A stretch of DNA of 27,768 bases from a virus, in the IMG/VR virus record IMGVR_UViG_3300030406_003024, positions 1 to 27,768 of that record. One strand, written 5' to 3'. This document shows positions 1-27,768 of the stretch, piece by piece. The notes beneath the pieces were generated by a model. The model worked only from the letters and a program-made list of their open reading frames with translations. It had not been told where the DNA came from and did not search any database. Position 1 is the first letter of the stretch; each line of letters begins with the position of its first letter. A program made the translations under genes and the position numbers.

Positions 1-6
1 ATTTAT

Positions 7-1431
7 ATGGAGATGATGATTAGGTTACTGTATGTTTCTATAGTTGTTTTTTTAGTAGCATGGGCAGTAACAGCAGAAGAAATCACAACAGGCAACTTAT
101 TGCCAAATGCTGGTAACAATCCTAGTAATTATCAATCTGTCGACAGTTCAATACCTAACGTAACAACTAATGGTTTTAATGTTGAAGGAACCATAAGAAA
201 CTGGGGACAAGAGATAGAAACAACAGGTACAGGAAGTATAAACTATACGGGTACATTAATTGATATTGTAACAAATGGCGATACAACAACGCAAGATAAA
301 TTAGACAATGGCGTAACTCTTAACTCCACTACAATAGTGCAAAACTGTGAGTGGACTGGTTCTGCTTATCAATGTGGTCAGCATAGAGCAGGACAAGACA
401 GCTATACAACAACTGTAAAAATACTAGATGAAGATGGTAATACTCTAGCCATAGTAAATCAGACTAGAAATGATGATTCTGGTTATGGCAATAATGCTTT
501 TAAATATGAAGACACAGTCACATATTCTGGACAAGGTAGTAATCAATTCTACTGGGAATGGGAAGGCGTAGATGAGGGAAGTTTTGTAAACATGGGTGGA
601 CCAAATTTATTAGGGGCAAAACTAACAATGACATATGACAATACTGTGATACCAGAAGAAACAATTGAAGAAATCATAGAAGTTATAGAAGAGTTTGAAG
701 AATGGGAAGAACTATTTGAACAGCCAGAAATCATAGAAGAACTCATTGAGATGCCTTTAATCGAAGAATTTTTACCCATGGTTGTTTTAGAAGAAGAGTT
801 TATTGAAGTTATAGAAACAGCAAAAGAGCTTGAAGAAGAATTTGAAGAAGTAGAAATATTACAAGTATTCGGAGGACCAGAAATTGTTGAAGAACCTGAA
901 GAAGAAGAAGTTAGTAATGAGCCGTCTGTGGCAGCAATTGAAGAAGAGTTTGTTGAAGAAGCACAACCTGCTCAAAATTCCAATATGGAAACAGTCAAAG
1001 AAGAACCTAAAACAGAAAAAGAACCAGCTACTGAAGTAGTTGCCGAATCTACAGAAGAACAGGAAGCTGTAGAAGACACAGAAGTTCAAGTAGAAGTTAC
1101 TGTTCAAAATATAGAAAAACAAATTAAAAAAACAATAAAGAGTGTTGATAAACAATTAGCAGCGACAAATGTCATTGCTGCTAAAGTTATGGAGTCAAAA
1201 CAAATTGATTTATCATCATATTATAAACAGTATGTTGATAACAGAGAGATATATCAAAATAAAGTTTACGAAGATTTTAGAACCTTGGGTGGCAAACAAA
1301 TTTATGCAGAGAACAAAATGCAACAAGTGGCTATGAAAGACCCACTATATATTTATCAGGAACGTATTAGACAAGCTACACTTAAAAGAGTTATACTAGA
1401 AAAAGAACTTAGAATTTTACAAGGAAGGTAA
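7..1431 (+). CDS. Secreted Glu-rich phage protein, function unknown
   Basis: A 474-residue protein that I do not recognise. The N-terminus (residues about 5-23, RLLYVSIVVFLVAWAVTA then EE) reads as a cleavable signal peptide. Residues 25-215 are rich in Thr, Asn and Gly with alternating hydrophobics, as in a beta-sandwich domain. Residues 215-375 are a very acidic low-complexity stretch dominated by Glu with Ile/Val/Leu spaced as in helices. The last 100 residues are helical and Lys/Gln-rich. The layout suggests an exported or envelope-associated protein, or a virion protein with a linker. The start is uncertain because the window begins just upstream; ATG codons at 13 and 16 are alternatives. 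The next gene starts 2 nt after its stop, so they are probably co-transcribed. Confidence 0.75.
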   Translation: MEMMIRLLYVSIVVFLVAWAVTAEEITTGNLLPNAGNNPSNYQSVDSSIPNVTTNGFNVEGTIRNWGQEIETTGTGSINYTGTLIDIVTNGDTTTQDKLDNGVTLNSTTIVQNCEWTGSAYQCGQHRAGQDSYTTTVKILDEDGNTLAIVNQTRNDDSGYGNNAFKYEDTVTYSGQGSNQFYWEWEGVDEGSFVNMGGPNLLGAKLTMTYDNTVIPEETIEEIIEVIEEFEEWEELFEQPEIIEELIEMPLIEEFLPMVVLEEEFIEVIETAKELEEEFEEVEILQVFGGPEIVEEPEEEEVSNEPSVAAIEEEFVEEAQPAQNSNMETVKEEPKTEKEPATEVVAESTEEQEAVEDTEVQVEVTVQNIEKQIKKTIKSVDKQLAATNVIAAKVMESKQIDLSSYYKQYVDNREIYQNKVYEDFRTLGGKQIYAENKMQQVAMKDPLYIYQERIRQATLKRVILEKELRILQGR

Positions 1432-1432
1432 G

Positions 1433-1669
1433 ATGATAGAAACTTTACAAAAATATGCAATGATAATTGGTGTCGTTATGACAATAGGTGGTGGCTTTTA
1501 TGCTTGGGGTGTATTTAACAATAGGCTTGATGCAGTTTCAGCAGCAGTCGGTAGCGATACAGTAGAGAAGCTACAAAAAGAAGTTGCAATAATAGATAAA
1601 AAATTAGAAGTATTAGAAGCCAAGCTTGATGAGTTAAAAGCACAGACATCTAATCCACTTGCAAGATAA
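1433..1669 (+). CDS. Small membrane protein with one TM segment and a coiled coil
   Basis: A 78-residue protein. Residues 9-27 (AMIIGVVMTIGGGFYAWGV) form a transmembrane helix and residues 42-70 form a Lys/Glu/Leu heptad-like coiled coil (EKLQKEVAIIDKKLEVLEAK). An AAGGAAGG ribosome-binding sequence lies just upstream of the ATG. The shape fits an accessory lysis protein (holin-like or inner-membrane spanin-like) or another small phage membrane protein. Position in a run of short membrane and lipoprotein genes supports an envelope role, but no family signature settles it. Confidence 0.7.
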   Translation: MIETLQKYAMIIGVVMTIGGGFYAWGVFNNRLDAVSAAVGSDTVEKLQKEVAIIDKKLEVLEAKLDELKAQTSNPLAR

Positions 1670-1824
1670 TGGCACAGAAAAGAAAAACTTATAAGTCGGA
1701 GATACAACATGAACGAAAAGATAAAAAAACTTCTATCGCTGGTCGTAAGTGTCGTGTTAAAACATCATCAATGTCAAAAAATAAGAAAAACAGCTTCAAA
1801 GCCTATCGAGGACAGGGTAGATAA
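1669..1824 (+). CDS. Tiny basic protein, 51 aa
   Basis: The reading frame opens with ATG in the TAATG overlap with the preceding stop and closes with TAA overlapping the next ATG, so it is tightly embedded in the operon. The product (MAQKRKTYKSEIQHERKDKK at the start) is highly Lys/Arg-rich with no hydrophobic core. It could bind nucleic acid or be a small structural peptide. I do not recognise it. Support is the start/stop coupling on both sides and complete coverage of an otherwise empty gap. Confidence 0.6.
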   Translation: MAQKRKTYKSEIQHERKDKKTSIAGRKCRVKTSSMSKNKKNSFKAYRGQGR

Positions 1825-2117
1825 TGACTAATCAACACAGAAGCACAGAAACAGGGCAAATACAGCGTCTGTCTGCAAAAGCATATATTATCATAGCTTT
1901 GATGCTTTTATCGCTTGTATCGTGCTCTAAAGCTGTTAAATTTAACAGAGAGTTGCCAGAAATGATAAAATATCACAGAGTTGAGTTTGTGGAGTGTCCT
2001 GCCGAGATATCGGGGTATCTTTGCATCAAAAATACTGACGCAATTAATTCTGTGATAGACTTAAAGAATTGCCAAGAGCAAAATAGTTTGTTGAGAGAGA
2101 TGTTAAATGGAAACTGA
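1824..2117 (+). CDS. Small lipoprotein, possible outer-membrane spanin (Rz1-like)
   Basis: A 97-residue protein with an N-terminal hydrophobic segment (residues 21-33) ending in a lipobox-like LSLVSC, so Cys34 is the predicted lipidated residue. After the membrane anchor the protein is periplasmic, with Cys58, Cys67 and Cys83. The C-terminal part (AINSVIDLKNCQEQNSLLRE) resembles the helical CxxQxxxLRE pattern seen at the end of many Rz1-type phage lysis lipoproteins. With the TM/coiled-coil proteins on either side it could form a spanin-type pair, but the Pro-rich stretch typical of lambda Rz1 is missing. Lipoprotein is fairly secure; spanin is inference. Confidence 0.65.
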   Translation: MTNQHRSTETGQIQRLSAKAYIIIALMLLSLVSCSKAVKFNRELPEMIKYHRVEFVECPAEISGYLCIKNTDAINSVIDLKNCQEQNSLLREMLNGN

Positions 2118-2370
2118 GCTGTTAGCAATGTTTGCGCAAGCACCTGCTTTAGTTGTTATAGTATGGCTTGTGTTAAAACAACAACAAAACAATAACGGTA
2201 ACGGTAGCACAGAGCTTGTTAGAACAATTGCAAGGTCATTAGAAAAAATGGCTGAAGCACAACTAGAAGCAAATAGGATTGCAGAGAAACGTGCCGAAGG
2301 ATTTGAAAAATGGGTAGAGCTCCAAAGAACTCAATGCCAACAACAATTCGTATCAAGAAACCAAAAATAG
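2107..2370 (+). CDS. Small membrane protein, holin- or i-spanin-like
   Basis: An 87-residue protein with a transmembrane segment at residues 5-23 (LLAMFAQAPALVVIVWLVL), an Asn/Gly-rich linker and a long amphipathic helix (residues 38-80) rich in Glu, Lys and Ala. It starts inside the end of the lipoprotein gene (11-nt overlap). The topology, a short N-terminal TM followed by a cytoplasmic or periplasmic coiled coil, is shared by single-TM phage holins and inner-membrane spanins. The overlap with the lipoprotein gene recalls Rz/Rz1 arrangements. No decisive motif is present. Confidence 0.6.
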   Translation: METELLAMFAQAPALVVIVWLVLKQQQNNNGNGSTELVRTIARSLEKMAEAQLEANRIAEKRAEGFEKWVELQRTQCQQQFVSRNQK

Positions 2371-2675
2371 ATTATCCTAAATTATTACTTGAACAAATTA
2401 GTAATACAGATTTGCCTACACCAGTTCAGGAACATAAATTTCACCCAACAAGAAAATGGAGATTCGATTTAGCCTTCTTAAAAGAAAAGTTAGCAGTAGA
2501 AGTTGAAGGTGGTATTTGGATTTATGGTAGGCACAATAGAGCATCTACATACTTCAAAGATATGGAAAAATACAATAATGCTTGTCTATTAGGTTGGTAT
2601 GTGTTAAAATTGTCAACAGATATGGTCAAGAATGGCGAAGGTATAGAAATTATAAATAAATTCTTTGAAGGATAA
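2310..2675 (+). CDS. PD-(D/E)XK (Vsr/DUF559-like) endonuclease
   Basis: A 121-residue protein carrying the compact restriction-endonuclease core: WRFDLAF (Asp53) followed by LAVEVEGGIW (Glu64, Glu66) and a GRHNR loop (residues 73-77). This D...ExE order with a following basic loop is typical of Vsr/DUF559-like single-domain phage nucleases. The length is normal for the group. The ATG at 2310 has GAAGGA 8 nt upstream and overlaps the previous gene by 61 nt; the ATG at 2334 is an alternative start. Probable role is DNA nicking or cleavage during recombination, repair or packaging, which is inferred from the family only. Confidence 0.75.
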   Translation: MGRAPKNSMPTTIRIKKPKIDYPKLLLEQISNTDLPTPVQEHKFHPTRKWRFDLAFLKEKLAVEVEGGIWIYGRHNRASTYFKDMEKYNNACLLGWYVLKLSTDMVKNGEGIEIINKFFEG

Positions 2676-3469
2676 TGAAAATACAAAGAACTCACACTAG
2701 GACAGTGTTTATTTCTGATATACACATACCTTATGAGGATAAAAAAGCCTTGGCAATGGCTATGGAAATTATCAAGGACATGAAACTTACCGATAAAGAC
2801 AATATCATTATTGGTGGTGACTTGCTTGACTACTATCCTATAAGCTCTTTTTCCCCAGATATGACATCTTCAAACATAGAAATAGAAATATTCGAGGGAG
2901 TAGAATTTTTAAACGATTTAAGACATATAGCAAAAAAAGCAAATATATATTTCTTTGAAGGCAATCATGAGCAGCGTATGCAAAAAAAGATACTTTCTGC
3001 TTGTAACGCTTTAGCGCCTTTTCTAGCAAATAGATTGCACATACATCAAATTTTAGAATTTAAAAAATTTAAAGTAAAAAATGTATCAACACCTTTTACA
3101 TTAAATAAAAAACTTTTTTATATGCACGGACATGAAAAAAGAGGCTTTGCTACACCACAACACATAGCTAATGTAAATTTAAAATACTATAATCGAAGCA
3201 TTGTCTTTGGTCATCATCATAGATTTGATATGACAGTTGCAACACAACTTGACGGTTCTTTACTTGGTGGTTTTGCAAATGGTTGTCTTGCAGATTTATC
3301 TCGTATGCCTGGAGGTTTATATTCTCCCTTTGATAACACACAACGTGGCATAAGTGTAGTATATGAAAAATCAAATGGTTTCTTTAACGTGCAACAACAT
3401 ATGTTTATTCCAAATAAACAAAAAGGTTATGACTGTCTTATTGAAGGCAGAGGTTACACTTCTAAATAA
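2675..3469 (+). CDS. Calcineurin-like metallophosphoesterase
   Basis: A 264-residue protein with the full metallophosphoesterase signature: ISDIH (Asp15, His17), GGD (Asp49), GNHE (residues 96-99), HGH (151-153) and GHHH (179-182). These ligate a two-metal centre that hydrolyses phosphomonoesters or phosphodiesters. The substrate cannot be read from the sequence; phage relatives include nucleases and small phosphodiesterases. The ATG overlaps the stop of the nuclease gene, so the two are translationally coupled. Its 3' end overlaps the convergent repressor gene by 16 nt, which marks the end of this rightward operon. Confidence 0.9.
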   Translation: MKIQRTHTRTVFISDIHIPYEDKKALAMAMEIIKDMKLTDKDNIIIGGDLLDYYPISSFSPDMTSSNIEIEIFEGVEFLNDLRHIAKKANIYFFEGNHEQRMQKKILSACNALAPFLANRLHIHQILEFKKFKVKNVSTPFTLNKKLFYMHGHEKRGFATPQHIANVNLKYYNRSIVFGHHHRFDMTVATQLDGSLLGGFANGCLADLSRMPGGLYSPFDNTQRGISVVYEKSNGFFNVQQHMFIPNKQKGYDCLIEGRGYTSK

Positions 3470-3804
3470 TCTGCAATACGTTTGATAAAAACAGAATGTT
3501 TCAAATCACCATTTTCAATTCTTGTCACAACTGAAGCAAAAGTTCCTACTTGTTTCGCAATTTCAGCCTGAGTGATTTTTAACAATTTTCTTTTAATCCT
3601 AATTTGATTGTTAAGCTCATAACTATGTTTTACTTTATCAAATTCAATTAACAATTTACGTTGTACTATTTCTGGTGAGTTTTTCTTTTTGTTACAAATA
3701 AAAGATAAATATTGTTTTGTAACTCCAAGCTTCTCTCCTATTTCTCTGTATGACATATTGTCAAAAATCCTTTGCTTTTCTATTTCCAATATTGTTGTTT
3801 TCAT
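3454..3804 (-). CDS. Two-HTH transcriptional repressor (Cro/CI-type)
   Basis: A 116-residue leftward gene with two helix-turn-helix units. Residues 18-38 (SYREIGEKLGVTKQYLSFIC) form the first; residues 68-115 form an XRE-type domain (KITQAEIAKQVGTFASVVTR). There is no cleavable C-terminal peptidase domain, so it is a short repressor rather than a full CI. It is transcribed away from the early rightward operon, whose consensus promoter lies immediately upstream among inverted repeats. It has no Shine-Dalgarno sequence and a -10-like element 6 nt before the ATG, which suggests a leaderless mRNA, as for lambda cI from PRM. A lysogeny or early-gene switch is likely. Confidence 0.85.
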   Translation of the reverse strand: MKTTILEIEKQRIFDNMSYREIGEKLGVTKQYLSFICNKKKNSPEIVQRKLLIEFDKVKHSYELNNQIRIKRKLLKITQAEIAKQVGTFASVVTRIENGDLKHSVFIKRIADYLEV

Positions 3805-3805
3805 G

Positions 3806-3858
3806 TGTATACATTACAACATATATTATGTTTGACAAGTAGTTGACGAATGTATATA
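3806..3858. promoter_or_regulatory. Operator-like nested inverted repeats between repressor and early operon
   Basis: Two symmetric elements share a centre region. AACAT-ATATT-ATGTT (3818-3832) abuts the -35 of the rightward promoter. TATACATT (3808-3815) and AATGTATA (3849-3856) are exact inverted copies; the first lies in the palindrome TGTATACA (3806-3813) and the second covers the start of the rightward -10. Occupation of these sites would block the strong promoter and could act on the leftward one. They are the best candidates for the repressor's binding sites. Confidence 0.6.
3811..3838 (-). promoter_or_regulatory. Leftward promoter of the repressor gene (leaderless)
   Basis: Read on the minus strand, TTGTCA (3833-3838), a 16-nt spacer and TAATGT (3811-3816) are followed by 6 nt and then the repressor ATG at 3804. 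The predicted +1 falls on the A of the ATG. The -10 keeps the key TA...T positions but is weak, as expected for a regulated maintenance promoter. It overlaps the rightward promoter's -35, so the two promoters would compete. Confidence 0.45.
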
Positions 3859-3860
3859 AT
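3832..3860 (+). promoter_or_regulatory. Strong sigma70-type early promoter
   Basis: TTGACA (3832-3837), an exact 17-nt spacer and TATAAT (3855-3860) make a full-consensus promoter reading into the early genes. The first gene's GGAGG ribosome-binding site (3868-3872) and ATG (3881) follow at the right distance. The divergent repressor gene and overlapping inverted repeats suggest that it is repressor-controlled. Confidence 0.85.
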
Positions 3861-3880
3861 TAAGTATGGAGGTAAGAGGT

Positions 3881-4117
3881 ATGAGATATACATATGGTAT
3901 TCAAAGCCCAGTAGATGTCGAAGCAAGCTCTGTGACAGAGTTTTTTGATAAGCTTTCTAAAACTAAGTATTTTGGTTTTGTTGTTAATAATTCATATGAG
4001 TTAAGACAACGATTATGTAAATTTTATGTAGATACACTTGCAGGTGTAGAACCAGAAAACGAACAAGAGATATTCGATAAACTGCTAGACAAAGGCGTTA
4101 TATTAAGATGGCAGTAA
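3881..4117 (+). CDS. First early protein, unknown (78 aa)
   Basis: Start taken at 3881 rather than the upstream ATG at 3866, because GGAGG (3868-3872) sits 8 nt before it and the promoter's +1 would fall near 3867. The product (MRYTYGIQSPVDVEASSVTE at the N-terminus) is small and soluble with no motif I recognise. As the first gene behind the repressor-facing promoter it occupies the position of a Cro-like or anti-host protein, but it shows no HTH. Confidence 0.65.
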   Translation: MRYTYGIQSPVDVEASSVTEFFDKLSKTKYFGFVVNNSYELRQRLCKFYVDTLAGVEPENEQEIFDKLLDKGVILRWQ

Positions 4118-4269
4118 AAAAAGAAAATCTAAGAAAAGGGTCTGGTTTTTTTAGACAACAACATGACCAAAACGAAGACGGCATGAAAGTTAAAAGAAAG
4201 AAAGCAAACAAAGAAAGAAACAAAACATTAAGGAGGAAAAAAAATGTTTCACAACAATCTAAAGACTGA
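4108..4269 (+). CDS. Tiny Lys/Arg-rich protein, 53 aa
   Basis: ATG at 4108 overlaps the end of the preceding gene by 10 nt; the frame stays open for 53 codons to TGA at 4267-4269. The product begins MAVKKENLRKGSGFFRQQHD and is strongly basic, ending in a KTLRRKKN cluster. No clear ribosome-binding site, so translation probably depends on coupling to the gene upstream. Function unknown; nucleic-acid binding is possible from charge alone. Confidence 0.5.
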   Translation: MAVKKENLRKGSGFFRQQHDQNEDGMKVKRKKANKERNKTLRRKKNVSQQSKD

Positions 4270-4390
4270 CTCTGCTAAGAAGAAAAGAGAAAGAGTCGAA
4301 AGAGCAAGGGCTACCAGAAAAGCTTACTGGTATAAGAAAAAACATGGAGGCACACAACAATGGCAAGCTGGAACAAAGAAGAATGGTTAG
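4244..4390 (+). CDS. Tiny basic protein, 48 aa
   Basis: AAGGAGG (4230-4236) lies 7 nt before the ATG at 4244, a strong ribosome-binding site. The 48-residue product is helical and basic (KKKRERVERARATRKAYWYK in the middle) with a Trp/Tyr patch. It overlaps the preceding tiny ORF by 26 nt in another frame. I do not recognise it; small basic early proteins of this sort are often host-directed. Confidence 0.6.
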   Translation: MFHNNLKTDSAKKKRERVERARATRKAYWYKKKHGGTQQWQAGTKKNG

Positions 4391-4512
4391 AAAGACGTGC
4401 AGAAGAATTGCATGAAGATGGTCTTGATTGGAAGGACGCTTGTATTCAAGCACAAGAGGACCTTGACAATGGGGACATGGAAGAACCAATAAATTATGAG
4501 GAGGAAGTATAA
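4360..4512 (+). CDS. Tiny acidic protein, 50 aa
   Basis: GGAGG (4346-4350) precedes the ATG at 4360 by 9 nt, and the TAA overlaps the next ATG (TAATG at 4510-4514). The product (MASWNKEEWLERRAEELHED...) is acidic and helical, in contrast to its two basic neighbours. Function unknown. The chain of overlaps argues that it is translated. Confidence 0.6.
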   Translation: MASWNKEEWLERRAEELHEDGLDWKDACIQAQEDLDNGDMEEPINYEEEV

Positions 4513-4979
4513 TGGCTTTGAAAAAAGTAGATGAAGGCACAAAAACAGTATCAATTGATAAGGTTATTGGTAAGACTAAAAACGGTATTGAAGTTAATGG
4601 TCAAGCTTACTGGTATTCTAAAAAGTCTGGTCAGTCAGTAGTTTTTGACGCTGGTGATGTGGTTCAATTATCATACACACATCTTGTAGACAGCGAAACA
4701 AACGACAATGTATATATGATACAAGGATTAGACAACACGCCAGAAGACAAAGATAAAATGATTAGTAAATCAACAGGAGATTTTGTAGAACAATATGATG
4801 CAGGTCCCCAAAGCTTACCTAAATTTAACAGCACCGAAGAACTGTCTAAAGATGAACTCATAACTAACATGAACGTCTTAAATAGAGCAGTTGACTGGTG
4901 CATAGCTTTTGCCAGAGAAGATGATGATGCTGTGCTAGAAAGAGCTAAACGATTTAAAAAAATGCTTTATGAAATTTAA
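4512..4979 (+). CDS. Early protein of unknown function, 155 aa
   Basis: A strong GAGGAGG site (4499-4505) precedes the ATG. Residues 1-75 have alternating hydrophobics and glycines (DKVIGKTKNGIEVNGQAYWY) as in a small beta-barrel, so an OB-like single-strand DNA-binding fold is conceivable. The C-terminal 50 residues are helical (ELITNMNVLNRAVDWCIAFA). It lies between the tiny early genes and the replication protein. I cannot assign a family; the OB-fold idea is only a guess from pattern. Confidence 0.65.
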   Translation: MALKKVDEGTKTVSIDKVIGKTKNGIEVNGQAYWYSKKSGQSVVFDAGDVVQLSYTHLVDSETNDNVYMIQGLDNTPEDKDKMISKSTGDFVEQYDAGPQSLPKFNSTEELSKDELITNMNVLNRAVDWCIAFAREDDDAVLERAKRFKKMLYEI

Positions 4980-4999
4980 TGTGTTAAGTTATTAGTGAG

Positions 5000-5052
5000 G
5001 GGTAGTGCCAACATATATCTAACCTCTAAACACAATTGGACCACCACTACCC
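5000..5052. promoter_or_regulatory. Inverted repeat upstream of the replication gene
   Basis: GGGTAGTG (5000-5007) and CACTACCC (5045-5052) are exact inverted copies around a 37-nt loop, with CCAA (5008-5011) and TTGG (5036-5039) able to extend the stem. The element fills the gap before the replication protein gene. It could be an RNA hairpin in the leader or a protein-binding site; no T-run follows, so a simple terminator is unlikely. Confidence 0.4.
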
Positions 5053-5103
5053 TTCTCCTTGACACATAAAAATCAATATGCGATTATAGAGGTGGAGGTT
5101 GAT

Positions 5104-5790
5104 ATGGAAAAACCAAATTATTATGCAATAATTACAGCAGATGTAAGATACGACAAAAGACTAAGTCCTTTCTCTAAGCTGATTTATTGTGAAGTTACAG
5201 CGTTAGCAAACAAAGAGGGCTATTGCTGGGCAAACAATTTTTACTTTGCTAAGAACTTTGAAACTACAGAAAGAACTGTTCAAAGAGCTTTGGCACAGTT
5301 AGAAGAATATGGATATATAAGAAAAGAAATATTAGAGGATAGTAAAAGAAAGTTGTTTATAGTAACGACAAAAATGTCAGTAGGGCATGACGAAACTGTC
5401 ATAAGGGACCATGACAAAAATGTCATACATAATACTATAAAAAAGAATAATAAAAAAGAATATATATACCAAAGAGATTTATTAGATTTTGAAAAGTTTT
5501 GGTCAAAGTTAAGAGGTAGAAAAATACAAAAACCATCTGCGTTAAAAGCCTATACTAAAATAGATACCGAGTTGTCGGCAGAAGAACTGGCACAAAAGTT
5601 TAATAAATTGTTTGATAGTAGAGAAGAAAAGTATGTTCCCTATCCACAAAAATGGCTTAACAATGAAGGTTGGAATGATGAGATTAAAAACAATATATCT
5701 GGACATGTCTACATGTCTGATGATGAGGTGTATCGTGATAAAGATGGTTACATTATATCGAAAAAAGAATACGAAGAACTTTACAAGTAG
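5104..5790 (+). CDS. Replication initiator-like protein (lambda O-type, winged HTH)
   Basis: A 228-residue protein. Residues 18-80 form a winged-HTH domain of the HTH_36 kind (LSPFSKLIYCEVTALANKEG, then TTERTVQRALAQLEEYGYIR). Residues 90-125 are a polar linker, and residues 128-195 form a second domain (FEKFWSKLRGRK ... YPQKWLNNEGW) of the type found at the C-termini of phage replication proteins. Start chosen at 5104 because GGAGG (5094-5098) precedes it; the longer frame would need a TTG at 5059. Three inverted-repeat iterons lie inside the linker coding region, as in lambda O, so it probably binds its own gene as origin. Confidence 0.75.
   Translation: MEKPNYYAIITADVRYDKRLSPFSKLIYCEVTALANKEGYCWANNFYFAKNFETTERTVQRALAQLEEYGYIRKEILEDSKRKLFIVTTKMSVGHDETVIRDHDKNVIHNTIKKNNKKEYIYQRDLLDFEKFWSKLRGRKIQKPSALKAYTKIDTELSAEELAQKFNKLFDSREEKYVPYPQKWLNNEGWNDEIKNNISGHVYMSDDEVYRDKDGYIISKKEYEELYK
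5367..5470 (+). other. Candidate replication origin: three iterons plus AT-rich stretch
   Basis: Inside the replication gene's linker region, three 12-bp inverted repeats are spaced 22 and 24 bp apart: GACAAAAATGTC (5367-5378), GACGAAACTGTC (5389-5400) and GACAAAAATGTC (5413-5424). The last extends to a perfect 16-bp ATGACAAAAATGTCAT (5411-5426). About two helical turns separate the copies, placing them on one DNA face. An almost pure A/T stretch (5427-5467) follows. The arrangement matches the lambda ori inside gene O: iterons, then an unwinding region. Function is inferred from the layout. Confidence 0.6.
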
Positions 5791-5831
5791 GTTGAAAAGA
5801 TTTTTAAATAAATTTATAATTAGGAGGAGTC

Positions 5832-6062
5832 ATGACAACAAACGAAGTACAAGATACTCTACTTTCAGATAAAGAATTAGAGGTAAAAATTATTAGAGAT
5901 GCTTTGCACATGCACAAGCTGTGGTTTAAAGATGGCAACATAATGCCTCGATATCTGCAAAAATTACAGCAATTGCTAACTAAATATGATGAAAAAGAAA
6001 CAAAAATTCTAACAAAATATAATTTATCTGGGAGCGTTTATGACACAGATAACGACTACTGA
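5832..6062 (+). CDS. Early protein of unknown function, 76 aa
   Basis: AGGAGG (5823-5828) lies directly upstream of the ATG. The product is helical and charged (residues 10-56: LLSDKELEVKIIRDALHMHK and on), without membrane segments or motifs I know. Its 3' end overlaps the next gene by 23 nt. It sits between the replication protein and the next early gene, so a replication-accessory role is possible but unsupported. Confidence 0.6.
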   Translation: MTTNEVQDTLLSDKELEVKIIRDALHMHKLWFKDGNIMPRYLQKLQQLLTKYDEKETKILTKYNLSGSVYDTDNDY

Positions 6063-6579
6063 AGATAACGCAATTAGGAATTGGCAAAAACTAGAACCAA
6101 TACTAGAGCATTTAAAAGACGTTAATTTAGCAATACTTAAAGGCAGATTAGAAAGAGGTATGTGGCTTAAAAGAATCAAAACCGAAAAGCTTTATGTAGG
6201 TTATGATGGTTGGGTTTCTTCTTGGGCAGAATTTTTAGACAATGTTGCTATTGCTAGAGAAACTGCAAGACAAGATATGGAAATCTATGACCAGTTTGCT
6301 GCTTATCTGCAAAACACACCAAAACTGATGGACACACTTAGTTATGAGAGGTTGGTACGACTACTACCTGTTGTAAAAAAAGAGCCTGACTTAAAGCAGT
6401 CCCTCCTTGACATGGCTTCGACAGCTAGTCGTGCCGACTTCGACAACAATGTAAAAGAATTAAAAGGACAAGTTGCAGATGACAAATGTATAAATCCTAC
6501 AGACTGCACTTCACCAAAAATCATACTGGAAAAATGTCAGATATGTGGAGTTATTTATCGTAGGAAAGACTTGGAATAG
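6040..6579 (+). CDS. Unknown early protein with C-terminal CxxC motif, 179 aa
   Basis: GGGAG (6029-6033 region) precedes the ATG by 5-6 nt. The first 135 residues are helical (LEPILEHLKDVNLAILKGRL, RETARQDMEIYDQFAAYLQN), resembling phage proteins that pair a helical domain with a short HTH-like segment (WAEFLDNVAIARETARQDM). The end has CQIC (residues 168-171), half of a zinc ribbon, with one more Cys at 149 and 155. Function unknown; DNA binding is plausible. Confidence 0.6.
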   Translation: MTQITTTEDNAIRNWQKLEPILEHLKDVNLAILKGRLERGMWLKRIKTEKLYVGYDGWVSSWAEFLDNVAIARETARQDMEIYDQFAAYLQNTPKLMDTLSYERLVRLLPVVKKEPDLKQSLLDMASTASRADFDNNVKELKGQVADDKCINPTDCTSPKIILEKCQICGVIYRRKDLE

Positions 6580-6589
6580 AGGTTTTGAA

Positions 6590-6916
6590 ATGAACAATGA
6601 ATTTATAAAAAAATATTCTTTAGAATATGTAGATTTTATAAGAGGTAAAAAGTGTTGCGTATCTGGTAATCATGTATCAGACCCTCATCATTTACATGCT
6701 TTAGGAATGGGAGCAAACCGTAACAAACCTAATTCAAGACATTTTACATGTGTACCGTTGAGTAGAGAAATGCACACAGAATTACATCAAAGAGGAACAC
6801 AGCAATTTCAAGATAAATACAATATAGATTTATGGCAAGAGGCGTATTACTTATTTATAAGCTTTCTTGTTATACAAGGGGTTATAAGTGATGAAAGTTT
6901 TAACAAAACCGATTGA
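6590..6916 (+). CDS. HNH/DUF968-like nuclease or recombination protein
   Basis: A 108-residue protein with KKCCVSGN (Cys22, Cys23), DPHHLHALGMGANR (His33, His34), HFTCVPL (His51, Cys54) and HTELHQRGTQQF (His62, His66). This His/Cys pattern is characteristic of the phage DUF968/HNH-like nucleases often placed near replication and recombination genes. The start at 6590 has AGAGG (6578-6582) upstream; an upstream in-frame start inside the preceding gene lacks support. Probable role is DNA processing during replication or recombination; a Holliday-junction role is not demonstrable here. Confidence 0.75.
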   Translation: MNNEFIKKYSLEYVDFIRGKKCCVSGNHVSDPHHLHALGMGANRNKPNSRHFTCVPLSREMHTELHQRGTQQFQDKYNIDLWQEAYYLFISFLVIQGVISDESFNKTD

Positions 6917-7487
6917 TGAAATAAAACCATATGACAAAAATCCAAGAAAAAATCAACCTGTAAAAAAAGTTGCAAAAAGCATAAAAGAGTTTGGTTTCAA
7001 TCAACCTATTATAGTAGATAAAGACAATGTAATAATTGCAGGTCATACAAGATGGAAAGCAGCAAAAGAACTTGGATTAGAAAAAGTCCCAACAGTTACT
7101 GTAAAACTTTCAAAAGAAAAAGCAGCTATGTATAGAATTATTGATAACAAGCTTTCAGAGGAAGCAATATGGGATAAATTTTTACTTGAAATGGAAGTAA
7201 ACGACTTGCCCTTTGATGAATGGGACTTTGATTTTACAGATACTACTGAAGACATTATTGAAGAAATACAAAGTGTTAGAGAAACAACTGGCATAGAAGC
7301 AACAGACCAACAGAAAAAACTAATATTTTTATACACAAATCCAACAAAATATGCAAAACATTTTGACAAAATACAAGCAATAAAATACGAATTTGGATTT
7401 GATACAGACGACCAAATTGTCGATTACTTATTGGAGAAAGCGCTTGGTAATTCTAGTAAATCCAATGTGGTCAGTAGAAAATCTTAA
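6891..7487 (+). CDS. ParB/sulfiredoxin-like nuclease-domain protein
   Basis: A 198-residue protein with a ParB N-terminal-type fold: KPYDKNPRKN (NPR at 17-19), a helical segment VKKVAKSIKEFGFNQPIIVD and the signature GHTRWKAAKELG (residues 51-62). ATG at 6891 has AAGGGG upstream; a GTG at 6888 is possible. Phage ParB-like proteins bind NTP/DNA, can nick DNA, and often sit beside DNA methylases. Here the next gene is a glycosyltransferase. The C-terminal half (residues 95-198) is acidic and has no recognised domain. Its 3' end overlaps the glycosyltransferase by 44 nt. Confidence 0.85.
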   Translation: MKVLTKPIDEIKPYDKNPRKNQPVKKVAKSIKEFGFNQPIIVDKDNVIIAGHTRWKAAKELGLEKVPTVTVKLSKEKAAMYRIIDNKLSEEAIWDKFLLEMEVNDLPFDEWDFDFTDTTEDIIEEIQSVRETTGIEATDQQKKLIFLYTNPTKYAKHFDKIQAIKYEFGFDTDDQIVDYLLEKALGNSSKSNVVSRKS

Positions 7488-8802
7488 TAAAGATTCTAAC
7501 TACGTTCACATAAAAAAAATCTTAGAAGTATTCACACAAATGTTTCCTGAGTATTATTTTGTAATACCGTTTCCTGTAAAACATTTTAAATATTATGAAG
7601 ATGGATTGTTTGATAATCCAAACATAGAACGTATACCATATCAAATACCCTTAGCAAAAAAACTAAACAATATAACATTCAACGGTGAATGGTACAAAGA
7701 TGTTGTAGAAAAATACAGCATATCTACTATCTATAACCAAATTCCAGAAGTAACAGGTCAACTTAAATGTTTAGATACACACTTTGCAAGTAACATCAAC
7801 GTCATAAATCAACATCATTGGATTCATCATGAATCTTTACCTTATGCAATGCAAAATCAAATGCAATGGGTATATTGGCAAATAATAGGTGATGTCTTAG
7901 CAGACGTAAATATTTACAATTCAAATTATACAAAAGACATGGTGTACGACAACATAGCAAAATACATGCCAGAGTTTTCTGACAAGGTAAATGGTCAAGT
8001 TTTACATATGGGATTATGGAATGATGAACACATAGACAACAACAGTCAACGCAAAAGGTTTGATAAATTTACATTCTGTTACAATCATAGATTACAAGCA
8101 TATAAAAACTGGGAAACGACTTTTGAAATATTTGACGAACTGTATAAAAAACATGACTTTAATGTAGCTGTTTGTCCTGTTGGCACAAGCAATATCGAAA
8201 AAGTAAATAAACGACCTTATACAACAATTTACGACTGCAAAACAGAAAAAGAATATTATGACGTTTTAAAAAAATGTCATGCAAACACTTTTAATTCACA
8301 ATATGAAACATTTTGTATATCAATATTTGAAAGCATGATGTTGGGTCTTGCAACTATTGTGCCAAATACTACGACAATGCCAGAATTACTTGGTAAAGAA
8401 TCGTGGCAGTTGTTTAACAATACCGAAGAACAAAAACAAAAATTATCAGATTTGTTAACAACACCGAATATGGCATATGTATGTGGTAATAAAAATATAA
8501 ATACATCAAGAGCATATAACATAATTGATTATTGCACATCACTAGAAAACATATTTAAAGGGCAAATGACGAAAGTAAATTACTATGAAAGTTTGAAAGA
8601 TAAAAATAAAGATAAGCTAAACAATTATCTTAAAAAATTTAATTATATCAATGCCTCAGATTTAAAAAAAATCAGACGACATATCAATCTAAGTAATCAA
8701 TCCGTACCAAATCATAGGCTTGTAAACATTATGTATCATGCTGGATATAATCAAAAATTAGAAAAAGGCGAGCCAGTTTTCTGCAAAAAACTTGACAAAT
8801 AA
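7444..8802 (+). CDS. GT-B glycosyltransferase (GT4-like)
   Basis: About 452 residues. I start it at the TTG at 7444 because GGAG (7433-7436) lies 7 nt upstream and the protein then opens with the first Rossmann strand (VILVNPMWSVENLN). The C-terminal domain has the donor-binding E-x7-E motif ETFCISIFE (Glu288, Glu296 from this start) followed by SMMLGLATIVPNTTTMPELL, typical of retaining GT4-like enzymes. The acceptor is unknown; phage relatives can glycosylate virion proteins, DNA bases or host surface glycans. It sits between ParB and terminase genes and may pair with the large GT fusion at 16353. Confidence 0.8.
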   Translation: MVILVNPMWSVENLNKDSNYVHIKKILEVFTQMFPEYYFVIPFPVKHFKYYEDGLFDNPNIERIPYQIPLAKKLNNITFNGEWYKDVVEKYSISTIYNQIPEVTGQLKCLDTHFASNINVINQHHWIHHESLPYAMQNQMQWVYWQIIGDVLADVNIYNSNYTKDMVYDNIAKYMPEFSDKVNGQVLHMGLWNDEHIDNNSQRKRFDKFTFCYNHRLQAYKNWETTFEIFDELYKKHDFNVAVCPVGTSNIEKVNKRPYTTIYDCKTEKEYYDVLKKCHANTFNSQYETFCISIFESMMLGLATIVPNTTTMPELLGKESWQLFNNTEEQKQKLSDLLTTPNMAYVCGNKNINTSRAYNIIDYCTSLENIFKGQMTKVNYYESLKDKNKDKLNNYLKKFNYINASDLKKIRRHINLSNQSVPNHRLVNIMYHAGYNQKLEKGEPVFCKKLDK

Positions 8803-8819
8803 TTTTAAACAAACAAAAT
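8792..8819 (+). promoter_or_regulatory. Promoter for the packaging/head operon (leaderless)
   Basis: TTGACA (8792-8797), a 16-nt spacer and CAAAAT (8814-8819) end 6 nt before the terS ATG at 8826. No Shine-Dalgarno sequence precedes that ATG. The -35 is consensus; the -10 is imperfect. The geometry equals that seen at four other SD-less genes here. Confidence 0.45.
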
Positions 8820-8825
8820 ATTTGT

Positions 8826-9197
8826 ATGGCACATAGAATTTCTAACACAAAACTAGAAGAGCTGATAGTCCAACATAAAGGTTTTGTAACTAGAATCTGC
8901 AAATCAGCAGGTATTTCAAGAGCTGCTTTTTACAAAAGACTCAAAAGTTATCCAAAATTACAAACAAAATTAGACGAAAGTCGTGATGAAGTTGTAGACT
9001 TTGCTGAGTCTAAATTGCTAGAACTTATAAATGAAAAGCATTACCCAAGCATAAGGTTTTATTTAGAAACACAAGGTAAAGATAAAGGTTATACAATAAA
9101 AACAGAAGTAGAAAACAAACACACAATACAAAATATTATTGAAGTCCCAGAGATGAGTGCCTATGAGCCAGACATTGATGAAATCAGAGAACACTAA
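8826..9197 (+). CDS. terS: Terminase small subunit
   Basis: A 123-residue protein with an N-terminal HTH (FVTRICKSAGISRAAFYKRL, residues 20-39), then helical oligomerisation segments (DEVVDFAESKLLELINEKHY) and a short acidic tail. This is the usual TerS plan: recognise the packaging site and feed DNA to the motor. The gene directly overlaps the large subunit gene. No SD is visible, and a promoter lies 6 nt upstream, so the mRNA may be leaderless. Confidence 0.85.
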   Translation: MAHRISNTKLEELIVQHKGFVTRICKSAGISRAAFYKRLKSYPKLQTKLDESRDEVVDFAESKLLELINEKHYPSIRFYLETQGKDKGYTIKTEVENKHTIQNIIEVPEMSAYEPDIDEIREH

Positions 9198-10533
9198 TGT
9201 TATCTGGAAGCCAACACCTAAACAATTAGAGTTTTTAAAAAGTGGAGCAATCTTTGAAGTTGCTTATCTTGGTGGAGCAGGTAGTGGCAAATCGTCAGTA
9301 TTGTTAATAGACGCTTGCCGACAAATGATGTACGAAGATGCAAAAGCAGTTGTATTTCGTAGGACAACTAGAGAGTTAAGACAGCTTATAGATTACTCAC
9401 AACAATTATATAGCAAACTAGGCGCAAAATGGAATCAACATCAATCTTTCTGGCAGTTTCCATCAGGTGGTAAAATTTTTTTCTCTCACATGGAAACAGT
9501 AAATGACAAATTTCAACATGATGGACAAGAGTATTCTGCTGGTGTTTTCTTTGATGAAATCACTTCTTTTGAAGAAGAACAATATTTATACTTACATGCA
9601 AGATGTCGTAGCACAAATCCGAAACTAATACCAAGAGTAAGATGCACAGGCACACCAGTTGGCAAATATGTTGACTGGGTTAGAAATAGATTTGTAGAAA
9701 TAGGTGCATACAAAATACACGAAGATAAAGAAACAAAATTAAAACGCTTATTTATACCTGCAAACCTTGACGATAACCCACATTTGCAACAGAACGACCC
9801 ACAATACGAAGCAAGACTTAAAATGCAGGGCGATAAAATCTACCAAGCTTTACGATATGGCGACTGGACCAAAATTGAAGGCACTTGTTTTCCTGAGTTG
9901 TCGGTAAACACACACTTGATGTCAAGCTATACACCAAACGAAAACGATATAATTATTAGAGGTTTTGACTACGGATTTTCTGCTCCTTTTGCAGCAGTCT
10001 GGTTAGCTTATACTAGCGATAAAGAGCTAATTTGTTTTAAAGAATATGTTGGAACTGCTGATGGTAGCAATAAAGGTTTGCAAATGCCAGCAAATGAGGT
10101 AGCAAAAAACATACTTGATATGGAAAAAGCTAACAATATTAAAGCTTATCATTGCCCATCAGATGTATCAATGTGGAACAGACACAATCAAGGCGAATCA
10201 ATTGCAGAAATATTTGAGTCAGAAGGTTGTATTATGCACAAAGCTAACAACGACAGGATTTATGGTACACAGCAATTACACATGAGATTAGCTAATTTAC
10301 AACACACAGGTAAACCAACACTATATATTACAGAGGATTGCCCTTACACTTTTAAAACTATGAGTCAGATATTAGTGGATAAAAAAAATATAGAAACGTA
10401 TAACACCAACGGATTTGACCATTGTGTAGACGCCTTGAGGTATGCAGTATGTGAAATGCCAATAGAAGGTGATGCTGCACTTTCACCAGTAGATGTGTTT
10501 GGAGATAGAATATCAGCTAATATGCCCTTTTAA
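9178..10533 (+). CDS. terL: Terminase large subunit (packaging ATPase/nuclease)
   Basis: About 451 residues. Residues 32-40 (GGAGSGKSS) are Walker A and VFFDEITSF (123-131) is Walker B with catalytic Glu127. The C-terminal RNase H-like nuclease shows RGFDYGF (Asp264) and GFDHCVDALRY (Asp414, Asp418). It packages DNA into the prohead through the portal and cuts the concatemer. The start is uncertain: ATG 9178 is chosen, with ATG 9163 and GTG 9157 also in frame, all inside terS. Length is normal for the family. Confidence 0.93.
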   Translation: MKSENTNVIWKPTPKQLEFLKSGAIFEVAYLGGAGSGKSSVLLIDACRQMMYEDAKAVVFRRTTRELRQLIDYSQQLYSKLGAKWNQHQSFWQFPSGGKIFFSHMETVNDKFQHDGQEYSAGVFFDEITSFEEEQYLYLHARCRSTNPKLIPRVRCTGTPVGKYVDWVRNRFVEIGAYKIHEDKETKLKRLFIPANLDDNPHLQQNDPQYEARLKMQGDKIYQALRYGDWTKIEGTCFPELSVNTHLMSSYTPNENDIIIRGFDYGFSAPFAAVWLAYTSDKELICFKEYVGTADGSNKGLQMPANEVAKNILDMEKANNIKAYHCPSDVSMWNRHNQGESIAEIFESEGCIMHKANNDRIYGTQQLHMRLANLQHTGKPTLYITEDCPYTFKTMSQILVDKKNIETYNTNGFDHCVDALRYAVCEMPIEGDAALSPVDVFGDRISANMPF

Positions 10534-10572
10534 CCTTTACTTTATACACGATATCAAATAAACTATAATGAA

Positions 10573-12513
10573 ATGGCTTTACTTGACAAGATTACGCAAA
10601 TATTTCAAAAATTAGAACCACCAAAAGTTAGATACAATGAGCTAGCTAGTTCCGAATCAAAGCTTTCTTACAACAACGGAATCATACCCTACAACCCAGA
10701 TACTTTAATTTCAAGAAAAGGTATGCAAATCTATGACCAAATGAGAATAGATGACATGGTAAAATCATGTCTAAGTCTAAAAAAGTTTGCAACTTTAGCG
10801 CCTAATTTTAAAATTGTTCCTGCTTCTAGTGCAGAGAAAGATGAAGAAATAGCAGACTTTGTTAATCATTGTTTTGAAACTATGGAAGGCTCAATGAATG
10901 ATGCTTTGTTTCAGATAATGTCAGCACTTGATTTTGGTTATTCAATAACAGAAATAAATTATCATTTATTTGAAGGTGGTAAATATCCACAAAAGGTAGG
11001 GTTAAAAAACCTTAAAACAAAAAGACCACACTTTTATGAATTTAAAGTAGACAGATATAGCAACCTACGAAAGAAAGGCATAATTTATACTTATGAAGGT
11101 TTAGAACAAAGATTACCTACAAATAAATTTTTGTTATTTAGCTACAATAAAGAATTTGGCAATCATTATGGCTCATCAGATTTAAGGTCAGCTTATCGAG
11201 CTTTTTGGTCAAAAGATACAATTATTAAATTTTGGAATATTTATTTAGAACGCTTTGCAAATCCTACTGTTGTCGGAAAGTATAAAAACAATGACCCTAA
11301 TACAACAGTAAATCTCAGAAAGATACTTGATAACTTAACAGCAAAAACATCAATAACTCACAGAATAGATGAGTTTGATATAGATTTCTTGGAGCCATCA
11401 AGGAGTTCAACAGATGACTTTAAAACTGCAATTAATTATTATGATAAATCTATTGCTCGTTCTATTCTTATCCCTGATAGATTAGTAAGCGAAGGTCAAT
11501 TTGGTGCATATGGACAAGCTAAAGTGCATTTTGATGTTTTCTTATATGTTCTTGGTAAGCTAAGACAAGATATAGAAGAGATTGTTATGAATGAGCAATT
11601 AATAAAAAGACTTGTACAAATCAACTATGGTGATGTCAATGAGATGCCAAAATTTAGATTTAACCCAATGACAGATGACCAAAAATTAGAATTAAATCAA
11701 TTGTTTGTAGATGCTGTTTCTAAAGGTGTTGTAGATGCGACACAAATGGACCAAAATGCAATAAGAGAAAACTTACATTTTCCAATACAGACAGACGTAC
11801 AATCTCCACCAGAGCAAGAAGGTTTAGGAGAAGAACCAATACTTGAAGATGCTGAAGAAATGACTACATTAAATAGTCAGTTGGATTTAAGACCTACTGA
11901 AGCAATGGCTAAAGAAGGAGAGAAAGCATTAGAATGGAGAAAAGAATTTGGAAGGGGTGGCACAGAGGTTGGCATAGCGAGAGCAAGACAATTGAAAAAC
12001 AGAGAGAATCTTTCAGCAAGCACCGTGAAGCGTATGCACAGTTTTTTCTCCCGACACGAAGTAGACAAAAAAGCAGAAGGGTTCAGACCAGGAGAGAAAG
12101 GTTATCCGAGTAATGGCAGAATAGCTTGGGCAATGTGGGGTGGTGACCCTGGTCAATCTTGGGCTAGAAACAAAAGAAATCAATTAGAAAACAAACCAGC
12201 TTCGGAACAACAAGAAGCAATAGAGTATAGTGCTCGAGATGCAGCACTAAAAAAGAAAGTGCAAGACCATAACGAAAAGTATGGTGGTACAACAAAAAGA
12301 ACAAATATGAGAACACTGCGTGTTGTGTATAACAGAGGTATTGGAGCCTATAGAACAAATCCAGGAAGTGTAAGACCTAGTGTAAAATCAAAAGAACAAT
12401 GGGCTTTAGCAAGAGTAAATTCTTATCTATACGCTTTAAGAAATGGTAGATTTAGAAGTGGTAAACACGACACAGACCTATTTCCAAAAGGACACCCGTT
12501 AAGTAGCAAATGA
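10573..12513 (+). CDS. Portal protein (Mu gp29/DUF935-like) with C-terminal extension
   Basis: A 646-residue protein. Residues 1-410 match the DUF935-type portal plan: an N-terminal clip/stem region, ALFQIMSALDFGYSITEINY, FLLFSYNKEFGNHYGSSDLR and a helical ARSILIPDRLVSEGQFGAYG segment. The remaining ~200 residues are an extra tail with two modules: residues about 455-545 (VGIARARQLKNRENLSASTV ... GRIAWAMWGGDPGQSWA) and about 550-646 (TLRVVYNRGIGAYRTNPGSV ... WALARVNSYLYALRNGRF). Similar modules occur in phage head proteins and may be cleaved or internalised. No clear SD precedes the ATG; a TATAAT lies 3 nt upstream. Confidence 0.85.
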   Translation: MALLDKITQIFQKLEPPKVRYNELASSESKLSYNNGIIPYNPDTLISRKGMQIYDQMRIDDMVKSCLSLKKFATLAPNFKIVPASSAEKDEEIADFVNHCFETMEGSMNDALFQIMSALDFGYSITEINYHLFEGGKYPQKVGLKNLKTKRPHFYEFKVDRYSNLRKKGIIYTYEGLEQRLPTNKFLLFSYNKEFGNHYGSSDLRSAYRAFWSKDTIIKFWNIYLERFANPTVVGKYKNNDPNTTVNLRKILDNLTAKTSITHRIDEFDIDFLEPSRSSTDDFKTAINYYDKSIARSILIPDRLVSEGQFGAYGQAKVHFDVFLYVLGKLRQDIEEIVMNEQLIKRLVQINYGDVNEMPKFRFNPMTDDQKLELNQLFVDAVSKGVVDATQMDQNAIRENLHFPIQTDVQSPPEQEGLGEEPILEDAEEMTTLNSQLDLRPTEAMAKEGEKALEWRKEFGRGGTEVGIARARQLKNRENLSASTVKRMHSFFSRHEVDKKAEGFRPGEKGYPSNGRIAWAMWGGDPGQSWARNKRNQLENKPASEQQEAIEYSARDAALKKKVQDHNEKYGGTTKRTNMRTLRVVYNRGIGAYRTNPGSVRPSVKSKEQWALARVNSYLYALRNGRFRSGKHDTDLFPKGHPLSSK

Positions 12514-12683
12514 CAGAAGTTCAATCAATAGTCGTTCACAGCGACATACAACAAGTACAAACCTTTGTCAAACGAGATATTAGGTGTTACAATTGTAATA
12601 AATTACTAGCAAAATCTACAAATCAAGGTTTTCTAGCAGTTGAAATAAAATGCCCGAGATGTCGGGTTATAAACGAGGTGTAA
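12510..12683 (+). CDS. Mu Com-like zinc finger protein
   Basis: A 57-residue protein overlapping the end of the portal gene by 4 nt (ATGA). Four cysteines form a zinc ribbon: IRCYNCNKLLAKS (Cys26, Cys29) and IKCPRCRVINEV (Cys48, Cys51). This is the layout of the phage Mu Com family, whose founding member binds mom mRNA and activates translation of the DNA-modification gene mom. No Mom-like acetyltransferase is seen nearby, so its target here is unknown; regulation of the downstream protease/scaffold gene is one possibility. The family call is fairly firm, the role is not. Confidence 0.75.
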   Translation: MTEVQSIVVHSDIQQVQTFVKRDIRCYNCNKLLAKSTNQGFLAVEIKCPRCRVINEV

Positions 12684-12684
12684 T

Positions 12685-14196
12685 ATGCCAGGAAAACATG
12701 GTAAAGATAAAGAAAAGAACATGGGTGCACATTTAGATAAAGAAAAAGAAATGGGCGTACATGATAAAGATAAGGACATGGGTGCTCATGACGAAGATAA
12801 AGACATGGGTATGCTGAAACCAAGAGTTCAGGAAGAGATGACAAAAGAGCAGATAGAACAATATGCTATGCAGGACCTCTATACATCACCTGAAAAAGCT
12901 GAAGCAAAAGCAAAAGAAATGGGACTCGAAGGTACACATATGCACACACATATGGTTGATGATAAAGAAGTTAAATTATATATGCCTGGCAAAACACATG
13001 AAGAATACTTAGAAGCTAAGAAGAAAGAAATGGGTGCTCACGAAGATGAAGATAAAGATATGGGTGCACATGAAGACGAAGAAAAAATGACAATTACACC
13101 AAGTGACGTACATACAGAAAGACCAATCGGCTCTTATTCAGAATCTGACTGCGATTGTGAAGAAGCTAAGAGCGAATGCGATTGTGAAGAAGAACAAAAA
13201 AACAATGCAGTCGAACAAACATTTAACCTAAGTGGCGTTGAAATATTTTCTACTGGTGTCTGGAATGGCGACAGATATACAGAAAAGGACCTAAACGCTA
13301 TGGTAGAAAACTTTGATGACGTGGGATTTGAACCACCAATCAAACTAGGACATAATGAAAAGCAACCTGAGTTGCAAGACGGACAACCTGCTCTTGGTTA
13401 TATCTCCAAAATCTACAAGGTTGGTAGTAAACTCGTAGCTGACTTCAAGGAACTTCCACAGAAAGTATATGATGCTATAAAAAGAGGCAACTACAAAAGA
13501 GTTTCAAGTGAAATATATTGGAACTACAAAGCCAACGGCTCAACTTTCAATAGAGTGCTAAAAGCAGTAGCTTTATTGGGAGCAGACATTCCTGCTGTTA
13601 CTAATTTAGAATCAATCGAAGGATTGTATTCCAATATGGGAACAGGAGATGTCAAATACCACTACAATGGAAAGGAGAGTGAAATCATGGAAGAAAAACA
13701 ACATGATGTGATTTCTATTGATGAGCACAAAAATGCTATTTCAGAACTTCAAAAAGAAAAAGAACAAGTGATGAAAGAGTTTGCAGCTCATAAAGATGAA
13801 ATCAAAAAAACACATATCGCTTCATACATGGAAGAACTAAAGCAAGAAGGCAAAATTCTTCCTATCCAGTATAAAGAGGTAGAAGCACTCCTAACTACTG
13901 CAACTGAAGAAAAAGTTTATTCTTATTCTACTGAAGAAAAAGAAATTAATTTATCTCAGTTTGAACTTGTAAAAAGCATACTAGACAATATGCCAAAAGT
14001 TGTTGAGTTTGCTGAGTTATCTGAAGATGGTGGCGAAGTGTTACCAAACGATTATGACAATGCAGGTGTAGAAGTTGATAGGAGAGCAAAACTTTACGTT
14101 GATAAGAAAAAAGCAGAATCATACGCAGAAGCTGTGGTAGCTGTTCTTAAAGACGATAAAGAATTAGCAGACAAATACGAAGAAGAAAGGAGATAA
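12685..14196 (+). CDS. Prohead protease/scaffold polyprotein (Mu I-like)
   Basis: A 503-residue protein. Residues 1-150 are highly charged with repeated DKDMGAH-type units (see the repeat entry). Residues 170-315 are the protease domain: VEIFSTGVWNGDRYTEKDLN, PIKLGHNEKQP (candidate catalytic His), RVSSEIYWNY (candidate Ser) and LKAVALLGADIPAV, as in Mu gpI-type head maturation proteases. Residues 335-503 are helical and acidic, the scaffold part. It processes scaffold and shell proteins during prohead maturation. SD GAGG lies upstream. An internal in-frame start at 13687 with its own SD should produce the scaffold alone. Confidence 0.85.
   Translation: MPGKHGKDKEKNMGAHLDKEKEMGVHDKDKDMGAHDEDKDMGMLKPRVQEEMTKEQIEQYAMQDLYTSPEKAEAKAKEMGLEGTHMHTHMVDDKEVKLYMPGKTHEEYLEAKKKEMGAHEDEDKDMGAHEDEEKMTITPSDVHTERPIGSYSESDCDCEEAKSECDCEEEQKNNAVEQTFNLSGVEIFSTGVWNGDRYTEKDLNAMVENFDDVGFEPPIKLGHNEKQPELQDGQPALGYISKIYKVGSKLVADFKELPQKVYDAIKRGNYKRVSSEIYWNYKANGSTFNRVLKAVALLGADIPAVTNLESIEGLYSNMGTGDVKYHYNGKESEIMEEKQHDVISIDEHKNAISELQKEKEQVMKEFAAHKDEIKKTHIASYMEELKQEGKILPIQYKEVEALLTTATEEKVYSYSTEEKEINLSQFELVKSILDNMPKVVEFAELSEDGGEVLPNDYDNAGVEVDRRAKLYVDKKKAESYAEAVVAVLKDDKELADKYEEERR
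12700..13095 (+). repeat. Degenerate MGAH-(acidic/Lys) repeats coding for the protease N-terminus
   Basis: Within the protease gene, short units of the type MGAHDEDKD recur: two clusters (residues about 13-40 and 113-137), with MGAHL, MGVHD, MGAHD, MGML in the first and MGAHE twice in the second. At DNA level the units share an ATGGGTGCWCATGAMGAWGA-like core. The intervening segment (about residues 55-110) has another module (SPEKAEAKAKEMGLEGTHMH). The repeats look like expansion by slippage or unequal exchange. Confidence 0.7.
13687..14196 (+). CDS. Nested scaffold protein (internal start of protease gene)
   Basis: AAAGGAG (13671-13677) lies 9 nt before an ATG at 13687 that is in frame with the protease ORF (334 codons in). 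The product would be 169 residues, beginning MEEKQHDVISIDEHKN, acidic with long coiled-coil helices and a C-terminal basic helix patch (DDKELADKYEEERR), as expected for a capsid scaffold. The same in-frame nesting occurs in lambda C/Nu3 and Mu I/Z. The strong internal SD is direct evidence; use in vivo is inferred. Confidence 0.65.
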   Translation: MEEKQHDVISIDEHKNAISELQKEKEQVMKEFAAHKDEIKKTHIASYMEELKQEGKILPIQYKEVEALLTTATEEKVYSYSTEEKEINLSQFELVKSILDNMPKVVEFAELSEDGGEVLPNDYDNAGVEVDRRAKLYVDKKKAESYAEAVVAVLKDDKELADKYEEERR

Positions 14197-14198
14197 CA

Positions 14199-14558
14199 AT
14201 GAGTCAAAAAACATATTTATCAATGATTGCCAGAGAGAACATGGAAAACATGCAGTATAAAATCGTTAACGTACATGATGCTAACGGTATCAAATTGCGT
14301 GTTGCAGCAGGCGCTGGTGTTCTAGGTGTATTGAACAATAAACCGAAACTGGGCGAGCACGCAACAGTTGTTGTCGAAGGATTAACAAGATGTGTTGCTG
14401 GAGCAACTGTAACTGCTGGTAGTTTCATAACTGTAACTGCAAGTGGAACAGGAACTGCTGTAGCATCTGGACAATACATGCTAGGTAAAGCAATCACAGG
14501 TTGTGCATCTGGTAGTCACTTCCAATTGTTAATTCAACATAATGGCTATAGAGGCTAA
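14199..14558 (+). CDS. Head decoration (capsid cement) protein, DUF2190-like
   Basis: A 119-residue, Gly/Ala/Val/Thr-rich beta protein (LRVAAGAGVLGVLNNKPKLG, VTAGSFITVTASGTGTAVAS). It lies between the protease/scaffold and the major capsid gene, the usual place for a decoration protein that stabilises the expanded shell. SD AAAGGAG overlaps the end of the protease gene. Length and composition fit the DUF2190 cement family; no catalytic motif. Confidence 0.75.
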   Translation: MSQKTYLSMIARENMENMQYKIVNVHDANGIKLRVAAGAGVLGVLNNKPKLGEHATVVVEGLTRCVAGATVTAGSFITVTASGTGTAVASGQYMLGKAITGCASGSHFQLLIQHNGYRG

Positions 14559-14580
14559 TAAACAATAAGGAGAAAATCAC

Positions 14581-15534
14581 ATGGGAATTGGACCAAGAGA
14601 TGTTCACATTGATGTACCGTTAAGCAACTTAGTAATAGGCTTTGAGCCAACTAACACAATTGTGCAAGACATATATCCTGTTGTGAACGTAAACAAACAA
14701 TCAGACGTGTTCTACAAATATACAAAAGGTGATTTCTTTAGAATCCCTGAAACAACTTTACGTTCTCCAAGAACTAAAGGTAGAACAGTTAATTACAGCG
14801 TAAGTTCTGAAACATATTATGCTAAGAACTATGCTTTAGTTGATGAAATTGACTATGAAACAATGGTAAATGCTGACGCTCCATTACAAATTAGAGAAAA
14901 AGCAGCAAGAAATTTATCTAACCTTTTAATGTTAGATTATGAGAACAGAGTAGCTTCTCAATTAAGAAGTGGCTCAAACTTAGGTTCTCATGCTGCTGTT
15001 GCATCTAAATGGAACTCAACAGCATCAGGAACTTCTGACCCGTTTGCAGATATTCAAACTGCAAAATCAGCAATCAGAAGTACAACTGGTTTAGAAGCTA
15101 ACACAATTATCTTTGGAAGAGATGTATACAATGCGTTATTAAGACATGCAGACATCTTAGACAGAATCAAATTTGTACAAAGAGGTGTTGTAACAAAAGA
15201 CCTTTTAGCTGCATTATTTGATGTAGATAAAGTGTTAATAGGAAATGCAATTAAAAATACTGCTGAAGAAAACCAAGCAGATAGCTTTAGCTCAATTTGG
15301 GGTAAAGACACTATCGTTGGTCACTTCACAAATGGACCAGATGCAGATGGTAGAAACCCATCATTAGGTTATTCATTCAGATGGACTAACCCATTATTTG
15401 GAACACCAATGGCAGTTGAATCATGGGAAGACCCAGACCACGGTAATTACATGAACATGAGAGTTCAGTATTATCAAGAGGAGAAAATTACAGCTCCTGA
15501 ATTAGGGTATCTCTGGAGAGATTGCGTAGATTAA
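14581..15534 (+). CDS. Major capsid protein (HK97 fold likely)
   Basis: A 317-residue protein directly after the decoration gene, with AAGGAG 9 nt before ATG. An N-terminal arm (SNLVIGFEPTNTIVQDIYPV), a central helical spine region (IREKAARNLSNLLMLDYENR) and a late beta-rich part (SLGYSFRWTNPLFGTPMAVE) follow the plan of HK97-fold shell proteins of this size. A rho-independent terminator follows 10 nt after the stop, so it ends the head operon and should be abundantly expressed. Confidence 0.85.
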   Translation: MGIGPRDVHIDVPLSNLVIGFEPTNTIVQDIYPVVNVNKQSDVFYKYTKGDFFRIPETTLRSPRTKGRTVNYSVSSETYYAKNYALVDEIDYETMVNADAPLQIREKAARNLSNLLMLDYENRVASQLRSGSNLGSHAAVASKWNSTASGTSDPFADIQTAKSAIRSTTGLEANTIIFGRDVYNALLRHADILDRIKFVQRGVVTKDLLAALFDVDKVLIGNAIKNTAEENQADSFSSIWGKDTIVGHFTNGPDADGRNPSLGYSFRWTNPLFGTPMAVESWEDPDHGNYMNMRVQYYQEEKITAPELGYLWRDCVD

Positions 15535-15543
15535 TAGTCTACT

Positions 15544-15565
15544 GGGGGAGCTTGACTCCCCCTTT
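15544..15565 (+). terminator. Rho-independent terminator after the major capsid gene
   Basis: GGGGGAG (15544-15550) and CTCCCCC (15556-15562) form a 7-bp, nearly all-GC stem with a 5-nt loop, followed by TTT. It begins 10 nt after the capsid stop codon. The T-run is short, but the stem is very stable against the AT-rich background. Confidence 0.8.
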
Positions 15566-15571
15566 ACCACC

Positions 15572-15647
15572 CATAGTGCATGGGTCAAAAGCACTCCATA
15601 AGTCATGGGCTACAAGACTCGCATAGGTCATGCGTTAAAAGACACAT
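15572..15647 (+). repeat. Three tandem degenerate 25-26 bp repeats
   Basis: Units at 15572-15596, 15597-15621 and 15622-15647 share the form CATAnGTCATGGGTYAAAAGACTC with a few changes each. They lie just behind the capsid terminator and before a tiny ORF. No spacer structure as in CRISPR is present, since the units abut. Could be a protein-binding array or remnant of a mobile-element target. Confidence 0.65.
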
Positions 15648-15666
15648 CATTAGTGAGGTGTTTGAG

Positions 15667-15768
15667 ATGAAATTGACAAGTGTAAAGGCTATGATTAGAG
15701 TTTATCAAAAGGCTCAAAAGAAAAAAAGAAACCTTTGTTTATTTACAAAATTAGTTTACAATATTTAA
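15667..15768 (+). CDS. Possible 33-aa basic peptide
   Basis: ATG at 15667 has GAGGTG (15655-15660) 6 nt upstream; the frame encodes MKLTSVKAMIRVYQKAQKKK followed by 13 residues. It is basic with a hydrophobic end. A longer frame from 15580 would run through the tandem repeats and has no ribosome-binding site. The SD is the main support, so I treat it as tentative. Confidence 0.4.
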   Translation: MKLTSVKAMIRVYQKAQKKKRNLCLFTKLVYNI

Positions 15769-15771
15769 GTT

Positions 15772-15838
15772 AGTGCAGAGGAAGACAATAGTGATTGTCT
15801 AACGAAGAAAGCAAAGAGATTTGCACTACCTCTTGCAC
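15772..15838 (+). ncRNA. Possible structured leader of the homing endonuclease gene
   Basis: AGACAAT (15783-15789), AGTG loop and ATTGTCT (15794-15800) make a perfect 7-bp hairpin. GTGCAGAGG (15773-15781) can pair with CCTC-T-TGCAC (15829-15838) around it with one bulge, while AGTGCA (15772-15777) can alternatively pair with TGCACT (15822-15827). The two mutually exclusive outer pairings lie directly before an ATG that lacks an SD. It may regulate the endonuclease; no known RNA family is recognised. Confidence 0.4.
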
Positions 15839-15849
15839 AGATTACCATT

Positions 15850-16371
15850 ATGAGTAACAAAGCAAGGTGGCGACCAACGCAATATCCAGGTTATAAAGTT
15901 TCTGACACAGGTGAAGTAATGTCTTTAAAAAAAGACAAAGCAAAACTGTTGGCACAGAATCCAGATAAAGATGGGTATATGTGCGTTACTCTTTTTCCTA
16001 ACAAAAAATATATAAAAGCAAAAGTGCATAGATTAGTTGCAGAAGCATTTGTGAAGGGTAGAACGAAACTTAAAAAATTTGCTTGTCATAAAGATGGCAA
16101 TAATCAAAACAATAATTACACAAATCTTAAATGGGCAACACCAAGAGAAAATGTTATGGACATGGCAAAACATGGTACAAATATTAGGTGGTGGACACCA
16201 GACAATTGTCCTACAGGAAAACTTACAGCAAAACAAGTTAAAAAAATTAAAGAAAAATTAAGGACTGATACGACATGGGGTATTCAATCAAAATTAGCTA
16301 GATTATATAATGTTTGTCCGAAAACAATAAATGACATTAAGAGAGGTAAAAATTGGAAAAGTATAAGTTAG
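15850..16371 (+). CDS. HNH homing endonuclease (NUMOD4 + HNH_3)
   Basis: A 173-residue protein. Residues 6-30 (RWRPTQYPGYKVSDTGEVMS) are a NUMOD4 DNA-binding motif, residues 57-110 the HNH core (VHRLVAEAFV, CHKDGNNQNNNYTNLKWATP with the His/Asn residues) and residues 123-170 an HTH-like tail (LTAKQVKKIKEKL ... LYNVCPKTINDIKRGKNWKS). Such enzymes cleave a target allele and spread their own gene. No intron boundaries or split gene are evident, so it looks free-standing. It overlaps the next gene by 19 nt. Confidence 0.9.
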   Translation: MSNKARWRPTQYPGYKVSDTGEVMSLKKDKAKLLAQNPDKDGYMCVTLFPNKKYIKAKVHRLVAEAFVKGRTKLKKFACHKDGNNQNNNYTNLKWATPRENVMDMAKHGTNIRWWTPDNCPTGKLTAKQVKKIKEKLRTDTTWGIQSKLARLYNVCPKTINDIKRGKNWKSIS

Positions 16372-19271
16372 ATTTAACATTTCTTGTTGCTGGTATGGAA
16401 ATTTATCCAGACATCATGAAAGAAAAATCGTTAGGTGGAAGTGAAACAGCTGGTATCGAAATGGCACATGCCATGGCAAGACTAGGGCATAATGTTAAAC
16501 TGTTTTGCAATATTAAAGAGAGCATCAAACATCAAAATGTACACTATCACCCAATAAGCAATAATGGACAAGGCATAGATAATTTTTTAAGTTACATTAC
16601 ATCTGCAACCACAGATGTTGTTATCAACCAACGAATACCACAAGCATTTAGCATGCAATCAAAATCTAAACACAATGTTTTATGGCAACATGATTTTGCA
16701 ACAATACCACAAAGACAAGAATTTAATTCTTGCTTATGGAATGTAGACCAAATATTTTGTTTGAGCGATTGGCAAATAAACCAATACAAAGAAGTGTATG
16801 GACTTGATGGTGAGAATATAGATTACAATTATGACCCTTTCTTTAAAACTTCCAATGGTATATCACAAATAGAAGATTACGGGATACAAAGAGCAAAAAA
16901 ACAAATTGTATTTACCAATAGACCAGAAAGAGGCATGGACGTTTTGTTGTATCAAATCATGCCAGAGATATGGAAAAGAGATAAAGAAGTGCAATTAGTA
17001 ATATCTGGTTATGACAATACACACCCTAACATGCAACAATATTACACACAGATGGCTCAGCGCATAGCACAATATGCAAAAGAAGGTTATCCAATCAAAC
17101 ATGCAGGTCATTTAACAAAAGAACAATTATACAAACTTTATCAAGAGTCTACTGCATTTGTTTATCCAACAATGTTTTATGAAACTTCATGTATTACAGC
17201 TATGGAATCACAAGCCTGTGGTTTACCAATGATAACAACTAACCGAGGCGCTTTACCTGAAACTTTGTGTAATGATAGCAATATACTTATTGAAGGTCCT
17301 ACTAATACTGAAGAATATACAAAAGCCTTTGTTGATGGCGTATTTCAAATCATAGAAGAATTTGGCACAGATAAACAAGTGCTAAGAAAAGAAAAGATGA
17401 AAGCAAAAATCTTTGAATACAATTGGGATAGGATAGCCAAGAAGTGGGAAGAAAACTTTTTAAAACAATTTGAAATGAAGACAGCACATAAATATTCTTT
17501 ATATGAACATTTATTGAGAAGAGAAGACATCATGACTTTAAGACACGCAATCAATAAACATGATGACAAGATTGATTACAGCATGAAATATAGAAATCTT
17601 TTAAACTGCCAATATAGTTTTATAGACAATGAGGATTGGTACAGAAAGAAGTATGAAAAGCTAGGTAAAGAATATATAGATAATGAAACTAACTTTGAGC
17701 CCAGAATTTATCCTAGAACTGAAGTTACACTATTAGAATTTAAAAAATATCATGTTAACCAATCAATTAAAAAGATGCTTGATTTTGGAAGTGGCATAGG
17801 TAATGAAGCATACTTTTTTGTTAATGAGTTTGATTGTGATGTTGATTGTATCAATATATCTGACGCAGAAAATGCTGGCGCTTATGAACTGATACGAAAA
17901 GCAGAGCCAGAACTGCTCGATAGAATAAAGCTTATAACTTCAGATGAACACAGATTTCAACCAAAAGAAAAGTATGACGGTCTTTATTTAGGCGAAGTTC
18001 TTGAACACAACCCATATCCTGACAAACTATTATCTACATTAACAAAATGGGTCAAAAAAGATGCACCTATAGTTGTTACTGTACCTATTGGATTATGGGA
18101 AGATGAAAGATTTGCACACCTTTGGAACTTTGAACGCAGAGATTTACAAGAAATATTTGGTGAACAAAAAAATTTAAACATACAATTAGTTAGTGGTCCT
18201 AACAATTTAGGTCAATCAGATACATTAGGTTGGTTTGTTATATCATTTATGAAAAGCAATAAACCTTTTGGAGAAGTTAATTTAGATAGAAAGTTAGCAA
18301 TACAAGCGCCTAGGGAAACAATATCAACTTGCATTATAACAAAAGATGAACAACACGAAATCGGTGGCTGTTTGGAATCTGTTAAAAATATATCATCTGA
18401 AATTATATTAGGCGATACTGGTAATACAGATGATACAAATACTATAGCTTCAGAGTATGATGCAATAATTATCAAAGCAAGAAACCCAAAAGAACATGGC
18501 TTTGACGAGGCAAGAAACGACACAGTCACTCATGCAAAGGGCTCAATGATATTATGGATTGACGCTGACGAAAGACTTATGGACTCTTACAAATTAATAA
18601 AATATTTAAGACGTAATGCGTTCAATGGTTATAGCCTTAAACAAGTACACCATACAGTTGACCCGATTGGAGAACCAAAAGTTGACCTTCCAATAAGGTT
18701 GTTTCGCAATAACAATAATATAAAGTTTTACGGCTTTGTTCATGAACACCCTGAGATAGCAATAGGCAAAGGAGTCGGGGCAAGTATGATATGTTCTGAC
18801 ATCATGATATCACATACTGGATATCTTACAGAAACAATAAGGCGTGACAGATTTAAACGCAATATACCCCTTATGTTTAAGGACAGAGAAAAGTACCCTG
18901 ATAGGTTGTTGGGTAAGTTTCTGATGCTTAGAGATTGGGTACACATGGCAAGATATGCTTTTGAAGAAAACAATAAACAAATGAATCCAAAAACAATAGA
19001 GTATAGCAATAATGCTGTTAAGGACTTTGAGGAATCATTTTTGCACGATAACAATATGTATCAGGACGAAGCAATACAATTTTACTCAGAGGCATTAAAT
19101 TTTCTCAACCTTGGATTGAACTACACAACATCAACAATATTCAAAGACCAGCAGGGCAAAGAGCATACAGTCAACGTAGCAGGTAGATTTAAGTCTGAAG
19201 ATGACTTTAATGCTATAGTGCATAACAAGCTCAAAGCACTTATCAAAGAGTACAATGGCGAGTTTGCCTAG
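16353..19271 (+). CDS. Three-domain glycosyltransferase-methyltransferase-glycosyltransferase
   Basis: A 972-residue fusion. Residues 1-375 are a GT4-type GT-B enzyme: KSLGGSETAGIEMAHAM (26-41) and ETSCITAME (E-x7-E, Glu277/Glu285). Residues 450-635 are a SAM-dependent methyltransferase: LDFGSGIGNEA (motif I, 476-486) and EVLEHNPYPDKLL (548-560). Residues 655-880 are a GT-A/GT2 domain: STCIITKDEQHEIGGCLES and IDADER with a DxD-like Asp737/Asp739. The tail (880-972) is helical. It probably builds and methyl-caps a glycan; the acceptor is unknown. TTG start at 16353 with AGAGG 6 nt upstream, inside the endonuclease gene. Confidence 0.85.
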   Translation: MEKYKLDLTFLVAGMEIYPDIMKEKSLGGSETAGIEMAHAMARLGHNVKLFCNIKESIKHQNVHYHPISNNGQGIDNFLSYITSATTDVVINQRIPQAFSMQSKSKHNVLWQHDFATIPQRQEFNSCLWNVDQIFCLSDWQINQYKEVYGLDGENIDYNYDPFFKTSNGISQIEDYGIQRAKKQIVFTNRPERGMDVLLYQIMPEIWKRDKEVQLVISGYDNTHPNMQQYYTQMAQRIAQYAKEGYPIKHAGHLTKEQLYKLYQESTAFVYPTMFYETSCITAMESQACGLPMITTNRGALPETLCNDSNILIEGPTNTEEYTKAFVDGVFQIIEEFGTDKQVLRKEKMKAKIFEYNWDRIAKKWEENFLKQFEMKTAHKYSLYEHLLRREDIMTLRHAINKHDDKIDYSMKYRNLLNCQYSFIDNEDWYRKKYEKLGKEYIDNETNFEPRIYPRTEVTLLEFKKYHVNQSIKKMLDFGSGIGNEAYFFVNEFDCDVDCINISDAENAGAYELIRKAEPELLDRIKLITSDEHRFQPKEKYDGLYLGEVLEHNPYPDKLLSTLTKWVKKDAPIVVTVPIGLWEDERFAHLWNFERRDLQEIFGEQKNLNIQLVSGPNNLGQSDTLGWFVISFMKSNKPFGEVNLDRKLAIQAPRETISTCIITKDEQHEIGGCLESVKNISSEIILGDTGNTDDTNTIASEYDAIIIKARNPKEHGFDEARNDTVTHAKGSMILWIDADERLMDSYKLIKYLRRNAFNGYSLKQVHHTVDPIGEPKVDLPIRLFRNNNNIKFYGFVHEHPEIAIGKGVGASMICSDIMISHTGYLTETIRRDRFKRNIPLMFKDREKYPDRLLGKFLMLRDWVHMARYAFEENNKQMNPKTIEYSNNAVKDFEESFLHDNNMYQDEAIQFYSEALNFLNLGLNYTTSTIFKDQQGKEHTVNVAGRFKSEDDFNAIVHNKLKALIKEYNGEFA

Positions 19272-19296
19272 TGTACTAGCTAATTAATATTTCTAG

Positions 19297-19325
19297 TTGA
19301 CAATTGTAATATAATATTATATCTT
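19297..19325 (+). promoter_or_regulatory. Promoter for the endonuclease VII operon
   Basis: TTGACA (19297-19302), a 17-nt spacer and TATCTT (19320-19325). The expected +1 (about 19332) coincides with the first bases of the structured leader stem at 19331, which supports both calls. Several other TATAAT-like strings in this AT-rich patch lie at the wrong distance from a -35. Confidence 0.6.
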
Positions 19326-19330
19326 ATATA

Positions 19331-19388
19331 TGTAGCTTAGACAGGATTAAGGCGTGAGATTAAAGTGACCTGTTCACGATAAGCTACA
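19331..19388 (+). ncRNA. Pseudoknot-like structured leader RNA, possibly cis-regulatory
   Basis: A perfect 9-bp outer stem TGTAGCTTA (19331-19339)/TAAGCTACA (19380-19388) encloses an inner stem ACAGG (19341-19345)/CCTGT (19369-19373), extendable by a G-U pair. In the loop, CGTGA (19353-19357) is complementary to TCACG (19374-19378) just 3' of the inner stem, giving an H-type pseudoknot; GTGA (19365-19368) can compete for TCAC. GGGAGG (19399-19404) and the first ATG (19411) follow. The compact, promoter-proximal fold resembles small riboswitches in architecture, but I do not recognise a known class. Confidence 0.55.
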
Positions 19389-19410
19389 CAGACTATTCGG
19401 GAGGTTAGAT

Positions 19411-19530
19411 ATGAATAGAGATGATATAACATATGAGATAGTCAGCTTTGCTGAATACTACTCAAAATTTTACAATGAAAGACTTGCATGGAAACTAGCA
19501 GTTAGACATTGGTGGGAGTTAACAATATGA
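19411..19530 (+). CDS. Small leader-operon protein, 39 aa
   Basis: GGGAGG (19399-19404) lies 6 nt before ATG. The product (MNRDDITYEIVSFAEYYSKF then NERLAWKLAVRHWWELTI) is amphipathic and ends with an aromatic cluster. Its TGA overlaps the next ATG (ATGA at 19527-19530), so it is translationally coupled. As first gene behind the structured leader it may be a regulatory peptide or just a small protein; unknown. Confidence 0.65.
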   Translation: MNRDDITYEIVSFAEYYSKFYNERLAWKLAVRHWWELTI

Positions 19531-19697
19531 AAAAAGATTTTATTTTAGATGTATTTATTACAGCTACTAGGTATGATGATAACAAGTTGGAACTAAAGAA
19601 ACATTATTTTCATGCAAAGGACTTAAACGAAAAGCTGATTCATGATATACGTAGAGCTATCGCAAAACAGATAGAGGTTAAAAATGAAGTATTGTAA
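19527..19697 (+). CDS. Small protein of unknown function, 56 aa
   Basis: ATG at 19527 in the ATGA overlap, with GGGAG about 10 nt upstream. The product starts MKKDFILDVFITATRYDDNK, with one or two beta strands and then a helix (NEKLIHDIRRAIAKQIEVKN). It overlaps the endonuclease VII gene by 14 nt. No family recognised. Confidence 0.6.
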   Translation: MKKDFILDVFITATRYDDNKLELKKHYFHAKDLNEKLIHDIRRAIAKQIEVKNEVL

Positions 19698-20049
19698 GAA
19701 ATGGGACTTTCATTATTCTGATAGAAAAGATTATCAGACAAAACGACAAGCCTTAGCTCGTAAGACAGAACATGGTCGTAAACAAGTTAAAGAATCTAAT
19801 CGTTTGATTACAGCAAAAAGATACAATCTTACATTAGAGCAGTTTGATAAGTTATGGGAAGAGCCATGGTGTCATATTTGTGGCGTTCATCAAGACCAAT
19901 CAAAAGTTACACTACACATTGACCATTGCCATACAAGCGATAAAGTTGGTAAACTATTATGTATTGATTGTAACGTTATGATTGGAAGAGCAAAAGATAA
20001 TCCTCAAGTTTTGATTGAGGCAATAAAATATTTAAGGAGAGAAAGATAA
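19684..20049 (+). CDS. Recombination endonuclease VII-like (T4 gp49 family)
   Basis: A 121-residue protein with the endonuclease VII core: CHICG (Cys63, Cys66), LHIDHCHTSDKVGKLLC (Asp80, His81, His83) and CIDCNVMIGRAKDNP (Cys93, Cys96, Asn97). The four cysteines bind zinc and the DH...H...N residues form the catalytic site of the His-Me fold. It resolves branched DNA before packaging, or acts as a nicking enzyme. AGAGG lies upstream of ATG. Length is normal for short members. Confidence 0.9.
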   Translation: MKYCKKWDFHYSDRKDYQTKRQALARKTEHGRKQVKESNRLITAKRYNLTLEQFDKLWEEPWCHICGVHQDQSKVTLHIDHCHTSDKVGKLLCIDCNVMIGRAKDNPQVLIEAIKYLRRER

Positions 20050-20231
20050 TGATTAAAATGCACCTTAAAGTAAACTTTCAAGAAGCGTCTATGATTGAAA
20101 CGGCTTTGATGGAACTTATAAAAGTTGTGAAAACACGCCCTAGCCCAGAACACATAGCTAAATTAGAACAGCTTTTACTTGAAGTATCCAGTACAAAAAC
20201 AAAATTATATGAATTAAGGGAGGAAGAATGA
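20049..20231 (+). CDS. Small helical protein, 60 aa
   Basis: Start and stop overlap both neighbours (TAATG at 20047; ATGA at 20228). The product is a helical hairpin (EASMIETALMELIKVVKTRP, EHIAKLEQLLLEVSSTKTKL). AAGGAGAGAAAG precedes the ATG. No known family; coupling to the endonuclease VII gene suggests a shared operon only. Confidence 0.6.
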   Translation: MIKMHLKVNFQEASMIETALMELIKVVKTRPSPEHIAKLEQLLLEVSSTKTKLYELREEE

Positions 20232-20500
20232 CAAAAAAAGAACAAAAATATATGAAACACCTCATGGATAACAAAGACTCATATCAACTAGAGATATATG
20301 GCAAACTTGAAAAGATGGCAGAAACTATTGAAGACTTGCCATTGCCAATGTTTTATTTGTTTGCCTTGGAGGTAATCATGACAAAAATGCACGGCAATTT
20401 AAGTAGAGATTTATTCTTCGATACAATAGAGCAAACAGCAGATGAAATAGATTCACTCGGCAATAGTGTTAACAATAATAACAATATCAGTTTAAACTAG
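20228..20500 (+). CDS. Unknown protein, 90 aa
   Basis: ATGA overlap with the preceding gene and GGGAGGAAG upstream support translation. The product is helical and acidic, with a hydrophobic stretch (LPMFYLFALEVIMTK, residues 39-53) too short and polar-flanked for a sure membrane anchor, and an Asn-rich end (NNNNNISLN). It is the last gene of this operon; hairpins follow directly. Function unknown. Confidence 0.6.
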   Translation: MTKKEQKYMKHLMDNKDSYQLEIYGKLEKMAETIEDLPLPMFYLFALEVIMTKMHGNLSRDLFFDTIEQTADEIDSLGNSVNNNNNISLN

Positions 20501-20568
20501 AAGGTAGACTGAACACATCTTAACCCACCCTTCTAGCATGGGTAACCGAGCGCGACACTTGGTTGCCC
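20497..20568 (+). promoter_or_regulatory. Two consecutive hairpins after the endonuclease VII operon
   Basis: CTAGAAGG (20497-20504) pairs exactly with CCTTCTAG (20529-20536), and GGGTAACC (20540-20547) pairs with GGTTGCCC (20561-20568) with one G-U. The first includes the stop codon of the last gene. No T-run follows directly, so they may be 3'-end stabilising or processing structures or a weak terminator. Confidence 0.45.
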
Positions 20569-20573
20569 ACCAT

Positions 20574-20605
20574 CATAAGATACAGTACGCATAAGATACA
20601 GTACG
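20574..20605 (+). repeat. Perfect tandem 16-bp repeat, two copies
   Basis: CATAAGATACAGTACG occurs at 20574-20589 and again at 20590-20605 with no spacer. Each contains ACAGTAC, the same core as the motif cluster at 21369-21877. A third GTAC follows at 20628. It lies about 50 bp upstream of the cyclotransferase promoter and could bind a regulator. Confidence 0.75.
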
Positions 20606-20651
20606 CCTCACTTTTTTTATATTTTCTGTACTAACTTTCTGAAATTATTAG

Positions 20652-20680
20652 TTGACTTTATTAACTATATGATATATCAT
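20652..20680 (+). promoter_or_regulatory. Leaderless promoter with palindromic operator for the cyclotransferase gene
   Basis: TTGACT (20652-20657), a 17-nt spacer and TATCAT (20675-20680) end 6 nt before ATG 20687, so +1 should be the A of the start codon. No SD is present. The -10 is the right half of a perfect 12-bp palindrome ATGATATATCAT (20669-20680), flanked by AACTA (20663-20667) and TAGTT (20681-20685). A bound dimer would block the polymerase. ATGATATATC recurs at 23483-23492. Confidence 0.65.
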
Positions 20681-20686
20681 TAGTTT

Positions 20687-21184
20687 ATGGTTAGATATTA
20701 TTTCGCATATGGTATGAACACAAACGCTGAGCAGATGGCGCTGAGGTGTCCAAACGCTAAGTTTTTGGGTACGGCTAAGCTTTCAAATGCTAGGCTTGTG
20801 TTTCGCCATGTGGCAGATTATGAAATTAAACAAGGCTACACATTACACGGTGCTTTGTGGTTGATAACACCAGAATGTGAGGAGGCGCTTGATTCGCTTG
20901 AGGGCTTTCCCACGTTCTACACTAAGCACATTGTATATCCTGATATCAAGGTAAGACATGGTATCAGACAGTACAAGTCACTAATCGAAGGCAGTCCTGT
21001 CATGATTTATCAAATGGTGAACGGGTACGACAACAGCAGACCATCAAAGAGTTATTTTGATTGTTTACTTTCTGGGTATAAAAGGCATGGACTACCCCTT
21101 GCGCAACTTTTCGCTAGTAAAAAGCAGGCGAGGAAGCTTCAACAGTTGAGTTTTGCCGACATATCGGGAGGCAATCGTGCTTAA
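20687..21184 (+). CDS. Gamma-glutamylcyclotransferase-like (GGCT/AIG2) protein
   Basis: A 165-residue protein. YFAYGMNTN (residues 5-13) is the substrate-binding YGSN-type loop, GALWLITPECEEALDSLEGFP (55-75) carries the catalytic-type Glu72, and VMIYQM (105-110) is a core strand. The family cleaves gamma-glutamyl amides with formation of 5-oxoproline or related lactams; some members act on gamma-glutamyl amines. It is the first gene of an accessory cassette that also has an amidoligase on the opposite strand. The C-terminal helix region (LLSGYKRHGLPLAQLFASKK) is basic. No SD, probable leaderless mRNA. Confidence 0.8.
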   Translation: MVRYYFAYGMNTNAEQMALRCPNAKFLGTAKLSNARLVFRHVADYEIKQGYTLHGALWLITPECEEALDSLEGFPTFYTKHIVYPDIKVRHGIRQYKSLIEGSPVMIYQMVNGYDNSRPSKSYFDCLLSGYKRHGLPLAQLFASKKQARKLQQLSFADISGGNRA

Positions 21185-21308
21185 AAAGTTTGGCTCTTCA
21201 CTTCTTGATATTACAATTCTTTCAATAAAGATTATCGCATACGTTTACGTAGGTGTATTTATTTTTCTAGTTTCTATGTTTCTCCTTTCTTGGAATCAAT
21301 CCGACTAA
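21177..21308 (+). CDS. 43-aa single-span membrane peptide
   Basis: GGGAGG (21166-21171) lies 5 nt before a GTG at 21177, overlapping the end of the cyclotransferase gene by 8 nt. The frame encodes MLKKFGSSLLDITILSIKII and then AYVYVGVFIFLVSMFLLSWN plus QSD: a Lys-led, almost wholly hydrophobic peptide with one long or two short membrane helices. It resembles small phage membrane effectors or holin-like peptides in form. The strong SD and coupling make it a likely real gene. Confidence 0.65.
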   Translation: MLKKFGSSLLDITILSIKIIAYVYVGVFIFLVSMFLLSWNQSD

Positions 21309-21966
21309 ACAACAACGAACTAAATTTTTTGAACCGACTCAGTTTTGGGTAACCAACCACCTATACCAGTACACTTTTTAAACACACCTGAGCTCCTTTG
21401 TTTACCTAGACGGGCCCCGTTTATCTGTAAGTAAGCATAAGTATAGTACCAGTAGACAGTATATTACGTTTATGTTCAGTATAGTTCAGACTCTAATTTG
21501 GGTTGATATTGTAAAACACTTGATTTTATTGACTAATATTAAGAATACATAGTACAAAGTATACAATCCCGACATCTAAAACGCTGGTTTAAATTGTAAA
21601 AGTCAACCAATATAGTACACCAAGCTACCTAGTACGCTTCTTTTTTGTCATACAGTACACTACCTCTAGCAGTCTTCTGCCTGTTATAGTACAGTTTTGC
21701 TGCGCTTCTACCCCATGTACTACTTCTACAGTACACCACCTACCCCAGAGCCTGCCTCCGTACATGCCGTGTACTATATCCTTACAGTACATCTTTGGTT
21801 TCGCAGCACGGTCAGGGCAATTGGGTACTGCAATTAAAGTACATAACAATAAAAACAAAAATAAAAAAAGTTCGTACTAGCTGCCACAGCGAGGCAATAA
21901 TAATAATAATATTTTCTATATATAAATATGTATCTGGATAGATACGGAAAGATGCCCATATAAGGC
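21309..21966. other. Gene-free convergent intergenic region, 658 bp
   Basis: No convincing gene on either strand. It lies between the ends of two convergent operons (cyclotransferase rightward, amidoligase leftward), so it is not a promoter region. It holds the AGTAC motif cluster (21369-21877), a short GC island with the inverted repeat ACGGG-C-CCCGT (21410-21420), and an A/T-only patch around 21896-21930. G+C is visibly higher in 21640-21830 than in flanking phage genes. Confidence 0.7.
21369..21877. repeat. Cluster of 15 GTAC palindromes, 14 as AGTAC/GTACT
   Basis: GTAC starts at 21369, 21446, 21552, 21615, 21632, 21655, 21689, 21717, 21731, 21760, 21771, 21787, 21825, 21839 and 21874. 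About two would be expected by chance in this length. Fourteen carry the pentamer AGTAC in one orientation or the other, often as TAYAGTACAY. Spacing is irregular (11-106 bp), densest at 21615-21877 (12 sites in 263 bp). Irregular spacing and mixed orientation argue against coding repeats and for a DNA-binding or modification-site array. Confidence 0.8.
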
Positions 21967-21989
21967 AAAAAAAGACGCCATATAGGCGT
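21967..21989 (-). terminator. Leftward rho-independent terminator of the amidoligase operon
   Basis: On the minus strand ACGCC-TATAT-GGCGT is a 5-bp stem with 5-nt loop followed by C and seven Ts (21967-21973 on the plus strand are As). It is 66 bp beyond the stop of the last leftward gene. Confidence 0.7.
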
Positions 21990-22003
21990 TTAAAATTTAA
22001 GAA

Positions 22004-22036
22004 AGAGCGAAGTCCCCATTTCCTCTACCTCGCTCT
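22004..22036. terminator. Second hairpin at the end of the leftward operon
   Basis: AGAGCGA (22004-22010) and TCGCTCT (22030-22036) form an exact 7-bp stem with a 19-nt loop. On the minus strand TTTCTT follows. It lies between the stop at 22055 and the stronger terminator at 21967-21989, so it may act with it. Confidence 0.45.
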
Positions 22037-22054
22037 CAATTGACCTGTTATTCG

Positions 22055-22285
22055 TTACCAAGTTTTTCTTGGTTCTAGTTTGTCTTCACTTGGGTATCTC
22101 TTGCTCAATACAAGAATAAAATCCCTCATGTTCTGCGTGTTAACAAAGCCTGTATCGTATGCGACATTGATATAGTTCTTGAATATCCCCATATCATGTG
22201 CTGTCATTGCATCACAGTCGATATTGTGATACATGCACAACTGTTGCAAATACTCTAGCTTTCTTGCTGCTGTTACAGTTTCCAT
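22055..22285 (-). CDS. Unknown protein downstream of the amidoligase, 76 aa
   Basis: Leftward. Start taken at 22285 because GAGGAGG lies 5 nt upstream; a GTG at 22303 would add six residues. The product is helical (ETVTAARKLEYLQQLCMYHN, FKNYINVAYDTGFVNTQNMR) with two Cys in the first third. It follows the amidoligase by 47 nt in the same operon, and a terminator lies beyond it. No family recognised; a partner or regulator of the amidoligase is possible. Confidence 0.65.
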   Translation of the reverse strand: METVTAARKLEYLQQLCMYHNIDCDAMTAHDMGIFKNYINVAYDTGFVNTQNMRDFILVLSKRYPSEDKLEPRKTW

Positions 22286-22332
22286 CTTAACCTCCTCGCC
22301 CACCTCGTACCCCTTGGGCTATATTGATATTG

Positions 22333-23310
22333 TTACTTTGCATACCTTGTGCGTATCTCTCTAGTGATACCATTGATAAGGCATGATTCACCTCTACCAA
22401 TGCCATGATTACCGAGTCGCTTAGTACGCGATTCCCAGTATCGACATTGGTCTAGATTCTCTGCAGCATACTCATAGATTTGTCGCCATGAATGCCATAG
22501 ATTCTTTGATAGTCTTGGTCCCTTCGTATGTCGATTACGCTTAGCATAATCTGTTCGGTGACCATCTGTAAAGTGTTCAGCTGTTGATAATCTGAACATT
22601 GGATTTTGTGCTACTGGTTGCAATCCCTTGTATCGATTACCGAAGTAATCAACTAGGTTGCGATACAGCAACAACGTATAGGACAGCTTGTCAGTATCAA
22701 CTGTGAACGAGGGCCATCTAAATTCTAAGGTTCGATAATCTCTGATATGATTGGTAGAGATACCATAGAACTTCCAACCCTCGACATTGTCGAAAAATTC
22801 TTCTGTCGACAATCGTCCTTGTTTCCATCTCAGCGCTGACTCGTACATATTATCTGCCATATTAGCAGTAACAGGTTTACAATTCACATTGTTGTCCCAT
22901 CTGCTCTTTGGAATAGTCAATTGCATAATGTATTGATATTCGTAGAACTTTGTATATACATTGCTGATTTGGATTGGATTTAGGTCTGCAACATCTACAT
23001 GGATATGATATCCAGTGATAGCAGACTCCCTGCATTCCACTTGTCGTAATGCTGATATTACCTTTTCCCAGTATTCGATAAGTGTGTCGCTTGTATAGAT
23101 ATCAGTATCGATATTGTTACTAGCAACCTTCTCAGGGTCGAGATTTACTTCCCAATGATTTGTTCCATGTTCCCTCTGCAATCTTACTTCGGGATATGGA
23201 TACAATGCCCTTAGGATATCATCTCTTGAATATTCTGATATGAACTCTAGCTCAATGTAGCACCTACGCATAGCATTGATATTACTAGAGCGTTCTCTTG
23301 GTCTACTCAT
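22333..23310 (-). CDS. Amidoligase-like enzyme (glutamine-synthetase fold, COOH-NH2 ligase)
   Basis: A 325-residue leftward gene with a perfect AAAGGAGG 6 nt before ATG. Motifs in order fit the Amidoligase_2 family: CYIELEF (Glu20, Glu22; metal/ATP site), WEVNLDP (53-59, in place of the usual strand with an acidic residue), GYHIHVDV (100-107, HxH) and YRTLEFRWP (192-200, catalytic Arg/Glu region). The family shares the glutamine synthetase fold and joins carboxyl to amino groups using ATP. Phage members are thought to modify peptides or cell-wall precursors. G+C and codon use look higher than in the structural genes, suggesting acquisition. The C-terminal 100 residues are Arg-rich and unassigned. 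Confidence 0.75.
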   Translation of the reverse strand: MSRPRERSSNINAMRRCYIELEFISEYSRDDILRALYPYPEVRLQREHGTNHWEVNLDPEKVASNNIDTDIYTSDTLIEYWEKVISALRQVECRESAITGYHIHVDVADLNPIQISNVYTKFYEYQYIMQLTIPKSRWDNNVNCKPVTANMADNMYESALRWKQGRLSTEEFFDNVEGWKFYGISTNHIRDYRTLEFRWPSFTVDTDKLSYTLLLYRNLVDYFGNRYKGLQPVAQNPMFRLSTAEHFTDGHRTDYAKRNRHTKGPRLSKNLWHSWRQIYEYAAENLDQCRYWESRTKRLGNHGIGRGESCLINGITREIRTRYAK

Positions 23311-23754
23311 TTGTAGCCTCCTTTGTGATTGATATAGTAATGTTGGAGGTCAATCCTGTTTTCTTTTCTGGTTACACCACGGTCTATAATCGCGCTCCAA
23401 GACTGATATTCAGCTCGCCATGATTAATTCTTCCTACTCTTTTGTCTTTTGTTTTCGGTTGAGATATATATTACTTTCGATAATGATATATCGGCTACAC
23501 GCCTATAGATTCGACCCTAAACTATTCGGGTCATATTTAAGGACACAGTTCAACATCATTCTAGGTCCTAGCCTAAACGCGCCTCCCCAGTCGTTCAGTG
23601 TCGTTTATCACGTTACCCAATGGCCACACATTGTAAGCTTTTCTCTAATTTACTTTATTATTTCATATCTTAACCTCTTATATATATATTACTATATTAT
23701 TAAATAACAGTCACGCGTGGTGTAGTATACAATTGTATGAGCTAATTGGGTTGC
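23311..23754. other. Non-coding stretch upstream of the amidoligase
   Basis: About 440 bp with no convincing gene. It should hold the leftward amidoligase promoter, but I cannot pick one clearly. Visible signals are ATGATATATC (23483-23492), shared with the palindrome at the cyclotransferase promoter, the A/T-only run near 23675-23705, and the perfect palindrome ATACAATTGTAT (23727-23738). A plus-strand frame at 23420-23707 has no ribosome-binding site and looks like chance. Confidence 0.5.
23727..23738. promoter_or_regulatory. Perfect 12-bp palindrome ATACAATTGTAT
   Basis: Located 16 bp past the stop of the leftward gene at 23755. Such a site could bind a dimeric regulator; it lacks the GC stem and T-run of a terminator. 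Confidence 0.35.
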
Positions 23755-24039
23755 CTAATTATTTTCGTCCGAATTGTCCCTGGCAAGGGTATGGTCAATC
23801 TGCTTAACAATACAAGATTTAGGTATGACTATAGTGTTTCCTATACTGTCTATATCGATACGATTAGATGAGGCGAAATCTGTAACAAGTGTTATGGCTT
23901 CTTTATTATCATTAACAATAAAACCAGTAGAGATACATAAGGCGAGTTTCTGGTCTTCTACTTCTGACATGTCTTTCCATTCACAAGATGACTGAGCATC
24001 AAACCAATGTATGCTGACATGTCGGTAGGGTATCTTCAT
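23755..24039 (-). CDS. Unknown leftward protein, 94 aa
   Basis: Start taken at 24039 (MKIPYRHVSIHWFDAQSSCE), because a promoter ends 6 nt upstream and no SD exists; a longer frame to 24060 would overlap the -10. The product has beta-rich alternation (KLALCISTGFIVNDNKEAIT, NTIVIPKSCIVKQI) and no membrane segment. The mid-part (TGFIVNDNKEAITLVTDF) resembles the small phage proteins that fold as beta-barrels, but I cannot name a family. It is divergent to the connector operon, a position where regulators or morons are common. Confidence 0.65.
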   Translation of the reverse strand: MKIPYRHVSIHWFDAQSSCEWKDMSEVEDQKLALCISTGFIVNDNKEAITLVTDFASSNRIDIDSIGNTIVIPKSCIVKQIDHTLARDNSDENN

Positions 24040-24045
24040 AGTAAA

Positions 24046-24073
24046 AATATAAAAGCACAATTAAATTAGTCAA
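24046..24073 (-). promoter_or_regulatory. Leftward leaderless promoter
   Basis: On the minus strand TTGACT (24068-24073), 16-nt spacer and TATATT (24046-24051), then 6 nt to the ATG at 24039. No SD. It is back to back with the rightward promoter at 24093-24120. Confidence 0.6.
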
Positions 24074-24092
24074 GTATAGTCCGAAAAAATTT

Positions 24093-24120
24093 TTGAAAAG
24101 CCTACGGCATAAAGTATAAT
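24093..24120 (+). promoter_or_regulatory. Rightward leaderless promoter of the connector/tail operon
   Basis: TTGAAA (24093-24098), 16-nt spacer and perfect TATAAT (24115-24120), then AAAAAC and the ATG at 24127. No SD is present, so +1 should fall on the start codon. It restarts transcription of structural genes after the accessory region. Confidence 0.7.
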
Positions 24121-24126
24121 AAAAAC

Positions 24127-24627
24127 ATGCCAATTTATTCAACTGTCCCAAAAGTATTAGACTTATATCCGAGAGTAGGAAGTCTGTCATCAGTCACGTC
24201 AGCTAACATAGCTTTCTACATAGACCAAGCCGAGAATGAAATTAATGGGCATTTGGTAAATGGTTATACGTTGCCGTTCAGCTCCACGCCACCTATTATT
24301 GAATCATTAGCTACTGAATACGGTCTAGTTAAAATATTACAAAGATTCTTTACACAAGAGATTGGCTCAGACAATACTTATGTTACACAAAGACTAGAAT
24401 CCGTTATGGATTATCTAACAAAAATAAATTCAGGAGATGTGGGTCTATTTACCTCATCATTAGAGTTGATACCTTACAATACTGGCGATACTATTTCTAG
24501 CAATACAATGGACTTCAATCCAACATTTACAATGCTCAATCCTATATTCCAGCAAATTGACGCAGATAGGCTTGATGATGAGCTAGATGCAGTAGATGAT
24601 GAAGATTACAACCCAGCACTTTATTAA
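24127..24627 (+). CDS. Head-tail connector (Mu gp36/DUF1320-like)
   Basis: A 166-residue protein with a helical N-terminal body (LYPRVGSLSSVTSANIAFYI, QAENEINGHLVNGYTLPFSS, LATEYGLVKILQRFFTQEI) followed by a longer acidic, extended tail (residues 110-166). The helix pattern QAENEINGHL..YTLPF matches DUF1320/gp6-like adaptor proteins that bind the portal. Its extended tail is unusual for the family. First gene of the resumed structural operon; no SD. TAATG overlap with the next gene. Confidence 0.75.
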   Translation: MPIYSTVPKVLDLYPRVGSLSSVTSANIAFYIDQAENEINGHLVNGYTLPFSSTPPIIESLATEYGLVKILQRFFTQEIGSDNTYVTQRLESVMDYLTKINSGDVGLFTSSLELIPYNTGDTISSNTMDFNPTFTMLNPIFQQIDADRLDDELDAVDDEDYNPALY

Positions 24628-25142
24628 TGATATTATCGATTAAAAGCTTTGGTGTGAAAGGAGTTAAATCTCGACTCAATAAGTTAAAAAAAGTCGGTGG
24701 TAAGCAAGGACTTAAAAAAGCTACTGATGCAATTGCAGTTGCTATATTCGATTACATTGACGCAAGATTTGACAATGAAGGACCAGGGTGGAAAGGCAGG
24801 TCTGCCGAGTATATTAGAACTGGTATATTTGGAGCAACAATCGGTGTTGGTAGAACTAGAAGATTAAGCAATATTCCATTTAAACCAAAAGGTAGTAGGA
24901 ACTGGAAAGTTAAAATGTCGGTTGGTGGTGGAATAGCAAATTTGAGTATAGATACAAATTTAGATTATGCAGAGTCATTTAATTTTGGACAATCAAATTT
25001 TATTCCTCATTATAAATCAGATGCAAAGATACCGTTTAGAACACCAGCAAGACGTTTCATGCCTTTACAAAAAGAAGCTGAAGGTATAGTAAAACAAACA
25101 TTTGATTCTATAATTGCTGCATCTGTTAAAGGGAGAACATAA
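24627..25142 (+). CDS. Virion morphogenesis / tail-completion protein (Mu gpG or HK97 gp10-like)
   Basis: A 171-residue basic protein. An N-terminal helix (GVKGVKSRLNKLKKVGGKQG) and central core (FDYIDARFDNEGPGWKGRSA, LDYAESFNFGQS, IPFRTPARRFMP) match the phage virion-morphogenesis/gp10-like family, including the R(T/P)PARRFM element that is common at its end. Role: joining tail to head or closing the connector. Gene order (connector, this, terminator) fits. The start overlaps the previous stop. Confidence 0.8.
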   Translation: MILSIKSFGVKGVKSRLNKLKKVGGKQGLKKATDAIAVAIFDYIDARFDNEGPGWKGRSAEYIRTGIFGATIGVGRTRRLSNIPFKPKGSRNWKVKMSVGGGIANLSIDTNLDYAESFNFGQSNFIPHYKSDAKIPFRTPARRFMPLQKEAEGIVKQTFDSIIAASVKGRT

Positions 25143-25597
25143 TGGCAATAATAGATTACTTAGGTATAGAAAATGCAATCAAAGCTTTACTAGCTGGAGA
25201 TTCCAGAACTAATGCTTTTGGTGGCAAAGATACAACTATAGAAGTAGAAAGTGAGTTTATTCTTAACGAAGCCAAATGTCCATACATTGCAATATTTTTA
25301 AATGAACACGAAACAATCGCTGATACAGAAACTATCGGTGGGTCGACACCTTATCTTACAAGATTAAGTATTACAGTTTGGTGTTACGACTTTAGTTTAG
25401 AAAACTTAGAGGGAGCAACAAATAGAGATGTGATGCTTGGTAAGGTAAAAGAAGTTCTCAAAGAAAACAAAACTTTATCTAATACAGTTTTATATTTTCA
25501 ATTTGTAGGTGGTGAGTTTGATAATCAGAAAAATACCTCTGGACTTGGGTTTTTTAAAGGTGTATCATTAAATATAGACTGTGAGGTCAAAGAATAA
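25142..25597 (+). CDS. Tail terminator-like protein
   Basis: A 151-residue alpha/beta protein (IDYLGIENAIKALLAGDSRT, YLTRLSITVWCYDFSLENLE, VLYFQFVGGEFDNQ). Such proteins at this position cap the tail tube and attach it to the head. GGGAG precedes the ATG, which overlaps the prior stop. Sequence motifs are weak, so the call depends on order, size and fold pattern. Confidence 0.65.
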   Translation: MAIIDYLGIENAIKALLAGDSRTNAFGGKDTTIEVESEFILNEAKCPYIAIFLNEHETIADTETIGGSTPYLTRLSITVWCYDFSLENLEGATNRDVMLGKVKEVLKENKTLSNTVLYFQFVGGEFDNQKNTSGLGFFKGVSLNIDCEVKE

Positions 25598-25776
25598 TGA
25601 AGATAGAGTTTGTTGTTGACGGATTAGAAATTGCAGGTTTTGGAATAGCAGAGAAAGGTAAAAAAATCGAAGTGCCTGATAATGTTGGCGAGAGCCTTAT
25701 TAATGAAGGTATTGCAAAAGCAACAAAAGCTAGTAAAATTAAAAAAGAAGAACCTGTAGAGGACAAAGGAGAGTAA
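25597..25776 (+). CDS. Small structural-operon protein, 59 aa
   Basis: ATG overlaps the previous TAA; the product is MKIEFVVDGLEIAGFGIAEK followed by VPDNVGESLINEGIAKATKA and a charged tail. Short proteins with a VP..VG..LI..G.A pattern are common between tail terminator and tail tube genes and probably have an assembly role. Its end provides the AAAGGAG site for the tail tube gene. Confidence 0.7.
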   Translation: MKIEFVVDGLEIAGFGIAEKGKKIEVPDNVGESLINEGIAKATKASKIKKEEPVEDKGE

Positions 25777-25779
25777 ACA

Positions 25780-26736
25780 ATGGGCTACGGAATCGGTGGA
25801 CATTTAGCAATATCAGAACAAAATTCAGTAGGAACACCAACAACGAATTATATTTATATTCCGTTTGTTTCAGAATCTCTCACAGAAAACATTGAGCAAT
25901 TACAATCAGAAAGTTTGAAAGCAGTTTATGACCAACCTAACCAGTTAGAAGGTATCAACAACGTAACTGGTGATATTGTTTTTGAACCACACCCAATTTA
26001 TCTAGGACATTTTTTAAGAGCTGTAACAGGACAAGCTGCATCAACATTATCAACATCAGCATACATTCATGAGTTTGTGCCAACACAATCTGACTTTGAT
26101 TCTAACTTTGCTCTTAGACCTTTTTCAATAAATCTTTTTAAAAACGTAGGCTCTGCTTATCAATATACAGATGCAATGATACATACATTAGCAATAGAGA
26201 TTGCTGCTGGTGGAATCATAAATGCAACAGCAACAGTCCACGCAAGAGGTTCTGCTCTAATCAATCCAACTACAGCTAGTTTTATCACAGCAGACCCATT
26301 TACTTGGAACGAAACATCTTTACAAGTAGGTGGCTCAGCTAATGGCGAATTTGAATCAGCAACAATTACAATTGATAATCCGATTGAGGGTATATCTACT
26401 CTTAACGGAGCAAAGACACACGGCAAAGTAAAAAGAACAGGTTTTAGAACAGTAGCTGTAACAGGCGACCAAGACTTTTCTTCTCAAGCCGAATACAATA
26501 TATTTAGAGCTCAAACAAGACAAAGATTCTTATTTACTGTAACTGGAGATAACATTGGTGGTTCTGCTAATAACGAACTTACAATAGATATACCACAATG
26601 TAACTACACTACTTTTGCTGCACCAATAGGTGGTCCAGGCAGAATAACAGCATCATATGAAGGTAACGGTGAATTCGATACCTCATCTAGCTATAGTGTT
26701 AGATACACAATGACAAACACATTATCAGCTTATTAA
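25780..26736 (+). CDS. Major tail tube protein
   Basis: A 318-residue beta-rich protein, Gly/Ser/Thr-heavy, with repeated strands (VTGDIVFEPHPIYLGHFLRA, HTLAIEIAAGGIINATATVH, GKVKRTGFRTVAVTGDQDF). Strong SD AAAGGAG 9 nt upstream. It lies directly before the frameshifted tail chaperone genes and the tape measure gene, the canonical site of the tube protein in siphoviruses. At 318 residues it is longer than many tube proteins and probably has two domains. Confidence 0.8.
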   Translation: MGYGIGGHLAISEQNSVGTPTTNYIYIPFVSESLTENIEQLQSESLKAVYDQPNQLEGINNVTGDIVFEPHPIYLGHFLRAVTGQAASTLSTSAYIHEFVPTQSDFDSNFALRPFSINLFKNVGSAYQYTDAMIHTLAIEIAAGGIINATATVHARGSALINPTTASFITADPFTWNETSLQVGGSANGEFESATITIDNPIEGISTLNGAKTHGKVKRTGFRTVAVTGDQDFSSQAEYNIFRAQTRQRFLFTVTGDNIGGSANNELTIDIPQCNYTTFAAPIGGPGRITASYEGNGEFDTSSSYSVRYTMTNTLSAY

Positions 26737-26755
26737 AAATTAGAGGAGGAAACTC

Positions 26756-27037
26756 ATGAAGTTCAAACTTAAAGATAAAGAAGTAACAGTTAACCCTGCA
26801 ACTCTTAGACAAATTCATGACTTAGAATCAACAATAGGTAACATTGCAGAGATTGGAGATAAAGCTCCATTTGACGTTGTAATAAAAATTACAAAAGCTG
26901 CACTTGAAGCAACACCACAAGAAGTTACTATAGATTGGGTCTTAGATAATTGTGGCATGGGCGATTTACCTGTGCTTAACGAGATGTCTGCATGTTTTTT
27001 AGGGGCAAGCTCAGTAGCACAGAATCCTACTACGTAG
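26756..27037 (+). CDS. Tail assembly chaperone, G-type short product
   Basis: A 93-residue protein (MKFKLKDKEVTVNPATLRQI ... WVLDNCGMGDLP) that resembles lambda gpG-type chaperones: an N-terminal beta strand pair and helices. AGAGGAGG lies upstream of ATG. Ribosomes that do not slip stop at TAG 27035-27037. The slippery site in its 3' end creates the longer GT product (next entry). It binds the tape measure protein and recruits tube subunits during assembly. Confidence 0.8.
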   Translation: MKFKLKDKEVTVNPATLRQIHDLESTIGNIAEIGDKAPFDVVIKITKAALEATPQEVTIDWVLDNCGMGDLPVLNEMSACFLGASSVAQNPTT

Positions 27038-27165
27038 AGCTCATAGATTTTTTTGCACAAGTATACGGTTGGTCGAAAGAAGAAGTTTATCAATTGACAC
27101 CTAATGAAATCAATAAGCTTCATGGTATAATTACGAAACGACAACGACAACAGTCGAGAAGGTAA
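26756..27165 (+). CDS. Tail assembly chaperone, GT-type -1 frameshift product
   Basis: T TTT TTA (26995-27001) is a slippery heptamer in the correct X XXY YYZ phase after 82 codons. A -1 shift opens 54 more codons (RGKLSSTESYYVELIDFFAQ then VYGWSKEEVYQLTPNEINKL and HGIITKRQRQQSRR) to TAA at 27163-27165, total 136 residues. The YGWS.EE...LTP.E...L pattern is typical of T domains. No other gene explains this frame, and it ends 3 nt before the tape measure ATG. As in lambda gpG/gpGT, both products are probably needed. Confidence 0.8.
26995..27001 (+). promoter_or_regulatory. Programmed -1 frameshift site TTTTTTA
   Basis: The heptamer is in phase with the chaperone frame as T TTT TTA and lies 34 nt before the 0-frame stop TAG. 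The downstream -1 frame is open and encodes a plausible T domain. Confidence 0.8.
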
Positions 27166-27168
27166 CTT

Positions 27169-27768
27169 ATGGCAAGTAAAATCAATTTTCAACTAACTGC
27201 AAACGCAAAACAATGGATTGCAGGACTTACTGCTGGCCAAAAAGCTCTTTCACAATTTGCTAATTTACAAAACAAGACTGTATTAGCCACAAACACTTTA
27301 ACAAAAGGTCTTGGGTTTTACACAAAAGCTTTAATACATAATCAAAAGATTACATTAAGAGCAGCAGGAGGTCTAAAAGCCTATGCTGACGCAATCAAAA
27401 AAACAACCTTTACAATAAAGAGTCGTACAAACGCAGGTGCGACAATGTTCAGAACCTTACAACGTGAAGCAAATGCAAACAATAAAGTTACTCGTTCTGT
27501 AGAAAGACAAAATGCAGCATACGCAAAAATGGCAGCAAGAACTAGAGCTGGAGCAATGCAGACTGTACCAACCAGACCAGTAGGCTTTGCAGCCCCTGCT
27601 CCTGCAACCCAAGGACCACCTTCAGCGCCAGCTGGTAGTATACGAGCAGGTGAAATTAAATCTGCTACAAAAAGCTTACGAGCTTATCAAGCTCAGGCAA
27701 AAGCAACAGTTGCTGCTAATCAAAGATTAAGTGGTAGTTTTGGTAATTTGAAATTTATGCTTACAACT
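27169..27768 (+). CDS. Tape measure protein, N-terminal part (runs off window)
   Basis: ATG at 27169 follows the chaperone frame by 3 nt with GAAGG about 6 nt upstream, and stays open for 200 codons to the window end. The sequence (MASKINFQLTANAKQWIAGL ... ALSQFANLQNK) is Ala/Thr/Lys/Gln-rich and helical, with a Pro/Ala linker near residues 140-160. Position after G/GT and the N-terminal pattern IxFxLxAN..Q...GL mark it as a tail tape measure protein, which sets tail length. The rest lies outside the window. Confidence 0.85.
   Translation, partial: MASKINFQLTANAKQWIAGLTAGQKALSQFANLQNKTVLATNTLTKGLGFYTKALIHNQKITLRAAGGLKAYADAIKKTTFTIKSRTNAGATMFRTLQREANANNKVTRSVERQNAAYAKMAARTRAGAMQTVPTRPVGFAAPAPATQGPPSAPAGSIRAGEIKSATKSLRAYQAQAKATVAANQRLSGSFGNLKFMLTT

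Follow-up and report, generated by a model that had tools for sequence, protein, structure and literature searches.

What does a short RNA fold do that stands before different genes in three marine phage lineages? The question is raised by 58 bases at positions 19331-19388 (+ strand) of a 27.8-kb virus record (IMG/VR record IMGVR_UViG_3300030406_003024; "the window" hereafter means this whole stretch of 27,768 nucleotides). An earlier sequence-only reading had described these bases as a pseudoknotted leader RNA that starts at the +1 of an endonuclease VII operon and may act as a switch. Our analysis shows that the structured element is real and that its RNA is probably pseudoknotted. As a structured RNA it is an orphan, its core is invariant, and its place before different genes points to a role other than that of a classical switch.

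Materials and methods

Homologues of the element were sought by matching its exact 22-nt core against 2.9 million viral contigs. Eleven relatives were found via the upstream glycosyltransferase gene, and the region downstream of this gene was compared in ten of them; L073, whose match stops at the locus end, was left out. Seven of the eight TTGACA-bearing relatives were aligned, L077 being omitted as near-identical to L076. Among the loci discussed below, L009 comes from the L003 virus and L014 from the L002 virus.

Results

A perfect 9-bp stem, P1, is formed by the 5' arm TGTAGCTTA (19331-19339) and the 3' arm TAAGCTACA (19380-19388) and closes around a 40-nt core (19340-19379). Inside the core, ACAGG (P2, 19341-19345) is complementary to CCTGT (19369-19373) and CGTGA (P3, 19353-19357) to TCACG (19374-19378), the latter abutting the 3' strand of P2 without a spacer. 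The two pairings make up the layout of an H-type pseudoknot whose loops measure 7 nt (L1, ATTAAGG, 19346-19352) and 11 nt (L3, GATTAAAGTGA, 19358-19368); the A-rich loop L3 would cross stem 1, and in three dimensions the RNA would form a pseudoknot. L3 also holds a -10-like TAAAGT (19361-19366) and GTGA (19365-19368), the proposed alternative pairing partner. All these segments, as well as the promoter boxes, Shine-Dalgarno (SD) sequence and ATG treated below, lie on the + strand exactly where the sequence-only reading had placed them, including the pairing between loop and 3' flank; the inner stem, given there as 5-6 bp, consists of five Watson-Crick pairs.

A stem like P1 is not rare in itself. 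Perfect 9-bp stems with 28-52 nt inside occur three times per strand in the window, and 20 shuffles of the + strand yielded 121 of them. A 5+5-bp pseudoknot is held by one of the six window stems, namely the element, vs none of the 121 shuffled stems, and when only the inner 40 nt were shuffled such a pseudoknot appeared in 7 of 20,000 sequences. Folding without pseudoknots gave z = -2.2 for the 90-nt window leader and z = -2.7 to -2.9 for three 60-nt homologues. The element is not a product of chance, since it is conserved in two other phage lineages.

The exact core search returned three records, L002, L003 and L004. Because L003 and L004 are identical across their shared 6,688 bases they were counted as one lineage, and L002 as another. 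At the element the window matches L003/L004 over 65 nt (97%) and L002 over 66 nt (89%); outside the element the window DNA is without a comparable match to these records, other matches being 14-55 nt long. In the three-way alignment none of the 40 columns inside P1 is variable, vs six of the 20 columns in P1 (P = 0.0008 for all six falling in P1). Two P1 positions change on both sides with the pairing kept (A-U to G-C; A-U, U-A and U-G), a further position changes from G-C to G-U, and the sole P1 cell of the alignment left unpaired belongs to the window, at the outermost pair. On the opposite strand the G-U and U-G pairs would read as C-A and A-C mismatches; such wobbles pair only in + strand RNA, which is therefore the molecule indicated. 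The sequence-only reading had proposed a covariation analysis and named, as evidence against itself, homologous leaders in which the stems are not maintained by compensating changes. In the homologues P1 is maintained by compensating changes at two positions, whereas P2 and P3, like L1 and L3, are invariant across the three lineages. As P2 and P3 never vary, covariation lends no support to the pseudoknot itself and equally does not refute it. The shuffle control for covariation was modest, 55 of 500 shuffles reaching an equal score with three sequences only.

Given an invariant core and a variable P1, the core would be the part that is read, and P1 would need only to pair. The invariance could partly reflect recent transfer, as the lineages share genes; the difference between core and P1 speaks against recent transfer as the full explanation.

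The model R1, searched against whole records, found the element in four of seven, which are the four known carriers and served as positive control, with one copy per record. None of 16 further records contained it; named phages accounted for five of these records, and Pelagibacter phages for four of the five. A weak R1 match in the phage record G001 (E 0.9) resembles coding sequence and was discarded as chance. Pattern scans of the viral contigs with the exact core, a shorter core and relaxed variants gave the same three loci plus chance matches: seven loci with loops fixed and stems free (four by chance), four with stems fixed and loops wholly free (one by chance), 42 with loops fixed and variable gaps (39 by chance) and, with stems fixed and loops partly free, none beyond the known three except chance matches. 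Two protein-based scans yielded, besides the known carriers, relatives without the element. The 22-nt core pattern had no match in 84,980 species genomes and a relaxed pattern only one, judged to be chance, and blastn against phage and plasmid records gave only short chance matches of 21-25 bases.

That the element matches no class that could be named was borne out: no Rfam 15 family was matched in the window at the family gathering cut-offs, the only match at E up to 10 within 19251-19480 was a chance match on the opposite strand, and no match around the homologues overlapped the element. Resemblance to a group I intron, a CRISPR repeat or a self-cleaving ribozyme of known class likewise found no Rfam match. 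A tRNA-like resemblance was not borne out, as ARAGORN reported no tRNA or tmRNA gene in the window and in L001-L004. The element was also not found in the accessible parts of the open-licence literature, including PMC9004378, PMC7029224, PMC12753301, PMC6487183, PMC3475682, PMC9378689, PMC5086642 and PMC2864571.

The window protein encoded at 7-1431 matches four phage records, three from Pelagibacter phages and one from a marine fosmid phage, and its identity to proteins from the L002 and L004 viruses is 58%. A host of the SAR11 type is plausible. ORFs of 474 aa and 78 aa at 7-1669 have counterparts (58% and ~70% identity) in G001 and G003, phages that are different in other respects. The 84-kb record G001 (IMGVR_UViG_3300030060_002972) contains two similar structural-gene runs, L023 14015-18710 and L024 11340-16058, each starting from terminase-like ORFs, and represents either two phages joined or a chimeric assembly. 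Around 15688-15759 of the window, 24 codons are ~70% identical to a stretch shortly before a terminase-like gene in L024 and L026, and this stretch may be another shared short element. A 972-aa protein with two glycosyltransferase domains and a methyltransferase domain between them is encoded at 16353-19271.

Upstream of the element lie a -35 box TTGACA (19297-19302) and, after a 17-nt spacer, a -10 box TATCTT (19320-19325), which together agree with 10 of 12 consensus positions; the 5' arm of P1 starts 6 nt past the -10 box, at about the predicted +1. Eight of the ten relatives compared have TTGACA at this position behind the glycosyltransferase gene, without the element. Four of these (L069, L070, L074 and L079) read TTGACA-17-TATTCT, with the -10 box at equal spacing, followed by a short leader lacking the element; in L075-L078 TTGACA is likewise in place, and L071 and L072 differ. 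Because the -35 box keeps its place in relatives without the element, the window promoter is supported and credible, and by the same comparison the lineage of the window seems to have gained the element. The claimed start at the +1 fits the window and does not extend to the other two lineages, where the element is intercistronic. In the window, L009 and L014 it lies 6, 417 and 677 nt after the -10 box of a predicted, co-directional sigma-70 promoter, distances which rule out that it always starts at +1.

Eleven nucleotides past P1 follows the SD sequence GGAGG (19400-19404), then a 39-aa ORF (19411-19530, ATG at 19411) without a PHROG match and a 56-aa ORF (19527-19697, within the listed ORF 19509-19697) that overlaps the preceding stop codon (ATGA). 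Recombination endonuclease VII (PF02945, 19684-20049) is only the third gene, and other genes follow the element elsewhere, so the proposed tie to this enzyme is not supported. In L009 a 91-aa gene precedes the element, which stands behind TTGACA-16-TATACT and is followed by a 28-aa ORF and then the gene of a 139-aa protein (phrog_33624). In L014 it lies behind TTGACT-16-TATAAT and before a 115-aa gene (L002 virus protein, phrog_5643). At least one gene separates predicted promoter and element in both loci. The downstream genes differ among the three lineages, and none has a metabolic annotation. In the syntenic loci L012 and L013 ~140 nt are missing at the L009 element site, and L011, syntenic with L014, is likewise without the element.

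Several smaller features were observed at these loci. The extra ~140 nt of L009 also encode the 28-aa ORF (5272-5358), which starts 7 nt past P1 without an evident SD sequence, and an 8-nt direct repeat, ATACTAAA, flanks this 28-aa ORF part. Where L014 has the element, L011 carries a different strong hairpin, GAGGGTAAC/GTTACTCTC (4827-4887), ahead of the same gene. Dispersed palindromic hairpins with variable loops, GCGGGA-NNN-TCCCGC in L025, L026, L027 and L029 (up to ~6 per 20 kb) and GGGTAC-N1-3-GTACCC in L024 and L028 (up to ~9 per 20 kb), are lineage-specific, many of them in gaps directly before a gene. One dispersed hairpin stands directly upstream of the element in L009 and one in L014; GCGGGA and GGGTAC hairpins are absent from the window.

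In a nested folding model, which holds neither pseudoknot nor ligand, the element is predicted to fold as its own domain in the leader. In all three leaders, predicted accessibility of SD and AUG hardly depends on the presence of the element and pairing between SD and core is ~0, so sequestration of the SD sequence by the core was rejected. The GTGA alternative scores worse than P1 plus P2 (-10.8 vs -11.8 kcal/mol, with P3 not yet added), and GTGA is present in all three lineages only because the core is invariant. Neither the window (18901-20400, + strand) nor L014 (up to 6100) has a terminator-like site after the element, and the nearest terminator-like sites in L009 are weak and inside the next gene; a strong intrinsic terminator was found after the element in none of the three. 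Weak terminator-like sites are near their shuffled number in the window and L014, and L009 has eight vs 2.7 expected on both strands. The suggested switching is not supported: no alternative pairing with the ribosome-binding site is predicted, and no terminator platform was found. Riboswitch behaviour, translational or transcriptional, is not supported by these models, because the downstream genes differ, core and SD are not predicted to pair, accessibility is unchanged and no terminator platform was found.

Discussion

We tentatively favor a cis-acting RNA domain that stays folded constitutively near the promoter and is bound by a factor which the hosts have in common; this explanation we regard as quite possible, if short of probable. 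P1 would close the domain and so give the same fold in different transcripts, and the invariant core would present the surface of an H-type pseudoknot, with P2 as stem 1, P3 as stem 2 and the A-rich 11-nt loop. This surface would be read by a host-shared factor, for which RNA polymerase, the ribosome and a host RNA-binding protein are the likeliest candidates; the downstream genes would as a result be expressed better or at a better time. As three lineages carry the element before different genes, the reader of the core is likely common to their hosts, and relatives among Pelagibacter phages suggest SAR11-like bacteria as these hosts. The unchanged predicted accessibility of SD and AUG also speaks for such a domain, and absence from syntenic relatives is what an optional expression module would lead one to expect. 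Against it stand the genes between promoter and element in L009 and L014, as well as the lack of a strong intrinsic terminator downstream on which an antiterminator could act.

That the core is instead a riboswitch-type aptamer, binding a metabolite or ion and changing translation of the next gene, we consider doubtful. The compact H-type pseudoknot, the invariant core within a variable closing stem, the 5' leader position and an SD sequence 11 nt downstream would all suit an aptamer, and glutamine riboswitches do occur in phages of streamlined marine bacteria, according to the portion available of PMC9004378. An aptamer is harder to reconcile with the predicted indifference of SD and AUG in the three leaders, the lack of a terminator platform, the differing genes of non-metabolic annotation and the intercistronic position of two of the three copies; the SD sequence also lies outside the pseudoknot, unlike in SAM-II or preQ1-I. 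A plain role in mRNA stability or processing, the tight structure at the 5' end or between cistrons either preventing decay that depends on the 5' end or marking a site of processing, appears unlikely to us. It would not explain an invariant stretch of 40 nt, only half of which belongs to P2 and P3, where a simple stem would do, although P1 in the window starts at about +1 and the 5' end would hence be paired, L011 has another strong hairpin at the same site before the same gene, and dispersed hairpins fill many gaps of these phages.

If P1 closed a discrete ~60-nt RNA, the element might act in trans on a host RNA or protein, e.g. by mimicking an RNA antitoxin, for which phage PhiTE is an example; its independence of gene context, its nature as an extra stretch between genes and the existence of pseudoknotted phage decoy RNAs (PMC3475682, in part) agree with this. 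We nevertheless judge it improbable, since in L009 and L014 the element is neither immediately preceded by a promoter-like site nor immediately followed by a terminator, it is a single copy without tandem repeats, no toxin family was among the proteins searched, and the species genomes yielded nothing for the 22-nt core pattern and one chance match for the relaxed one. Finally, the conservation could concern DNA or a minigene, the fold being incidental: the invariant core contains both an internal promoter-like match, TAGACA-17-TAAAGT, and a tiny frame, GTG AGA TTA AAG TGA, behind AGGA. This we hold to be very improbable, given a covarying P1 whose G-U wobbles pair only in + strand RNA and the rarity of the pseudoknot in shuffled cores; moreover, the promoter-like match (9/12) is at the lowest level listed, with 10 such sites found vs 6.9 expected in shuffled sequence.

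How does the element compare with known systems? H-type pseudoknot riboswitches include SAM-II, preQ1-I/II, SAM-V and NAD+-II, and in SAM-II and preQ1-I the SD sequence is within the pseudoknot. The element resembles them in its two interlocked short stems, A-rich loop, invariant core and leader position before an SD sequence, and differs in its long outer stem, the SD outside the fold, the lack of a shared gene, two intercistronic copies and the lack of an Rfam match. The glnA and Downstream-peptide glutamine riboswitches and the manA and wcaG motifs are all in Rfam. As far as the sources at hand describe them, they too are structured RNAs in marine phages; unlike them, the element matched no Rfam family. 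Type III RNA antitoxins and the pseudo-ToxI of PhiTE share with it the small H-type pseudoknot and the phage precedent, but, in the part of their description available, consist of repeats that a cognate toxin cuts and that carry single-stranded tails on either side, whereas the element is a single copy closed by P1; no direct-repeat family was found in 19251-19480.

The closest functional counterpart of the proposed shared-factor domain would be the put RNAs of phage HK022, likewise RNA-only leaders that act whatever gene comes next. In the available part of the published account, put RNA is ~70 nt long and consists of two stem-loops, putL lies just downstream of its promoter and contains a -10-like sequence, and putR lies ~270 nt after the start (PMC9378689). 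By this partial description, the element is similar as a phage RNA of 60-70 nt in a promoter-proximal place (predicted -10 boxes lie 6, 417 and 677 nt upstream) that is indifferent to the gene behind it, and in the TAAAGT of its invariant loop L3. A put-type antiterminator would in addition read through downstream terminators via the zinc-binding domain of RNA polymerase, whereas no strong downstream terminator was found for the element, and put RNA has two adjacent stem-loops where the element has an H-type pseudoknot enclosed by one stem; the analogy would thus be one of function only. It is conceivable, if speculative and in our view unlikely, that the element represents a novel class of phage regulator made of RNA alone, in which a stem-enclosed H-type pseudoknot, unlike put RNA in its fold, is exchanged by marine phages as a leader cassette and directly engages host RNA polymerase or ribosome to favor phage operons. 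Should RNA polymerase or the ribosome be the reader, phages would have another RNA-only route to redirect host gene expression alongside put, and one whose regulator would be short and easily synthesized.

Follow-up and report, generated by a model that had tools for sequence, protein, structure and literature searches.

The window, by which we mean the entire 27.8-kb stretch of DNA analysed here, is a virus fragment of a tailed phage encoding terminase, portal, major capsid protein (MCP) and a Mu gp36-like protein. The MCP shares about 30-33% identity with those of cultured phages, and blastn and tblastn searches against cultured phages yielded no close relatives and no cultured phage that is close at the region described below. 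MCP matches in bacterial genomes, obtained in a prophage search, were at most 37% identical, and no host was therefore assigned. The amidoligase as sole query did not retrieve viral relatives. Planctomycete phage ZRK32, which carries genes with the same names as window genes (PMC10945688), was discarded as a relative, as its record gave no match to the amidoligase profile and contains nothing matching the array.

The region of interest (array B) is a non-coding block flanked on the plus strand by a gamma-glutamylcyclotransferase (GGACT) gene and a small ORF, and on the minus strand by the ORF at 22055 and an amidoligase gene (Table 1). The gene orientations, and a hairpin at which the minus-strand operon ends, agree with the placement between converging operons given in a preliminary description of the sequence. 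A minus-strand ORF within the array (21625-21858) was taken as spurious; a homologue was absent among the relatives compared. The GGACT and amidoligase genes belong to one phage cassette. Small proteins of 65-80 aa, the 'LSVNDMGMIQYYYNYF' family, are encoded beside arrays in the window (22055-22303), L049 (6385-6618), L031 (11661-11861), L035 (14500-14694) and L025 (9136-9336); a Pfam match above cut-off was absent for this family.

Table 1 Features of the window discussed in the text.
Feature	Position	Strand	Remarks
Dual-HTH protein	3454-3804	-	C-terminal domain 434/P22 c2/HipB-like; candidate binder
Promoter half-site GTACT	19273-19277	+	begins 24 bp ahead of the -35 box (promoter at 19297)
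Predicted sigma-70 promoter TTGACA-N17-TATCTT	19297-19325	+	operon with Endonuclease VII-like gene
90-aa all-helical protein	20228-20500	+	in the sets compared, confined to array-bearing members
Cluster A, tandem repeat (CATAAGATACAGTACG)x2	20574-20605	+	two half-sites upstream of the GGACT promoter
Promoter half-site GTACT	20628-20632	+	begins 24 bp ahead of the -35 box (GGACT promoter)
Predicted sigma-70 promoter TTGACT-N17-TATCAT	20652-20680	+	GGACT gene
Gamma-glutamylcyclotransferase (GGACT/AIG2-like; phrog_2520)	20687-21184	+	accessory gene
Array B, 15 GTAC / 14 AGTAC/GTACT half-sites	21369-21877		non-coding; between converging genes; same slot in relatives
Dyad TACTACT-TC-TACAGTA	21718-21733	+	2-bp spacer
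Dyad TACTATA-TCCT-TACAGTA	21772-21789	+	4-bp spacer
Dyad TACTGCA-AT-TAAAGTA	21826-21841	+	2-bp spacer
Terminator-like hairpin	21975-21989	-	end of amidoligase operon; bounds the array
Small ORF, 82 aa	22055-22303	-	weak alignment to small array-side proteins of relatives ('SVNDMGMIQYYYNYF' type)
Amidoligase_2 (PF12224)	22333-23310	-	accompanies the array in relatives
phrog_25889 protein	23755-24060	-	part of the array-associated cassette

GTAC occurs 58 times in the window, 15 times at 21369-21874 and 43 times elsewhere. Twelve of the 15 lie within 263 bp starting at 21614, and 14 have the form AGTAC/GTACT; these exact counts agree with the 15 sites in about 510 bp reported in the preliminary description. 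From base composition, 86.5 GTAC would be expected per window and about 1.6 per 510 bp; the rest of the window predicts 0.85 per 510 bp. First- to third-order Markov shuffles (150 each) reached at most 8 GTAC and 9 AGTAC/GTACT per 510 bp, compared to the 15 and 14 observed, so that the clustering, for which a shuffling test had been proposed, goes far beyond shuffled sequence. AGTAC is also the most enriched 5-mer of the array, with 14 occurrences in the block and 14 in the remaining window (nominal P 2e-19). As a separate feature of the window, GATC and CCGG are completely missing (86 and 25 expected by composition), which suggests restriction avoidance; GATC is likewise missing from most relatives and retained in a few (L010/L025, L034).

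About 50 related contigs were collected by scanning for matches to the capsid protein, the glycosyltransferase and gp36, and the array phages among them are uncultured, largely marine tailed phages. An array occupies the same slot, after the GGACT gene and before the amidoligase gene, in L009, L011, L029, L031, L032/L049, L034 (contig G001), L035, L050, L054 and L055. About ten relatives have 5-24 AGTAC sites per array, with up to 24 in 585 bp in L029. The contigs of L031 and L035 stop before the amidoligase gene and that of L006 stops within the array; L009 retains an array even though its amidoligase gene is inverted. No array was seen in relatives in which the glycosyltransferase gene is closely followed by gp36 without the amidoligase cassette, nor in L057 and contig G003, which have only a weak amidoligase-like gene. 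As the array is present with the amidoligase cassette and absent from relatives lacking it, it travels, judging from gene content, with the accessory cassette, where absence refers to the fragment seen, most contigs being fragmentary. The non-coding DNA of array relatives is otherwise mostly dissimilar. In L032/L035, the sole informative pair, sites are 86% identical compared to 62% outside, while the close pairs L054/L055 (94 versus 91%) and L029/L006 (86 versus 84%) are too similar to discriminate. Both the conservation of the array in relatives and that of its sites relative to the flanks, which had been named as checks, were observed, the latter in L032/L035. A single-orientation RCAATA repeat lies beside or interleaved with the dyad array in L049 (7500-7650), L035 (at the end), L034 (16996-17120) and L009 (8580-8840), and occurs without an AGTAC array in L025 (8280-8610) and L026 (5640-5980); at the repeat in L025, there is a GP88-family gene (PF17338), and an amidoligase was not detected.

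Across the arrays, the half-site reads TAAAGTA(C/T)A, and TAYAGTACA in the window lineage, the AGTA core being fixed by construction of the half-site set. The form TAYAGTACAY, previously ascribed to many sites, fits exactly in 5 sites only. Two half-sites can be paired as a dyad, TACTTTA-n2/n4-TAAAGTA. The L054/L055 arrays consist mainly of AAAGTA/ACTTTA dyads, with 16 AAAGTA in the gap and 2 in the remaining contig, and contain only 6 AGTAC. Because these arrays persist as AAAGTA dyads with few GTAC, the conserved unit is, at the sequence level, the half-site and not the GTAC palindrome. In non-redundant dyads, TACT and AGTA are separated by N8 in 24, by N10 in 25 and by N9 in 2 cases, which in the notation TACTTTA-n-TAAAGTA corresponds to a 2- or 4-bp centre, 3 bp being nearly absent. 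The two forms alternate in most arrays and, overall, in 19 of 23 neighbouring dyad pairs (P 0.0013), with nine consecutive alternating dyads in L029, five in L035 and three in the window; L011 and L054 show no alternation, and their well-matched dyads are all of the 2-bp form. Many window sites are unpaired, and the spacing is not as irregular throughout as noted earlier: three inverted pairs at 21718, 21772 and 21826 follow a 2/4/2-bp pattern as in relatives. The distances from one dyad centre to the next tend to be close to whole numbers of helical turns (R 0.555 at 10.5 bp, P ~0.0015; 23 partly non-independent distances with a broad peak, in which periods of 9.3-10.0 score above 10.5). This phasing would fit DNA-bound proteins and is suggestive only. 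How one protein reads both the 2- and the 4-bp form is a puzzle. Among 2.9 million viral contigs, multi-dyad arrays were confined to this phage family, and matches to the dyad pattern outside it (L087, L108, L137) were isolated dyads without an array. The IMG/VR contig L108 contains a 6-kb stretch (3000-9000) without an 80-aa ORF under code 11, for which code 15 was no help; it is possibly non-phage.

In array phages, the half-site is also found at accessory-gene promoters, 22-24 bp ahead of their -35 box. The window has two promoters with this element, and L030, L031, L032 and L035 have two or three each, with unrelated genes downstream. Among 73 non-redundant promoter-like sequences from array-bearing or closely related phages, 8 of the 24 upstream [AG]TACT have their start 23 or 24 bp ahead of TTGAC (corrected P ~2e-7), compared to 1 of 13 in 52 promoter-like sequences from array-negative phages. 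Sites upstream of a comparable promoter, at other distances, were found in L029, L006, L009, L011, L054 and G001. The tandem repeat pointed out in the preliminary description is real and adds two half-sites upstream of the GGACT promoter. The same motif is thus found at several promoters and at a fixed position relative to them, and because of this fixed distance upstream of the -35 box the promoters at 19297 and 20652, which serve accessory genes directly preceding the array, would form one regulon. We consider it fairly probable that the half-site is a promoter element of an accessory-gene regulon under one transcription regulator. The predicted promoters with a half-site look strong on their own. 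The arrangement resembles class I activator promoters, which have a site near -61, in having a single upstream site whose distance to the -35 box is fixed; it differs in that this site is a half-site rather than a dyad and appears coupled to a remote array. Another palindrome, CCGACATATCGG / CAGAGATGTCTG (CNGANATNTCNG), is located at 21156-21167 of the window and near the operon promoter in L011, L054, L055, L009, L049, L035, L031 and G001, recurring near the same promoters; it is possibly the site of a second regulator.

Taken as a whole, the array looks like a docking platform for a gene regulator and not like a chance pattern. As the half-site recurs at a fixed promoter distance in array phages, we assign the sites to a regulator of accessory genes, and array B is fairly probably a dense, promoter-less cluster of predicted binding sites for such a sequence-specific transcription regulator. 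A protein-binding array or regulator sink had been among the earlier suggestions and is strengthened, as relatives keep both the location and the motif of the sites and the sites return as a promoter element at a fixed distance; the dyad, the 2/4-bp alternation and the promoter element are added here. The regulator is probably dimeric, and we rather favour dyads with 2- or 4-bp centres as its strong sites, with single half-sites also occurring. The array probably serves as a titrating or looping platform. The regulator would bind promoters weakly via single half-sites and the array strongly via dyads, and the array would either set the level of free regulator or hold a looped complex with the promoters. 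The regulator could thus be titrated as phage genome copies rise, or be delivered or held by looping. In a more specific version, which we regard as rather doubtful, the array would act as a genome-copy timer, in which the alternating strong dyads soak up a phage repressor during replication and the weak promoter half-sites are vacated past a copy threshold. A toy titration model yields such a copy-number switch only with freely chosen affinities and numbers.

With less certainty, the binder may be the phage's own dual-HTH protein, the best candidate because its conservation tracks the array; that this protein is the binder is a tentative assignment, which draws on comparison and a structure model. 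Identity to the window copy is 57-72% in array phages and 27-35% in array-negative phages, while initiator, phosphoesterase and MCP show little drop between the two groups, a comparison of few genomes (4 versus 3) in which conservation follows phylogeny. The slow change of the protein fits a regulator tied to many sites. Of five structure-model runs, one was confident (pLDDT 92), and the C-terminal half resembles the 434 and P22 c2 repressors, HipB and SinR, none of the matches having an E-value below 0.04. Operators of the XRE repressors 434, P22 c2 and HipB are short inverted half-sites 6-8 bp apart that occur in small sets. The array shares the short inverted half-sites, and the modelled C-terminal domain of the candidate has the XRE repressor fold; to our knowledge, 5-24 copies with alternating N8/N10 centres have not been described for XRE operators. 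The divergent promoter region of the dual-HTH gene itself lacks a site in all but one lineage seen, which is odd for an autoregulated repressor. In this region (window 3804-3866, L167-L182), the -35 boxes are arranged back to back and conserved (TTTGACAAGTnnTTGACA), as would fit mutual exclusion of the two divergent promoters. The 90-aa helical protein was also considered as site binder and rejected, its helical model being without an obvious HTH.

The sites might instead bind a host regulator, the array being a sponge or placing cargo genes under host control. No phage gene has proven binding, and the site-flanked accessory operons have no single DNA-binding gene in common, which would agree with a regulator from the host; however, the restriction of multi-dyad arrays to this one family among the viral contigs scanned and the co-variation of the dual-HTH protein favour a phage protein, so that a host regulator is unlikely. 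In lambda ori and the iterons of P1 and F, initiator sites form phased arrays close to A+T-rich DNA, and extra copies (incA, incC) titrate the initiator. Array B could likewise be a replication origin, with the dyads as iterons for the HTH_36 replication initiator (5059-5790) followed by A+T-rich opening DNA. Large non-coding gaps, the phased dyads, the initiator gene and A+T-rich or RCAATA-repeat DNA beside the arrays of L009, L034, L035, L049 and L054 are all compatible with this. Such A+T-rich stretches are not outstanding in the window, however, where the array lies outside the eight stretches of lowest duplex stability. There is also no strand-skew switch at the array, and fourfold-site skew shows no consistent change. 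Relatives without the array have the same initiator (identity 0.46-0.51, compared to 0.49-0.50 in more distant array phages), and G003, G004 and G006 have an HTH_36 initiator and no array in the contig. Unlike the sites of lambda ori and iterons, the array is thus missing from relatives whose initiator is of the same family, and its sites mark accessory promoters, an element that an origin leaves unexplained; we regard an origin as quite improbable.

If the region were transcribed, the inverted pairs could form small hairpins for an RNA-binding protein. The L029 array does fold better than shuffles (z -4.7), and half-sites show a strand bias in the window, L009, G001, L011 and L055. The window array, however, folds weakly (z -1.7), many half-sites have no partner, an Rfam match is absent, and the same half-site lies upstream of promoters, outside that transcript, which makes an RNA element very unlikely. 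A partition role, raised earlier, would make the sites a centromere of an extrachromosomal prophage, as in mycobacteriophage RedRock, where parS-L and parS-R, each with eight direct 8-bp repeats, flank parA/parB (PMC7157519). The window resembles RedRock in that a small operon lies between two clusters of sites and an integrase was not found. Yet the array phages have inverted pairs and a promoter element and lack ParA: the ParA ATPase (PF13614) was absent from 8 records with positive controls. The ParB_N protein (6888-7487) matches nothing beyond that domain and is also present in array-negative phages, and operon content differs between phages, so that a centromere is highly improbable. A packaging role, also proposed before, is weakened by the terminase genes lying 12 kb away. 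GTAC as a DNA modification or restriction target, suggested earlier for the palindrome and compatible with the avoidance of GATC and CCGG as a sign of restriction pressure, can practically be dismissed, given the L054/L055 arrays that remain as AAAGTA dyads with few GTAC and the 43 further GTAC in the window.

Arrays of regulator sites are already known in phages, namely stoperators and parS arrays. The stoperators of cluster A mycobacteriophages are spread over the genome, stop elongation and are bound by the immunity repressor (PMC9283540, PMC6550527). They have in common with the sites described here that a short sequence, recognised by a two-domain phage regulator (here the candidate dual-HTH protein), is repeated many times outside ordinary operators. 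The array sites, in contrast, are packed in one non-coding block, are often dyads and also lie 22-24 bp upstream of -35 boxes; a stoperator-like dispersal across short intergenic gaps was not seen in the window, where 14 of 28 AGTAC/GTACT fall in one block. A limited literature search did not turn up any account of a dense array in non-coding DNA whose 2- and 4-bp dyads alternate and which is tied to a fixed promoter half-site. With the predicted accessory-gene regulator and its sites, the accessory (moron) genes of an uncultured phage family would have a cis-regulatory code that can be tested, consisting of a half-site at one distance from the -35 box and a dense array in which the two dyad forms alternate. 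Should the array titrate the regulator or form loops with the promoters, the phage would possess a device coupling the expression of cargo genes to the dose of the regulator or to genome copy number; the genome-copy timer, if true, would free the accessory promoters above a threshold copy number.
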